In this document: one piece after another, positions 1 to 64,000 of the stretch
Numbering within the stretch: position 1 is the first letter of the stretch
How the letters are laid out: the number at the start of each line of letters is the position of its first letter
From: Alkalibacterium putridalgicola
Lineage (GTDB): Bacteria > Bacillota > Bacilli > Lactobacillales > Carnobacteriaceae_A
Assembly (NCBI RefSeq): GCF_900109825.1
Contig: NZ_FOBL01000003.1
Coordinates: 1 to 64,000 of the forward strand
Direction: 5' to 3'
DNA: 64,000 nt
Notes under the pieces: model-generated
Database searches by the model: none
Told to the model about the DNA's origin: nothing
What the model saw: only the letters and a program-made list of their open reading frames with translations
Translations under genes and position numbers: made by a program

Positions 1-240
1 TAAGACCTTTTTTAGGATATCATTGTCTGTCTTAAGACGGGCATTCTCTGCTTTGATTTTTTCGATATCTGCTTCAGAATACCCGGTTTTTTCATCCGTG
101 GAATATTTTTTGATCCACCGATAAATGGTTTGTTCTGCTATGCCATGTTCCTCACTTAAATTCTTTACTGAATGACCATTTTCGTACAAACTGACTAGCG
201 TTTTCTTATAGTCGACATCATAGGTTCTTCGGTTTGACAT
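1..240 (-). CDS. IS3-family transposase OrfA, N-terminal 80 residues (partial)
   Basis: Reading from ATG at 240 gives an 80-residue open frame that continues off the left edge. It starts MSNRRTYDVDYKKTLVSLY and has an N-terminal helix-turn-helix (about residues 10-50, with the GIAEQTIYRWIKKY recognition region). A charged, leucine-containing coiled-coil stretch follows (KIKAENARLKTDNDILKKVL). This is the architecture of IS3/IS150 OrfA, which binds the IS ends and is joined to the OrfB integrase by programmed frameshifting. AAAGGAG lies a suitable distance upstream of the start. OrfB should lie left of the window. Confidence 0.85.
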   Translation of the reverse strand, partial: MSNRRTYDVDYKKTLVSLYENGHSVKNLSEEHGIAEQTIYRWIKKYSTDEKTGYSEADIEKIKAENARLKTDNDILKKVL

Positions 241-303
241 CGATAGACACTCCTTTTCGATAGTTTATATTCTATCAAAACGTGTCCAGGATTTCATACT
301 AAC
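1..303 (-). mobile_element. IS3-family insertion sequence, one end, cut by the window edge
   Basis: The segment contains the 5' part of an IS3-family transposase orfA on the minus strand, preceded by about 60 bp of non-coding sequence. The element probably ends near 300, where reading on the minus strand gives TGTTAGTATGAAATCCTGG, a TG-starting candidate terminal inverted repeat. The other end is outside the window, so the exact boundary and target duplication cannot be checked. Confidence 0.7.
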
Positions 304-496
304 ATCAATCAGCGCCAGACTTTTATATATTCTCATTCCATTCATCTCCACTTATTTATTTAGTGTTTCCATTATAATCAGATGATTCAGGCTTTAAATT
401 TAGCCGTGTCTCTTGATTATACGACATGGAGATATTATTTCAACAGGCCTCTAACCTTTTCCTTAAAATTAGAGAGGGTTAGTCACTTTAACATGG

Positions 497-544
497 AAAA
501 AACACGTGCTCATCTTTGGCATTAAAGACGAACACGTGCTTTTG
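497..544 (-). terminator. Rho-independent terminator after the SDR gene
   Basis: On the minus strand a long, slightly imperfect hairpin (arms containing GCACGTG and CACGTG, with GTCTTT/AAAGAT inner pairs) is followed by a run of six T. It lies just past the stop of the SDR gene. Confidence 0.8.
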
Positions 545-556
545 CAAAGTGATTCA

Positions 557-1357
557 TTAGCGCATAACAGAGCCGCCTGAAATCTTGACAGCTTCTCCAA
601 CGATGTTTTCTGCAGCGTCTGACAGTAAGAAGGCGATCGTATTCGCCACTTCTTTTGGCGTAGATATACGTCCAGAAGGCAAGTTCTTGCTTTCGATATC
701 AAACTGTTCTTCAAAGCTATGGTTTTCACGTTCACCTTTTGAACGGATACCTGATCTTCCCATCTCGGTGTCGACATATCCTGGACAGACTGCATTCACT
801 CGGACATTGTGTTCAATAGCTTCTAATGCAAAGGACTGGGTAAAGCCGTTGAGCGCGAACTTCGATCCGACATAAGCAGTTCCGGCATAGGTCCCTCTAA
901 GTCCAGACAGAGAGGAGACGTTTACGATGGCCCCTTCGTTATGTTCTTTCATCGTTTTGTAAATTTGCTGAGATAAAAGGATGGGGACCGTGTAGTTGAG
1001 ATGCATGATGCGCTCCAGCACGTCCTGAGTCAGCTCTTCTACTACACTGCCTCCCGAAATACCGGCTGAATTTACTAATAAGGTGATCGGTCCCAGTTTT
1101 TCCTGTGCCGTCTGCACCAGTTTATCTCTGTCATCTGCTTCGGCCAAGTCAGCAACGACCAGCTCGACTTTCGCATACGGCTGCTCGCTCTGAATCTCTT
1201 CTTTAAGCTGATTTAATACCTCTTCTTTTCTCCCGGTGATCGTTATATCCGCACCCATAGCGGCCAGTACTTTCGCCGTTTCGTAACCGATCCCGCCGGT
1301 CGCTCCGGTGACCAGCGCATGCTTACCCGTGAAAACGTTAGATGAAAATAAAGACAT
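557..1357 (-). CDS. SDR-family NAD(P)-dependent oxidoreductase (FabG-like)
   Basis: The 266-residue protein is a classical short-chain dehydrogenase/reductase. The cofactor motif TGATGGIG is at 17-24, NSAG at 96-99, the catalytic Ser at 148/149 and YxxxK at 162-166, and the C-terminal half has the PGYVDTEM segment expected after the active site. Length and motif spacing fit FabG-type 3-oxoacyl reductases, but the substrate cannot be read from sequence, and the gene is not next to fatty-acid genes. AAGGAGG precedes the ATG. It has its own terminator and appears monocistronic. An alcohol or sugar dehydrogenase of the same superfamily is equally possible. Confidence 0.85.
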   Translation of the reverse strand: MSLFSSNVFTGKHALVTGATGGIGYETAKVLAAMGADITITGRKEEVLNQLKEEIQSEQPYAKVELVVADLAEADDRDKLVQTAQEKLGPITLLVNSAGISGGSVVEELTQDVLERIMHLNYTVPILLSQQIYKTMKEHNEGAIVNVSSLSGLRGTYAGTAYVGSKFALNGFTQSFALEAIEHNVRVNAVCPGYVDTEMGRSGIRSKGERENHSFEEQFDIESKNLPSGRISTPKEVANTIAFLLSDAAENIVGEAVKISGGSVMR

Positions 1358-1421
1358 AGTATTCCTCCTTAGTTATTTTAAAATGGATCCAAAATCTTTA
1401 CATACATTAACCTACTACTGA

Positions 1422-2075
1422 CTACGTGCCAACTTCTTCAATGATCCCGTTCTTCGATAAGACGGGATGTACTTTGCTGATGAAAAACCCCATCATGGGA
1501 CTGAAAATCAGCATGCCGATGACCGTCCCTTCGCGAACTGCTGGAGTTAAATCAAACATAAAGGTCAAGGATAAAGAAACAGCGATAAACAGGATATCAG
1601 CGATTTGCCTGATTACTGCGAACTTTAACGGCACTTTTTTCGTCAAGACCAGGCAGAAACTTTCGATTGGAAAAGTCACGAGGTCCAGCGTCATGACCAT
1701 ACTGACAGAAAAACTTGCCAGCACCAATGCCAGGATATAGACCAGCATAGCCACTATATAGTTACTGATCTGAACAAAGCCAAACAGATCATAATAGAAA
1801 AAATTGACTAGGATCCCGATCAGGATGCTTAAAGGGATCTGGAGAAACCGGGCAAAACCGAAATCTCTTTTCAGAACGACCAACTGCCCGAGCACAAAAG
1901 AAAGGTTCAATATCATTGCAATGGTCCCGATCTTAATGCCAGACAGTAACGATAAAGACTGGGTAGCGGCATCAAAAGCCCCGACACCTACCGCAGCTTT
2001 CAGCATAAACGTGATGGCCAAAGCCACAGTAGCCGAAAAAACTGACAACAGTGCATAGCCTTTGTAATTTTTCAT
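1422..2075 (-). CDS. YczE/YyaS/YitT-family integral membrane protein
   Basis: A 217-residue, very hydrophobic protein with about five or six predicted membrane helices. The pattern of an N-terminal helix, a glycine-rich GVGAFDAATQSLS segment and a C-terminal MMGFFISK region resembles the YczE/YitT membrane family. Members of that family have poorly defined function; some sit next to surfactin or transporter regulators. The start was placed at the third in-frame candidate (MKNYKGYALL) because GGAG lies nine bases upstream; a TTG at 2090 would overlap the ribosome binding site. No operon partner. Confidence 0.65.
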   Translation of the reverse strand: MKNYKGYALLSVFSATVALAITFMLKAAVGVGAFDAATQSLSLLSGIKIGTIAMILNLSFVLGQLVVLKRDFGFARFLQIPLSILIGILVNFFYYDLFGFVQISNYIVAMLVYILALVLASFSVSMVMTLDLVTFPIESFCLVLTKKVPLKFAVIRQIADILFIAVSLSLTFMFDLTPAVREGTVIGMLIFSPMMGFFISKVHPVLSKNGIIEEVGT

Positions 2076-2228
2076 TGTTTTCATCTCCAAATATTTTTAA
2101 GAAACTAAATTTATTTTTTATAGCTGTTCACCGTCAGTTTAGCACATCTGTCTCTCTAGTTCACACTCATTGTTTCATTAATCTGGTTTACTGCTATATC
2201 TTTTTAGATAATGATGAAATCAAGTGAC

Positions 2229-2257
2229 TTGAAATAAACAAGAAGGTCGGATACTAT
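2229..2257 (+). promoter_or_regulatory. Sigma-A-type promoter for the GNAT gene
   Basis: TTGAAA at 2229-2234, a 17-bp spacer, and TACTAT at 2252-2257, about 48 bp before the start codon at 2305. Confidence 0.6.
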
Positions 2258-2304
2258 TAATACACTTATGTTCAGTTTTAAAAAAAGATTTAGAGGAGAT
2301 TATT

Positions 2305-2823
2305 ATGGTTCAAAACGTTTATTTAAAACCTACAGAAAAAGAAGATATCGACTACCTGCTTACGCTAATGAAAAATCCGGAAATTATGGATTACTGGTTC
2401 AGCGAACCTTACACCAATAAAGAAAAATTCACTTCTTCTTTTGATGAACGGCAAAAAGATGAGTCGACAAGACAGTTTATTGCTTATGTCGGTGACGAAA
2501 AAATCGGATACACCAGTCTCTTTCATATCAATCCGCGTCACCGGACAGCTGTTTTTGCGATCATGCTGGATCAGAACAGTCAGGGAAAGGGTTACGCTGA
2601 AGAAGTTGTTAGAAGCGTTGTCGATTACGGTTTCTATCAGCTGAACCTGAATAAGATCACACTTGATGTGGTGGATTTCAACGAAAAAGCTGTTCATATT
2701 TATGAAAAAGTTGGGTTTGAAGTTGAAGGCAAGAAAAACCAGCAGTATTTCATCAAAGGAACCTATCACACTAGTTTATCAATGGGGCTACTTAGAGAAA
2801 AGTATGCGCGTGTTTCAGAGTAA
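2305..2823 (+). CDS. GNAT-family N-acetyltransferase, SpeG-like
   Basis: The 172-residue protein transfers an acetyl group from acetyl-CoA to an amine. The acetyl-CoA loop is visible as QNSQGKGYAEEVVR (about residues 92-105), followed by the LNLNKITLDVVDFNEKAVHI strand-helix and the YEKVGFEVEGK segment typical of GNATs. The overall pattern (MDYWFSEPY near residue 30, long acidic N-terminal half) resembles spermidine/diamine N-acetyltransferase SpeG, so polyamine detoxification is a reasonable guess, but ribosomal-protein or antibiotic acetylation is not excluded. AGAGGAG is well placed. Own promoter at 2229-2257. Confidence 0.75.
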   Translation: MVQNVYLKPTEKEDIDYLLTLMKNPEIMDYWFSEPYTNKEKFTSSFDERQKDESTRQFIAYVGDEKIGYTSLFHINPRHRTAVFAIMLDQNSQGKGYAEEVVRSVVDYGFYQLNLNKITLDVVDFNEKAVHIYEKVGFEVEGKKNQQYFIKGTYHTSLSMGLLREKYARVSE

Positions 2824-2842
2824 ATGAGGTATCTTTCTACTT

Positions 2843-2868
2843 CAAAACTTGCATCCAGCTGGCAGTTT
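2843..2868 (+). terminator. Probable terminator after the GNAT gene
   Basis: AAAACTTGC and GGCAGTTTT form a hairpin 20 bp past the stop codon, ending in a short T-rich stretch. The stem is imperfect. Confidence 0.45.
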
Positions 2869-2870
2869 TC

Positions 2871-2899
2871 TTGTTATAAAAATAGTTAATCAGTATACT
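2871..2899 (+). promoter_or_regulatory. Sigma-A-type promoter for the yghU-like gene
   Basis: TTGTTA at 2871-2876, 17-bp spacer, TATACT at 2894-2899. The start codon is 30 bp downstream. Confidence 0.6.
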
Positions 2900-2928
2900 T
2901 AATATATATCATATGAGGAGCGGATACT

Positions 2929-3714
2929 ATGTCAGATTACGAAATACCTAAAATATGGGAATGGAACAAAGATGAAAAGAATCAATTTGGTAACCAGCCA
3001 GTCGCAGGCAGTCGTTTTGAACAGACACTTCCGGTCGGCGAACATCCACTGCAGGTCTATTCATTAGGCACACCGAACGGACAGAAAGTCGCCATCATGC
3101 TGGAAGAGCTGAGTGAAGCCGGGGTCATGGAAGCTCGATACGACTTGTATAAAATCGATATTACAAAAGGTGATCAGTTCGGGAGTGACTTTGTCAGCAT
3201 CAACCCTAACTCTAAAATACCTGCCATGATGGATCATTCAACCGATGAACCGATCCGTGTCTTTGAATCAGCCAACATCCTGTTATACTTGGCAGAAAAG
3301 TTCGACCAGTTCATCCCGACTTCTCTAGCTGAGAAAACGGAAATGATGAACTGGCTGTTCTGGCAGATCGGTGCTGCGCCTTACGTCGGCGGCGGGTTCG
3401 GCCACTTCTACTCTTATGCACCCTTTGCACAGGAGTATCCGATCAACCGGTTCACAATGGAAACGAAGCGCCAGCTGGATCTTCTGGATAGACACTTAGC
3501 TGACAAGGACTACATCAACGGTGACGAATATACGATCGCGGACATGGCGATCTGGCCTTGGTACGGTCGTCTGGTTCAAGGTTCATTGTACGGCGATGCC
3601 GCTGAATTCTTAAAAGCCAACGAATATACGAACTTAAAAAAATGGGCTGACCGCATCAGTGAACGACCTGCTGTGAAACGTGCACTGGAATTAGAATACA
3701 AAGCTATCAAATAG
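2929..3714 (+). CDS. yghU: YghU-type glutathione S-transferase / disulfide-bond oxidoreductase
   Basis: The 261-residue protein matches the nu-class GST YghU. It has an extended N-terminus with KIWEWNKDEKNQFGNQP, the TPNGQKV active-site loop (48-54), the thioredoxin-fold NPNSKIPA (92-99), the glutathione-contact ESAN (113-116), and an all-helical C-terminal domain ending in a short LELEYKAIK tail. Family members reduce disulfides using two glutathiones. It is shorter than E. coli YghU (about 288), mainly at the ends. Presence in a Gram-positive implies a glutathione or substitute thiol supply, which nothing in the window provides. GAGGAG precedes the ATG. Confidence 0.88.
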   Translation: MSDYEIPKIWEWNKDEKNQFGNQPVAGSRFEQTLPVGEHPLQVYSLGTPNGQKVAIMLEELSEAGVMEARYDLYKIDITKGDQFGSDFVSINPNSKIPAMMDHSTDEPIRVFESANILLYLAEKFDQFIPTSLAEKTEMMNWLFWQIGAAPYVGGGFGHFYSYAPFAQEYPINRFTMETKRQLDLLDRHLADKDYINGDEYTIADMAIWPWYGRLVQGSLYGDAAEFLKANEYTNLKKWADRISERPAVKRALELEYKAIK

Positions 3715-3732
3715 AAGCCGAATTAAATCACT

Positions 3733-3772
3733 AAAAACCTCGAAGTGTCCAAAATGACATTTCGAGGTTTTT
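3733..3772. terminator. Bidirectional terminator between convergent genes
   Basis: AAAACCTCGAAGTGTC and GACATTTCGAGGTTTT pair as a near-perfect stem with a six-base loop, flanked by A and T runs, so it can act on both strands. It sits between yghU (+) and the EamA gene (-). Confidence 0.85.
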
Positions 3773-3812
3773 ATAGTGTAGAAAAGTATAAGCTTTTCTG
3801 CTTTCGATAATA

Positions 3813-3940
3813 TTGTCTAGCAGAACGAACCTGTCTCCGTGCGAAAAAAGAGGAATGTACCCATTGCGCGCAAGCTGCTCATTCAGGGCACATTCCCTAT
3901 TTTTCGCAGGAGCCAAGGCAGGTTCGTTCTACTTTTCTTA
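3813..3940 (-). repeat. Structured palindromic element, copy A
   Basis: A 128-bp imperfect palindrome lies directly 3' of the EamA-family gene. Outer arms of 12 bp are perfect (3822-3833 with 3919-3930). Inner stems are TGCGAAAAA/TTTTTCGCA (3840-3848 with 3900-3908), GGAATGT/ACATTCC (3852-3858 with 3890-3896) and CCC/GGG. The apical loop contains ATTGCGC and TGCTCATTC. A second copy at 53874-53999 keeps the loop and the flanks (TTGTCYAGCA on the left, CTTTTCTTA on the right), while its stems carry compensating changes. It could be a structured RNA in a 3' UTR or a palindromic mobile repeat. Strand is given as that of the adjacent upstream gene. Confidence 0.75.
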
Positions 3941-3946
3941 TCAGCT

Positions 3947-4858
3947 TTAAATATTGATCAAAATGAGTGCAATGATCGTCATAGCAATGGCCAGCTGGTT
4001 CTTAGGAGCCAGTCTTTCTCTGTAAATGAGCAGGCCGCCTATATTGATCAGGACGATGCTTCCGGCACTGTATATGGGGAAAGCCACTGAAGTCTTCAGT
4101 GTATCGAGTGACAGGATCAGAAAGTATGATGAGAATAGATTCGGAATCCCCACTGCAAAACCCGTCAGGATATCACTCAGCTTGACCTTCGCCTTTTTAT
4201 TCACAGTGTATGAGACACTGATCAAAAAGGCGACAAAGAATATCGTGAACAAGAAAACGTCTTTATAGTCATTCAAGGCATACTTCTGATAGATCTTGTT
4301 GGAAAATTCTGCCATGCCTCCAAAGATAAACAGAAGCAGCACGGTCGGTTTGAAATCGAATGTCTTGATCGACTTTTTAGACAGGTTGATCACAATGATC
4401 GATACTAAGGATAGTAGGATCCCTACCCACTGAACAGACGTCGGAAATTCCCTCCAGATAAGTATTGAGAAAATCATTGGTATAAGTATCCCTAACTTTG
4501 CGACCGTCCCGGATATCCCTACCCCACTGTCTCTGACACTTTTCTGATAGTAGACGAACGAGAGGAAAAAGAATATGCCGGCCACTGCGCCGATCAGGAT
4601 CCCCCAGATGATACTGGAATACGGGGACAAGATGTGCTGATCGTTTTCCATAAACAATGCGACATCATCTATAAAAGGCATCTCACGGACTACGCCGTCC
4701 AATAGTCTCCTATATACGATCATGATCAAACTGGTGACAAAGGCGATGAAGTAATTGGCACTTGTAATCACATAACGATTTGTATCTGTATTTTCTGTGT
4801 ATTTAAAAATAAGCGCGATCGATGCACTGCATAAAATGGATAGAAATAAATAAAACAT
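3947..4858 (-). CDS. EamA/DMT-family transporter
   Basis: A 303-residue integral membrane protein with about ten hydrophobic helices in two EamA-like halves, separated near residue 165-175 by a short basic loop (NLSKKSIKTFDFK). The last helices carry the IYSAGSIVLINIGGLLIYRERL segment typical of drug/metabolite transporters, which export small metabolites using ion gradients. The substrate is unknown. A 25-30 residue polar loop after the second helix (LDGVVREMPFIDDVALFMEN) is longer than usual. A palindromic element (copy A) lies right after its stop codon. AGGAGG precedes the start. Confidence 0.8.
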   Translation of the reverse strand: MFYLFLSILCSASIALIFKYTENTDTNRYVITSANYFIAFVTSLIMIVYRRLLDGVVREMPFIDDVALFMENDQHILSPYSSIIWGILIGAVAGIFFFLSFVYYQKSVRDSGVGISGTVAKLGILIPMIFSILIWREFPTSVQWVGILLSLVSIIVINLSKKSIKTFDFKPTVLLLFIFGGMAEFSNKIYQKYALNDYKDVFLFTIFFVAFLISVSYTVNKKAKVKLSDILTGFAVGIPNLFSSYFLILSLDTLKTSVAFPIYSAGSIVLINIGGLLIYRERLAPKNQLAIAMTIIALILINI

Positions 4859-5093
4859 AGGTCCTCCTAAAAAATCATCTTTTTCATCTGGATGTAGATA
4901 ATCGGTTTTAAGTATACCATTTATTCGAAGCTAAGGAATCATTGATCTGATGTATGATGATAATTGAGCACGATTCTCCATTCAAGTATAACTTCAAACG
5001 TAAAATTCAAAAACGTTTTTTTAAATGACTGAAACTATGATACGATAGAGGTTAAAGATCCCAATGTCCAAGCGTTTGAAAGGATGACTTCAC

Positions 5094-5834
5094 ATGAAAC
5101 CAGTAATAGGAATACCCGGAAATATTTTGACGAACTTTAGTCCTCGGTATACTAGTCTACCGATCACCTATACGCCTCACGGATTTATCGAAGGTCTTCA
5201 GACGGCTGGTGCACTGCCTGTCGTTTTTCCTATTTCCAAAGAAGAGGATGCCAAACACTATGTTAAAAGTGTCGATGCCGTCCTTTTAGCGGGTGGACAA
5301 GACGTCTCACCTTTAACTTACGGTGAAGAACCTCATATTAAATTACAGGATACTAGTCTTATACGTGACCAGTTTGAAATAGCCGTCATTAAAGAAGCCT
5401 GGACTCAAAACAAACCAGTCCTCGCTATCTGTCGCGGCCTGCAAATTTTCAATGTCGCTTTTGGCGGGACCCTATATCAGGATGTCTCTCTTATTCCTGA
5501 CTTAAACTTACAACACGTACAAGAGTCTACTCCAGAAACGGCAGCTCATTCGATCACGATCGAAAACGATTCATGGCTGGGACAGTTATACGGAGCCAAA
5601 GCGCTTGTCAATTCCTACCACCATCAAGCAATCAAACAGCTGGCGACGAATCTTCGTCCTGTTGCCTGGTCAAATGATGGATTGATCGAGGCTTTTGAAA
5701 GCAAGGACGATCAGCATATTACGGTTGGTGTCCAGTGGCACCCAGAACTGATGATCCACAACAGTGAGGCAGCACAAGGTCTTTTCAATGCTTATGTAAA
5801 AACAGTCCGTGACTGGAAAAATAACCAGGATTGA
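5094..5834 (+). CDS. Class I glutamine amidotransferase-like gamma-glutamyl hydrolase (peptidase C26, PuuD-like)
   Basis: The 246-residue protein belongs to the gamma-glutamyl-gamma-aminobutyrate hydrolase family. The nucleophile elbow AICRG places Cys at 113. The catalytic pair is in VQWHPE (His216, Glu218), with the LLAGGQDVSP oxyanion strand at 64-73 and a family-typical NSYHHQ at 173-178. It cleaves gamma-glutamyl amides in polyamine catabolism in characterised relatives. It shares no operon with other put or puu genes here, but a SpeG-like acetyltransferase lies 2.3 kb upstream. Start chosen at ATG with GAAAGGATG upstream. Confidence 0.85.
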   Translation: MKPVIGIPGNILTNFSPRYTSLPITYTPHGFIEGLQTAGALPVVFPISKEEDAKHYVKSVDAVLLAGGQDVSPLTYGEEPHIKLQDTSLIRDQFEIAVIKEAWTQNKPVLAICRGLQIFNVAFGGTLYQDVSLIPDLNLQHVQESTPETAAHSITIENDSWLGQLYGAKALVNSYHHQAIKQLATNLRPVAWSNDGLIEAFESKDDQHITVGVQWHPELMIHNSEAAQGLFNAYVKTVRDWKNNQD

Positions 5835-5924
5835 TTTTTTTATCAAATAAAATGCTCAATAGAATCTTTTAGAGTCTTTTTTATTTTATCATTTTATATC
5901 CACTCTAGACGAAAGGAAAAATCA

Positions 5925-7403
5925 TTGAAAAACAATTTTAGTGTAAAAGCGCTCGTGCTCAATCCGATTGTTGTGATTCTTTATATCATCTTCTGCTCTA
6001 TCCTTCTGAACTTTTTTGAATATGGCGGCACAGCTAGACGGGTACCCGTTCTTATTGTCATTGCCGGAAGCTTACTTGTCTGGTTCCTTTTGTGTTTGTT
6101 CTTCAGAAAGAGAATCAGAAAGCGTGCCCTTGACCAGTCAGATACTTTCAGAAAAATGAGTGCTTACTGGTTCTGGTTTGCAGTTGTTTCACTTATCGGA
6201 ATGACTGTCTATACAGGCTTTCAGACGTATCAGATCTCACAATGGTGGGGAACGCCACTTCACCGAAAAATTCGTGAATGGCAAACAGAGACGACGATAG
6301 ATCTTGAAGAAACAGATATTATCAGTCAAGGTCTAGAGGGTCTCTTAGCTGAAATCGATGCCGAAATCGATTTGCCGGAAAAACTTTATGCTTATTCAAC
6401 CGTCGAATTGGAATTCAACCGAAATGGAGACATTGAATCCCTTTATATGCCAGTAGTAGGGGAAAACGAGGAAGGACTATTCGAAAGTTTTCTTATTACG
6501 TCTACTTCCAACACCAATCAGCTCACCGTACTGAGAAATAAACCACAAGACACTTATGACACGGACGAGGATTGGCTCCTTTCTCCCCTTGTTGACACGG
6601 TAGACCAGTTACCTATTAGCGAGCTGATAAGAGAATGGCCTGAAGAAGAAATTTTTGGTATTTATTATGCGGGTTATAGAACATGGGGGTACAATACAGA
6701 GGGCATTTACTATGTGGAAGACAATGGTCCTGTAGCACTTGAGACAGCCAACGATGAGATCATTGGCTATACCGTTTCCTTATTCGTGCCGGGAAGAACA
6801 AACGACACGACACCAATGCGCTTTATTGATCGCTCATTGAGTGGTCCAGCAGAGAGTCAGGCACGTGAAACTGAACGTGAGGTATCTCTGGGCTATCAAT
6901 TGGACGACCGTCAACAGGAGGTATATTTCCTGACTGAGGAACTGGGATACCGCCTGACGGTCACTGATGCGGCTACTGGAAGCCGTTGGTACGGATTAGA
7001 CCGGACCGCTGACGGAGGGATGACTTGGGAAACTGTGAATCCTGATCCATTTGACGGACGATCTGGCGAAAGCTCAGGCATAGTCTTTTTTGATGAAGCC
7101 TTAGGTTTTTTCATCTTGTCTATGAGAAGCCAGTCTGAAGCAATTCTTTTCCGTACAGACGATGCTGGAGAAGTGGTATCTGCAGTCGCCTTTCCGGACG
7201 CGGATGTTTCTTTAAATGATAGTGAAGAAGGTATTTCTTCGCCAATACCTCAACTCCCTTATGAAGAGAACGGTTCGCTGTTCGTTCGGCTTTATCCAAA
7301 CCCCACTTCAGAATACATGCATGACACCTATTATCTTTACAAGTCTGATGACGACGGGAAAACCTGGGACTTTGTCGAAGTTATTGAAGGCAGTGAGGAT
7401 TGA
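5925..7403 (+). CDS. Membrane-anchored protein with Asp-box (BNR-like) repeats, function unknown
   Basis: A 492-residue protein starting at TTG with AAAGGAA upstream. Three hydrophobic helices are visible (about 11-31, 41-60 and 80-98), then a soluble, acidic domain. That domain carries Asp-box-like turns S/T-x-D-x-G-x-T-W at 361-369 (RTADGGMTW) and 472-481 (YKSDDDGKTW), plus a weaker RTDDAGE at 411-417. Asp boxes mark beta-propeller or sialidase-like folds, but no catalytic sialidase residues (Arg triad, RIP motif) are seen. The domain is therefore better described as an extracytoplasmic propeller-like sensor or adhesin of unknown role. No operon partner. It ends at a strong terminator. Confidence 0.6.
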   Translation: MKNNFSVKALVLNPIVVILYIIFCSILLNFFEYGGTARRVPVLIVIAGSLLVWFLLCLFFRKRIRKRALDQSDTFRKMSAYWFWFAVVSLIGMTVYTGFQTYQISQWWGTPLHRKIREWQTETTIDLEETDIISQGLEGLLAEIDAEIDLPEKLYAYSTVELEFNRNGDIESLYMPVVGENEEGLFESFLITSTSNTNQLTVLRNKPQDTYDTDEDWLLSPLVDTVDQLPISELIREWPEEEIFGIYYAGYRTWGYNTEGIYYVEDNGPVALETANDEIIGYTVSLFVPGRTNDTTPMRFIDRSLSGPAESQARETEREVSLGYQLDDRQQEVYFLTEELGYRLTVTDAATGSRWYGLDRTADGGMTWETVNPDPFDGRSGESSGIVFFDEALGFFILSMRSQSEAILFRTDDAGEVVSAVAFPDADVSLNDSEEGISSPIPQLPYEENGSLFVRLYPNPTSEYMHDTYYLYKSDDDGKTWDFVEVIEGSED

Positions 7404-7448
7404 TCTTAAACTAATAAGAAGTTCATACTCGTTATCTCGACGCAATAA

Positions 7449-7484
7449 AGCCAGAAACAGATTTTACACTGTTTCTGGCTTTTA
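7449..7484 (+). terminator. Rho-independent terminator
   Basis: GCCAGAAACAG and CTGTTTCTGGC form an 11-bp perfect stem with an eight-base loop followed by TTTTAT, downstream of the Asp-box protein gene. Confidence 0.9.
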
Positions 7485-7619
7485 TATATCTTATTAACCT
7501 ACTGATCCATGCCTCTTGTCACTGATGAGACACAACAGCATATTCCACTTTGCATTCTTTAGTGAAAGCTTTAACGGATCCCATGACGCTTAGTTCTCTT
7601 CTTGTAAGTCACAATCTTG

Positions 7620-7934
7620 TTATTTAAATACCTTTATTAGTCGATTATAAATCGTTACTACTTGAACTACTTTCTGACTCTCTTCCACGTAATAGAGAAT
7701 CAAGTAATTATCGACTATAAGCTTGCGAATGTCTTTCTCTGGAATTAAATTATATTCTTCAGAAAATTTCGGTGCCCGATAAGGATTTTCTTTCAGAGAC
7801 GGAGCTGCCTCTGTCAACTTGATTTCTAAATTGACAGCAGCAACGGGACTACTTAATTCATCAGAAATGTAAGCCGATATATTTTCTAAGTCTTTCAAAG
7901 CACGTTGAGTGAGGAAAACTCTATAGTTATTCAT
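7620..7934 (-). CDS. RelE/ParE-family toxin
   Basis: The 104-residue protein has the RelE/ParE-superfamily pattern: an N-terminal RVFLTQRALKDLENISAYI helix, a central NPYRAPKF segment, and a C-terminal beta core DIRKLIVDNYLILYYVEE with IYNRL at the end. Such toxins either cleave mRNA on the ribosome or poison gyrase; the residues do not decide which. It overlaps the upstream antitoxin gene by 8 bp, so the two are co-translated. It lies downstream of its antitoxin in the standard order. Confidence 0.8.
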   Translation of the reverse strand: MNNYRVFLTQRALKDLENISAYISDELSSPVAAVNLEIKLTEAAPSLKENPYRAPKFSEEYNLIPEKDIRKLIVDNYLILYYVEESQKVVQVVTIYNRLIKVFK

Positions 7935-8238
7935 TTTCTAGTGTTTCCTTTTTCTTATTCAATTGCTTCAAATACGATTCTGCGTCTACTCCTCTATTTG
8001 ATTCAACATCAGCTAAACCCTCTAATACTCTAGCTCTAATTTCCTTTATTTCTTTTTCTTCAGCCGTTTCATTCGTAATCTCGAAAGGGAGCTTGTTTTG
8101 TTTAACGACTTGATCAAGAAACAAATTAAAGGCAGTGGTCAAATCCAGTTGCATATCTGATAATACTTTTGTCGCCTCTTCCTTCAATTTTGCATCTGTC
8201 CGGAAAGACACTCTCGATTTCTCTTCAGTTTGGGACAT
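7927..8238 (-). CDS. RelB/DinJ-family antitoxin
   Basis: The 103-residue protein starts with a ribbon-helix-helix region (RVSFRTDAKLKEEATKVLSDMQLDLTTAFNLFLDQVV, described here by residues 9-45), the DNA-binding fold of RelB/DinJ antitoxins. A charged C-terminal helix, expected to wrap the toxin, follows. AGGAGG is upstream of the ATG. The protein should neutralise the overlapping toxin and repress its own promoter in the 8239-8317 gap. The operon is adjacent to a second, unrelated toxin-antitoxin pair. Confidence 0.8.
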   Translation of the reverse strand: MSQTEEKSRVSFRTDAKLKEEATKVLSDMQLDLTTAFNLFLDQVVKQNKLPFEITNETAEEKEIKEIRARVLEGLADVESNRGVDAESYLKQLNKKKETLENE

Positions 8239-8345
8239 ATATAGCCCTCCTTTCGATCTGTGTGTCTATTGTACACCAAACAGCCACACAAATCCATAAC
8301 GTAGTCTCGTTAGTCACCGGGTAACCATTAATATCATGTCCCAAT

Positions 8346-8426
8346 TCAGACTTCTTCTCTTCCCATTAACTGAGTATCTATTTCAAACTCATTTTCGAAT
8401 CGTAAGTCTTCTTTATTTGCTAGTGC
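8346..8426 (-). pseudogene. mazE antitoxin remnant (C-terminal 26 codons)
   Basis: In-frame translation gives ALANKEDLRFENEFEIDTQL then MGREEV and a stop, matching the C-terminus of the intact MazE at 9156-9380 almost residue for residue. There is no N-terminal AbrB-like domain, and the following mazF start codon region is altered. Confidence 0.8.
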
Positions 8427-8468
8427 TTCATAAGCATTTTGGAACCACTTACTGTAGCTTTTCTGAAT

Positions 8469-8595
8469 GAACTAGTCTCAATATTGTTTTAGTGACTAGT
8501 TCTACAAACAAATCGATATAAAGTAGTCTCAATACCATTTTTGAGACCAGTTCGCACGCCTACTCGGTATGAACTTGTCACTAAAAAGACTGACC
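8469..8595. repeat. 51-bp hairpin repeats, T1 array, left copy
   Basis: Units begin at 8469, 8520 and 8571, exactly 51 bp apart. The first carries a 9-bp perfect inverted pair GAACTAGTC / GACTAGTTC; the second and third are degenerate (AAAGTAGTC, GAACTTGTC). The array ends in AAAAAGACT...AGTCTTTTTT, itself a terminator-like hairpin. Confidence 0.8.
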
Positions 8596-8628
8596 AGTCT
8601 TTTTTCCTTATCAAAGCCCTTTATTATA

Positions 8629-8657
8629 GGAAAAAGCCTCGCATCGCTGCGAGGCTT
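8629..8657 (-). terminator. Duplicate of the sufB terminator
   Basis: AAGCCTCGCA/TGCGAGGCTT with a four-base loop and a T run on the minus strand; the same hairpin follows the real sufB at 9772-9801. Confidence 0.8.
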
Positions 8658-8668
8658 CCTTTTTTTTA

Positions 8669-8749
8669 TTAACCGACTGATCCTTCCATCTCATAACTGA
8701 TGATGCGGTTGAGTTCAACGGCGTATTCCATTGGGGATTCTATGGTCAT
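8669..8749 (-). pseudogene. sufB 3'-end remnant (26 codons)
   Basis: Minus-strand translation ends [20 protein letters not shown] then VG and a stop, matching the C-terminus of SufB with one Leu-to-Ile change. Homology stops abruptly at about 8747. It is a leftover of the duplicated segment, not a gene. Confidence 0.88.
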
Positions 8750-8779
8750 CTTGCAAAATTAAGTTAAAGAAATTAGTGA

Positions 8780-9154
8780 TTATTCACCCATTAAGTCATC
8801 AAATGAGAAAATGTTACTTACAATCTGAGCTGTCATCCCCAATTCCGCTGCCCTCGCTTTTTCTATATATGTTACGGCTCTTTCTTTAGATAAAAAGTCA
8901 AATCCTTTTATCTGCATAGCATTGATACTTCCTCTAACCTTATGCTCCTCTGACAGTTTTACAAATCCTCTTTTTACTTTTTCTGTAGAAGTGATTGGGC
9001 AGACCTGGATAAATCCAGTAGAAGCATTATAGGCGTTTGAACTCATGACTATGGCCGGTCTTTTCTTTCTGATTTCTCTCCCCGCACTAGGATTGAAGTT
9101 GATCCATACAATGTCTCCTTGTTTTGGCGTATAACCATTAATGGCATATACCAT
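8780..9154 (-). CDS. mazF: MazF/PemK-family endoribonuclease toxin
   Basis: The 124-residue protein has the MazF hallmarks: GDIVWINFNPSAGREIRKKRPAIV at the N-terminus (positions 13-36, with the catalytic-site Arg and the RPA(I/V)V strand), then VCPITST and the SINAMQIKGFDF segment. MazF cleaves mRNA at short specific sequences and arrests growth. The ATG follows the mazE stop after one base, and its ribosome binding site GGAAGAGAAG lies inside mazE, so translation is coupled. It is the intact member of a locus of which a decayed second copy lies at 8318-8749. Confidence 0.88.
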   Translation of the reverse strand: MVYAINGYTPKQGDIVWINFNPSAGREIRKKRPAIVMSSNAYNASTGFIQVCPITSTEKVKRGFVKLSEEHKVRGSINAMQIKGFDFLSKERAVTYIEKARAAELGMTAQIVSNIFSFDDLMGE

Positions 9155-9155
9155 T

Positions 9156-9380
9156 TCAGACTTCTTCTCTTCCCATTAACTGAGTATCTTCTGCAAACTC
9201 ATCTTCGAATCTTAAGTCTTCATTGTTTTCTAGTGCTTCTTTAAATATGTTCTTCACTTTCGGAACATACGTAATGCTTCCCATTTCACCTTTGATAGCC
9301 ACGTATTCCTGATCTTCTTCAATGTTAAATTTAGTCGGAACTGTCAAAACAATTGCATTACCTTGTTTTCTCGTTTTCAA
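9156..9380 (-). CDS. mazE: MazE-type (AbrB-like) antitoxin
   Basis: A 74-residue protein with an N-terminal swapped-hairpin AbrB-like DNA-binding motif (MKTRKQGNAIVLTVPTKFNI) and an acidic C-terminus (NNEDLRFEDEFAEDTQ) expected to bind the toxin. It is encoded directly upstream of mazF. The antitoxin-first order and one-base spacing are typical. AGAGGATG precedes the ATG. Confidence 0.85.
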   Translation of the reverse strand: MKTRKQGNAIVLTVPTKFNIEEDQEYVAIKGEMGSITYVPKVKNIFKEALENNEDLRFEDEFAEDTQLMGREEV

Positions 9381-9612
9381 TTCAGTTCATCCTCTCATTG
9401 GTTTTCACATATATTATAACAACAATCTTTTGTAATTACAATGTTGTTACTTCCGGTCTAAGTATATGGTACATAATAAAAAAGGGACGTATTAATAATA
9501 ATCTAAAGGTTAATTAGCCCTCTACCATCCTTATGACCAGTTCCTGTATCATAGGAACTTTAACTAGTCTACAATAAGCATTTTGAAACCACTTCTTTCA
9601 GATTTTTTGAAT

Positions 9613-9735
9613 GAACTAGTCTCAATATCGCTTTAGTGACTAGTTCTACGAGCAAATCGATATGAACTAGTCTCAATATTGTTTTAGTGACTAGTTCTAC
9701 AAACAAATCGATATAAAGTAGTCTCAAAAAAGACT
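9613..9735. repeat. 51-bp hairpin repeats, T1 array, right copy
   Basis: Units start at 9613, 9664 and 9715 with exact 51-bp spacing. The first two both contain GAACTAGTC...GACTAGTTC with a 16-base loop and a shared CAAATCGATAT tail; the third is cut off at a terminator-like AAAAAGACT...AGTCTTTTTT. The array fills the gap between mazE and sufB. It may be transcribed as part of the sufB 3' region only if the terminator at 9772 is read through. Confidence 0.85.
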
Positions 9736-9771
9736 GTCCAGTCTTTTTTCCATATTAAAGCTCTTCCTTAT

Positions 9772-9801
9772 AAGAAAAAGCCTCGCATCGCTGCGAGGCT
9801 T
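9772..9801 (-). terminator. Rho-independent terminator of the suf operon
   Basis: AAGCCTCGCA/TGCGAGGCTT stem, four-base loop and a T run on the minus strand, 12 bp past the sufB stop. Confidence 0.92.
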
Positions 9802-9812
9802 CCGGTTTTTTA

Positions 9813-11207
9813 TTATCCCACTGATCCTTCCATCTCATAACTGATGAGACGGTTGAGTTCAACGGCGTATTCCATTGGGAGTTCTTTGGTAAACGGTTCA
9901 ACGAAGCCCATGACGATCATTTCTGTCGCGGTTTCTTCGTCGAGTCCTCTACTCATGAGATAGTAAAGTTGTTCTTCTGAAATTTTTGATACTTTCGCTT
10001 CGTGTTCGAGTGACACGTTCGAGTTGTGGATCTCATTGAATGGAATGGTGTCGGATTTCGACAGGTCATCCATGATGATGGTGTCACATTCGATATGAGA
10101 AATCGATCCGGCTGAATCTCGGCCGAAGGTGACTTGCCCACGGTAGTTCACGGCTCCGCCATCTTTGGCGATCGATTTAGACACGATCGAACTGGATGTG
10201 TTCGGTGCGTTGTGAATCATTTTAGCTCCAGTATCCTGGACTTGTCCTTCACCGGCCATCGCGATAGACATCGTTGTTCCGCGTGCGCCGCGTCCGTTCA
10301 AGTGGATACTTGGGTATTTCATGGTCGTTTTAGCCCCCAGGTTCCCGTCGATCCATTCAACTGTTGCGCCTTCTGCGGCATGCGCACGTTTTGTAACCAA
10401 GTTATATACGTTGTCGGACCAGTTCTGGATGGTCGTGTAACGGCAGTACGCATCTTTTTTAACGATGATCTCAACGACTGCGGCATGTAGCGAGCTTGAG
10501 GAGAACGTCGGTGCGGTACAGCCTTCAACGTAGTGTACACTTGCGCCTTCGTCGACAACGATCAGGGTACGTTCAAACTGTCCCATCATTTCGTTGTTGA
10601 TACGGAAGTACATCTGCAGCGGCACGTCACATTTTACGCCTTTAGGGACATAGATAAATGTTCCACCAGACCAGACAGAAGAATTCAGTGCAGCCAGTTT
10701 GTTGTCTGTCGGCGGTACCACTGTGCCGAAGTGCTCTTTGAAGATCTCCGGATACTCTTTCAAAGCGGTATCTGTATCAGTAAAGACGATCCCCAGTTTC
10801 TCGAATTCTTCTTTCATGTTGTGGTAGACCACTTCAGATTCATACTGCGCACCTGAACCGGCCAGGAATTGACGCTCGGCTTCAGGAACACCTAAGCGGT
10901 CAAAGGTTTCCTTTATTTTCTCCGGCACATCGTCCCAGCTGCGTGCTGGTTTGTCGCTGGCTTTACGGTAGTACGTATAGTTGTCAAAATCGACGTCTGA
11001 CAAATCTGCGCCCCACTCCGGCATCGGACGGGATTTGTAGTGTTCGTAAGATTTCAAACGGTAGTCAAGCATCCACTCCGGTTCTTCTTTTCGAGCAGAT
11101 ATGTCACGAATGATGTCTTCGTTCAAGCCTTTACCCGTGTCATAAACGGATTCTACATCATCATGAAAGCCATATTGGTATTCATTTTTCTCTGGTACTC
11201 GAGCCAT
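9813..11207 (-). CDS. sufB: Fe-S cluster assembly scaffold protein SufB
   Basis: SufB is the scaffold subunit of the SufBCD complex, on which Fe-S clusters are built before transfer. The 464-residue length, the N-terminal [10 protein letters not shown], the [10 protein letters not shown] segment with the conserved Cys, and the C-terminal [16 protein letters not shown]-like core with [20 protein letters not shown] are all characteristic. The start was set at the internal ATG (MARVPEKNE) with AAAGGGG seven bases upstream; the open frame extends seven codons further without a ribosome binding site. Last gene of sufCDSUB. Confidence 0.95.
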
Positions 11208-11320
11208 GTTTTTTCCCCTTTCATGCAATTAGAAAAGCAGGTAAAGTCCGTGAGTTATGGCTTTAACTGCTAGTCATCGGTTGCTTCTGAAACTTACTTG
11301 TTCCAGAAGTTCTTTTACTT

Positions 11321-14311
<2,991 letters not shown>

Positions 14312-14329
14312 GTTATGCCTCCTCTACAC

Positions 14330-15103
14330 TTATTCTTCGTCAAGTTCGATGTCTAGTCCTAATTCTTCCATTAGACCTTTATATCCTTCTGCTTCAAGCT
14401 GTTGAGCCAGTTCTGCCCCGGCTGTTTTCACGACGCGTCCATCCATCATGATGTGCACGACGTCTGGTGTGATGTAGTTCAAGAGACGCTGATAGTGGGT
14501 GATGATCAGTGATCCGAAGCCTTCGCCGCGCATTTCATTGACACCTTTTGATACGACCTGCAAGGCATCGATATCCAGTCCGGAGTCGATTTCATCCAGG
14601 ATCGCAAAAGTCGGTTCGATCATCATTAATTGTAAGATCTCGTTACGTTTTTTCTCTCCGCCAGAGAAGCCTTCGTTCAAGTAACGTTCAGCCATTTCTT
14701 CAGGCATATCTAGAAGGGCCATTTTTTCGTCCAGTTTCTTAAGGAATTCCATAACGCCCATTTTATTGTCTGCGTCACGGCGTGAGTTGATGGCCGCACG
14801 CATGAATTCGGCATTTGAGATACCGGCGATTTCACTTGGGTATTGGACTGCTAAAAACAAGCCGGCACGTGCACGTTCGTCTACTTCCATTTCCAGGATA
14901 TTTTCGCCGTCTAAAAGAACTTCACCTTCAGTGACTTCATAGCTTGGGTGACCCATGATTGCTGCTGAAAGGGTCGATTTACCTGTTCCGTTTGGTCCCA
15001 TGATCGCGTGGATTTCGCCCGTCTGCATCTTCAGGTTCACGCCTTTTAAGATTTCTTTGTCTTCAATGGATACATGTAGGTTCTTGATTTCTAAAACTGC
15101 CAT
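14330..15103 (-). CDS. sufC: Fe-S cluster assembly ATPase SufC
   Basis: A 257-residue ABC-type ATPase that drives the SufBCD complex. It shows Walker A GPNGTGKST, a signature NEGFSGGEKKRNEILQ and Walker B FAILDEIDSGLD. The frame is open for 59 further codons upstream, but the start is set at ATG 15103: AAAGGAAGAG lies upstream, MAVLEIKNLHVSI is the family N-terminus, and the promoter at 15147-15175 lies within the extension. First gene of the operon. Confidence 0.95.
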   Translation of the reverse strand: MAVLEIKNLHVSIEDKEILKGVNLKMQTGEIHAIMGPNGTGKSTLSAAIMGHPSYEVTEGEVLLDGENILEMEVDERARAGLFLAVQYPSEIAGISNAEFMRAAINSRRDADNKMGVMEFLKKLDEKMALLDMPEEMAERYLNEGFSGGEKKRNEILQLMMIEPTFAILDEIDSGLDIDALQVVSKGVNEMRGEGFGSLIITHYQRLLNYITPDVVHIMMDGRVVKTAGAELAQQLEAEGYKGLMEELGLDIELDEE

Positions 15104-15146
15104 TATGACTCTTCCTTTTCTAAGAGATTTTTTATTTTCTTTTGTT

Positions 15147-15175
15147 ATTTTAGTGTAATTGAGAATGTTATTCAA
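15147..15175 (-). promoter_or_regulatory. Sigma-A-type promoter of the suf operon
   Basis: On the minus strand TTGAAT, a 17-bp spacer and TAAAAT; the -10 lies 44 bp before the sufC start. Confidence 0.7.
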
Positions 15176-15329
15176 GTTACCGTTGCCGTCATCCTTACTG
15201 TTGACCAGAGTGATGTTCCGACATCTATCCCCGTTTATAACAATTACTAATTGGAGAATGGAAGTTTCTATAAAAAGCAACTGGATCTATTTTAAAAGCA
15301 TCCGTTACTTTTCGGTTTCACCTCGTCAG

Positions 15330-16775
15330 TTAAATCAAATCTTCAAGCAGCCAGGCCAGGGGTCGAAGCAAAGGAGTCGGGAGGCGTTGTGCCAAACTAG
15401 CCGTTTCACCATTCGTTTCTTCTCCATTAGATGAAGACCCATCAGCATGTATCTGCCTGCTTTTTTCAATGAAACTCTCTTCTGCTTCAGTTAGAAGTTG
15501 TTCAGCTAAGGCTTCACTTTTCAAAATAACCATCGATTCAGTGCTCAAGTAGGTACTTCTTGCATCAAAGTTATAAGACCCTATCGCACTGACCTCCTTG
15601 TCGAATACCCAGGTTTTTGTGTGCAGTGAAGATTCTGTCGGCTGGTACTCATAGTAATCTAAAAATGAATCGATAAATAAGGATTTTCTATTTTCAGTTC
15701 CAAGCTGACCGATCGGATTATTGTTCGTCGACATGCCGTTCGTCAGCATCAATCCTTCTGACGTTTTAAAATCTGTTTCTCTGAACTCTTCCCGCATTCG
15801 GCTGTTGGGGATCACCCAGGGACTTTGTATAAAAAGATGACTGTCTGCCCGACTGGACAGTTCCAGCAGATGACTCCAGACATATGGCTGCTTGAAACCA
15901 CGGGTGAGCTCATTTTGAACATGATACCCACTCTCAATGGGCATCGTACGGCTTGTCCAGGTTTCCAGAGAGGTCGAAGCGCCCCGCTCACTAACTTCTT
16001 TTCGGTGATCCGCATAAACCTGCTTTAGTTCAGCTGTTTTAAGGCGTGCTTTTTCCCCGCTCCAGTCAAAGAATGACCGGGCATCAAGATCGACCGCATA
16101 CTCACTATCGAACAAGTCACCATAATAGGCACTCAACTGATCAATGATCCCCGTCTCCTCTGTCTGGGTCTTCATTAGAAAAATATCCCGATCATGGGAA
16201 TATGCGACATCCTGACTCGTACGTTCATAGTACAAGTCACTGATATTGCGTCCGCCGTTGACAGAATACTTATTATCAACGAGGAGCAGTTTATCATGCA
16301 TCCGGTTATTGATACGCCAGGGAGCAAGCAGGACTGAAGGGATCGGTTCATGCAGTTTGAATTCGATGTTCGGGTGGTCATTGAAGGCATAAATGACGTC
16401 TCTTTCATCACCTCTGACCCCATGAGAAATACCATCCAGCAGATACCTGACCTTCACTCCTCTATCTGCTGCAGCTAACATGTAAGCATGGAAGAGATCC
16501 ACACTTTTTCCTTTTTTGGCGTAATAGTAAGCCACATCGATCGTTTCCTCAGCTGAATCGATCAGATCCAGGCGGGCACCAAAGGCCTCAATACCATATT
16601 CCAGCAGGGCTACTTCTTCAGACGTCTCTACAAAGGCAGGTTCAACGTCTACATGTTCAGGTGCGGGCATCAGTACTGGCCAAATGATTGCTGTAACGAC
16701 CACATAAACTAAATAGACCGCCAGAATCTTCCCAAGTGTCTTTAAAATTTTTATCAGCGCTTCTTTATGTTTCAT
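15330..16775 (-). CDS. Membrane-anchored phospholipase D-family protein (cardiolipin synthase-like)
   Basis: The 481-residue protein has one N-terminal membrane helix (about 8-38) and two HKD motifs of the PLD superfamily. These are His160-Lys162-Asp167 in MHDKLLLVD, followed by NGGRN, and His385-Lys387-Asp392 in HTKTWVFD, followed by GSYNFDARS. Enzymes of this fold transfer phosphatidyl groups, as in cardiolipin synthase, or hydrolyse phosphodiesters. The single helix and the absence of the paired N-terminal helices of Cls argue for a divergent PLD-like enzyme acting at the membrane. Start moved in from 16841 to ATG 16775 (MKHKEALIK) with GAGGAT upstream. No operon partner. Confidence 0.8.
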   Translation of the reverse strand: MKHKEALIKILKTLGKILAVYLVYVVVTAIIWPVLMPAPEHVDVEPAFVETSEEVALLEYGIEAFGARLDLIDSAEETIDVAYYYAKKGKSVDLFHAYMLAAADRGVKVRYLLDGISHGVRGDERDVIYAFNDHPNIEFKLHEPIPSVLLAPWRINNRMHDKLLLVDNKYSVNGGRNISDLYYERTSQDVAYSHDRDIFLMKTQTEETGIIDQLSAYYGDLFDSEYAVDLDARSFFDWSGEKARLKTAELKQVYADHRKEVSERGASTSLETWTSRTMPIESGYHVQNELTRGFKQPYVWSHLLELSSRADSHLFIQSPWVIPNSRMREEFRETDFKTSEGLMLTNGMSTNNNPIGQLGTENRKSLFIDSFLDYYEYQPTESSLHTKTWVFDKEVSAIGSYNFDARSTYLSTESMVILKSEALAEQLLTEAEESFIEKSRQIHADGSSSNGEETNGETASLAQRLPTPLLRPLAWLLEDLI

Positions 16776-16857
16776 CACATATCCTCGATTCCAGTCTTTT
16801 TCTTCTATTAGTGTAACGGATATGAGGTAAAATAACATCATTTTTTATGATAACCAA

Positions 16858-16902
16858 AGCCTCGATATATCCATACGGGGATATATCGGGGCTCTTTTTT
16901 TA
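16858..16902. terminator. Strong terminator between the PLD gene and the SDR remnant
   Basis: A 15-bp nearly perfect stem (CGATATATCC/GGATATATCG core) with a four-base loop and seven T on the plus strand. It lies just past the 3' end of the SDR remnant. Confidence 0.75.
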
Positions 16903-16924
16903 ATCAATCAATTAATGTGCCGTC

Positions 16925-17644
16925 TTAATTTTTAAGTTTTTCAGCGATGATCGCGGCCGCTTTTTTTGGCATGAGCCGGGACAGGCGGTCCATCATTTTC
17001 GCATCGCTGCCGACCATAACGCGATACTGGTTGGCTTCGATGGCATCGATGGCATCGATAATGATCGTCGCCGCATCCGAGGCGCTTGTCAACTTATACT
17101 CTTTTCCTGAATCCCCGGCTTTTGATTCGCGTACCACTTGAGAGTTTTCCATGATATTCGTTTTGATCGCACCCGGAAAGGCCACTGTCACTCCGACATT
17201 CGTATCCAGCAGTTCAGAATGGAGACCTTCTGTCATCAACTTGACAGCTGCTTTTGAGGCCCCGTATATCGACTGGCCTGGAACAGGAAGAAAGCCCCCC
17301 ATACTGGAGACATTCAAGATATGACCTTCTGGACGCTTCAGCAATTCAGGCAGAAAACTTTTAACCATGTAAAGTGTCCCGTAGAAGTTGATGTTCATGA
17401 CCTGCTCGATTTTGTCGTATCCCAAATCATTGACATCGATAAACGGCTGGATCACACCTGCATTATTGATGATACCATCCACACTGCCATGGATCTGTTT
17501 GACTTCACTGACTAGATTTTCAATTGCCGGTCTATCAGTAACATCAACAATATGTGTAGAAATTTGTTCTCTATGGTCAGGAGCCAAACGGGCTGTTTCC
17601 AGTATAGCTTCCTCGTTGATATCAAGAGCAGCCACGCGTGCACC
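16925..17644 (-). pseudogene. SDR oxidoreductase, 5'-truncated
   Basis: The frame encodes GARVAALDINEEA onward with NNAGV, the catalytic Ser and SIYGASK (Tyr/Lys) motif and a normal C-terminus, so it is an SDR-family enzyme. It begins at the GAR that normally follows the first helix. The preceding codon is a TAA stop at 17645-17647, and no TGxxxGIG cofactor motif exists upstream. About 35 N-terminal residues are therefore lost, and a GTG at 17635 is the only near start. The break abuts the decayed repeat region 17.7-18.2 kb, which probably caused it. A product without NAD-binding loop should be inactive. Confidence 0.85.
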
Positions 17645-18250
17645 TTATATGTACTCATGCTCATTATACTACAGGTTATTGAGAGATAACAGTTATCGTG
17701 TAAAGGTTTACATTTCGTTTCAGAAGCAAATTATCTCAGGTTCAGCTTTTCTGCTTTAAGCAGATCATCTCTCAAGGGTGCTGCATAGGCGACTGTGCCT
17801 ATGCAGTCATATCGACTAGTACCAATAAGAGGTTAAAAGGTCTTACTGGCTGTGAAAATGATTTGAGCTGTAGCAATTAGGCCTTGAATAGGGTTACCCA
17901 CCGCTTGTTTTTCTTGGGCAATGCCAATGAGGGTCTCATTCGGCGTACTCCATCATTTTTAGTCTGCAGCACGGCTAATATTGAGCTCATTGGCATCAGT
18001 CATCGACCGCGTTGATTTGAGTAAGGGTATTTCGTGGTTCATTAGCACTATTCAAGAAAATCTATTCTGGAGTGATGCCAATGCCCGCCGCATTCGACTT
18101 ACTCAGTCACTCCAGGGCCGCAGTAAACCTAATCATGAGCGTATTGGCATCACCCAATTTATTATCCCATTGGAGCGCGCGGAATGACTCGCTTATTCAC
18201 CCTGCTGAAAGAGCAGACGAGCGTGGGCAATACCTATATGACCGTGAGAA
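17645..18250. other. Gene-free stretch with hairpins and a decayed tandem array
   Basis: No credible gene lies here. A 10-bp perfect inverted repeat CTGCATAGGC/GCCTATGCAG (17781-17806) and a TCTGCTT/AAGCAGA palindrome near 17750 precede the array described at 17855-18180. Its left end coincides with the truncation of the SDR gene. Confidence 0.7.
17855..18180 (+). repeat. Decayed 51-bp tandem array (T3 family)
   Basis: Units at about 17873, 17923, 17974, 18025, 18077 and 18128 keep a 50-52 bp period. They resemble the clean units at 47.9-48.4 kb: GCCAATGAGGGTCTCATTCG at 17923, GATTTGAGTAAG at the end of the unit starting 17974, and GTGATGCCAATG followed by GCATTCGACTTACTC at 18073. The middle units are strongly diverged. 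It is probably an old copy of the same element. Confidence 0.65.
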
Positions 18251-18253
18251 GTA

Positions 18254-18279
18254 AAAAGAGCAGATGTCTCTGCTCTTTT
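18254..18279 (-). terminator. Terminator after gcvH
   Basis: AAAAGAGCAGA/TCTGCTCTTTT perfect stem with a four-base loop; runs of A and T flank it, so it could act on either strand. Confidence 0.88.
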
Positions 18280-18295
18280 CCTCTTATTCTTTCTG

Positions 18296-18676
18296 CTAAC
18301 GTTCTTCTGTATCGTCTTCTTTATCGAAAACCAGTTCAGTATCCAGTGTTTCCCAGACTCCGGGAGCTATATCTGTAACAGCAAGAATCCAGTTCTTGTC
18401 TCTGTCTTCTTTGTTCAGAAGATCCGGCTCATCTTCCAGTTCCGAGTGTTTTTCAATGACTTTAGCTGCAAAAGGCAATGTCAACTCAGTCACTGCTTTG
18501 GCGCCTTCCACATTGATGATAGCATCGCCTTTGTTCAAGTTGCCATTGTTTTCAGACACTTCTGCAAACATGACTTCTCCGACATCGTCCTGCCCTTTTT
18601 CTGATAAACCGATACGGTAATCCGTGTCATTTGTTTTTTCGATCCAGATCCCGTTCTGATGATATTTGACTGTCAT
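18296..18676 (-). CDS. gcvH: Glycine cleavage system H-like lipoyl protein
   Basis: The 126-residue protein is a GcvH-type carrier. The lipoyl-lysine lies in VEGAKAVTEL (Lys60), between the two beta halves of the lipoyl fold, and LNKEDRDKNWILAV matches the C-terminal GcvH region. No other glycine-cleavage genes are present, so a role as lipoate relay to 2-oxoacid dehydrogenases, as known in other Firmicutes, is more likely than glycine breakdown. The start was set at the second ATG (MTVKYHQ), eight bases after AAAGGAG. The gene follows a YusI-like gene; the pair mirrors yusH-yusI of Bacillus subtilis. Confidence 0.82.
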   Translation of the reverse strand: MTVKYHQNGIWIEKTNDTDYRIGLSEKGQDDVGEVMFAEVSENNGNLNKGDAIINVEGAKAVTELTLPFAAKVIEKHSELEDEPDLLNKEDRDKNWILAVTDIAPGVWETLDTELVFDKEDDTEER

Positions 18677-18689
18677 TTTCATTTCTCCT

Positions 18690-19043
18690 TTATTTTGCCC
18701 ATACGTCAGCATAGGTTTCTTCTTTGAATCCGACGGTGAGTTTATCCTCATTCAGTGCTAATGGACGCTTAACGACCATCCCGTTGGAAGACAGCCATTC
18801 AGCGGCTTCTTCGATACTCATCTCCGGAACTTTCTCTTTTAAATTATTTTCACGGTAAACATTGCCGCTCGTATTAAAAAAAGATTTCACTGGACGGCCC
18901 GATTCCGATAAAAGCTTTATCCAAGTTTCTTTGGATGGGGATGTTTCCAGTAAATTTATGAATGTATAGGGAATCTCCCATTTTTCCAGCCACTTCTGGG
19001 CCTTTTTGCATGTACTGCATCGTGGATGACAATAAAAGTCCAC
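18690..19043 (-). CDS. ArsC/Spx-family protein, YusI-like
   Basis: A 117-residue thioredoxin-fold protein of the ArsC/Spx family with CSTC at 9-12 and RPLALNEDKLTVGF near the C-terminus, where true ArsC/Spx proteins have the RPI motif. The Cys at 5 is an extra. It is the YusI/YffB type, whose biochemical role is unsettled; classic arsenate reduction would need other cysteines. It lies 14 bp upstream of gcvH and is likely co-transcribed. Confidence 0.8.
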   Translation of the reverse strand: MDFYCHPRCSTCKKAQKWLEKWEIPYTFINLLETSPSKETWIKLLSESGRPVKSFFNTSGNVYRENNLKEKVPEMSIEEAAEWLSSNGMVVKRPLALNEDKLTVGFKEETYADVWAK

Positions 19044-19106
19044 TGCTATTCCTCCCTGTAGTCCATTTCTTTATCTTTCTTATTATAGCTTATTTATGAG
19101 TAAAAA

Positions 19107-19137
19107 TAAAAGAGCGAGACATCTCTGCCCTCGCTCT
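19107..19137 (-). terminator. Terminator after the YihY/BrkB gene
   Basis: AGAGCGAG/CTCGCTCT stem with a 10-11 base loop followed on the minus strand by TTTTATTTTT. Confidence 0.85.
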
Positions 19138-19145
19138 AAAATCTA

Positions 19146-20192
19146 TTATTCCTCATTATCATTGATATAAGGATTTTTCTTCTCAAATTCTTTGACTTCG
19201 CCTTCTTTAAGCTTACCGACCTTATACAGTTTGCGTTTCAGCAGGGTAGTCTCTGCTTCACTTGGGTAACCTGTCCAGTCCGAATCTTGAAGTCGTTTTT
19301 CATTCCGTTTCTTGGCTTCATATTCGGGAACGGACATATAGTTTTGCCATTCAAAAATCATGGCATTGATCAGTGCTCCTAAAAGCAGGATCAGGCTGGA
19401 CAGATACAGAAAGATCATCAGGGCAATGAAGGCACCGAATGTGGCATTAGCCACGGCATCTCCACCGGCAAAGCTTAAGTAAACTGAAAATCCTTGTGTC
19501 AGCAGGACCCAGCCTATTGTCGCAAAAATCGCACCTTGGTATGAATACTTCATGTTCAAGTGGTGATTTGGCACGACCCTATAGACGATCAGAAAAACCA
19601 GGAAGAGAATAACGACTAATATGACCCATCGGAGCAGCAGAAACTGCTGGATGAACGGGATGGTCATCCCGATCGTTTCTTTAATAAACATCAGGATCTG
19701 TTCACCAAACACAAAAGCAAAAATAACTGCACCAATAACCAGCACGATACCGATCATTGTGATCAGCGAAACGATTCGACCAATGATAAAATTGCTTGTG
19801 GGAACAGAGCCATAGACTTCATCCAGAACTCGCCTCAAAATGCTGATGACACGGCTGGCCGACCATAATGCAGCTAATAACCCGAAGGAGATCGCCCCAC
19901 CACTGCCGCTTTCCAAATAGTTTCTGATTATTGGCTCGATGACATTGTATATATCCTGTGGGACAAAATCTGATGTCATATTCAGTACCTCACCAGGATC
20001 TATCGGCAGCAGGGGAATGATATTAGCCAGAACCAGCAATAATGGAAATAATGACAAGAGTAAAAAATAAGCCATCTCTGCGGCACTCTGATTAACGGTC
20101 GCTCTTTGCCAGTTTGACTGTGCGATTTTTATAAACCGAACGAGTTTATCTTTGCGTGGGATTTTATCTTCAACTTGTTCTACTTTATCCAC
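19146..20192 (-). CDS. YihY/BrkB-family integral membrane protein
   Basis: The 348-residue protein has six hydrophobic helices between about residues 40 and 290, and the family motifs AAEMAYFLLLSLFPLLLVLANIIPLLP near the start and GGDAVANATFGAFIALMIFLYLSSLILLLGALINA near the end (described by position). A charged C-terminal tail of about 60 residues follows. The family is called YihY, BrkB or RNase BN-like; the nuclease label is a historical error and the true role is unknown, possibly envelope or transport. GTG at 20192 with GAGAGG upstream is preferred to the ATG at 20216, which lacks a ribosome binding site. Confidence 0.78.
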   Translation of the reverse strand: MDKVEQVEDKIPRKDKLVRFIKIAQSNWQRATVNQSAAEMAYFLLLSLFPLLLVLANIIPLLPIDPGEVLNMTSDFVPQDIYNVIEPIIRNYLESGSGGAISFGLLAALWSASRVISILRRVLDEVYGSVPTSNFIIGRIVSLITMIGIVLVIGAVIFAFVFGEQILMFIKETIGMTIPFIQQFLLLRWVILVVILFLVFLIVYRVVPNHHLNMKYSYQGAIFATIGWVLLTQGFSVYLSFAGGDAVANATFGAFIALMIFLYLSSLILLLGALINAMIFEWQNYMSVPEYEAKKRNEKRLQDSDWTGYPSEAETTLLKRKLYKVGKLKEGEVKEFEKKNPYINDNEE

Positions 20193-20279
20193 ATGTACAC
20201 ATCCTCTCTTATACATCTACTTGATTTAATCATAGCATAATTGAGGGGTCCATCCCTATCGAGAAGCACTGTTGAGAAA

Positions 20280-20318
20280 AAAACCGCTTATCCTTGGAAA
20301 ACAAAGAATAAGCGGTCG
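20280..20318 (-). terminator. Terminator after the small DUF2969-like gene
   Basis: ACCGCTTAT/ATAAGCGGT stem with additional inner pairs and a TTTTTT run on the minus strand. Confidence 0.85.
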
Positions 20319-20339
20319 GATTCTATTTATTTAAATAAA

Positions 20340-20570
20340 CTACTCGTCATGCAGGTTATGTTCTTCGATGAGCATCTGTACACCTTCATCTATTGAACGG
20401 GCTGTGCGCTTCTTGCCGGATTTAAATTCGACATTCACTAAACCGTCGCCTTCCTGCTGCAGTTTACCAATGACTTTTTTTCTAACAACGAGTTCGAATT
20501 CTGTAAACGACTCTGTATTATTTTTAGTTTCGTTGATTTCTACTTCAATGTGCTTATTTCTTTTTCCCAT
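20340..20570 (-). CDS. Small DUF2969-like protein
   Basis: A 76-residue basic-N-terminus protein (MGKRNKHIEVEINE) with a VVRKKVIGKL core and a C-terminal SIDEGVQMLIEEHNL helix. The pattern matches small DUF2969-type proteins common in Lactobacillales, of unknown function. No cysteines or transmembrane helix. It is flanked by a good terminator and by the divergent FAH gene. GGAGGAATTC precedes the ATG. Confidence 0.65.
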   Translation of the reverse strand: MGKRNKHIEVEINETKNNTESFTEFELVVRKKVIGKLQQEGDGLVNVEFKSGKKRTARSIDEGVQMLIEEHNLHDE

Positions 20571-20669
20571 ATGAATTCCTCCAGTTTCTCCTGTTTCATA
20601 AGTGTACTAAAAACCAGACAGTTGAGCAAGACTCAATCACTTAAAGCAGAAAAATCACAAGCGTTATTT

Positions 20670-20698
20670 TTGTTATCGTCTTCACGTCTATCTATAAT
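20670..20698 (+). promoter_or_regulatory. Sigma-A-type promoter for the FAH-family gene
   Basis: TTGTTA at 20670-20675, 17-bp spacer and TATAAT at 20693-20698, 36 bp before the start codon. Confidence 0.75.
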
Positions 20699-20733
20699 TT
20701 TAAGTGAAGTAATATTAAAAAGGGGACTATATT

Positions 20734-21630
20734 ATGAGACTTGTTCGATACAAAATAAAGGCAATGGCAGAAGAACAACTTGGAATTGAAATGGCAGATG
20801 ATATTCTGGATATTCTTCGCCTGTCCCGACATCTGAGCACTTCTGTTCCGCGTACCATGGAAGAGCTGCTGGAGGACAGTGCTATTGGATTAAATAACCT
20901 TCGAGAAACTTTAGTAGAAGCTGAGAAATCAGGTGTTAAATTCGATGATTATCTCATTCCTGCTTCTGAAGTGACTTATTTACCTTTGATAAAGAATCCG
21001 GAGAAAATCCTCTGTGTCGGCATGAATTATGTGGAACACATCAAGGCTACGGGTGGAGAAGTCCCGACCGCTCCAGTCTTTTTCAATAAGTTCTCAAATG
21101 CACTGGCTGCACATCAACAGACTATCCCGCTTCAGGCCAATGCACAGCATGTCGACTACGAAGCGGAACTGGTCATTGTCATAGGTGAACAGATCGACAA
21201 TGTCTGTGAAAAGCATGCGGAGAAGGCCATTCTTGGTTACACTGTAGGCAATGATCTCTCTGAACGGGCATTTCAGTTCCAGTCATCACAATGGCTGATC
21301 GGCAAGACGATGGACCACTTCGCACCTGTTGGACCGGCGCTAGTTACTAAAGATGAAATCACGGCAGTCCAGGATTTAACTATCGAGACTAGACGAAATG
21401 GGGATCTGGTTCAGGACAGTTCCACCAGCGATATGTTATTTACCGTCAACAAGATCGTAAGCGAGGCTTCTCAATATATGTCATTGAAGCCCGGGGATCT
21501 GATTTTCACCGGCACCCCAAGAGGTGTGATCTTAGAGCAGACAAAAGACCAGCAGGTATGGCTGAAAGCAGGCGACCAGATCGACATCACGATCGAATCA
21601 CTGGGAACATTGAGCAACACATTCATCTAG
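20734..21630 (+). CDS. Fumarylacetoacetate hydrolase-family protein
   Basis: The 298-residue protein has an FAH-family C-terminal domain. It shows the CVGMNYVEHIKATGG segment, the metal-binding carboxylates in DYEAELVIVIGE and GNDLSERAFQ, the KTMDHFAPVGPAL strand, and GDLIFTGTPRGV near the end. Family members are C-C bond hydrolases, decarboxylases or hydratases acting on 2-oxo acids or acylpyruvates. The N-terminal ~70 residues are a separate small domain. There is no aromatic-degradation neighbour, so an acylpyruvase or oxaloacetate-decarboxylase-like activity is as plausible as ring-cleavage chemistry. Confidence 0.82.
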   Translation: MRLVRYKIKAMAEEQLGIEMADDILDILRLSRHLSTSVPRTMEELLEDSAIGLNNLRETLVEAEKSGVKFDDYLIPASEVTYLPLIKNPEKILCVGMNYVEHIKATGGEVPTAPVFFNKFSNALAAHQQTIPLQANAQHVDYEAELVIVIGEQIDNVCEKHAEKAILGYTVGNDLSERAFQFQSSQWLIGKTMDHFAPVGPALVTKDEITAVQDLTIETRRNGDLVQDSSTSDMLFTVNKIVSEASQYMSLKPGDLIFTGTPRGVILEQTKDQQVWLKAGDQIDITIESLGTLSNTFI

Positions 21631-21650
21631 TCCTTCTGAATAAAACAGCA

Positions 21651-21690
21651 AAAAGAGGAACCGATCGCTTATTATCGGCTCCTCTTTTTT
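21651..21690. terminator. Bidirectional terminator between convergent genes
   Basis: AAAAGAGGA and TCCTCTTTT with inner CCGAT/ATCGG pairs around a seven-base loop; A and T runs on both sides. It lies between the FAH gene (+) and the Na/Pi cotransporter (-). Confidence 0.88.
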
Positions 21691-21694
21691 GTTG

Positions 21695-23413
21695 TTATTT
21701 CGTTTCAGTTACTTCTTCTATTTTACGTGCATGACGCGGTCGTTTTGAATCCTGCTGGAATGGATAACGGATACCTAATGAATGTTTGGCGATTTTAACT
21801 GAGTGATCGGACATTCTTTCAAGGTTAGATACGATATCAACAAATAAAATCCCATCGGACGGAAGACCAGTGCCTCTGTTTAAACGTTCGATATATTTCT
21901 TACGAATATCTTCTTCTAAACGATTGACTTCTTTTTCACGCTTGATTACTTTACCGGCTAATGAATAGCTGTCTTGTGTAAAGGAGGTGATCGAATCAGC
22001 AATGTTCTGTTCAACTAGATTGAATAATGCGATCAAGTCTTCATCGTAGAAGATTTTTTCAGGTTCTTTGTTCGTTTTCTTAGCCAGTTTTTTCTGGGCA
22101 CGTGCCGCTTCTTTTATGTTATTCAAGATGTTTTCACTGTGGTCACCGATACGTTCAAGATACTTCGTTATATCCATCATCTGTGAGTGTTCAGTTGAAC
22201 TTTTTACTGGCAAGTCTTCGACAGAGATGAGCATGAGGTATTCAGTCAGGCGCATATCGATATCGTTGACGACTTCTTCCAGCTGCAAGGTGTTGGATAA
22301 GCTTGTATCGTCCTGATTTTTGTAGTACTTGAACATTTCTTTGTACTCTTCCAGAACGAAATCACCCATCTGCTGGATCTCAAGTTTTGCCTGGTTCAAA
22401 GCGACAGATGGAACAGTTGTGATGATCGAGAAATCAAGATGAGAAGCATCGTATTCGATCAATGCATCGTCTCCTGGAACGATCTTCGTTACGATTTTCG
22501 CTAGATAATCAATGAACCACATCTGAATGAGAACGTTCGTGACATTGAATAACCCGTGAGCCACAGCGATCTGCATAGGCGGATTCAGATTAAAGATAGG
22601 AGTGATCGCTACGATCAGTGACGTAAAAGGTCCAATGACTAAGAGAACCGCAAAAGTCCCGACCAGATTGAAGATGATATGTGACGCTGCTGTACGTTTA
22701 GCTGCCACACTTGCCCCAATGGCTGCTAAGACGGCTGTAATCGTTGTCCCAATGTTATTTCCGAACAAGACCGGCAAGGCACCATCGATAGCGATCTGTC
22801 CTTGAGAATAAAGTTCTTGTAAGATACCGATACTTCCACTGGAACTCTGCACGAGCCATGTGAAGATCGTTCCAACTCCTACTCCTAAGATAGGATTGTC
22901 GCCCATGTCGATCATCAGCTCTCTGAAGGCCGGAAAATCTCGCAAGGGATACATGCCTTCTCCCATTAATTCAAGGCCATAAAACAGTGCCCCAAAGCCG
23001 AAGATGATCTGCCCGATACTGTTGACGGTTATGTTTTTTGAGAAGAAAAGTAAAAATGCGCCGATAGCCATAATTGGCAACGCATAAGCTCCGATATCGA
23101 TACCAATAATAAAAGCGGTTATCGTTGTTCCTATATTAGCACCCATGATGACACCAATAGCCTGTTTAAGTTTCATAAAGCCGGCACTTACAAGTCCAAC
23201 GGCCAATACGGTCGTCCCGGAACTACTTTGAATCAGGACAGTGACCACGATACCAGCGATGATCGCACGGATCGGAGTTGATGTCATCTGGTTCAAGATG
23301 CTGCGTAAACTATCCCCAGCAGATTTTTGCAGGCCGTCTCCCATAAATTTCAAACCGAACAGGAATATACCTAATCCACCAGCGAACATGAATATCATTT
23401 GTTGTACGTCCAC
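21695..23413 (-). CDS. Na/Pi cotransporter-family protein with PhoU-like C-terminal domain
   Basis: The 572-residue protein has an N-terminal half of paired membrane repeats with the QSSSGTTVLAVGLV and QSSSGSIGIL signatures of Na/Pi symporters (QSSS repeated at about 61 and 185). A roughly 250-residue soluble helical PhoU-like region (about 320-560, with SDHSVKIAKHSLG) follows. It is expected to exchange or take up phosphate with sodium; the YjbB type of E. coli exports phosphate. GTG start with GGAGGG upstream. Monocistronic, read toward a shared terminator. Confidence 0.85.
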   Translation of the reverse strand: MDVQQMIFMFAGGLGIFLFGLKFMGDGLQKSAGDSLRSILNQMTSTPIRAIIAGIVVTVLIQSSSGTTVLAVGLVSAGFMKLKQAIGVIMGANIGTTITAFIIGIDIGAYALPIMAIGAFLLFFSKNITVNSIGQIIFGFGALFYGLELMGEGMYPLRDFPAFRELMIDMGDNPILGVGVGTIFTWLVQSSSGSIGILQELYSQGQIAIDGALPVLFGNNIGTTITAVLAAIGASVAAKRTAASHIIFNLVGTFAVLLVIGPFTSLIVAITPIFNLNPPMQIAVAHGLFNVTNVLIQMWFIDYLAKIVTKIVPGDDALIEYDASHLDFSIITTVPSVALNQAKLEIQQMGDFVLEEYKEMFKYYKNQDDTSLSNTLQLEEVVNDIDMRLTEYLMLISVEDLPVKSSTEHSQMMDITKYLERIGDHSENILNNIKEAARAQKKLAKKTNKEPEKIFYDEDLIALFNLVEQNIADSITSFTQDSYSLAGKVIKREKEVNRLEEDIRKKYIERLNRGTGLPSDGILFVDIVSNLERMSDHSVKIAKHSLGIRYPFQQDSKRPRHARKIEEVTETK

Positions 23414-23847
23414 ACGTAACCCTCCATTTTAATTTTCATAAGATTTTGAAATGCTGAGACAACTACCTGAATAAAGCAGTTCTTACTTAGCCAACCTCAG
23501 ACACTCTGCTTCCATAATAAATGTAATAGATGAAGAATTGAATGGTTTTTTCATTTATGAGAATATTTTAATGTCACTTACCCTTTAAAAATTCATTTTT
23601 CATGTTAAAACGAAAGCGTTTCAGAAATAACTATCTTTGATAATAGTTTAATCGCGAATAAACTCATTTAAAACATGTCAATACATTCGTTTTTCGACCC
23701 TTTTCAACCAGATTAATTCGCTTTCATTTAATGTTATCTTTTTCACTATCTTTTCCATAGAACCATCATATATTTACTTGTTGTTCACACTTCCGTAACA
23801 AATTAACCCACTCTTAATCTTTTCTTTACATTCGACCCATAGAAACA
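23414..23847. other. AT-rich intergenic region upstream of the Na/Pi cotransporter
   Basis: No gene is supported in these ~430 bp. The nptA-like promoter should be here. Two possible regulatory patches are visible. One is a palindromic GAAAGCGTTTC near 23612, which resembles but does not fully match a cre site. The other is TTCACA-N5-GTAACA at 23784-23800, which resembles a PhoP-type direct repeat. Both are weak. Confidence 0.35.
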
Positions 23848-23875
23848 GAAAAAAAGCAGAGACATGCTCTGCTTT
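23848..23875 (-). terminator. Terminator of the peptide-use operon
   Basis: AAAGCAGAG/CTCTGCTTT perfect stem with a five-base loop followed by TTTTTTTC on the minus strand. It begins at the stop codon of the last gene. Confidence 0.88.
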
Positions 23876-25257
23876 CAGGCGTATTGGAAATCCTTCAGAA
23901 ACTGGACCATGTGAAGCACGCCTTCTTCAAAGTCTTTCAGCCGCACCGATTCATTCGGCCCGTGAGCTTTTGATTCGGCATATCCACAGCCGCTGCTGGC
24001 TACAGGTACGTTCAAGTATTCGCCGAAATAAGCCATCGGGCCAGATCCGGGATTTGTCGGTGATAGAACGACCTTAGAAGGGCCACCGTAAACTTTTTCA
24101 GCCGCTGTTTTGACCGTCTGCACAAAGGGACTTTCAAGATCAGAACGGAAAGCCTTCAGTCCTTTAAGTAAAATAAGCTCGACATCCTGAAACCCTTCTT
24201 TATCCAGATGTCTGCGTAGAACACGTTCGATATTTTTCGGATCCTGCCCCGGAACAAGACGGCAGTCTAGTTTTGCAGACGCCTTTCTGGGTAGTACAGT
24301 TTTAGTCCCTTCTTCTGTATATCCTGAAAGTAGACCACTGATCGTCATGGTAGGATAAAATGCCAGGGCTTCTTCCGTGGACCAGTCCAGATCCTTTGTA
24401 ATGAAGGGATGCTTCAATCCATATATGCGGGTCATTTCTTTACTATTGACCTTGCCTTCTGCAACAACTTCCCGGGCATAATCTGACGGATGTTCTATAT
24501 TATCATAAAAGCCATCCACCAGGACATGATTGTCTTTGTCCCGAAGGCTGGCCAATGCATGCGTCAGACGCCAGGCAGCATTATCGATCACAGCTCCAAG
24601 GGATGAATGGATATCGACCACGGCGCTTTCAACGATCAGATCGAAGTAGGCCATGCCTTTGACACCTGTCTGGATCACAAAGTTTTCTTCCTCATCTTTT
24701 CCGCCGAATTCCCAGATACAGCCGTCACTCGTGAACAAGTCAGCATATTTTTTGATATACTTACCAAGATTGGGACTTCCATTTTCCTCTTCCCCTTCGA
24801 CCAGGAATTTCACATTGCATGGAAGCCCAGCCTCTGAATCCATCAGTGCCTGGATCGCATATAAACGGACGACAAAATTCGCTTTATTATCTGAAACCCC
24901 TCGACAATATAGGATCCCGTCTCTGACTGTCGGTTCAAACGGTTCACTTTTCCATTCATCTAGGGGGTCTTCCGGCTGAACGTCATAATGATTATAGAAA
25001 AGAACTGTCTTGTCAGCATTCCCTTTCTTGCCTGCAGGGAAATAGCCGTAAACAACGGGATTCCCACCGCAGTCATCTAAGACTTGCGTCTCCCCGCCTG
25101 TTTTTTCGATCATCTGTTTTACATACTCAACAGTCGGCAGAATGTTGCGGTTTTGAGTAGAGACGGAAGCAAACCGCAGATAATCAAAGAATTCCTCGTT
25201 TCTGTCTTTTATAATAGCTTTCACTGCTTCATCGGTTGTAGTCGTAGTCATTGGCAT
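23875..25257 (-). CDS. M20-family metallopeptidase (dipeptidase-like)
   Basis: The 460-residue cytosolic dizinc peptidase has NHYDVQPEDPLDEW (His-Asp metal pair), CRGVSDNKANF with the bridging Asp and EGEEENGSPNLG with the catalytic Glu, followed by a dimerisation insert and a C-terminal GGSGPMAYF-like return to the metal site with CGYAESKAHGPNE. The pattern is that of CNDP/PepV-type dipeptidases. The start was set at MPMTTTTTD with GGAGGAG five bases upstream. It is the last gene of the peptide transport operon and probably cleaves imported dipeptides. Confidence 0.85.
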   Translation of the reverse strand: MPMTTTTTDEAVKAIIKDRNEEFFDYLRFASVSTQNRNILPTVEYVKQMIEKTGGETQVLDDCGGNPVVYGYFPAGKKGNADKTVLFYNHYDVQPEDPLDEWKSEPFEPTVRDGILYCRGVSDNKANFVVRLYAIQALMDSEAGLPCNVKFLVEGEEENGSPNLGKYIKKYADLFTSDGCIWEFGGKDEEENFVIQTGVKGMAYFDLIVESAVVDIHSSLGAVIDNAAWRLTHALASLRDKDNHVLVDGFYDNIEHPSDYAREVVAEGKVNSKEMTRIYGLKHPFITKDLDWSTEEALAFYPTMTISGLLSGYTEEGTKTVLPRKASAKLDCRLVPGQDPKNIERVLRRHLDKEGFQDVELILLKGLKAFRSDLESPFVQTVKTAAEKVYGGPSKVVLSPTNPGSGPMAYFGEYLNVPVASSGCGYAESKAHGPNESVRLKDFEEGVLHMVQFLKDFQYA

Positions 25258-25356
25258 GATTTCTCCTCCTGTGTAGATTAATAGACAGGAAAGAGATGAT
25301 TCAGCTTTCACCTATCTTCTCATCCCTGTCTCTGATACTTCATATCTTTTGATACT

Positions 25357-26337
25357 CTAGGCATATTGTCTGGCCTTTTTCAGCAATTTCTCTCTTTTCT
25401 TTCGGTACAGTGGTATTTCATCTTCATGACAGTAGATAAAATGCTCCGGTGCGATCTCATGCAAAGCCACTCTGTCTAAATTATCATAATGATGATAGGC
25501 CGGATCGTATTCTGTTCGTACACGATGCCTTTCCGATTCAGGGTCGGGGGTAGGAATAGCAGATAAGAGCGATTCTGTGTACGGGTGTAGAGGTGCTTCA
25601 TATAATTCCCCGGCATTTGATACCTCCAGGACCCGCCCGTTGTTCATTACACCGATGCGGTCACTGATATACTTGACCATGGACAAGTCATGGGCAATGA
25701 ACAGGTATGTCAGATTGTTCTGTTCCTTGAGTTCTTTCAATAGATTGACCACCTGTGCCTGAATCGAGACGTCCAGTGCACTGATCGCTTCGTCAGCAAT
25801 GATAAAATCAGGCTGAACAGCAAGTGCTCTGGCTATCCCGACACGTTGGCATTGACCACCGGAGAATTCTCTCGGATAACGGTTTGCAAACTGTTTATTC
25901 AGTCCGACAGATTCGAGTAGTTCATACACTTTTTCTGTTCGCTTGTTGCTGTCTGTTTCAAGACCATGGACTTTGAGTGCCCCGCCGATAATCTCTTTTA
26001 CGGTAAGCCTTGGATTCAGTGAAGCATATGGGTCCTGAAAAATCATCTGCATAGATTTTCTGAACTTCAGCAAGTCTTTACGCCGTTTGATCTGCGATAT
26101 GTCTTCGCCTTTGTAAAAGATCTGACCGCCGGTGATATCTCCCAGCTTGATCAGGGCACGTCCCGTTGTTGATTTTCCGCTGCCGGATTCTCCCACCAGA
26201 CCAAAGGTTTCCCCTTCGTAGATAGAAAAGCTGACATCCTTGACGGCGCGTACTTCAGACTTTTTCCCTTCATTGAAATACTGCTTGTATGACCTGATTT
26301 CTACAATGGGTTTCTTCTCTTTCGGTTCAGCCGCCAT
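25357..26337 (-). CDS. oppF: Oligopeptide ABC transporter ATP-binding protein (OppF-type)
   Basis: A 326-residue ABC ATPase with Walker [16 protein letters not shown], signature FSGGQCQRVGIARAL, Walker B FIIADEAISALDVS and the OppF-type C-terminal extension with the AIPTPDPESER region. It pairs with the preceding gene to power peptide uptake. It overlaps OppD by 11 bp, so the two are translationally coupled. The TTTMPN-type zinc and Fe-S features of some relatives are not seen. Confidence 0.9.
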   Translation of the reverse strand: MAAEPKEKKPIVEIRSYKQYFNEGKKSEVRAVKDVSFSIYEGETFGLVGESGSGKSTTGRALIKLGDITGGQIFYKGEDISQIKRRKDLLKFRKSMQMIFQDPYASLNPRLTVKEIIGGALKVHGLETDSNKRTEKVYELLESVGLNKQFANRYPREFSGGQCQRVGIARALAVQPDFIIADEAISALDVSIQAQVVNLLKELKEQNNLTYLFIAHDLSMVKYISDRIGVMNNGRVLEVSNAGELYEAPLHPYTESLLSAIPTPDPESERHRVRTEYDPAYHHYDNLDRVALHEIAPEHFIYCHEDEIPLYRKKREKLLKKARQYA

Positions 26338-27415
26338 TTATGCCACCTCCTGTGCTGTTAGCGTACATCTTTACTGAGAATAATGCCTCGTATTTTTCTT
26401 TTCGCCGGACCACTTTTAAAGGCGGTGTGACATCCGGTGCATCCGGATGGAGCAGCCACGTTTTCGCATAATGTGTATCGGTCACCTTGAATACTTCCGG
26501 CTCCTGCTGGAAATCAATGGCCAGAGCATAATCATTTCTTGCTGCAAACGCGTCACCGACCGGCGGATGCAGTAGATTAGGCGGTGAGCCAGGAATCGTA
26601 TAAAGATTCTTCTGATCCACATCTAATGTCGGCATCGAGGCCAATAGTCCCCAAGTATAAGGATGCATCGGATTATAAAAGATCTCATCTGCTGTTCCGA
26701 TTTCTACGATCTGACCGGCATACATAACAGCTACCCGGTCTGCCATTTGAGCTACAACACCCAAATCATGAGTGATGAAGATAATGGATGTGTCGAGTTC
26801 ATCTTTCAGCTTGTTCATCAAATCAAGGATTTGTGCCTGAATGGTCACGTCCAGTGCCGTCGTGGGTTCATCGGCAATAAGGATTTTAGGTTCACAAGCC
26901 AGAGCGATCGCGATCATGACCCGCTGTCTCATCCCGCCTGAAAACTGATGCGGATAATTCTTGTATGATTTTTTCGGGTGGTGTATGCCGACAAGGTCCA
27001 TCAACTCCAGAGCTTTTTCCTTTGCTTCTTCTTTACTGACGTTTTTATGTGCGATGATCGGTTCCGCGATCTGTTTGCCCACCGTCATCGTTGGGTTCAA
27101 GGATGTCATTGGATCCTGGAATATCATGGCGATATCATTTCCACGGATCCCCTGCATGTCTTTTTCTGACAGCTTTAATAAATCCTGACCTTCAAAAAGG
27201 ACTTCCCCACGTTCGATCAGCGTGTTCTTTTCAGGTAGCAGACGATTGATTGCTTTCGTTGAAACAGATTTGCCGCTTCCTGATTCGCCTACGATAGCCA
27301 GAGTCTCACCTTTTTTCAACATGAATTCAACACCTCTGACGGCTTTGACGACACCCTCGAATGTCTGGAAAGAAATTGCCAAGTCTTTGACTTCAAGTAC
27401 TGTTGTTTCTTCCAT
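26327..27415 (-). CDS. oppD: Oligopeptide ABC transporter ATP-binding protein (OppD-type)
   Basis: A 362-residue ABC ATPase with Walker [16 protein letters not shown], signature [15 protein letters not shown], Walker [13 protein letters not shown] and the C-terminal [16 protein letters not shown] motif of OppD/DppD. The canonical Cys of the Fe-S binding PGxxP region is replaced here, so cluster binding is unlikely. Start at ATG 27415 ([12 protein letters not shown]), preceded by GGAGGT; the open frame extends 17 codons further without support. Confidence 0.9.
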
Positions 27416-27512
27416 GCCTTTCACCTCCAACTTTCTTATCTTCTTCGTCATTGAAGTCTCTGACACGGCAATGCCGCTGCTTACCGTGCCAGACTTCTAT
27501 ATTCCAGCTTTA

Positions 27513-29180
27513 TTATTCAGGATCAATGGTCCATTCATTCACATCGTACAAGGACCCTGCCCAGTACTCATTGATGCCACCATTCAATGATGTTGATTGA
27601 ACACTGAACTGAGAATCGGAGTACAAAGGAACGACAAACATTTGCTCCTGCATATATTTCTGCAAGTCAGAATAGACGTCATAACGAGCATCAAATTCTG
27701 TTTCTGTCATGCCTTGTTCGATCAGTTCATCCATGGTCGGATCTGATACAGCCATGTTATTTGAAGCGGCTCCCGTTTGAAGATATGATGCTATGTTCGG
27801 ATCGGCTGTATGTCCCCAGCCCATAAGACCTATATCATAATCCAGATCTTGAGCCATGGATAACCAGGTCGGGAAATCATAGTTGGACTGGTTGACTGTC
27901 AGCCCGATTTCTTCCAGCCACTGTTCGATCAGGTTTCCTGACTGTTCACGAACGGCATTACCTGTAGGCACGACCAATTCGATCGGTGTGTCAAAGTCGA
28001 ATCCGGCATCTTCCAGAAGTTCTTTCGCCAGCTCCGGATCGTATTCCAGTGGCTCCAAGTCTGTATCTTTATATGGGCTGGCAGAAGAATAGGTCGAAGA
28101 TAAGACTTCCCCATGTCCACCCAACAGATTTTCTACGATCGTTTCTCTATCGATCGCATGAGCAAAAGCTCGTCTGACTTGTGGATCAGTATATTTCTCG
28201 TTATTTATGATCATATACTGGGAGTTGAAAGAAGGATGTTCTTCGACGACAACATCTTCCAGCTCTTCCAGCATACCGATATCCTGAACAGGAATCATAC
28301 CAATCCCGCCACCGGCAGTCATATGCAGGTTCCCCGCCTGGAATTCAGTGATCAGAGATGTTCCGTTCATGATTTGTGCGTATATGGTCTTGATTTCTGG
28401 TTCACCACGGTAATAGTCAGGATTTGATTCCAGATGCACGTAGTTGTTATTATCGTATTCAACAAATTGATAAGCACCACTAAAGACAGACGGCATGGTT
28501 GCCGCTTCTGAGTTCGGCAGTTCTGAAAGTTCAATATCTTCAAAGACATGTTTAGGTGCAACAAGTACGTTCAGACCTAAGAACTCGGAAATATAATTCA
28601 AGTCGACTGGGTCTTTTGTCGTGATGGTCAGTGTTTTTTCATCTACGACTTCAAGTCCTGACAGTTCTTCCAGCCCCTCTTCTCTGACACCGGAAGCATC
28701 TGTTCCTTCGATCATCGCGACACTCGTTCCCAATGTCGTTTCAACTGCCGGATCAGCAATCGTGTTCAAGGTAAAGGCTACGTCTTCAGCCGTGACAGGG
28801 GTGCCGTCACTCCAGTTGGCATCCGCATTCACGGTAACCGTGAAGACTTGATTATCTTCAGTAGTCATTTCTGCCAGACCCGGTTCAAAACTGTCCGCTG
28901 TCGGCATGAAGAGCAAACTGTCGTAAAAGAATCGCTGAACCCATGTTGCGGCGACGCCAGGTCTGTAAAACGGATTGAAACTGTCCGGTGCATTTGTCAA
29001 ACCGACCATCAATGTCGACGTATCGCCTTCTGATACGTCCGGCGTTGTTCCGGTTTCTTCTCCATCGGCTTGAGCCCCCTGTTCCATATCTGGAACATCA
29101 TCACTGCCACATGCAGCAAGCAGTGCGGCTGATGCGACTAATAGTGTGGTGTATTTTGAACGTTTTTTCCAATGTGACAT
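27513..29180 (-). CDS. oppA: Peptide-binding lipoprotein (OppA/DppA-type)
   Basis: The 555-residue solute-binding protein begins with a lipoprotein signal peptide ending in the lipobox LLAAC (Cys at about 24), then an acidic linker and the family-5 extracellular solute-binding fold. Visible motifs are TVNADANWSDGTPVTAEDVAFTL (about 130-152) and RRAFAHAIDRETIVENLLGG (about 320-340). It binds peptides outside the membrane and hands them to OppBC. It lies between oppC and oppD, the standard order for a dipeptide or oligopeptide importer. Confidence 0.9.
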   Translation of the reverse strand: MSHWKKRSKYTTLLVASAALLAACGSDDVPDMEQGAQADGEETGTTPDVSEGDTSTLMVGLTNAPDSFNPFYRPGVAATWVQRFFYDSLLFMPTADSFEPGLAEMTTEDNQVFTVTVNADANWSDGTPVTAEDVAFTLNTIADPAVETTLGTSVAMIEGTDASGVREEGLEELSGLEVVDEKTLTITTKDPVDLNYISEFLGLNVLVAPKHVFEDIELSELPNSEAATMPSVFSGAYQFVEYDNNNYVHLESNPDYYRGEPEIKTIYAQIMNGTSLITEFQAGNLHMTAGGGIGMIPVQDIGMLEELEDVVVEEHPSFNSQYMIINNEKYTDPQVRRAFAHAIDRETIVENLLGGHGEVLSSTYSSASPYKDTDLEPLEYDPELAKELLEDAGFDFDTPIELVVPTGNAVREQSGNLIEQWLEEIGLTVNQSNYDFPTWLSMAQDLDYDIGLMGWGHTADPNIASYLQTGAASNNMAVSDPTMDELIEQGMTETEFDARYDVYSDLQKYMQEQMFVVPLYSDSQFSVQSTSLNGGINEYWAGSLYDVNEWTIDPE

Positions 29181-29249
29181 GTTGATCTCCCCTTATCTTA
29201 TGAATCGATAGATTTAATCCCCTGAAATAGTCTTTCTCAAATGACATGT

Positions 29250-30203
29250 TTAATTTTTTGTTTCCCCTTCAATCGCTTCTCTCAAGCCTTCTCCAATAAA
29301 ATTGATGGACAAGACTGCAATGAAAATCAATATACCAGCAGGTACCCATCTCCAGGGTTGCGCAGTCAGTACTCGCAGTGACTGAGCTTCGGACAAGATG
29401 TTACCCCAGCTGGGACGCGGTTTCTGCACTCCGACACCCAGAAAACTCAGTGATGCTTCAGTCAGTATTGCGGTTGCGATCCCGAAGGTTGCATTGACTA
29501 GAATAGGTGAAATGACATTGGGCAAAATGTGTTTAAACAAAATGCCTGGTGTCGAATAGCCAGTTGCTACAGCTGCGTGGACAAAATCCTGTTCTTTAAG
29601 GGTCAGCACCTGCCCTCTGACGAGCCTTGCAAGCGCCGGCCAGCTCAGCACCCCCAGTACGGCCGTTACCACCCATATTCCCGAGCCTAAAAGAGAAACC
29701 AGCGTCAGGATGACCATAAAGAATGGAAATGACATGACTGCTTCTGTGACTCGCATGATGAAACTGTCTACCACGCCACCGAAATATCCTGACACGAGTC
29801 CAAGTGTTGTCCCGATCACGACATAAATGGCAACTGAGCCTAAACCGACGATCATGGATACCTGGGTACCGTGTATCAGCCTCGACAGGACATCCCGGCC
29901 GATATCATCGGTACCTAAATAGAAATTATCATAAGGCGCAGCCTGAAACTGACCTGTGATAGCATCTCTTGGATGCGGCGAGAGTTGTGTGGCAAATACA
30001 GCAATCAGCAATAGGAGTATGAAGACCCCTAAACTCACGACTGCCACTTTGTTCTTGAAAAAGCGCTTGGCGATCGTTTTGACATAGCTGTCACCTTCAT
30101 CCGTAATGCCTTCTGCAGCATTATCTGGATAAGTCAGGCGTTCACGGGCATCCACTAAATGAAACAGTGCTTCTGCATTTTTATTTCCTACATTCTGAGC
30201 CAT
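29250..30203 (-). CDS. oppC: Oligopeptide ABC transporter permease (OppC-type)
   Basis: The 317-residue membrane protein has a long cytoplasmic N-terminus, then about six helices. FYLGTDDIGRDVLSRLIHGTQ (OppC N-terminal motif) and the EAA loop region (EASLSFLGVGVQKPRPSWGNIL) contact the ATPases. It forms the channel with OppB, encoded 16 bp upstream. AGGAGAAGG precedes the ATG. Confidence 0.92.
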   Translation of the reverse strand: MAQNVGNKNAEALFHLVDARERLTYPDNAAEGITDEGDSYVKTIAKRFFKNKVAVVSLGVFILLLLIAVFATQLSPHPRDAITGQFQAAPYDNFYLGTDDIGRDVLSRLIHGTQVSMIVGLGSVAIYVVIGTTLGLVSGYFGGVVDSFIMRVTEAVMSFPFFMVILTLVSLLGSGIWVVTAVLGVLSWPALARLVRGQVLTLKEQDFVHAAVATGYSTPGILFKHILPNVISPILVNATFGIATAILTEASLSFLGVGVQKPRPSWGNILSEAQSLRVLTAQPWRWVPAGILIFIAVLSINFIGEGLREAIEGETKN

Positions 30204-30219
30204 TTAACCTTCTCCTTCC

Positions 30220-31170
30220 TTAGTCATATTTGATTCGCGGATCAACAACAGCGTACATCACGTCAACGAATATATTGGCTAACAACACCACAAAAGCGGA
30301 TAAGATCGTGATTGCCATAAGGATCGGCAGATCACGCTGCTGAATGGCTGTAATGGTCAGGCGACCGAGTCCCGGCCACTGAAAAATCTGTTCCGTTACG
30401 ATCGCTCCGCCAACGAGACGCGGCAGATCTGTGCCGACAATCGTGATGACGGGAATCAACGCATTCCTGATTCCGTGTTTTGTCAGAATTACTTTCTGTG
30501 CGAGTCCTTTAGCTGTTGCGGTACGGATGTAGTTTTCTCCATAAACCTGAATCATCGTCGCCCGCATGTACCGGGTCATATTTGCAATGTAAAAGGCTGA
30601 CAGCACGATCACCGGTAAGACTAAGTGACGTAGAACACTGAATATGCTTCCGTCAACCCCCAGTTCCTGCATACCTCCTGTCGGGAACCAGTTCAGCTGA
30701 ACGGCAAAGATATAAATGAGCCCGAGGCCAAGAAAGAAGTTCGGTATCGAAACGCCGACAAAGGCACTGCCGGTCAAAAACGTGTCGACCCATGTTCCCT
30801 GTTTACGTGCACTGATTATCCCTAATGGAATGGCTACGATGTATGAAAATAAAAGTGTTGTCCCCATCAGAACGATCGTAGGTCCCAGTCTGGAAATAAT
30901 GATCGGCAGGACAGGATAGCGTGTGGAAAATGAGATCCCCAAATCTCCCGTAACTGCTCGTCCCAGCCATCTAATGTACTGCACCGGATACGGCTGATCC
31001 AATCCCAAAGCCCTTCTTGTTGCTTCAACCTGCTGCACTGTCGCATCGGGTGTGATATAAAGATCTGTCGGTTCACCCGGAGCCAAGTTGATCATTATAA
31101 AAGCTCCAATCGTAATCATCAGCAGGACTGGAACGGCCGTCAGAAACCTCTTTCCAACATACTTTTTCAT
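30220..31170 (-). CDS. oppB: Oligopeptide ABC transporter permease (OppB-type)
   Basis: A 316-residue membrane protein with about six helices, the conserved GLDQPYPVQYIRWLGRAVTGDLG (about 52-75) and the C-terminal EAA-like GAIVTEQIFQWPGLGRLTITAIQQRDLPILMA (positions about 255-285). Paired with OppC, it builds the transmembrane pore for peptide import. It is preceded by the two M20 genes in the same orientation. Confidence 0.92.
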   Translation of the reverse strand: MKKYVGKRFLTAVPVLLMITIGAFIMINLAPGEPTDLYITPDATVQQVEATRRALGLDQPYPVQYIRWLGRAVTGDLGISFSTRYPVLPIIISRLGPTIVLMGTTLLFSYIVAIPLGIISARKQGTWVDTFLTGSAFVGVSIPNFFLGLGLIYIFAVQLNWFPTGGMQELGVDGSIFSVLRHLVLPVIVLSAFYIANMTRYMRATMIQVYGENYIRTATAKGLAQKVILTKHGIRNALIPVITIVGTDLPRLVGGAIVTEQIFQWPGLGRLTITAIQQRDLPILMAITILSAFVVLLANIFVDVMYAVVDPRIKYD

Positions 31171-31203
31171 TTTCTCCCCTTCTTTCCTTTTTAAAAAACT
31201 TGT

Positions 31204-32391
31204 TTAGTGTGTCAAGTACTGGTCAATAATAGTTAAAAAGACCTCCCCAGATCTCAATAACGCCTGTTCATCGATTTCGAATTTTGGATGATGATGTGGA
31301 TAAGCCACTTCATTTTCAGGTGGCTTAGCGCCGACACGGAGGAAGGCGCCCGGTTTATCCAGTAAAAAGTAGGCAAAGTCTTCTCCCCCCATTTGTCCTT
31401 CCACTTCTTCTACTTCATCTTTCGGAAAGACAGACAGAAATGCCTCTTTCACTTTCTCCACTTCTTCCGGTGTGTTCTGAATAGACGGATATCCTTGTGT
31501 ATAGTCGATCTCGACAGTCGCATCGTATGCCGCCGCGATCTGACTGCTCATTGATTTCAGTTTGGCTTCGATCATCTGCTGCACGTCCTGATGCATGGTT
31601 CGGACGGTACCGAAAATCTCAGCTGAATCGGCGATGATATTGTAGGCTTCTCCACCTGACTGAAAGCCGGCAAAGGTGAGTACTGCCGGTTTGACTGGAT
31701 CAGTGAGACGACTGACGATCTGCTGCAGTCCCGAGACGATTTGAGTGCCCACTGTTAAAGCATCATGTGTATCATGCGGGGCTGCCCCATGCCCCCCCTT
31801 TCCTTGAACTTTCAATGTAAAGGTGTCGGAATTCGCTGAACCGAAGCCGTAGTTGTAATACACCTGGTTCAGTAGCTGTTCAGCTCCTAAATGGATGCCA
31901 AAAACATAATCCACATCCTCCAGCGCGCCATCTTCCACCATCGACTTTGCTCCACCCGGAAGGACTTCTTCGGCATGCTGATGCAGCAAAACGACCGTGC
32001 CGTGCAGTTCATGCTGGTTATTCATCAGTACTTTTGCCACACTGAGCAGAGAAGCAGTATGACCGTCATGTCCACAGGCATGCATGAAACCTTCGTATTT
32101 AGATCTAAATACACTGTCCACTTCTTCCGTTACTCTCAGCGCATCAAAGTCTGCTCGCAGAGCCACTGTCGGTCCGGGATGCTTTCCCTTGATTTTTGCC
32201 ACGATACCATATCCGTTACCAACATGCGTTCGAATATCTTCTATACCCATTGCTTTCAACTGGTTCACAATATATTTTGCTGTCTCTACTTCTTCAAATG
32301 ACGGTTCGGGATGTTCGTGCAGATGTCTTCGCCACTTTACTGTTTCCTCAAAATTATCAGTCAGTTCCTGTCTCCATTTGTCTAAAGTCAT
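31204..32391 (-). CDS. M20-family amidohydrolase (N-acyl-amino-acid / aminobenzoyl-glutamate hydrolase type)
   Basis: The 395-residue enzyme has RRHLHEHPEPSFEEVETAKYI at the start, ALRADFDALRVTEE, the metal site MHACGHDGHTASLL, then FQHAEEVLPGGAKSMVEDG and GVEGQMGGEDFAYFL-like MGGEDFAYF, all typical of the YxeP/HipO/AbgA branch of M20. It should remove an N-acyl or amide-linked group from an amino acid. It is highly similar to the neighbouring gene 32412-33644, so the two are tandem paralogues at the head of a peptide transport operon. Confidence 0.87.
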   Translation of the reverse strand: MTLDKWRQELTDNFEETVKWRRHLHEHPEPSFEEVETAKYIVNQLKAMGIEDIRTHVGNGYGIVAKIKGKHPGPTVALRADFDALRVTEEVDSVFRSKYEGFMHACGHDGHTASLLSVAKVLMNNQHELHGTVVLLHQHAEEVLPGGAKSMVEDGALEDVDYVFGIHLGAEQLLNQVYYNYGFGSANSDTFTLKVQGKGGHGAAPHDTHDALTVGTQIVSGLQQIVSRLTDPVKPAVLTFAGFQSGGEAYNIIADSAEIFGTVRTMHQDVQQMIEAKLKSMSSQIAAAYDATVEIDYTQGYPSIQNTPEEVEKVKEAFLSVFPKDEVEEVEGQMGGEDFAYFLLDKPGAFLRVGAKPPENEVAYPHHHPKFEIDEQALLRSGEVFLTIIDQYLTH

Positions 32392-32411
32392 GTGTCACCC
32401 TTCTTTCGTTT

Positions 32412-33644
32412 TTAGTCTACAACTGCGGCTTTGTATGCTTCTTCTGTCTCCGATCCCTCACCAATCATTAAGTAGTGGCCGATGATATCCATGAAACATT
32501 GGCCACCGACAAGCATGGCCCGTTCATCAAAATCAAATTTTGGATGGTGATGCGGATAGATGATGCCTTTTTCTCTGTTTCCAGAATGAACGAAAAAGAA
32601 CGATCCGGGTTTTTCCTGCAGGAAGTAGGCGAAATCTTCACCACCCATCCTCATTGGGGTAGAATCGATTTTCAACTCTTTCCTGTTGCTTTCGAATAAT
32701 GATTTGATGAGTGCCGTTTCTTTTTCATGATTGAAAAGTGCCGGGTAACCGCGAGTATAGTTAACTTCACATGCAGCACCATGGGCATCGCAGATATGCC
32801 GGGTCATCGTGCTGATTTTTTCTTCGATCAAGTTTCTCAATTCAGGATCGAATGTTCTGACGGTTCCTTTGATCACTGCTTTGTCTGCAATAACATTGTG
32901 AGCACCATCGCCTGCTTTCAAAGTCGAGACCGTCAGTACCCCGGCTTTTTTAGGGTCCTTGTTCCGGCTGATGATCGACTGCAGCTGGTTGACCACGTAT
33001 GAGGCAACCACGACAGAATCGACTGTTGCACTCGGGTAGGCGGCATGTCCTCCCTTGCCCTGAATGGTTATGTCAAAGAAGTCTGCCGCGGCCATCGCAT
33101 ATCCTGAACAGTAAGACACTGTTCCGAATTCAAGCGGTGATCTTAAATGAAGGCCGTAAACTGCATCGACATCATCCAATACACCAGCTTCGACCATGGA
33201 TTTCCCTCCTCCAGGCAGCACTTCTTCCGCATGCTGGAAAATAAATTTCACAGATCCCGACAGCTCATCTTCATGCGCCTTCATGACTTTAGCTACACTC
33301 AGCAAGGTGGCTGTGTGTCCATCGTGGCCACAGGCATGCATGACTCCTTCATTTTTTGATGCGAAGGGCAGCCCCGTCTCTTCCTCAATACGCAAGGCGT
33401 CAAAGTCAGCCCGGAAAGCAATGGTTGAACCAAGATTTTTTCCTCTTAAGTATGTAACAATTCCTCCACCGCCCACATTTTCTTCGATTTCCGTATATCC
33501 GAATGATCTTAATTTCTCGACGATATATTTTCTCGTATCCCACTCCTCAAAGGAGGGTTCCGGATTCTCGTGCAAGTGTCTGCGCCACTGAACCGTGTAG
33601 GGAAAACATTCTTTCAGTTCTTCTTCTATCGTATTTATTGACAT
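32412..33644 (-). CDS. M20-family amidohydrolase, tandem paralogue
   Basis: The 410-residue paralogue of the next gene repeats all its motifs: RRHLHENPEPSFEEWDTRKYI, FRADFDALRIEEETG, MHACGHDGHTATLL, FQHAEEVLPGGGKSMVEAG and MGGEDFAYFL. It probably differs in substrate side chain. The start was set at ATG 33644 (MSINTIEEE), eight bases past AGGAG, rather than the GTG at 33653 that overlaps that site. First gene of the operon; an operator-like inverted repeat region lies upstream. Confidence 0.86.
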   Translation of the reverse strand: MSINTIEEELKECFPYTVQWRRHLHENPEPSFEEWDTRKYIVEKLRSFGYTEIEENVGGGGIVTYLRGKNLGSTIAFRADFDALRIEEETGLPFASKNEGVMHACGHDGHTATLLSVAKVMKAHEDELSGSVKFIFQHAEEVLPGGGKSMVEAGVLDDVDAVYGLHLRSPLEFGTVSYCSGYAMAAADFFDITIQGKGGHAAYPSATVDSVVVASYVVNQLQSIISRNKDPKKAGVLTVSTLKAGDGAHNVIADKAVIKGTVRTFDPELRNLIEEKISTMTRHICDAHGAACEVNYTRGYPALFNHEKETALIKSLFESNRKELKIDSTPMRMGGEDFAYFLQEKPGSFFFVHSGNREKGIIYPHHHPKFDFDERAMLVGGQCFMDIIGHYLMIGEGSETEEAYKAAVVD

Positions 33645-33984
33645 GTCATCCACTCCTAAATGAGATTAAATAATAAAATGAGAGTTTTCTAATAATGCTA
33701 AGTTTTTTTAAAGTCTAAAGATTTCAAGCATTAAAGTCAACGATATAGGCACTTTTATTATCATCGTTTTCTCATCAAATTCTATTTTATAACTCATTTT
33801 GTCTGACCTGTTAAACAACGAAGCGTTTTCATTATATTGTGACATAAATGTGACAACCAGCCGCCTGTTACCTGAATCCATACTGTTTCTGTTCAATATG
33901 TTAGAATAAATGCCTCTAATCGAACAGTTCGTGACCAAGGTGTGAACGCTTCGTTGCATGTTTATGACACTTCATCCTGTCACA
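33645..33984. other. Divergent intergenic region with paired inverted motifs
   Basis: No gene is supported here. Two 11-bp motifs, AACGAAGCGTT (33817-33827) and its exact reverse complement AACGCTTCGTT (33945-33955), are 117 bp apart. TGTGACA occurs at 33838-33844 and 33849-33855, and inverted as TGTCACA at 33978-33984. The layout is that of an operator region shared by the peptide operon (-) and the gene at 34080 (+). Confidence 0.45.
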
Positions 33985-34013
33985 TTTACTTTGGTCTGAA
34001 GAAGTCCTATACT
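33985..34013 (+). promoter_or_regulatory. Sigma-A-type promoter
   Basis: TTTACT at 33985-33990, 17-bp spacer, TATACT at 34008-34013, upstream of the gene at 34080. Confidence 0.65.
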
Positions 34014-34079
34014 TAGATACATCAAAATAACTTGCTCCCTCTTTCAATCGAGAAGATCGCAGTAAGTAGAGGTGATTCT

Positions 34080-34445
34080 ATGACAGAAACAATCGAGAAA
34101 GATTTAAATGATTTACGACAGTACGCAAAATCCATCGGCTTGACACCTGAGGAGTATGCATTGAGTCTTCACGAGAAAAATCAGGCTATCAAATCAGTCT
34201 TTCTGGAAAATGGCTCTGACTTTAAATCTTTTGTTAGTGAATTTCATGAGGTTTTGGATGGAATGACCCGTTACAAAGAGACCGATGCGAAGAAAAGCTC
34301 TTGCGAACATAACCGGCTTATTCAACAAGTAACCGAACTTCTGTATTCAACAAGTCAGGATCCCAAGTTACTTGCCCAGCTGTTTCAGCATTATCCACAA
34401 GGAATCGAAGGAAAACTCGAAGAACTGAACAGACCAACGTCATAA
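34080..34445 (+). CDS. Hypothetical protein
   Basis: The 121-residue protein is helical and rich in charged residues (MTETIEKDLNDLRQYAKSIG at the N-terminus), with one Cys and no signal or membrane segment. I do not recognise a family. A two-helix, perhaps dimerising, structure is suggested by regular leucine spacing (LYSTSQDPKLLAQLFQH). AGAGGTG lies well before the ATG, and a promoter is visible; an ATG-less longer frame starting at 34032 is not favoured. It ends at a very strong terminator. Confidence 0.65.
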   Translation: MTETIEKDLNDLRQYAKSIGLTPEEYALSLHEKNQAIKSVFLENGSDFKSFVSEFHEVLDGMTRYKETDAKKSSCEHNRLIQQVTELLYSTSQDPKLLAQLFQHYPQGIEGKLEELNRPTS

Positions 34446-34447
34446 AT

Positions 34448-34490
34448 AAAATAGCCTGATCCGATAAATAGTCGGATCAGGCTATTTTAT
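34448..34490 (+). terminator. Strong bidirectional-looking terminator
   Basis: 17-bp perfect arms (AAAATAGCCTGATCCGA / TCGGATCAGGCTATTTT) with a seven-base loop, flanked by A and T. Confidence 0.9.
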
Positions 34491-34536
34491 TGTATATGCC
34501 GCTGGCTAGCGATGCCGGTAAACGAAACACTTTTCT

Positions 34537-35031
34537 CTAGGAAAAGAGTCGCAGTACCTGATAGAACAGTCCCAAACAAGCGGTTATATAGAGAAGTTTC
34601 TCGCTTACCTTCCCCGTTCTATAATAGATCAACTTAAAACCGAACTGCATACGTCTGTTATAGACAGGCTGAAGCCAGGCCACTCCGGCTTTTGAAAAGG
34701 AATCTTCAATCAAGTGTGCCATGTATCCAACGATGAGCCAGTCAGCCCATACTAGAGGCAGTTGAAAGAACGTCAATAGAAATCGGATAGCGAACAGGAA
34801 AAAGATAACGCCCGCAAGTGAATGAGCCAGCCCTCTGTGACCGAAGATCGTCCCCACACTATCACTTAATCCTCGTGTCCGGTTACCGATAAAGGATTTA
34901 GGATGGTCGATATCCGGCAGGACCGAACCGATTCCTACGGCGATAATATTACCGACAGATAAAGAGCCAGTCGATACCAAAAAAGGTAAAGTCACCGCAT
35001 AAGTCACGGCTATATGAGTGTTGTAACGCAT
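34537..35031 (-). CDS. YdjM-like DUF457 membrane-bound metal-dependent hydrolase
   Basis: The 164-residue membrane protein has the DUF457 motifs LPDIDHP (about 44-50) and GHRGLAHS (about 67-74), with a conserved His-Asp-His metal pattern, four hydrophobic segments and the GYMAHLIEDSFSKAG motif. The E. coli relative YdjM is induced in the SOS response; no LexA-like box was seen upstream. Metal-dependent hydrolase is the family label; no substrate is known. Start at ATG 35031 (MRYNTHIAVT), with AAGGAG upstream. Confidence 0.78.
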   Translation of the reverse strand: MRYNTHIAVTYAVTLPFLVSTGSLSVGNIIAVGIGSVLPDIDHPKSFIGNRTRGLSDSVGTIFGHRGLAHSLAGVIFFLFAIRFLLTFFQLPLVWADWLIVGYMAHLIEDSFSKAGVAWLQPVYNRRMQFGFKLIYYRTGKVSEKLLYITACLGLFYQVLRLFS

Positions 35032-35078
35032 GTTTTTCTCCTTAGTGATCATCTATGATTATTTATTGTTACTGCAGG

Positions 35079-35210
35079 TTAAACGTAAGGAGTTGCAGTA
35101 ATAATTGCAGCAACTCCTTACGTTTAAGGCTTATCTTAAGAAGTTGATAAAATGTACGCTACAACTCCTTGTATTTAAGCTTTATCTTAAGAATTGACTA
35201 GAAAATCAAC
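35079..35210. repeat. Long hairpin and 51-bp direct repeat (T2)
   Basis: 18-bp perfect arms (35079-35096 with 35110-35127) form a hairpin with a 13-base loop. The right arm begins a unit GCAACTCCTTACGTTTAAGG at 35110 that recurs in variant form at 35161 (ACAACTCCTTGTATTTAAGC), 51 bp on. Both units continue with TTATCTTAAGAA. It lies between the YdjM-like gene and the HAD gene. No coding frame. Confidence 0.8.
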
Positions 35211-35231
35211 ATCGACTTCTAAAGATACGTT

Positions 35232-35259
35232 AAAGAGGCAGGACGCCCCTGCCTCTTTT
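35232..35259 (-). terminator. Terminator after the HAD gene
   Basis: AAAGAGGCAGG/CCTGCCTCTTT stem with a short loop, 14 bp past the stop codon. Confidence 0.82.
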
Positions 35260-35272
35260 CTTCTATATAGGA

Positions 35273-36052
35273 TCAGTCGATCAGTTTAAAGTATTTCATT
35301 CCTTCGATCAAACCACCGTCTGTATTAGACGAAGTCACGTAATCCGCAATTGCCTTCACGTCATCTTTACCATTAGCCATTGCTACACTGTGATCAACAC
35401 GTTCCAGCATCTCCTTGTCATTGGATCCGTCGCCAAAGGCATAGAGTGGCACATCTTCCATATCTATGGACTTGAGGAGAGCATCGATGCCTGTCGCTTT
35501 CGAGTGGCCTTTAATAATGGTGTCGATGCTGTAGGGCGTGTTCCGATAAAAGGATAACTCCGGGAAAGCGTCAAAATACGGCTGGTCCAGTGAAGGATCG
35601 TCATTGATGACCAGCATCATCAGAATGTCTTCCTTTTCATCCAGTCCTCCGTCGATCTTCGGCGGGTTTTCATGGATGAAATTATAGGCATTCTTTAAAG
35701 TCTCATTGTAGCGGGTAGCTCTGATCTTATCTGAAGTATAAAGCGAGAGCGGCATATCCTGCTCGTGCGTCATTTGCTTCAGTCGATCGACCAGTTCTTG
35801 AGGGATGACATTACGGTAGACCTCTTCCCCTTCAAATTGGATATACTGACCGTTCAGTGTGATGAACGAGTCGATCACCGTCTCCTCCAGTACGTGCCGG
35901 ATCTCTATCGGGCTGCGTCCCGTTGCAATGAACGGAACGGCTCCTTTTTCTTTGAGTTGGACCAGTGCCTCTTTCACATCTTCATCCACTAAAGATTCTT
36001 CGTTCAATAATGTCCCATCTAAATCAAAAAATACTAATGCGGTTGGTTTCAA
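35273..36052 (-). CDS. Cof-type HAD-IIB family phosphatase
   Basis: The 259-residue phosphatase has the HAD motif I FFDLDGTLLNEE, motif II FIATGRSP, a motif III lysine in KGHSKATGIDALL and motif IV YAFGDGSNDKEMLERV. The C2B cap sits between motifs II and III, as in Cof/YidA-type sugar or nucleotide phosphatases. Start set at TTG 36052 with AAGGGG six bases upstream; the longer frame to 36073 has no site. It follows pxpA by 36 bp and may be transcribed with the pxp operon. Confidence 0.85.
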   Translation of the reverse strand: MKPTALVFFDLDGTLLNEESLVDEDVKEALVQLKEKGAVPFIATGRSPIEIRHVLEETVIDSFITLNGQYIQFEGEEVYRNVIPQELVDRLKQMTHEQDMPLSLYTSDKIRATRYNETLKNAYNFIHENPPKIDGGLDEKEDILMMLVINDDPSLDQPYFDAFPELSFYRNTPYSIDTIIKGHSKATGIDALLKSIDMEDVPLYAFGDGSNDKEMLERVDHSVAMANGKDDVKAIADYVTSSNTDGGLIEGMKYFKLID

Positions 36053-36088
36053 TTGTATACCCCTTTTATTCAAAATTAATTAATTTAC

Positions 36089-36841
36089 TTATATTGCTGC
36101 TGATACGTCGATTCCCCGCTCTTTTAAGGCGTTATGAATCTTTCCTGCAAACTGGACAGCTTTTGGGTTATCGCCATGCACACAAATGGTATCTGGCTCT
36201 AAGGTGATCCATTTTCCCGTCACTGACTTTACTCGTCCTTCTTCCACCATCTGTATCACGCGGTCGACGGCCAGCTCTTCATCCAGTATAAGTGCATCCG
36301 GATGGCTTCTTGGGACCAGTGTGCCGTCTTCTTCGTAATTCCTGTCGGCAAACACTTCCTGTGCGTATGAAAGTCCGACATCCTGAGCGGCTTTGATCAG
36401 CTGGCTGTTTGCCAGTCCATACAGAATCAGACGAGGATCGACTTCTCTGATCCCTTCACAGATACCTCTTGCTAGATTATAGTCTCCCGCAGCCATGTTG
36501 TAAAGCGCGCCATGAGGCTTCACGTGATGCAGGATACCCGTTTTACTGAAACTTTGCAGGGCACCTATCTGGTATTTGACGTAGTTTTTAGCCTCAGCTT
36601 CTGTCACAGTCATGTTGCGGCGACCGAAGCCCATCAAGTCAGGCAGTCCGGGATGTGCGCCCAGAGCAACCTGCTGCTTTTCCGCTGCCTCTACTGTCGC
36701 TGCCATCACCATGGGATCCGCTGCATGGAATCCGCAGGCGATATTGGCCGAGGTGATATACGGCAGGATGTCTTTATCCATCCCCATCGTAAATGGACCA
36801 AAACTTTCTCCGAGATCGCAATTAAGATCGATTTTTCGCAT
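36089..36841 (-). CDS. pxpA: 5-oxoprolinase subunit PxpA (YcsF/LamB family)
   Basis: The 250-residue subunit of bacterial 5-oxoprolinase hydrolyses ATP-activated 5-oxoproline to glutamate with PxpB and PxpC. LNCDLGESFG at the start, NIACGFHAADP (about 31-41), ALGAHPGLPDLMGFGRR and HVKPHGALYN are family signatures. ATG 36841 preceded by AAAGGAG was chosen over the GTG at 36850. Third gene of pxpBCA. Confidence 0.92.
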   Translation of the reverse strand: MRKIDLNCDLGESFGPFTMGMDKDILPYITSANIACGFHAADPMVMAATVEAAEKQQVALGAHPGLPDLMGFGRRNMTVTEAEAKNYVKYQIGALQSFSKTGILHHVKPHGALYNMAAGDYNLARGICEGIREVDPRLILYGLANSQLIKAAQDVGLSYAQEVFADRNYEEDGTLVPRSHPDALILDEELAVDRVIQMVEEGRVKSVTGKWITLEPDTICVHGDNPKAVQFAGKIHNALKERGIDVSAAI

Positions 36842-36868
36842 GTCTTTCACTCCTTTCGTTCTCTCTAA

Positions 36869-38308
36869 TCACTCTTCACTTTCCAGTTCCATGATCGGCT
36901 GGCCGTATTCGACCATCTGCCCGTCGTTTACTTGAAAAGAGCGAACGATTCCACTTTTATCCGCTGTAACATCATAAGATAGCTTCAGTGCCTCGACCCT
37001 GCCGACTATCTGACCAGCCGTGACCCTGTCCCCTTCTTTTACAATAGGAGTGTCTTTATTTTCTGGACTGGTATAAAACAGACCGACTAAGGGAGATGAG
37101 ATAGTGACCGTTTCAAAAGGCGCCAAAGCGGGTTCTGGTCTCGTTTTTCTCTCAGAGACATTTCGGCCGACCTCTTTCGACTGAGGGTTCTGTTTATCGA
37201 GCCTGATTTTTATCTGTTCATCTTCATATGAAAAGTAATTCAATGAAGAGGCATCGACCGTTTCAATCAGGTCACTGATCCTGTCAGCAGACCAGTCACC
37301 ATCTTCCTGGTTATCTTTTCCGTCGGTGGCTTCAGAAGTATTCTCTGTTGTTTCTTTCTGGTTCTTAAAGTATGTTTCCACTCTTTTTAAAAATCGCTCC
37401 TGTTTTTTCAGCAGGTGTTGTGCCTTCTTCAAAGTGATCGGCTCAAACTGGATGCTTTTCCCCGGATAGCATTGAACTAGTCTTGGAATATCTACCGTAC
37501 AGACCGTCCCGATCACCGGATACCCGCCCGTTGTCTGCCTGTCCGCCAGCAGCACGATCGGCTGCCCATTTGGAGGGACCTGTACATCCCCCAGCACTGT
37601 TGCTTCTGAGATAACTGCTTCCTGACTTATAGTCTCTATCTTTGGCCCATCCAGACGGTAACCCATCCGATCCGACCGGGACGAAACCGTGTATTCTTTT
37701 TCAAAAAATCCGGCCGCCGCTTTTTCAGAGAACAGCTCTATCATGGAAGCCGGAATCACACGGAGATGAATGATATCCTCCGTATCTTGATTGACCCAGT
37801 CCGGCAAAAAATCGCGAGTGCGCTTGTTGAGCGACGGATCCGGTTTTCTAAAGGCTATAGAATCTCCTGTTTCCAAGGTACGTCCGTGAAAGCCGCCGAG
37901 ACTATATCGTGTACTTGTTGATCGGCTAGTCATGACTTCCGGTATATCCAGTCCACCGGCAAAGGCAATATAGGCCAGCGTTCCCCCTTTGAGTGACCCG
38001 GTCGTCAGCTCGTCCCCCGCGTCGATCTTCAGTGTCTGGTACATCTTGACCGGCTTTCCATTGATTTTCGGACGACATTCAGCGCCAGTCAAAGCTATCG
38101 TGTTAGACTGGGTAAAAAGAAAGGAACTGCCTGTGACAATCATTTCCAGACCGGCTTCGTCCCGTTCATTACCAACCAGGATGTTGGCCAGTCTCAAAGA
38201 CGTCAGGTCCATGGCTCCCGAAGCAGAAAACCCATAGCGCTGGAAGCCATTCCTACCTGAATCCTGAACCGTTGTATGCATACCGCTATTCGTTATCCTT
38301 ATCCCCAA
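36869..38308 (-). CDS. pxpC: 5-oxoprolinase subunit PxpC fused to a biotin carboxyl carrier domain
   Basis: The 479-residue protein starts at TTG (GGAGG six bases upstream). Residues 1-310 are PxpC/KipA (biotin-dependent carboxyltransferase-like, with LLADRQTTGGYPVIGTV at about 253-269). After a charged linker (about 311-340), residues 341-479 look like acetyl-CoA carboxylase carrier AccB: LIETVDASSLNYFSYEDEQIKIRL matches the AccB N-terminal leader, SPLVGLFY (405-412) the fold start, and VEALKL places the biotin lysine at 442 with ADKSG after it. The fusion links oxoprolinase to biotin chemistry. No biotin carboxylase (accC) lies in the window. Confidence 0.9.
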   Translation of the reverse strand: MGIRITNSGMHTTVQDSGRNGFQRYGFSASGAMDLTSLRLANILVGNERDEAGLEMIVTGSSFLFTQSNTIALTGAECRPKINGKPVKMYQTLKIDAGDELTTGSLKGGTLAYIAFAGGLDIPEVMTSRSTSTRYSLGGFHGRTLETGDSIAFRKPDPSLNKRTRDFLPDWVNQDTEDIIHLRVIPASMIELFSEKAAAGFFEKEYTVSSRSDRMGYRLDGPKIETISQEAVISEATVLGDVQVPPNGQPIVLLADRQTTGGYPVIGTVCTVDIPRLVQCYPGKSIQFEPITLKKAQHLLKKQERFLKRVETYFKNQKETTENTSEATDGKDNQEDGDWSADRISDLIETVDASSLNYFSYEDEQIKIRLDKQNPQSKEVGRNVSERKTRPEPALAPFETVTISSPLVGLFYTSPENKDTPIVKEGDRVTAGQIVGRVEALKLSYDVTADKSGIVRSFQVNDGQMVEYGQPIMELESEE

Positions 38309-39035
38309 AGCTATCCTCCTTTACTATATGATATAAATCTTCAGCATTTGTGTTTTGACTGCTCATATCTTCATACTCGTTTAAAGAGATGGGCCGGAAG
38401 CGGATATAGTCTCCAGCTTCATACAGGATCGGGGACTCCCGGTCAGCATCAAACAGTTTGACCGGTGTCGAGCCGATGATCCGCCACCCTCCAGGAGAAG
38501 CCATAGGATACATGCCGGTCTGATCTCCGGCAATCCCTACTGCCCCGGCCGGAATATTCAAGCGCGGCGATGCAAGCCGAGGCATACTAATTATCGGGTT
38601 CATCTCTCCCAAATAAGCAAAGCCCGGAAGAAAACCCAGCATATAAATCAGATAGTCAGGTTCACTGTGAAGCTGGATCACTTCCTCAACAGACAGCCCG
38701 GCGTGTTCGGCGACAGCTTGTAAATCTGGTCCAAGTGTTTCGTCATAGCAGACCGGGATCTCAATGATCCGCTTTCTAAGCCTGCTGGTCTCATCCAAGT
38801 CAGCCAGCAGTGGCTGAATATCTAAAAGGAGCGTGTGATAATCTGTCTGAAGCGTATCATAAAGCACAGTCAGAGTTCGGAAGGCAGGAATGGTTTCTGT
38901 GATCCCGGTGATTTTCTTTCGGGAGATCCGGTCACTAAGTTGTTTGACTCTTTGATTGATTTTTCTGTCGATTTTGTTTTCAAAGAGAACCTTCAGTGCC
39001 TGGTCTCCGGCCGGTACGATTTCGGGCTGTGACAT
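38286..39035 (-). CDS. pxpB: 5-oxoprolinase subunit PxpB (KipI family)
   Basis: The 249-residue protein shows the KipI/PxpB pattern: PAGDQALKVLFEN at the start, IPAFRTLTVLYD, EIPVCYDE, LGFLPGFAYLGEM and SPRLNIPAGAVGIAGDQTGMYP. It binds PxpC and activates 5-oxoproline. It overlaps pxpC by 23 bp, so translation of the two is coupled. First gene of the pxpBCA operon; the promoter should lie in 39036-39329. Confidence 0.92.
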   Translation of the reverse strand: MSQPEIVPAGDQALKVLFENKIDRKINQRVKQLSDRISRKKITGITETIPAFRTLTVLYDTLQTDYHTLLLDIQPLLADLDETSRLRKRIIEIPVCYDETLGPDLQAVAEHAGLSVEEVIQLHSEPDYLIYMLGFLPGFAYLGEMNPIISMPRLASPRLNIPAGAVGIAGDQTGMYPMASPGGWRIIGSTPVKLFDADRESPILYEAGDYIRFRPISLNEYEDMSSQNTNAEDLYHIVKEDSFGDKDNE

Positions 39036-39329
39036 CTAATCTTCCTTTCCGCCGATCTGTCTTTTTCTTGATCACTTTCATTATACCGTTTCTTTTCTTA
39101 CATTTTAACTTTAAATTATCTATTCAACAGCTTCATCTGGATATTCAACGAAATTCTTTAGTGTACATATAAACTTCACTGACAACGTCGAATCTGGCAT
39201 TACGTCCTTAGTTCAATCTGCTCCATTCCGCCGATCTACATAAAGCCTTTTCATTTTGATGGCTGCGAGCTTTCATAACTTTTAAAGAGTGGTATAATTA
39301 AACAAACACTATAGAAAGAAGGAGTTAAC

Positions 39330-39773
39330 ATGGAAGGATTCAATCTCAGCTCAATGATACAGGGTTCTCTCGGTAACCACTCAGAAAAGTCTCCTGAAGA
39401 ACTGACAAAGGAATACTCAGACTATCTCTTTGATGGAGAGAAAATCATGATGGGGTATCGTCTTATCCGCGACGACCTCGTCTTTACGACGCTGCGTATC
39501 CTCTTTATCGACAAACAGGGAGCAACAGGGAAGAAAGTTTCATTCAAATCCATCTACATCGATTCCATCATCAATGTGGAAATGGAAACGGCCGGCACGG
39601 GTTTCGATGATAGTGAAATAACTGTTACTTACCTGGAGAATGCTTATCAGAAGTCAAATAACGAGCGTTTAGCTGAACAGACCTTTGAATTTCCGAAGAA
39701 AACAGACATTGCCTCGCTATATAGAACCCTTGGGAATGTCAGCGTAAAAAACCGTGAACGCATCAATAATTGA
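39330..39773 (+). CDS. Bacterial PH-domain protein
   Basis: The 147-residue protein has a bacterial pleckstrin-homology-like fold of the YvbH/YozO type: GEKIMMGYRLIRDDLVFTTLRILFIDKQGATGKKVSF, then a beta strand with DSIINVEMETAG and a final helix of FPKKTDIASLYRTLGNVSV (positions given by order). Function unknown. A -10 TATAAT sits at 39293-39298, and AGAAGGAG precedes the start. Confidence 0.8.
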   Translation: MEGFNLSSMIQGSLGNHSEKSPEELTKEYSDYLFDGEKIMMGYRLIRDDLVFTTLRILFIDKQGATGKKVSFKSIYIDSIINVEMETAGTGFDDSEITVTYLENAYQKSNNERLAEQTFEFPKKTDIASLYRTLGNVSVKNRERINN

Positions 39774-39990
39774 TCCCCTAACGTGATGCTTACAGTAAGC
39801 AGTCTCTTTAAACTGAACGCCCTTCATGTAACGCGGCGTTACGTTTGAGGTGGCTGCTTTGTTCTGAATTTCTGTATTGGTGGATCCCTTTAACCCGTAA
39901 TCATTCTCAGAAGTCGACAATTCATATGTTTTGACAGATACTCAGTTTTATGTGAAATTGAGGTCAGACAAAATGAAAGGAGCAAGATCA

Positions 39991-40248
39991 ATGACACCAG
40001 CAGACAACAACCGTGGTAATTATTTTGAAAAAAGAGCAGGAACTGACGATGCACGCTACCATGTGGTGACCGGCGAAGATGCTCGTTGGGAAGTCAAAAA
40101 AGAAGGCGAACGGGAAGCGATTTTTGAAACGAATGACAAAGACGAAGCGATAGAAGAAGCCAGTAAAAGAGCCGAAGAAGCTGAAACAAAAGTGATCGTA
40201 CACGGTCAGGACGGTCAAATCGAAGACCAGATCGAATTTGACCAGTAA
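39991..40248 (+). CDS. DUF2188-family protein
   Basis: The 85-residue protein carries the DUF2188 pattern: YHVVTGEDARWEVKKEGEREA, then FETNDKDEAIEEASKRAEEAE and a final VIVHGQDGQIEDQIEFDQ. Members are short and often found with stress or DNA-binding genes; no activity is known. The ATG 39991 was chosen because AAAGGAG lies nine bases upstream; two upstream in-frame ATGs are less well placed. It ends just before a terminator and the ssrA gene. Confidence 0.75.
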   Translation: MTPADNNRGNYFEKRAGTDDARYHVVTGEDARWEVKKEGEREAIFETNDKDEAIEEASKRAEEAETKVIVHGQDGQIEDQIEFDQ

Positions 40249-40262
40249 AACTGGGAAACGAT

Positions 40263-40308
40263 AAAAAAGAAGAGAAACGCCGGATTAATGGCGTTTCTCT
40301 TCTTTTTT
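40263..40308. terminator. Terminator between the DUF2188 gene and ssrA
   Basis: A strong hairpin (AAGAAGAGAAACGCC/GGCGTTTCTCTTCTT) flanked by A and T runs; it can stop transcription from both sides. Confidence 0.9.
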
Positions 40309-40314
40309 AGTGTA

Positions 40315-40680
40315 TGGAGTTGAGGGGAGTCGAACCCCTGTCCAGACATATCGACACTCGAGTATCTACGTTCATAGTTTTACTATTTGAAAGTTCGCTC
40401 AGCATCAGCCGTAAAACAGGCATCATGCGTCGCTAGTCTGATGATCTCTTCTTAGTCTTACAGACGGAAAGACTAAGCGTATCCCACTTATTATAGGACC
40501 CGATACCGAGCACATGGGCGATGCCGGTCGGATCACGCTAAGCTGTTATTACGCAGCTAAAGCGTAGTTGTTGTTATTATTGTTTGCAGTTATATTTAAC
40601 TGTGACGTTGGTACGCAGTCTCGTCACCTGCGGAACGCAACCCAAGCTCAATCTATGCCTGTCGAATCCGTAACAACCCC
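40315..40680 (-). ncRNA. ssrA: Transfer-messenger RNA (tmRNA)
   Basis: tmRNA rescues stalled ribosomes together with SmpB. On the minus strand the 5' end begins GGGGTTGTTACGGATTCGACAG, matching the family start. The tag frame reads ANNNNNYALAA then TAA. The 3' part has GGTTCGACTCCCC, and the acceptor stem pairs GGGGTTG with CAACTCC. The CCA is not encoded; the last base is the discriminator A. A -10 TATAAT lies at 40717-40722, about 37 bp before the 5' end, so a short leader is removed by processing. Confidence 0.96.
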
Positions 40681-40716
40681 GACATATTAGATAGAGTCTG
40701 ACTTGACTCTATAGTT

Positions 40717-40722
40717 ATTATA
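40717..40722 (-). promoter_or_regulatory. -10 box for ssrA
   Basis: TATAAT on the minus strand; no good -35 hexamer is visible (TTTTCT at most). The 37-bp leader between it and the tmRNA contains an AGAGTC/GACTCT hairpin. Confidence 0.55.
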
Positions 40723-40862
40723 ACACATCTTTCTGAGAAAGAAAAGTACGTTCGCTTATTTTTAGTAAGGCTATTTGACATATATAAACATATATTGATT
40801 TAAAAGTGGTAATATGAATCTCTTTTCTAAACTTTTAGTCCTTGTTTTCTGTAATAAAACTC

Positions 40863-40895
40863 AAAAACCTGCATCCAGATTCTCTCCAATGCAGG
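40863..40895 (-). terminator. Terminator after panE
   Basis: CCTGCAT/ATGCAGG arms with a 14-base loop and a T run on the minus strand. Confidence 0.75.
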
Positions 40896-40917
40896 CTTCA
40901 AGTCTTTATTTGATTAT

Positions 40918-41859
40918 TTACTTAGTCGGTGCCGAATGGATACCCATGATATCTTCTTTAGCATGAATCAAGTCAGTGACGCTCTGACAATAAGGTGCTT
41001 CAATACCGAATCGTTTTGACGCTTCAGCCACGGCACCATTTAAAAAATCGATCTCTGTAGGTCTGTTATTTGCTAGATCCTGATGCATCGATGGATAGTG
41101 AGCCCCTACTTTTTCTGCAAGGTTTTTCAGGTAAGTGATTGTTTCTTCGATGTCCAGTTCGATGTCATCCTGGAGTCTAGCTACCGTTGCAAACTCTGTA
41201 ACGATCCCTGACAGCATGGAATCGATCGTTGAGGTCGAGAAAACTTCTTCGATCGTTGAATCTAGTAAAGCACATAAAGCATTCATCGTCCCGTTCACAC
41301 ATGCTTTTCGCCATGTCGTATAATTGACATTATCACTGTATACGCCATTCAAACCGCTTTTGTGCAGCATGTCAACGATCAGCAAGGCCCCTTCTTTTTC
41401 ATTAGGATCACTGTTCTGAAGTTCAACAGGACCTTGACCATTGAAGTGGGTGATACCCGGGGCATCGATACCCGCTGTCCAAACTGTGGTCCCCATTATA
41501 ATGTTCTTTTTATCTACATAATTTTCCAGAGTTTTTAAATGGCCTAACCCATTAAGAAGACAAATGACTTTTGTATCAGGCCCAATGATATGATCGATGC
41601 TTTCCATCATTGATTTCAATCCCATTGACTTGGTGAATACGAATATGGCATCCATTTCTTCGTTCAGTTCATTCGGTCTGCACATCTTCATTTTCAGATT
41701 ATCTTCAACACCGTTGACCGTAATGTTCAATCCATCATTAGAGATTTTCTCTATATGCTGTTCCCAATTATCGAGTAGGGTAACATCTTCACCGCTTTTT
41801 TGTAAATGATAACCAAATCCGCATCCGAGCGCACCTGATCCTGCTATTGCAATTTTCAT
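40918..41859 (-). CDS. panE: Ketopantoate reductase-family protein (PanE/ApbA)
   Basis: The 313-residue reductase has the NADPH-binding motif GSGALGCGFGYHL at 7-19, the KSMGL segment near 75, the catalytic Lys in TTWRKACVNGTMNAL (about 187-201) and the C-terminal HYPSMHQDLANNRPTEIDFLNG. It reduces ketopantoate to pantoate in coenzyme A synthesis, or another 2-oxo acid; the family is broad. It lies 20 bp downstream of an orphan PTS IIC gene in the same operon, so a metabolite other than ketopantoate is possible. Confidence 0.83.
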   Translation of the reverse strand: MKIAIAGSGALGCGFGYHLQKSGEDVTLLDNWEQHIEKISNDGLNITVNGVEDNLKMKMCRPNELNEEMDAIFVFTKSMGLKSMMESIDHIIGPDTKVICLLNGLGHLKTLENYVDKKNIIMGTTVWTAGIDAPGITHFNGQGPVELQNSDPNEKEGALLIVDMLHKSGLNGVYSDNVNYTTWRKACVNGTMNALCALLDSTIEEVFSTSTIDSMLSGIVTEFATVARLQDDIELDIEETITYLKNLAEKVGAHYPSMHQDLANNRPTEIDFLNGAVAEASKRFGIEAPYCQSVTDLIHAKEDIMGIHSAPTK

Positions 41860-41879
41860 AAATCTAATCCCCTTTTATA

Positions 41880-42926
41880 CTAGTTTGTTGCAGGTACAAA
41901 TTTGAAAATCTCGTGTTCGTAGATTTTCAGCACCTTATTAAATAATACATCAACAAGTACTGCTCCACCAAATGGAATGACGAAATAAGCCAATATCACT
42001 GTCCAAAGGGCTGAACCCATGTTGATTGCTTGAATAGGACCAACTAATCCTACGATACCGAATCCGGCAGTCTGAGGTAGGCCGTGAATACTGAACAGAT
42101 AAGCGCCGACACCTGAAAATATAGCATTGACAATAATAGGGACAACGATTCTTGGATGTCTGACAAGGTTCGGCATCATCATCTTCATTGCTCCTAATAA
42201 AATGGCCAGTGTTGTTCCTTTTTCATTGACACGGTGAGATCCGATAACCAGGACGGCTGTACAGGCCGTAATTCCCACCGCCGCTGCTCCGGCACCTAAG
42301 CCTGATATACCGATGGCTATACCGATAGCTACAGTAGAAATCGGTGAAATGATGATGATGGAAAATGCTACAGAAATCAGTATGGCCATAAATAAAGGCT
42401 GCAGCTGAGTGAAGGTATTGATGCCGTTACCGATCGTTGTGGTGACTAAACTGACATAAGGAAGAGTTAATAATCCGATCGTACCGATTCCGCCGCCCAC
42501 GATGATCGGAAGAAGAATCAGAGTCAATGACCCTAGCTTACCTTCTAGAAAGCGCGTAACGAAAACAGCCAGTCCAGCAATCAGCATGACGTTGACTAAA
42601 TCGCCGATGCCAACCAAGGTAACACCTGCATCTGTCACTGCATACGCACCTGAGCCAAGAAATGTTCCTGCTCCGATTATGACACTCTGCATAGGATTTA
42701 ACTTGAACTGCATCCCAACTAGTACCCCAATAATTGCAGGTGTTAAAAACTGCATGGTGGAAACAACCAGTGCCAATGTTTCAAAAATTGAGGCATAAGG
42801 AATCAGGGCTTTAAAAATCCCGCCTAGAATGGCGTTCGCAATTAGACCGATCACGATCCCGCTTGCTGTTCCAGCTAACACTTTGTTCAAATAATCTTTA
42901 AACGTATATTGTTCTTTTTCTAACAT
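41880..42926 (-). CDS. Orphan PTS sugar transporter subunit IIC (PTS_EIIC_2 type)
   Basis: The 348-residue membrane protein has about nine helices in the PTS_EIIC_2 pattern: FKDYLNKVLAGTASGIVIGLIANA at the start, then PIVNAIFSGVGAYLFSIHGLPQTAGFGIVGLVGPIQ. No IIA or IIB domain is encoded here or next to it, so it must borrow them, or it transports without phosphorylation. It is upstream of panE in a two-gene operon. The substrate is unknown. AGGAG lies before the ATG. Confidence 0.75.
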   Translation of the reverse strand: MLEKEQYTFKDYLNKVLAGTASGIVIGLIANAILGGIFKALIPYASIFETLALVVSTMQFLTPAIIGVLVGMQFKLNPMQSVIIGAGTFLGSGAYAVTDAGVTLVGIGDLVNVMLIAGLAVFVTRFLEGKLGSLTLILLPIIVGGGIGTIGLLTLPYVSLVTTTIGNGINTFTQLQPLFMAILISVAFSIIIISPISTVAIGIAIGISGLGAGAAAVGITACTAVLVIGSHRVNEKGTTLAILLGAMKMMMPNLVRHPRIVVPIIVNAIFSGVGAYLFSIHGLPQTAGFGIVGLVGPIQAINMGSALWTVILAYFVIPFGGAVLVDVLFNKVLKIYEHEIFKFVPATN

Positions 42927-43106
42927 GATTTTTCTCCTATCCTTAAGCTATAATAGCTATATTATTTATTTACAAGCTCATTGTATCACAATGATTAATT
43001 CGTTTTTAGAAAATTACATGAAAATGTAATAATATTAATTTAATAATTGTTACTATGTAATTACTTCCATTCAAATATACATAAAGGATTAAAATATATA
43101 AAAAGA

Positions 43107-43165
43107 CCCTTGCACCCATGCTTAGGTTTCTCTGATTTACAGACCGACCTGAGCAGGATACAAGA
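43107..43165 (-). terminator. Terminator after the histidine phosphatase gene
   Basis: An imperfect long stem on the minus strand (CTTGTATCC/GGGTGCAAG and AGGT/ACCT pairs) followed by TTTTT. The 24-bp distance past the stop is typical. Confidence 0.6.
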
Positions 43166-43189
43166 GTTCAAAAAGTGGTTCTATTCTAT

Positions 43190-43870
43190 TTATTCGGCAT
43201 CTTTAAAATGCGAGACATCATTATAGCGTTCCAGATGGAAAAGACCGTCCTGATATTTGGCTACAGAGACACTGGCATTCAACAGACTCTTTGTATCATC
43301 AAGATCAGGAACGAGATTCTGAAGGATATAGCGGATCGTTCCACCATGTGCCACAAGCAGTATTTTCTCGCCTGTGTCGCGGTGACGATCGATCAGTTTT
43401 ATCAGGCCTTTCTCGACACGTGACCAGAACATCATGAAATCTTCCGCATGTTTTTCTGGATCAATAGCTCTAAAGGCATCCATTCGTTCAGGCACATCCG
43501 TGTTTCTGAACATTTCCTTCTGTGTTTCGTACCCCAGATAATCTCTCACTTTGTCGTAAGCTTCGGAACCATACATACCTTCCATCGATCCAAAGAATAC
43601 TTCTCTGAATTCCGGCATCTGGATCATATTCATTGTTTCGATCTGGCCGTTTTCTTCCAGGATAATTTGAGCTGTTTCCTGTGTTCGGGACAGATCGCTC
43701 GTATAGACAGCATTGAATTTCACATCTTTCAATCCACGGCCGCAGCGTCTGACATCTTCTTTCCCGTGATCCGTCAGTGGTGCATTACACCATCCCTGCA
43801 TTCGCCCATAATAGTTCAAATATGTTTCTCCATGACGGACAAAATATATCGTGACACCCTTGTTAGCCAT
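43190..43870 (-). CDS. Histidine phosphatase-family protein (GpmB-like)
   Basis: The 226-residue enzyme has the phosphohistidine motif YFVRHGETYLN (His at about 11), the second conserved region AVYTSDLSRTQETAQIIL and the late HGGTIRYILQNL. It belongs to the branch that includes GpmB-like phosphatases; true cofactor-dependent phosphoglycerate mutase activity is doubtful, since the cofactor-independent enzyme GpmI is encoded in the glycolytic operon. Start at ATG 43870 (MANKGVTIYF) with AGGAGAGG upstream. Confidence 0.85.
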   Translation of the reverse strand: MANKGVTIYFVRHGETYLNYYGRMQGWCNAPLTDHGKEDVRRCGRGLKDVKFNAVYTSDLSRTQETAQIILEENGQIETMNMIQMPEFREVFFGSMEGMYGSEAYDKVRDYLGYETQKEMFRNTDVPERMDAFRAIDPEKHAEDFMMFWSRVEKGLIKLIDRHRDTGEKILLVAHGGTIRYILQNLVPDLDDTKSLLNASVSVAKYQDGLFHLERYNDVSHFKDAE

Positions 43871-43983
43871 ACTTTTCCTCTCCTTCACTCATCTTCTTCT
43901 TTTATTCTAACAAATTACGGAAGGTTTAGCGATAATATAGCCAGGCTAAAACGTATTCAGTTTTTTTATAGGCTATACAGAAA

Positions 43984-44015
43984 AACGGTATGAGCTACAG
44001 CCCATACCGTTTTTT
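43984..44015 (-). terminator. Terminator after smpB
   Basis: AACGGTATG/CATACCGTT arms with a short loop and TTTTTT on the minus strand. Confidence 0.85.
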
Positions 44016-44019
44016 CATT

Positions 44020-44481
44020 TTAATAGTTTTCTTTTACAGCCCGTCTTAACTGACGGTCCTGGTCGCGTCGCTTGATCGTTTCTCGCTTGTCATACTGTTT
44101 CTTCCCTTTGGCCAGGCCTATCAATACCTTAGCAAAGCCATTTTTGATATAGACTTTTAAAGGGATCAGCGTGACACCGCCTTGTTTCACTTCTCCGACA
44201 AGTTTATCGATCTGCTTTTTCTTCATGAGCAGTTTTCGTGTTCGCACTGGATCATGATTGAATTGATTTCCCTTGTCGAAGGGAGCAATATGCACATTAT
44301 ATAACCAAATTTCGCCGTCACGAATGCCCGCATAGCCATCTTTGAGGTTAATTCGACCGGCGCGGATCGACTTGATCTCCGTCCCCTGCAGGACGATTCC
44401 GGCCTCGACAGTATCAAGGATGGAATACTCATACCGTGCTTTTCTATTCTGGGCAATCAGCTTACCTTCTCCTTTTGGCAT
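44020..44481 (-). CDS. smpB: SsrA-binding protein SmpB
   Basis: The 153-residue protein binds tmRNA and brings it to stalled ribosomes. It has [19 protein letters not shown] at the start, the oligonucleotide-binding core with [23 protein letters not shown], and the [23 protein letters not shown]-terminal tail that mimics a codon-anticodon contact. It lies 20 bp downstream of rnr, as in most Lactobacillales, while its RNA partner ssrA is 3.7 kb away. Confidence 0.95.
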
Positions 44482-44501
44482 ATAACTCCTCCTCTTCTAT
44501 T

Positions 44502-46898
44502 TTATTTTTTTGGTTTTTTGGTCTTGCGGCGGCCTCGGTGACCTTTTGATCCTTTTTTGCCATCAGGTCCTTTTTTGCCGTCGTCTTTCTTAGATTTTCC
44601 TTTTCTGAAGCGTTTCTTCTTGTCGCCTTTGCCATCTTTACGTGATTTACGCGCTTTTTTTTCTTTTTTATCTTTCTCACGTTTGGCTTTCGCTTCTTCG
44701 TCTTCAACTAATTCAAAGTCGATCTCGTAGGTTTCCTTGTCTGCTTTCGTAACAAGGACTTCCACCGACTGTCCGATACGGAAAGTATTTCCGGTACGCT
44801 GACCGATGAGCAGCAGTTCTCTTTCGTTGAACTCATAGTAGTCATCGTTCATATTCGAGATATGCACAAGTCCTTCGACTGAATTCGGCAGTTGAACGAA
44901 CAGACCAAAGCCTGTCACAGAAGTAATGACCCCTTCAAATTTCTCGCCGATTTTAGTGGACATGTATTCTGCTTTTTTCATTTCATCTGTTTCACGTTCT
45001 GCATCCACGGCCCGGCGTTCAGTCATGGAACTGCGTTCAGCAATTTCCGGCAGTTTGGCATTCCAGCGGCTTTTCGCTTTCTGACCTTTGCCCACTTCAT
45101 CATAATAGTGGATCAGGCGGTGCAGGATCAAGTCCGGATAACGTCTGATCGGTGAAGTAAAGTGAGAGTAATACTCCGCAGCCAAACCATAGTGACCGAT
45201 CGGTACGACATCGTATTTTGCCTGCTGCATGGATCGTAATAGGAGCATACTGATGACGCCTTCTTCCGGCGTACCGTCTACTTTATCCAGGATATCCTGG
45301 AGTTTCTTGGGACTGATCGAATCTTTCAAGGCTTTGACATTGATGCCAAAGCCACTGACGAACTCGATGAACCGCTGCATTTTTCCTTCATCCGGTTTAT
45401 CATGGACACGGTATAAAATCGGCAGGTCCTGTTTGGCATAATGTTCAGAAACCGTTTCGTTAGCTGACAGCATGAATGACTCGATCAGACGCTCGCCCAC
45501 TCCACGTTCACGCAGCAGGATATCCACTGGGAAACCAGTTGGGTCGACCTGGATTTTTGCTTCGCGTGTATCAAAGTCGATGGATCCGCGTCTCACTCGT
45601 TTCTCTTCAAGGATATTGTGCAGTGTTTCCATCTCTTTGAGCATTGGAACGATTTCTTTGTATTCTTCTTTACGTTCCTGATCATCTTCTTCAAGTATTT
45701 CATTCACGGCCTGATATGTCATACGGTAATGGTTGTTGATCACACTTGGTGAGATGGTATAATCCACGACTTCACCGGACTGATCGATTTCCATCTCACA
45801 GCTCAGTGTCAGTCGGTCGACATCCGGATGCAGCGAGCAGATGCCGTTGGACAGGCGCTGCGGCAGCATTGGGATCACGCGGTCCGTCAGATACACACTT
45901 GTACCGCGTTCGAATGCTTCGTCGTCCATCGGGCTGTTTTCAGTTACGTAATGGCTAACATCGGCAATATGGACGCCCAGATAGTAGTTTCCGTTCTCCA
46001 GTCGTTTCACCTGGATCGCATCATCCAAGTCTTTGGCATCTGCACCATCTATCGTGATAATGACTTCTTCACGCAAGTCTTTACGTCCTTTGAGGTCATC
46101 GTCACTGATCGTATCCGGTACTTCTTCCGCTTCATCTGTGACAGCTTTTGGAAATTCACTTGGAATATCGTATTTGTGAACGACCGTCAGAATCTCGATG
46201 CCGGGCTCGTCTTTATGACCAAGCGTTTTAGTCACGATTCCTCTTAAATGATTGGTTTCACCCTCGTGGGCAAAGTCCGTGACTTCAACTTGAACAATAC
46301 TGCCGTCAACAGGGCGGAGACCTTTTGTTTCGATCTCAACGATGAGATCCGGCATTTTCTGATTTTTAGGTTTCACGTAACCGTAGAGGTCTTTTTCTTT
46401 CACTTCTTCATCATTATAGGGATGAAATTCTCCAAAGACGTGTTCGGTCCCGCGTTCGACGATTTCAATGACTTCCCCGGCCGGTCCTTTGTCTTTATGC
46501 GGCAAGGCTTCCTGCGTGACTTTGACTTTCACGATGTCTCCGTTCAAGGCAGATTTCGTGGCATTTGGCGGGATAAAGATATCCTGTTCATACTCTTCGA
46601 TCGTGACAAAACCGAATCCGCGGTCAGTCCCGCTGAAACGCCCGGTCATTGCCGTTGAACCTTCTTTTAATTTAAATTTACCACTCTGTAAAAGCACGAC
46701 TTTGTCTTCTCTTTCCAGCTCAGCGATCGCTTTTACCAGTTTCTTGAAGTCCTTGGCACCGGAACGGTTCAGCCCTTCGCTGATTTCATTCACTTCCAGC
46801 GCTTCTTCGTTCTGTTCTTTCATAAATGAGATGATATTCTTTTTCAGTTCTTTCCGTTCCTGTTCTTCTTTTAAATCCTTGTCTTTCTCTTTACTCAT
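44502..46898 (-). CDS. rnr: Ribonuclease R
   Basis: The 798-residue exoribonuclease degrades structured RNA and stalled mRNA together with tmRNA-SmpB. In order it has a helix-turn-helix region (about 1-75), two cold-shock-like domains, the RNB catalytic domain with TIDGADAKDLDDAI and the DFDT site, an S1 domain (about 635-720, with GLVHISNMNDDYYEF), and a very basic, lysine-rich C-terminus (KKEKKARKSRKDGKG...). Its 5' end overlaps the esterase stop by 4 bp. Confidence 0.95.
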   Translation of the reverse strand: MSKEKDKDLKEEQERKELKKNIISFMKEQNEEALEVNEISEGLNRSGAKDFKKLVKAIAELEREDKVVLLQSGKFKLKEGSTAMTGRFSGTDRGFGFVTIEEYEQDIFIPPNATKSALNGDIVKVKVTQEALPHKDKGPAGEVIEIVERGTEHVFGEFHPYNDEEVKEKDLYGYVKPKNQKMPDLIVEIETKGLRPVDGSIVQVEVTDFAHEGETNHLRGIVTKTLGHKDEPGIEILTVVHKYDIPSEFPKAVTDEAEEVPDTISDDDLKGRKDLREEVIITIDGADAKDLDDAIQVKRLENGNYYLGVHIADVSHYVTENSPMDDEAFERGTSVYLTDRVIPMLPQRLSNGICSLHPDVDRLTLSCEMEIDQSGEVVDYTISPSVINNHYRMTYQAVNEILEEDDQERKEEYKEIVPMLKEMETLHNILEEKRVRRGSIDFDTREAKIQVDPTGFPVDILLRERGVGERLIESFMLSANETVSEHYAKQDLPILYRVHDKPDEGKMQRFIEFVSGFGINVKALKDSISPKKLQDILDKVDGTPEEGVISMLLLRSMQQAKYDVVPIGHYGLAAEYYSHFTSPIRRYPDLILHRLIHYYDEVGKGQKAKSRWNAKLPEIAERSSMTERRAVDAERETDEMKKAEYMSTKIGEKFEGVITSVTGFGLFVQLPNSVEGLVHISNMNDDYYEFNERELLLIGQRTGNTFRIGQSVEVLVTKADKETYEIDFELVEDEEAKAKREKDKKEKKARKSRKDGKGDKKKRFRKGKSKKDDGKKGPDGKKGSKGHRGRRKTKKPKK

Positions 46899-47647
46899 TT
46901 GTCTCCTCCATTCCAGTCAAGTGTCGATAAGAACGTCAGGACATGTGTCTGCAGCTCTTTTCCTACTTTTCCTGTTGTAATAACATGCTCGCCATCCTCA
47001 TACAGCTTGATGGATACCTCAGCCTGTTCTAATGATTCTCTAAATATACGTGCGGTATCCGGTTCGATCAGTTCGTCTTTTTCACCTTGTCCGATAAAGA
47101 CTTTCTTATTAAGAGACGGATACTTTTCTTCCATAGTTGAGACATGTTCTTTCAAGTCTGCAAACATTGCCTTTAATTCGACTTCGGCTTTAGTCATCAG
47201 TCCGGCCAGCTCTTCACGGTCATAGCCTTCTTCCCGTTTCACATTCTTATACCATGGAAGGAAGCTGTCGGTGACATGATTGTCGTATTGCGTTACGACC
47301 GGTGCAGAGAATGTGCCCCCGCCGATAACGGCTTCTTCATTCAGTAATAAATGCGAGGCCACGACGCCTCCCAGCGACAAGCCAAAGACCGCGATTTGGT
47401 CGTACCCCTTACTTTTTAAAAAGGCAACGGCTTCTTCTCCATCTTTCGTCCAGTCTTCGATCGTATAATCGAACAAATCATCAAGATCTCCTGTCCCGTG
47501 TCCAGATAAAACCGGGGCGTACACTGTATAATTGGCTCGTTCCAGCGCTCTTGCTAAACTCAGTACATCTTTGGGTGTACTCGTAAAGGCGTGAAACAAC
47601 AGAACGGCCCGTTTTCCACTTTCATAAAATAATGATTGATTATTCAT
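46895..47647 (-). CDS. Carboxylesterase (Est30-like alpha/beta hydrolase)
   Basis: The 250-residue serine hydrolase has the nucleophile elbow GLSLGG (Ser91), the HAFTSTPKD oxyanion segment, an Asp near LIEPDTA and the His in the final YEDGEHVITTGKVGKE. It is the esterase commonly located between secG and rnr in Firmicutes. Start at ATG 47647 (MNNQSLFYE) with AAGGAGGA upstream; a longer frame begins 30 bases earlier. Here the link to secG is broken by a 51-bp tandem array. Confidence 0.87.
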   Translation of the reverse strand: MNNQSLFYESGKRAVLLFHAFTSTPKDVLSLARALERANYTVYAPVLSGHGTGDLDDLFDYTIEDWTKDGEEAVAFLKSKGYDQIAVFGLSLGGVVASHLLLNEEAVIGGGTFSAPVVTQYDNHVTDSFLPWYKNVKREEGYDREELAGLMTKAEVELKAMFADLKEHVSTMEEKYPSLNKKVFIGQGEKDELIEPDTARIFRESLEQAEVSIKLYEDGEHVITTGKVGKELQTHVLTFLSTLDWNGGDK

Positions 47648-47908
47648 AAAAAAATCCTCCTTCAGACTCTCTTCCATTTTACCTTAAATTGTGACAATTT
47701 TATACCGAAACACAAGTTAAGGTATAAATCCCTTTACCAGAATCATTCAGAAATAAAGCTGTTATTGTTTGTAGATTTCATTGGTTCGATCTGCGACCTG
47801 CTTAAGAATATCTTATGTTTGAATCATCCGATACCGGACACTTGTCGGCGAGCCCACAGCGATTTTTGTTTCAACTAGCCGATAGAGCTTTGTTTTCGAC
47901 CTATTCAC

Positions 47909-48410
47909 AGGGCTTTTCATTTGAGTACTGCCAATGATGCCTGCATTCGACGTACTCACCGGTATTTTAATTTGAGTGATGCCACTGATGCCTTCATTCG
48001 ACGTACTCACCGGTATTTTGATTTGAGTGATGCCAATGATGCCTGCATTCGTCGTGCTCACCGGTATTTTGGTCTGAGCAATGCCAATGATGCCTGCATT
48101 CGACGTACTCACCGGTATTTTGATTTGAGTAATGCCAATGATGCCTGCATTCGTCGTGCTCACCGGTATTTTGGTCTGAGCAATGCCAATGATTCCTTCA
48201 TTCAGCGTACTCACAAGTATTTTAATTTGAGCAATGCCAATGATGCCTTCATTCAGCGTGCTCACAAGTATTTTGATTTGAGCAATGCCAATGATGCCTT
48301 CATTCGACGTACTCGCCGGTATTTCAGTTTAAGCAATGCCAATGATGCCTTCATTCAGCGTACTCACAGGAATTTAAATTTGAGCAAAGCCAATGGTACC
48401 CTCATACCGT
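47909..48410. repeat. 51-bp tandem array, T3 family, 9 full units plus partials
   Basis: Units begin at 47931, 47982, 48033, 48084, 48135, 48186, 48237, 48288, 48339 and 48390, with exact 51-bp spacing. Each starts GCCAATGATGCCTGCATTCG (or TTCATTCG/AG) and continues GTACTCACCGGTATTTTG, ATTTGAGTAAT. Within a unit ACTCA and TGAGT are inverted, as are AATG and CATT. Because 51 is three times 17, both strands stay open across the array as 17-residue peptide repeats. There are no unique spacers. Confidence 0.95.
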
Positions 48411-48481
48411 TTATTCTTATCCAAACATCGTTGAGTATGTCGAAACTCCCACATACAAATAAACGACTGTGACTGATAAAT

Positions 48482-48549
48482 AAAAAGTACTCCTGTTTTC
48501 TTCACTTCAGAAGCTTTCGCTCGTGTAAGTTAAAGATAACAAGAGTACT
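48482..48549 (-). terminator. Terminator after secG
   Basis: AGTACTCTTGTT and AACAGGAGTACT on the minus strand bracket an inner hairpin (GAAGCTT region), followed by TTTTTATTT. Confidence 0.75.
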
Positions 48550-48566
48550 GTCTAATTATTTATTGA

Positions 48567-48797
48567 CTAAAATAACTGGCTTAAAGTGAATGCTAAACCG
48601 AAAAAGAGTATGAGACTCACTACGGTCGTTTTGATCAGCACGGCTTCAAATCCGCGTGCTTTCTGTTTGCCGAAAAGCTGACTGGCACCGCCCATGAAAG
48701 CATTGGATGCACTTTGTGTTTTTGTAGGCTGCATAGCGATAACGATGATGATGAATACTGATAGAATAAGCATGATTGTAAGTAATATATCATACAT
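48567..48797 (-). CDS. secG: Preprotein translocase subunit SecG
   Basis: The 76-residue membrane protein has two helices (about 4-22 and 51-73) separated by PTKTQSASNAFMGGASQLFGKQKARG, with the conserved GGASQLFG and LF at the end. It is a subunit of the SecYEG channel. Start at ATG 48797 (MYDILLTIML) with GGAGG upstream; the 24-codon upstream extension is not supported. Its terminator and the T3 array now separate it from est-rnr-smpB. Confidence 0.92.
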   Translation of the reverse strand: MYDILLTIMLILSVFIIIVIAMQPTKTQSASNAFMGGASQLFGKQKARGFEAVLIKTTVVSLILFFGLAFTLSQLF

Positions 48798-48868
48798 AAA
48801 AACGTAACCTCCTTCTGACAATTCTCCTACGTTATAATATAGCACAAGTAGCAATGATTTTCCACCCA

Positions 48869-49378
48869 TTATTCAGTTATTTCAAAGGGTATAACGATAT
48901 TGAAAGCCTGGCCTTCCTGATGCTCTTCCTCTTCTTCAAGGAAAGTTATTCGTGTGGACAAGCGATAAGTGCCTTCGTCAATATTACCTGACTCCATAGA
49001 CAGCCAGAATACAAACTCAGCAGTTTCCCCTGGAAATACTTGAACAGTCCGTTCTATTCGTTCGATCGCATTATTATCAAGTGATTTCCATTCATCTTCT
49101 ACCCACTTTTGAACAAAATAAAATTCACTCACTTCGATCGGCTGTTCTGAGAGATTCTCCACAAGGTAAAACATTTCATCCATTTCTTCATTTGAATAAG
49201 TCTCGCGCTCAAAAGAACTCACTATCTGACTTTCAATTTCGTGATCTTGTTCCACATGAATATCGTCTGGCAAGGTAACTGCTGTATTGATCTGGGCCGT
49301 TTGGCATCCTGATAACAGTAGTCCGATCAGAAACAGGCTGAAGAAAAGCAAGATATTATGAACCGATTTTTTATTCAT
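48869..49378 (-). CDS. Lipoprotein with a Big_14-like immunoglobulin-like domain
   Basis: The 169-residue protein has a lipoprotein signal ending LLLSGC (Cys at about 25). A beta-rich domain with FPGETAEFVFWLSMESG and GTYRLSTRITFLEE follows. The GTYRL(T) motif fits the bacterial Ig-like Big_14 group, but the match is from memory, not a search. Function unknown; it is extracytoplasmic and membrane-attached. A related lipoprotein gene lies 22 bp upstream in the same orientation, so the two form an operon. Confidence 0.6.
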   Translation of the reverse strand: MNKKSVHNILLFFSLFLIGLLLSGCQTAQINTAVTLPDDIHVEQDHEIESQIVSSFERETYSNEEMDEMFYLVENLSEQPIEVSEFYFVQKWVEDEWKSLDNNAIERIERTVQVFPGETAEFVFWLSMESGNIDEGTYRLSTRITFLEEEEEHQEGQAFNIVIPFEITE

Positions 49379-49399
49379 ACTGTTCTCCTTCCTTCAAAT

Positions 49400-49873
49400 T
49401 TAGTTGTTCAACCAGAAAACAGCCCCTATAGTGTAATCTTCTTCCTGATCATCTCTTTCATTTAAGAGAGCATAGTCCAGAGTTATCCTGTATCTTCCAC
49501 TGGCTAAAGGCTGGTCAAAATGATCAGTAAAAAGAGAATATGTAAGGTTTTCTTCTCTTTGTAACGAATACGGGTAATTTTTTACGTAGTAATCGATCGT
49601 GTCTATCTCCTGCCATCCATCATCATAATATTCAACCTTCAAACTAAAATCGGTATTCAGCTCTCTAAACGTACCATTCATTAGCTGAAGTTTGGGAATG
49701 CCCAGATCAAGATCGGTTTTATTGAACCGGTTAGTATCTGTAAATGAAAAAATAATGGTCTCTTCAACCACATCTTCATCGGAAATCATATTATGAGGAA
49801 CAGGCTCCTCGGACATAGCGCTGCAGCCTGACAGCAGCATGACAGTCATGAAGAACAGAATCGGTCTAATCAT
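49400..49873 (-). CDS. Lipoprotein, paralogue of the next gene
   Basis: The 157-residue protein has a signal peptide ending MLLSGC (Cys17). A beta-rich domain follows, ending SGRYRITLDYALLNERDDQ and then TIGAVFWLNN, which parallels EGTYRLSTRITFLEE in its neighbour. The two are diverged paralogues. I cannot assign a role. Confidence 0.55.
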   Translation of the reverse strand: MIRPILFFMTVMLLSGCSAMSEEPVPHNMISDEDVVEETIIFSFTDTNRFNKTDLDLGIPKLQLMNGTFRELNTDFSLKVEYYDDGWQEIDTIDYYVKNYPYSLQREENLTYSLFTDHFDQPLASGRYRITLDYALLNERDDQEEDYTIGAVFWLNN

Positions 49874-50013
49874 ATCAACACCCCTTTTCCAGCTCTTGAT
49901 ATTATATATTGATAAATTATGTATACATACTTAAAGTTTATCATAATTGTAAGCGCATTTATATACTTGGTTCACGATAAATTGCTGCGGGAGACCTTCA
50001 ATTGTTATTACAC

Positions 50014-50052
50014 TAAAAAAAGACCGCACTACTTTTCGTAGTACGATCTTTT
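50014..50052. terminator. Terminator of the glycolytic operon
   Basis: AGACCGcACTAC/GTAGTaCGaTCT stem with a six-base loop and flanking A/T runs, just past eno. Confidence 0.85.
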
Positions 50053-50069
50053 AATCGAATCAATCGGTA

Positions 50070-51419
<1,350 letters not shown>

Positions 51420-51480
51420 TCAGGTGGTGTAATTTTATTTTACTTGTTCTTTTTTCAAAAAACAATTTAAAATCGTTAGA

Positions 51481-53013
51481 TTAGTCTTTCTGGATCAAGC
51501 TTTCGCCTGTCATTTCTTCAGGTTTTTCAATGCCCAGAAGATCAAGCATTGTCGGCGCTACGTCAGCAAGTTTACCGTCGCCGCGCAGGGTGACACCTTT
51601 TTTCGTCACGATAACAGGAACAGGCACCGTTGTGTGTGCTGTGTGTGGATCGCCTTCAGGTGTCAGTTCAGTATCAGCATTACCGTGGTCGGCAAAGATG
51701 ATCGCTGTTCCGCCTTTTTCGTGGATCAGATCGACGAAGCGGCCTAAGTTCTCATCGACAGCTTCAATAGCTTCAATCGTTTTATCCAGCATACCTGAGT
51801 GTCCGACCATATCCGGGTTAGCGTAGTTCAGGATGATCGCGTCATGCTTGTCGTTTTTAACGTCTTCAAGCAAGGCATCGGTCACTTCATACGCACTCAT
51901 TTCCGGCTTCAAGTCATAGGTTTCAACTTGAGGAGATGGAATCAGGATACGTTTTTCTCCAGGAAATTCGTCGTTCGTTCCACCGTTCATGAAGAAAGTC
52001 ACGTGCGGATATTTTTCAGTTTCAGCGATACGCAGTTGTGTCTTGTCGTTATCAGCTAAAACCTGACCCAAAACGTTCTTCAAGAAGACGGGCGGGAACA
52101 TGACTTCTGCATCCATGTCAGCTGTATATTGTGTGAATGTCACGAACTTGACGTTTTTAGGTCTGTCGCCTCTGTCAAATTCATCAAAATCGTCTTCAGT
52201 CAGTGCACGAGACAGCTCGATCGCACGGTCCGGACGGAAGTTGAAGAAGATGACCGCATCGTTGTCGTTGACTGTTGCAACGGGTTTTCCGTCTTTTTCG
52301 ATCACGACAGGTTCGACGAACTCGTCCATTTTTTCATTGGCATAGCTGTCTTTCATAGCCTGAACAGGATCGGTCGCTTTGTTTCCTTCACCATGGAAGA
52401 TCGCATCGTAAGCTTTTTTGATACGTGGCCAGCGATTGTCTCGGTCCATTGCATAGAAACGACCGGAAATCGTTGCGATTTCTCCAACTCCAAGGTCTTT
52501 AACTATATCCTGCAATTCTTCGATGAAACGGACACCTGAATCAGGAGCCACGTCACGGCCATCAGTAAAGGCGTGGATATAAACTTTATCTACCCCTTTA
52601 TCTTTAGCAGCTTCAACTAAAGCAGTCAGATGACGCTGGTGACTGTGCACGCCGCCGTCTGATACAAGACCAAACAAATGCAGAGCAGAATCATTGTCGT
52701 TCACATGAGCGATCGCATTGTTCAATGCTTCATTGGATTCGAATTCATTGTCTTCGATCGCTTTGTCGATACGCGTGATGCTCTGATAAACCACGCGTCC
52801 GGCACCGATGTTGGTATGACCGACTTCTGAGTTACCCATTTGACCTTCAGGCAATCCGACAGCTAAGCCGGAAGCCAGCATGGTGTTATGCGGGTATTCA
52901 TTCCAGTAACGGTCGAAGTTCGGCTTGTTTGCTTGAGCTACGGCATTACCGTATTCTTCTTCACGCCATCCGAATCCGTCCAGAATGATGATTGCTACGG
53001 GTGCTTTACTCAT
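51481..53013 (-). CDS. gpmI: Phosphoglycerate mutase, cofactor-independent
   Basis: The 510-residue dimanganese enzyme interconverts 3- and 2-phosphoglycerate. It has [16 protein letters not shown] at the start, [14 protein letters not shown] with the phosphoserine, and [10 protein letters not shown] near the end. Its start directly follows the tpiA stop with no gap, so translation is coupled. Confidence 0.97.
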
Positions 53014-53799
<786 letters not shown>

Positions 53800-53824
53800 T
53801 TATTTTGTTGATAGTCAATTGACT

Positions 53825-53849
53825 GAGGATCCATACGTTCAGGATCCTC
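53825..53849. other. Hairpin in the pgk-tpiA gap
   Basis: GAGGATCC (53825-53832) and GGATCCTC (53842-53849) form an 8-bp perfect stem with a nine-base loop. No T run follows, so it is not a normal terminator; it could be an RNA processing or stability element. Confidence 0.5.
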
Positions 53850-53873
53850 GGTACAATTGTATTGCTTTTCTTG

Positions 53874-53999
53874 TTGTCCAGCAATTCAAGCCTGATTCCC
53901 GATGAAAAAAGATAAATTTCCCCATTGCGCAGTATGCTCATTCGGGGCAAATTTCCTATTTTTCATGGGAATCAAACCGGGCTTGTTTTGCTTTTCTTA
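53874..53999 (-). repeat. Structured palindromic element, copy B
   Basis: Second copy of the element at 3813-3940, here inside the glycolytic operon directly after the pgk stop. The stems are continuous over about 16 bp: GATTCCC (53894-53900) pairs with GGGAATC (53967-53973), ATGAAAAA with TTTTTCAT, AAATTT with AAATTT and CCCC with GGGG; outer CAAGCC pairs with GGCTTG. The apical loop keeps ATTGCGC and TGCTCATTC, and the flanks keep TTGTCCAGCA and CTTTTCTTA. Compared with copy A, paired bases change together. Confidence 0.75.
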
Positions 54000-54000
54000 A

Positions 54001-55188
54001 TTATTTATCTGAAATAGCTGCGATTCCTGGAAGTTCTTTACCTTCAAGGTATTCCAGTGATGCGCCGCCACCTGTTGAGATGTGGCTGAAGTCATCTTCG
54101 AAGCCTAACTGCTGGGCTGCTGTAGCTGAGTCGCCACCACCGATGATCGTTGTTGCTTCATCTAAGTTAGCTAAAGCTTCACAGACCTTGATCGTGCCTT
54201 GAGCAAAGTTTTCCATCTCGAATACGCCCATAGGACCGTTCCAGACGACAGTTTTTGCGCCTTTCAGTTCTTTCTCGAAAAGCTCAACAGTTTTCGGTCC
54301 GATATCCAGACCCATTTTACCTTCAGGGATGTTGTCGCCGACTACTTCAGTTGGCACATCATTTGAAAATTCTGAAGCCACGACTGAATCAACAGGTAAA
54401 ACAAGCTTGTCGCCGGCTTTTTCCATCAATTCCTTAGCCAAGTCCACTTTGTCTTCTTCTAATAAAGAGTTACCAATATCTTTACCTAAGGCTTTATAGA
54501 AGGTATAAGTCATTCCGCCACCGACAAGGACTTTGTCAGCTTTAGAGATCAGGTTTTCGATAACACCGATTTTGTCTGAAACTTTTGCTCCGCCTAAGAT
54601 AGCAACGAAGGGACGTTTTGGTTCGTCGACTGCGCCACCGATGAAGTTGATTTCTTTTTCTACTAAGAAACCAGCAGCTGATTCAACGTTTGAAGCGATC
54701 CCTACGTTAGATGCATGCGAACGGTGAGCTGTACCGAAGGCATCATTGACGAATACATCGCCCAGGCTTGCCCAGTACTTGCCTAATTCAGGGTCGTTTT
54801 TGCTTTCTTTCTTCCCGTCGACATCTTCGAAACGTGTGTTTTCAAACATCAGGATTTCGCCGTCTTTCAAATTACTTACAGCATTCTCAAGCTCTTCGTC
54901 GCGTGTTTCTGCCACGAATTTTACGTCTTTGCCTAGTAATTCGCTTAAACGTTCAGAAACAGGTTTCATTGACAAGCCTGCTTTATCTTCTTCCGTTTTC
55001 ACACGTCCCAGATGAGAAAAGACGATCGCTTTTCCACCTTGTTCAAGAACGTATTCCAAAGTTGGTAATGCGGCCTGAATACGGTTGTCGTTAGTGATTT
55101 TACCGTCTTTCATCGGTACGTTGAAGTCTGCACGTACTAATACTTTTTTGCCTTTCAAGTCAAGGTCTTTAACAGTTTTCTTTGCCAT
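54001..55188 (-). CDS. pgk: Phosphoglycerate kinase
   Basis: The 395-residue enzyme transfers phosphate from 1,3-bisphosphoglycerate to ADP. It has [54 protein letters not shown] and, late, [11 protein letters not shown]. The ATG of MAKKTVKDL was chosen to fit the family N-terminus; an ATG four codons upstream is closer to AAAGGA. Within the CggR-controlled operon. Confidence 0.96.
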
Positions 55189-55408
55189 TAGTCGAATCAT
55201 TCCTTTCGAATTTAAACGTTACAAAACATGATACTTTTAGATTTTCACAAAAAAAGGGGGAAGCGCGATCCCCTCTATTTGATTGAACATATCTGATCGA
55301 CTGCTTGCGCATTAATCTTTCTGTTCTCTTAAATAGTAGAGTAGTAGCTCCCCCGCTTTATTTATTTCTGTTTGGTTGGTTGTTTTAGAAGCCTATTTTC
55401 GCTGGTTA
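55189..55408 (-). promoter_or_regulatory. Intergenic RNA structure between gap and pgk
   Basis: The 220-bp gap contains a terminator-like hairpin on the minus strand, GGGGATCGCGCTTCCCC followed by seven T (about 55253-55275). Farther upstream, GCGGGGGAGC (55348-55357) can pair with the same GCTTCCCCC. The two pairings compete, which is what an attenuator or processing element would show. The hairpin would partly uncouple pgk and later genes from gap. Confidence 0.5.
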
Positions 55409-56401
55409 TTATTTGTTAGCGAAGTATTCTAAAGTACGAACCATGTTACCAGTAAATCCGTATTCATTGTCATACCAAGCGACAGTCTTAACTAACTGAC
55501 CATTTTTACCGTCTTGGATTTTAGTTTGAGTTGCATCGAAGATAGATCCAGCAGGCACACCGATGATGTCTGAAGATACGATTTCGTCTTCATTGTAAAG
55601 GTATGCGTCTGAAGAAGCTTTTTTCATTGCTTCGTTAACTTCGTCTACTGTTACTTCTTTGTTCAATACAGAGTATAACTCAACCATTGAACCAGTGATT
55701 GTTGGAACACGTACAGCAGTTCCGTCAACTTTACCGTCAACTGCAGGAATAACTTTACCTACGGCTTTAGCAGCACCAGTTGAAGCTGGGATTGCGTTTG
55801 CTGCACCGGCACGGCTCTTACGTCCGCCTGGTGAGTCTTGCAGGCTCTGAGTTGAAGTATAAGCGTGGATCGTGCTCATCAATCCGTGGTCTAGGCCAAA
55901 TTCGTTGTTCAATACGTTGACCATAGGTGCTAAGCAGTTTGTTGTACATGAAGCAGCTGAAACGATCGTGTCGTCTGAACTGATTTCTTCATGGTTAACA
56001 CCGAATACGATTGTTTTAAGATCGCCTTTAGCTGGAGCTGAGATAAGAACGCGTTTAGCTCCTGCATCCAAGTGAGCTTGAGAAGCTTCTTTAGATACGT
56101 AGAATCCTGTTGATTCAAGAACGATGTCGATACCTAAGTCGCCCCAAGGAAGGTTGCGTGCATCTTTTTCAGAATAAGCTTTGATTTCTTTACCTTTGAT
56201 TACTAAAGAATCACCTTTAGCTTCTACATCTCCTTGGAAAGTACCTTGAGCTGTATCGTATTTGAATAGGTAAGCTAAGTCTTCATTACTTGTTAAGTCG
56301 TTAACTGCAACGACTTCTAAATCTGATCCACTTTCTAAAATACGACGTAATGCTAAACGTCCAATACGTCCAAAACCATTAATTGCTACTTTTACTGACA
56401 T
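55409..56401 (-). CDS. gap: Glyceraldehyde-3-phosphate dehydrogenase
   Basis: A 330-residue NAD-dependent enzyme with [15 protein letters not shown] at the start, the catalytic Cys in [13 protein letters not shown] and [19 protein letters not shown] at the end. It lies 33 bp after cggR, as in other Firmicutes. AAGGAGG precedes the ATG. Confidence 0.97.
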
Positions 56402-56434
56402 AATCTAATTTCCTCCTTGGAAATAAAATATTTT

Positions 56435-57469
56435 TTATTTTAAAGGGTTTCCCCCGTTTAAAATCTCATTTGCAGCTGCTTCATCCGTCACTAACCATGT
56501 GTGCGGAGGAGCAGTTTTCATATGTGCTGCGATCGCTCGGGCTTTGTTTTTTCCACCGGCAACAGCAACGACATGCGGGATACTGGGCAGTTTTGAGGAC
56601 TGCAGGCCGATACGAGACAGTTTATAGACGATCTCGCCTTCCTGATTGATGAACTCACCAAATGCTTCGGCGACTGCTTCAGATTTTTCAAGTTCTTTCA
56701 GCGTTTCTTCGTTCATCCCTCTTCGTTCCGCCATATCCAAGGCGTTACCTATACTGTACAAAACAACAGAGGCATTTTCAACTAATTCGATTGTCTCTTT
56801 GATTTCAGGTTCTTCAAGCAGCAGCGAATACGTTTCGCTCCTGACATGTTCCGGTGCATACAACGCACGACTTTTTCCGCCAGTTCGCTTTGCCATGTTT
56901 TCGGCAATGACATTGGCTTGAATATCTACAGATTCACCGAGGCCGCCTCTAGCCGGGACAAACATCAGATCACGGTTGAGACCGATCTGCTGGCCCATTG
57001 CTTCTGCGACGTGTACCATTGTCGTTCCGCCCATGACGGCTATCGTACTCGCACCTTCAGGGAGCAGGAAATCCAGCACTTCCGTTGTGGCTCGCGCCAT
57101 ATCACTGGCACTTGACTGATCTGCATCCGCATTACCGATTACGATCGTGCAATGATGGATACCCAATTTGTTCGCCAGTTTTGCTTCTTTTTCCTGCGAC
57201 TGCACATGCTGTCCCATAAGTTTGTCCAATTGATGAAACACTGTAATACCGGTCGGCGTACATTCCATCCCCTGAGATGAAGATTTGATCAGGCCCTGAC
57301 TTCGCAGGACTTCAACTTCTTTTCTCAAGACCCGTTCAGTAAATCCCAGCCGATTCGCCAGTGCACGACGGCCAATGGGACCCACTTTCTGGATCTGATT
57401 CAAGATGTAATAGCGCTGTTTCAATATGTGCAGTGTTCCGGGTGCAACTTTTTCGATTACCGACAGCAT
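56435..57469 (-). CDS. cggR: Central glycolytic genes regulator CggR
   Basis: The 344-residue SorC/DeoR-type repressor has an N-terminal winged-helix (RRALANRLGFTERVLRKEVEVLRSQGLI, about 34-61) and a C-terminal sugar-phosphate-binding domain (MGGTTMVHVAEAMG, GGLGESVDIQANVIAE, VVAVAGGKNKARAIAAHM). It represses the operon it heads and is relieved by fructose-1,6-bisphosphate. The start at 57469 has GAAAGG upstream at a slightly long spacing. Confidence 0.93.
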   Translation of the reverse strand: MLSVIEKVAPGTLHILKQRYYILNQIQKVGPIGRRALANRLGFTERVLRKEVEVLRSQGLIKSSSQGMECTPTGITVFHQLDKLMGQHVQSQEKEAKLANKLGIHHCTIVIGNADADQSSASDMARATTEVLDFLLPEGASTIAVMGGTTMVHVAEAMGQQIGLNRDLMFVPARGGLGESVDIQANVIAENMAKRTGGKSRALYAPEHVRSETYSLLLEEPEIKETIELVENASVVLYSIGNALDMAERRGMNEETLKELEKSEAVAEAFGEFINQEGEIVYKLSRIGLQSSKLPSIPHVVAVAGGKNKARAIAAHMKTAPPHTWLVTDEAAANEILNGGNPLK

Positions 57470-57544
57470 ACGTGCACGAACACCTTTCCACTGAATCCCT
57501 TATTGAACTCGAACTGATTGCTCTCTTGTCTTGCATACATTCAA

Positions 57545-57573
57545 AGTATAACAGTAAGCGGGTCAGATTTCAA
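57545..57573 (-). promoter_or_regulatory. Promoter of the cggR-gap-pgk-tpiA-gpmI-eno operon
   Basis: TTGAAA (57568-57573), 17-bp spacer and TATACT (57545-57550) on the minus strand, about 75 bp before the cggR start. Confidence 0.8.
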
Positions 57574-57591
57574 CCCATCAAACCAAAATGG

Positions 57592-57613
57592 TGGGACTTT
57601 TTCCGTCCTGTCC
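57592..57613. promoter_or_regulatory. Candidate CggR operator
   Basis: The plus strand shows GGGAC, T-rich spacing, GTCC and a following TGTCC, resembling the GGGAC...TGTCC half-sites of known CggR operators. It lies upstream of the -35, whereas in Bacillus subtilis the operator is downstream of the promoter, so the assignment is tentative. Confidence 0.4.
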
Positions 57614-57624
57614 AACGTTGAAGT

Positions 57625-58161
57625 CTACGCCTTATAGGCTAGTTCCGTTTTGATCAGTTTATCAAGTTCCTCTTCGGAAATGTTCTCATCAAAAATATGA
57701 TCATTAAGGACGATCGTGGGTACTAAGGTAATATTGGCTTGTTCTGTTTCTTCTATTATACTCTCGGCATGTTCCCGGTCAGTCTGTTCCGCGGCATGTC
57801 TCTTTTCTTTTGCATACTCAGCGATAGCGTCTTCGGGCAAGTTCCCCCATTCGTCTAAATGAGCAAAGTAGTATGTGATATCTTCTTTAGCCTGTTCCGG
57901 GTTACTGTGGTCTAAAAAGCGATGAAGGACATTTCCTTTCTTCAAACCAGGTGTATCCTTATCAAAGTGTTTAACGATGCGCTGCACCATACTTTCTTTG
58001 ACGTATTTATCTAATAGAGGCAGAGAGTTCTCCCACCACTCTTTGGAATACGGACACCTTAGATTGATAAATTCGACGATTTTTACAGGTGCTTTATCAT
58101 CCCCAATAAGCAGACCTCCCTTTGTCGTCACGTTTTTACTGTTTATTGCTGATGTGTCCAA
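57625..58161 (-). CDS. DsbA/thioredoxin-fold family protein (single active-site Cys)
   Basis: The 178-residue protein has a thioredoxin-like fold with FINLRCPYSKEWW as its active-site region (Cys36) and a helical insert. Only one cysteine is present in the motif (CPYS instead of CPHC), so a thiol-disulfide exchange role by the usual two-Cys route is excluded; a monothiol or binding role is more likely. No signal peptide, so it is cytoplasmic. The start is TTG with GGAGG ten bases upstream. It lies just upstream of the cggR promoter. Confidence 0.65.
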   Translation of the reverse strand: MDTSAINSKNVTTKGGLLIGDDKAPVKIVEFINLRCPYSKEWWENSLPLLDKYVKESMVQRIVKHFDKDTPGLKKGNVLHRFLDHSNPEQAKEDITYYFAHLDEWGNLPEDAIAEYAKEKRHAAEQTDREHAESIIEETEQANITLVPTIVLNDHIFDENISEEELDKLIKTELAYKA

Positions 58162-58263
58162 TCCCTTAACGACCTCCTTTCACTAATTCTTCACTTTCTT
58201 AAGTATACTCCTGATAAAAATGGATGACCAGTCAAACGATTTCTTAAAGGTTCTCATGCAATA

Positions 58264-58294
58264 AAAAAAAGACCCGCTCTTAAAGAGCAGGTCG
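58264..58294 (-). terminator. Terminator of clpP
   Basis: GACCtGCTCTT/AAGAGCgGGTC stem with TTTTTTTT on the minus strand. Confidence 0.88.
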
Positions 58295-58307
58295 CAAGTT
58301 CTTGATG

Positions 58308-58904
58308 TTATTTAGATAAATCCGCAGATGTATCCATGATTTCATCCACGAGGCCGTATTCTTTCGCTTCATCAGCCGTCATGAAGAAGTCGCGGTCTGT
58401 ATCGCGTTCAATGACTTCCATGGACTGTCCTGTACGTTCGACTAAGATTCTGTTCAAGCGATCTCTTGTTCTCAGGATGTGTTTCGCTGCGATTTCAATT
58501 TCAGTTGCCTGTCCTTGAGCACCGCCTAATGGCTGGTGAATCATGATCTCAGAGTTCGGCAAGGCAAAACGTTTACCTTTCACACCGGCTGCAAGCAGGA
58601 AACTTCCCATAGAAGCGGCTAGTCCGATAGCGATCGTCTGAACATCTGCTTTGATGAAATTCATTGTGTCAAAAATAGCCAGTCCAGCTGTAACACTTCC
58701 ACCTGGAGAGTTGATGTAAAGGTAAATATCTTTCTCAGGATCTTGGGCATCCAGGAATAACAACTGGGCAATGACTGAGTTAGCCACTTGATCGTCGATC
58801 GGTCCACCAAGCATGATGATACGGTCTTTTAGCAAACGTGAATAAATGTCATAGGCACGTTCACCGCGTGGGGATTGTTCAATAACTGTAGGTACTAAAT
58901 TCAT
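58308..58904 (-). CDS. clpP: ATP-dependent Clp protease proteolytic subunit
   Basis: The 198-residue serine protease has the nucleophile Ser98 in [14 protein letters not shown], His123 in [10 protein letters not shown] and Asp near position 172 in [11 protein letters not shown]. It assembles as a 14-mer and degrades proteins unfolded by ClpX/ClpC/ClpE. AAGGAGGAAG precedes the ATG. A CtsR box overlaps its promoter, so it belongs to the class III heat-shock regulon. Confidence 0.97.
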
Positions 58905-58973
58905 GTAACTTCCTCCTTAAAATACGTTCTAAATAAGTGTAGCATAAATGATATTTTTAATGAATCTAAAATG

Positions 58974-59003
58974 ATTATAACGCATTGGTCAAACAAGGTC
59001 AAA
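58974..59003 (-). promoter_or_regulatory. clpP promoter with overlapping CtsR box
   Basis: GGTCAAA-CAA-GGTCAAA (58987-59003, plus strand) is the exact CtsR heptad direct repeat. Read on the minus strand its distal half supplies the -35 TTGACC, followed after 17 bp by TATAAT (58974-58979). CtsR bound here blocks the polymerase site; heat should relieve it. Confidence 0.92.
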
Positions 59004-59061
59004 CGATTGTAGTCTGACTTTCATATTTTCCTGTTTAGGACTTTACATCATTTAGAAAAAA

Positions 59062-59670
59062 TCATCCCACCAGTTCGCCCAATACAACTTCAACGAACTC
59101 TTTTTCTTTCCGCTCAATCAAATACTGCCGGATGTGAGGATCGATGTTCAAGCGCTGGAGTTGGATATCATCGCCATCTGTCTTTCCCATGCCGACATTG
59201 TTCAGGACACGGTGATACGCTTCTCCGAGCAGTTGTTTCGTGTCGGTCGTCCATTGAGCGACTGTCTGGTGTTCTTTTGCCTTCGTTTCAATGAACGCTG
59301 ACGTTTCCTTTTTACTCAGATGCCAGTCCAATACCAGAAACTTGTCCCACACCACTTCCCGCATCCATTCAAACAGCAGCCGGTCTTTCTTCAGCAGGGC
59401 GTAAAACAGGATAGCTTTACTCGTATCCGTATCAGTCACCAAAAACTGATTGAACAAATATACATCCATTTCTTCCAGACGCTTTTGGATCTCATTAAAA
59501 AAACGCACTGTCCGGTCCTGACTATTCAGCTGAAAACGATTTTCTTCAAGCAGAATCTTCAGGATAGTCTCGTATGTTTTCCCCTCATGCAGAAGCTCAG
59601 CTACAATTCGAGTTTCTTCATATAAAAACCCTCGAGTATTTAAGATCGTCAGATAAGTATTTTCTGTCAT
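59062..59670 (-). CDS. Orphan BrxA-like (DUF1819) protein
   Basis: The 202-residue protein fits the DUF1819/BrxA pattern: an N-terminal FLYEETRIVAELLHEGKTYETILKILLEENRF, then SQDRTVRFFNEIQKRLEEMD, FYALLKKDRLLFEWMREVVWDKFLVLDWHLSKKE and AKEHQTVAQWTTDTKQLLGEAYHRVLNNVG (all by order; residues about 10-165). BrxA is a small DNA-binding component of BREX phage-defence systems. No brxB, brxC, pglX, pglZ or brxL lies nearby. It may be a lone relic or a separately working homologue. It reads from its own start and lies upstream of the clpP promoter. Confidence 0.7.
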   Translation of the reverse strand: MTENTYLTILNTRGFLYEETRIVAELLHEGKTYETILKILLEENRFQLNSQDRTVRFFNEIQKRLEEMDVYLFNQFLVTDTDTSKAILFYALLKKDRLLFEWMREVVWDKFLVLDWHLSKKETSAFIETKAKEHQTVAQWTTDTKQLLGEAYHRVLNNVGMGKTDGDDIQLQRLNIDPHIRQYLIERKEKEFVEVVLGELVG

Positions 59671-59760
59671 GATTTCTCCCCTTCCTGTTACATCTTATAG
59701 TTTCAGTATAGCATTTATCGCTCTGCGGTACATACAGCCTGTTCTCTCTTTTATGACATT

Positions 59761-59802
59761 GAAAAAACAGCTCTAAAAAACTTGACGTCCAGAGAGCTGT
59801 TT
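59761..59802 (-). terminator. Terminator after the Eis-like gene
   Basis: AAACAGCTCT/AGAGCTGTTT stem with an 18-base loop and TTTTTTC on the minus strand. Confidence 0.75.
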
Positions 59803-59840
59803 CTCAAGTGATTTAAAGAAGTTGTCAGATAAGGATTTAC

Positions 59841-61025
59841 TTAGAAATAGTCGTAAAGTTCAGGCACCCCTTTTGGAAGAATATCCTGCAGGGCCTGCGC
59901 CGTTTCCTTTGATGCAGCAAGTGATCCTTCAAACTGTAATTCATCAGCTGTTTTGAACTGCATGAACAGCTGCGTCCATGCCTGAATACTGTCTTTGAGG
60001 TGTCGGGATTCATTTCCCGGTTGCTCTTCGATCGTGACACTTACTTCGTGTTCAGAAACAGAAAGTTTGAACACGTTGTTGTTCCACTCTGCGGTATCAT
60101 CCGTAACTTCCAGCCAGAAATCCTGCTGCTTGGATGTTTGGAATGGAAACTGTTTCAGAAAACCCTCCATATCCACGATGCGCGCCATCATGTGAGACAT
60201 CATGGTCTGTTTCAAGTCTGCTTCATTGAACAAATGGGTCATACGCTGATCTGACCGACCACTATAAGTGAAACGTTCAAAGCTTGACGAGTGGGTACTG
60301 ACAAAATCCCACAAACTTCTTTCGGCTGTGCCTGAGAGAGCCATCAGTTCATGTATCTTAAAGGTATTCTGATCGTGCCCTGTAAACTCATACACGAGAT
60401 AGCCTTGCGGACTGCCTTTATCATCACGGTATAACGCCACCTTTTTCTTGTCCGGCGACAGAAATTTTTTCTCCCATAACCAGCCTGTTCGTCTGACTGG
60501 CCCTACGGACTGCGCTACCTTCTTCTCGTAGATCGCCTGGATCGCTTCTTTCTGCTCTTCATAACGTACACGTTCTATGCGGTTCTCCGGCGCTTCAAAA
60601 AGACCGAAATCTTCTGGCATGATTTGATACTGTCGTTGTTCGAAAGCTACTTCATAGCCGAATTTCCGGTAGAACCGGTAAGAAAACGGAGCGAGATAAG
60701 AAAGCACGTATCCCTGGTCTCTCATTTCTTCAAGCGCCTTTTCCAGCAACTGACGGATCGTTCCCTGGCCCCTGACTTCCGGATAGCTGCTCACGTTCCC
60801 GATACCGCCCATCTTCAATATACGGCCATGGTAATACATTTCAAATGGAAAAATGATCACTGAACTGGTCAGTTTTTCTTCAGAAAACGCCCCATAGGCG
60901 ATTCCGTTAGCAAAACAGTCAGCGACCCACTTTTTTGTTTCCTCTGTATCTTCCAAACGAAAAGCGTAAACATTTAAGTCGTGTATTTCCTGATCATGAT
61001 CTTTTGTCAGTTCCCTGATTTCCAT
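59841..61025 (-). CDS. Eis-like GNAT N-acetyltransferase with SCP2-like C-terminal domain
   Basis: The 394-residue protein has an N-terminal GNAT domain (acetyl-CoA loop GGIGNVSSYPEVRGQGTIRQLLEKAL, about 73-98), a second GNAT-like central part and a C-terminal sterol-carrier-like domain, the three-part Eis architecture. Eis proteins acetylate aminoglycosides or lysine-containing peptides; the substrate here is unknown. Start at ATG 61025. Confidence 0.83.
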   Translation of the reverse strand: MEIRELTKDHDQEIHDLNVYAFRLEDTEETKKWVADCFANGIAYGAFSEEKLTSSVIIFPFEMYYHGRILKMGGIGNVSSYPEVRGQGTIRQLLEKALEEMRDQGYVLSYLAPFSYRFYRKFGYEVAFEQRQYQIMPEDFGLFEAPENRIERVRYEEQKEAIQAIYEKKVAQSVGPVRRTGWLWEKKFLSPDKKKVALYRDDKGSPQGYLVYEFTGHDQNTFKIHELMALSGTAERSLWDFVSTHSSSFERFTYSGRSDQRMTHLFNEADLKQTMMSHMMARIVDMEGFLKQFPFQTSKQQDFWLEVTDDTAEWNNNVFKLSVSEHEVSVTIEEQPGNESRHLKDSIQAWTQLFMQFKTADELQFEGSLAASKETAQALQDILPKGVPELYDYF

Positions 61026-61103
61026 CTAAGGTCCACCCTTCCACGTTGATTCCTTACTTCGTATTATACGCTTTTTGACCCTGTTTTTTCAGTCAATGTG
61101 CAT

Positions 61104-61139
61104 AAAAAAGCTGCTGACCGATCGTTTTCAGTCAACAGC
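61104..61139 (-). terminator. Terminator after the first GH1 gene
   Basis: GCTGTTGAC/GTCAGCAGC arms (one G-U pair) with a 12-base loop and TTTTTT on the minus strand. Confidence 0.8.
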
Positions 61140-61151
61140 CCATGATTATTA

Positions 61152-62642
<1,491 letters not shown>

Positions 62643-62746
62643 CTATAGCGTGAAATCCATTACACACAATACCAATCGAAAAAAAGATTGGTTATGACTA
62701 GATCCAGCTGAAAAAGTTTGATTATTGAATCGCAGCGTGCACAATT

Positions 62747-62774
62747 TTTACTTTCAAATTCATTAGAGTATACT
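62747..62774 (+). promoter_or_regulatory. Promoter of the small membrane protein gene
   Basis: TTTACT at 62747-62752, 16-bp spacer and TATACT at 62769-62774, about 65 bp before the start codon. Confidence 0.65.
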
Positions 62775-62838
62775 TGAATTGTATAAGTAAAGAGCACACT
62801 CTTTTATCATCTATCAATTATATGAGGAGGTATGAATC

Positions 62839-63024
62839 ATGAGTGAAGAAGACGAAACGGAGAACAATGATAGAATGGGGGTAAGCCTGGCCATTGGTAC
62901 TGCTCTGGGCATTACTTTTGGTCTCCTGTTCGACAATCTGGCTATCGGCATAGCCATCGGAATCTCTCTTGGTGTGGCCATCGGTTCATCAGACAAACCT
63001 GGAGATAACAAGGAAGATAAATAA
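62839..63024 (+). CDS. Small glycine-zipper-like membrane protein
   Basis: A 61-residue protein with a charged N-terminus (MSEEDETENNDR). A hydrophobic, glycine-rich centre follows (positions 14-50) with repeated small residues: GVSLAIGTALGITFG then LAIGIAIGISLGVAIG. A charged tail ends it (DKPGDNKEDK). GGAGG lies eight bases upstream, and a promoter and terminator flank it, so it is a real single gene. It is the only plus-strand gene between two glycosidase genes. Function unknown; similar zipper peptides associate with membranes. Confidence 0.7.
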   Translation: MSEEDETENNDRMGVSLAIGTALGITFGLLFDNLAIGIAIGISLGVAIGSSDKPGDNKEDK

Positions 63025-63030
63025 TCGTTA

Positions 63031-63066
63031 AGCATGAGCTCTGTGAATGGCGTTCATGCTTTTTTT
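63031..63066 (+). terminator. Terminator of the small membrane protein gene
   Basis: AGCATGA/TCATGCT arms with a 16-base loop and TTTTTT on the plus strand. Confidence 0.8.
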
Positions 63067-63081
63067 CTGAAATTATACCCT

Positions 63082-63112
63082 AAAAAAACGCCAGCCTCTA
63101 AGGACCGGCGCT
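63082..63112 (-). terminator. Terminator after the second GH1 gene
   Basis: CGCCGGTCCT/AGGCTGGCG arms with a short loop and TTTTTTT on the minus strand. Confidence 0.82.
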
Positions 63113-63126
63113 TAAACGTTATTCAG

Positions 63127-64000
<874 letters not shown>

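Follow-up and report, generated by a model that had tools for sequence, protein, structure and literature searches.

Covarying intergenic hairpins of Alkalibacterium putridalgicola as probable non-autonomous relatives of terminator-targeting IS91-type elements

The two hairpins of the window and their relatives

Two intergenic hairpins of Alkalibacterium putridalgicola, 50 kb apart, raise the question of why their stems should change in pairs around a fixed loop. The original prediction, made on a stretch of 64,000 nucleotides (contig NZ_FOBL01000003.1, positions 1 to 64,000; hereafter the window), proposed that either the structure of an RNA is under selection or the folded DNA serves a transposase as its substrate. 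When the sequence was re-read, both hairpins were located where they had been placed, and the shared loop (ATTGCGC..TGCTCATTC), the flanks and the stem changes were as described. Moreover, each copy did directly follow the end of a minus-strand gene, with the stop codon of EamA at 3947 (copy A) and that of pgk at 54001 (copy B). Each of them formed one long hairpin, with a predicted folding energy of −68.6 kcal/mol for copy A (3774-3940; z −7.6) and −47.2 kcal/mol for copy B (53874-53999; z −5.7), and none of 200 dinucleotide shuffles folded as well in either case.

Copy A was found between a plus-strand GST gene (2929-3714, assigned by Pfam) and the minus-strand EamA gene, and it reached further left than originally given. 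To the right of the GST gene, its intrinsic terminator (3738-3772, plus strand) consisted of the hairpin CCTCGAAGTGTC..GACATTTCGAGG and a T-tract (3768-3772), was scored as a terminator with −21.4 kcal/mol and would be the insertion target of copy A. A matrix was made from 10 left ends, 18 nt long, of IS91-type elements (IS91 family, HUH Y2), excluding the small elements. Among the 127,964 positions of both strands of the window, its top score (14.1 bits) fell on position 3774, behind the GST terminator, and the extent of copy A was therefore set to 3774-3939, while the runner-up (13.8 bits, position 47739, minus strand) had no T-tract. Thus delimited, with boundaries also drawn from copies in the genomes G265 and G213 and from IS91-type elements, the putative non-autonomous IS91-type element A measures 166 bp on the plus strand. 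It comprises the left end TAGTGTAGAAAAGTATAA (3774-3791), with the motif of IS91-type left ends; the long hairpin (3819-3933), in which the fold and the covariation delimit a conserved internal loop, a one-sided bulge and the apical loop; and the right end TACTTTTCTT (3930-3939), which is the foot of the hairpin, is conserved as CTTTTCTT in an alignment of 39 rows and resembles IS91-type right ends. Copy A has its left end, the right end CTTTTCTT and the terminator target in common with an autonomous IS91-type element.

Copy B (53874-53998, plus strand), defined by its sequence, its fold, the left-end scan and the loci of relatives, separates pgk from tpiA, two minus-strand genes, and is antisense to both. 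No left end was detected for this copy, the best matrix score being −2.6 bits. It followed directly on a remnant right end, GCTTTTCTT (53864-53872, plus strand), which was recognized by comparison with tandem copies as belonging to an older copy and had gone unnoticed in the original prediction. Further left, a small hairpin GAGGATCC..GGATCCTC (53825-53849, plus strand) is probably what is left of an earlier tandem copy that has collapsed, judging from the intact or larger tandem copies at the pgk-tpiA site of relatives.

To describe the family, 38 of the 44 collected rows and a truncated duplicate of L001, placed as row 1, were aligned and turned into a covariance model. Six rows that were truncated, broken or duplicate were excluded (L049:585, L043, L027, L028:1453, L020 and L030). 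The early seed set had consisted of 30 seeds passed by a motif filter, and the loci of the early alignment had been chosen by hand. In the 39 rows, 19 of 29 stem pairs varied on both sides, bearing out the covariation with a fixed loop. Paired cells made up 96.1%, whereas shuffles gave 79.4% and slid partners 53.4% at most; for the covariation score the corresponding values were 0.434, 0.131 and at most 0.150. Both measures are favoured by a structure predicted on the same alignment. Furthermore, the mismatched internal loop (AGAT/CCTA) and the one-sided bulge were retained across genera. Rfam returned no match at the gathering score in the window except the tmRNA gene (40312-40680, minus strand; RF00023), and none on 12 further loci, in line with the statement that the shape had no named family; loosening the Rfam cut-off produced no fitting family either.

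A total of 83 out of 395 Lactobacillales genomes, in 22 of 80 genera, matched the model at an E-value of 1e-4, a count that scores at most eight candidates per genome and takes in weak matches without inspection; with a best E-value ≤1e-10, 51 genomes in 12 genera were retained. In the window's own family, 18 of 27 genomes matched at an E-value of 0.01, five of them, all of genus g9, weakly, and the loop pattern was present in 13 of the 27; contigs of Trichococcus, Lacticigenium, Atopococcus and Alkalibacterium were among the pattern matches listed. The g9 matches (L250, L251 and L254; E-values of 2e-5 to 3e-4) had similar flanks in several genomes and are perhaps an unrelated conserved element. 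The 2.6-Mb draft genome of A. putridalgicola (G000) had at least eight places with the element, five identified by the covariance model and three more by the core pattern. One of its elements (C50:13451-13624, minus strand; L263/L249) lay directly upstream of a predicted mnmE and could form its 5′ leader, and the loop pattern also matched a different array of hairpin repeats of about 50 nt (GTGAGTACTGCCATTGCGC..) at C15:7404 (L021).

Outside the chromosomes, 11 Enterococcus faecium plasmids (L013 and L014 among them) presented one copy each of the type found in genus g58, to which G213 and G265 belong; the copy of L014 was near type I restriction genes. On plasmids of E. casseliflavus and E. 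faecalis (L373 and L374), the match stopped inside the element. For plasmids without the element, only partial matches were obtained. In viral contigs, the loop pattern occurred in 38 stretches, with no family member among those listed or passing the pairing filter, and the long-form core pattern was absent. Two queries had no counterpart in phage records, and L300 had neither a plasmid nor a phage match.

The outer stem and both feet of the window copies were also found in longer relatives (170-230 nt), which have additional branches at the apex, and in one form of about 310 nt in A. putridalgicola; for this reason the 127-bp core looks like an internally deleted form. The long-form core pattern was found in 7 of 395 genomes (≤3 mismatches), some of these matches being chance matches in coding DNA. 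Two other loci (L260 in G350 and L261 in G314) had a hairpin, CACTACGGTCGCT.CGCTCCCCTAGTACT.TTCATCA, resembling the core of the 310-nt form, which at L261 appeared twice, the two near each other and in a related form. In the Lacticigenium genome G021, units of about 127 bp without left ends were arranged in head-to-tail arrays (L028, L041, L044, L049 and L050). In the array of L028, unit 1 seemed to join the left arm of unit 3 to the right arm of unit 2, a hybrid that seems to be a sign of recombination within arrays. The same genome had a second, diverged subfamily (L246, L247 and L248), with ends GAGTTGC../..ACTCTCT, a GC-rich apex and several copies about 120 or 240 bp apart.

Ends, insertion sites and size classes of the small elements

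In genus g58, whose recent and nearly identical copies were used to fix the ends, the left end TAGACTAGGGGATTATAAGTTCAGCC appeared 136 times in G213 and 51 times in G265 (≤3 mismatches). The elements of this genus had a left end of the form TA(G)..TAGG..TATAA and a right end made of the hairpin foot followed by TTTTCTT. In the 40 copies read in G265, the start of the element followed a T-tract, in nearly all cases with a hairpin before it, and the element was on the same strand as that terminator. A terminator-like sequence, that is, a hairpin and a T-tract, was present directly upstream of 44 out of 47 G265 sites, compared to 150 out of 3000 random positions in the flanks of 16 G213/G265 loci; at the three failing sites the T-tract was present and the hairpin insufficient. 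Moreover, three orthologous sites in G213 were free of the element. The junction was readable at two of them (L365 and L360), the terminator region of L337 being too diverged, and in both the element had entered directly after the single purine that follows the T-tract, with no visible duplication or loss.

The same ends delimited several internal sizes. Among the 40 copies, 29 were of about 207 bp, four of 157 bp and four of 67 bp, and three were without the right part. Eight further copies belonged to the 157-bp class, and since these came through model matches, the class counts of G265 do not represent a random sample. Copies also stood head to tail, with the T-rich right end of one directly before the left end of the next. 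A total of 55 right ends were found in G265, seven of them without a left end. Each of the seven was preceded by a scored terminator; in five the copy began exactly at the internal T6, and in the other two one base beyond it. Such left-truncated copies fit one-ended transposition as described for IS91/IS801, and a deletion between two T-tracts would give the same product. A wider scan covered 88 small elements selected by a right-end filter, at least one of which is a chance match (L099). The left end reached 9 bits in 40 of them, mostly g58-type elements; in other genera it was often unrecognizable, and the tandem units of Lacticigenium and Alkalibacterium had none. The strand of the elements in G265 was polarized, with 17 on the minus and 6 on the plus strand below 1.05 Mb and 26 on the plus and 2 on the minus strand above it, which may only mirror gene orientation.

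These size classes bear on an explanation in which the covariation needs no selection, with template-switch repair keeping the palindromes of old insertions perfect and deletions within the hairpin generating the classes. The 67-bp class, which could arise by deletion between CCAAG repeats, had an identical CCAAG junction at four of 40 loci, and the hybrid unit of the Lacticigenium array is also in agreement with such repair. However, repair would be expected to erase the AGAT/CCTA mismatches and the one-sided bulge, both of which were kept across genera, and we regard this explanation as improbable.

The pgk-tpiA site is part of the case for a cis-acting structured RNA, located in a 3′-UTR or between cistrons and kept by selection on the transcript. 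Such hairpins were present at this site in at least 6 of 12 genomes of the genus (G000, G001, G002, G004, G009 and G010). Compared with the 43 predicted pairs of copy B, five relatives had 22 to 34 pairs unchanged, 4 to 9 compensated and 3 to 10 broken. Together with the strong covariation and the conserved internal loop and bulge, these compensated pairs speak for a role as RNA. On the other hand, the genes that precede the copies are unrelated, and a single genome has as many as 136 left ends; fixed ends enclosed several internal sizes; tandem copies occurred and a relative had element-free sites; and the copy at pgk lies antisense to both of its neighbouring genes. Selection on a transcript is thus an unlikely origin of the family. 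Nevertheless, the presence of the hairpin in at least half of these 12 genomes indicates that some copies outlive their mobility as intergenic hairpins, and as old copies keep the hairpin after insertion, there is room for a secondary RNA role at pgk-tpiA.

IS91-type transposases and mobility of the small elements

An open reading frame of 452 amino acids was found in G213 between two small elements and flanked by the same kind of ends. Its product matched Y2_Tnp (PF04986; 2.4e-39) and Zn_Tnp_IS91 (PF14319; 1.1e-18), and both domains were present in all three transposases scanned. The residues HxH and YxxxY, which we take to be the motifs of these transposases, were invariant in 10 out of 10 aligned proteins, ISVa3 included. 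Identity to the G213 transposase ranged from 54 to 86% for Lactobacillales proteins and was 29% for ISVa3, and more distant relatives are annotated as ‘IS91 family transposase’. Four copies of the transposase element in G213 began with TAGTATAGGGTTTTATAA and ended with CCTCGAG..CTCGAGGTTTTCTT, two of them following the terminator of a gene and the other two a small element. The same design was observed in G001, G002 and G008, of the window's genus, in other genomes, and on plasmids of E. faecium, E. avium, Lacticaseibacillus paracasei and Pediococcus (P. acidilactici).

All 19 IS91-type copies that were scored lay directly behind a terminator, 14 of 14 on chromosomes and plasmids and then 5 of 5, the left ends of the latter having been located with a matrix made from other copies. 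These 19 include short, split or partial transposase genes (L428, L442 and L450), repeats of the same insertion sequence (L432/L435/L437, L439/L440 and L449/L451/L452) and one copy whose target was the right end of a small element (L432). The copies left unscored were L429 (behind a small element), L443 (at the same site as L442), L444 (interrupted), L433, L434 and L436 (fragments), L447 (left end found, flank unread) and L431, a misfit with a shortened transposase gene whose best left-end match fell on a site without a T-tract. Right ends were recognized in 15 of the 19, of which 13 consisted of the hairpin and TTTTCTT and two of the hairpin and TTTTTTT (L424 and L425), and no recognizable right end was found in L427, L449, L450 and L451. 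A target tetranucleotide of the IS91/IS801 type was not found at the scored copies, all 19 presenting a terminator-like sequence and a T-tract instead.

Regarding co-occurrence, Y2_Tnp was detected in 11 of the 395 genomes, small elements in 83 and both in 6. Small elements were present in 6 of 11 genomes with Y2_Tnp, compared to 77 of 384 without it (Fisher P-value of 0.014, with relatedness ignored). At the cut-off used, Y2_Tnp was not found in 77 of the 83 carrier genomes, including the draft genome of A. putridalgicola; the element-rich G021 and G265, which is a single contig with more than 50 copies, had none either; in turn, no small element was found in 5 of the 11 genomes with Y2_Tnp. 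As most carriers are missing this domain, the mobilizer must be absent, lost or different there: either most genomes have lost the source of the transposase or another enzyme can do the same work.

Two other enzymes were considered, and neither reverse transcriptases nor Y1 transposases tracked the elements in the 20 genomes tested for each. Group IIC introns insert behind intrinsic terminators, and a retroelement related to them would account for the type of target, the lack of a visible target duplication, the left truncations and the structured element. Against this, six loci searched against Rfam, long forms among them, matched no group II intron at E-values up to 10. The reverse transcriptase domain RVT_1 was not found in the carriers G003, G014, G021 and G233, whereas it was present in G013 (eight matches) and G019 (six), neither of which matched the model. 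With ends held in common with a DNA transposon as well, a group IIC relative is very hard to sustain. Equally remote is an element of the REP/RAYT or IS200/IS605 kind, moved by a Y1 (single tyrosine) transposase. The hairpin, the absence of a visible target duplication and the logic of a single-stranded substrate would suit it, but Y1_Tnp was not found in the carriers G001, G003, G005 and G021, and the elements with the same ends encode Y2 rather than Y1.

Altogether, copies A and B are very probably non-autonomous, MITE-like members of a mobile family whose ends and target are shared with a terminator-targeting, IS91-type subfamily of Lactobacillales. Of the two readings first proposed, the folded DNA substrate of a transposase is the better supported, given mobility and IS91-type ends and target, and selection on RNA structure is the less favoured. 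On sequence grounds, an IS91-type Y2 transposase probably moves the small elements in trans, which would proceed by rolling-circle transfer of one strand. The hairpin would mark the end by its structure, recognized while the DNA is single-stranded, and the stems could then drift provided that they still pair. Left-truncated copies starting at the internal T6 may result from one-ended transposition. Moreover, the right end itself looks like a terminator, which allows a further copy to insert after an existing one and so explains the tandem copies of g58.

A further step, to which we give an even chance, is that this Y2 HUH clade of Lactobacillales recognizes the intrinsic terminator itself, hairpin and T-tract, and that the hairpin at the element's end serves both as a transposition end in single-stranded DNA and as a transcription terminator in RNA. 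If so, each insertion would leave termination intact and add a landing site. Such a self-renewing safe harbour would have let gene-less derivatives reach more than 100 copies per genome and 12 to 22 of 80 genera, depending on the cut-off.

Comparison with known systems

IS91 elements and their ISCR relatives carry resistance genes, and to our knowledge their known target rules are short sequence motifs. The relatives described here likewise encode Y2_Tnp and Zn_Tnp_IS91 with HxH and YxxxY, as in the IS91 family (IS91, IS801 and ISVa3). For IS801, one study gives the tetranucleotides GAAC, GGAC, CAAG and CGAC as targets and describes truncated derivatives that keep the right end, the fragments counted as mobile being those that start at the target sequence (PMC3189936). 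Truncated copies also keep the right end in the present family. In contrast to IS91 and IS801, the target here is an intrinsic terminator, the element's own right end resembles a terminator and the small elements are gene-less.

The original prediction had named, as an outcome that would speak against it, that the copies prove to be ends of a known transposon or IS, and this is largely what was found, because the small elements are mobile and have ends and target in common with IS91-family insertion sequences; the terminator-targeting part is undescribed in the literature searched. In particular, no description of terminator targeting by IS91 elements was found in the open literature, covered by titles and beginnings of abstracts, with subscription papers mostly outside that coverage. 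The transposase family is known, and the terminator-targeting variant appears new within the literature searched. With a terminator as target, rolling-circle transposition would be linked either to the termination of transcription or to the extrusion of hairpins, in parallel to group IIC introns, which have the same type of target; here, there was no intron match and no link to reverse transcriptase genes. Furthermore, such a target would account for a large group of intergenic, covarying hairpins of lactic acid bacteria, which might otherwise pass for regulatory RNAs.

Among small intergenic structured repeats, one source describes Efa-1 of Enterococcus faecalis, of 163 bp, as a pair of adjacent stem-loops (PMC2267715), and EFAR figures among bacterial MITEs in another (PMC3733652). 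Our guess is that Efa-1 and EFAR are the same repeat. Repeats of the present type may already be known in Enterococcus as EFAR, compared here by description only; both are small intergenic structured repeats, and Efa-1 differs, again by its description, in having two adjacent stem-loops. According to the same sources, BOX and RUP of Streptococcus pneumoniae are also small, interspersed, intergenic and structured (PMC2267715, PMC3733652), and RUP is classed with MITEs having terminal inverted repeats (PMC3733652). Unlike RUP, the termini here are not inverted repeats outside the hairpin.

Finally, Helitrons are not known to duplicate their target. For Helitrons and HelibatN, one study reports a hairpin near the 3′ end as an end signal and large swarms of non-autonomous copies (PMC4778049). 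In contrast to these eukaryotic elements, the family described here is bacterial, has a terminator as its target and contains nearly the whole small element within the hairpin.
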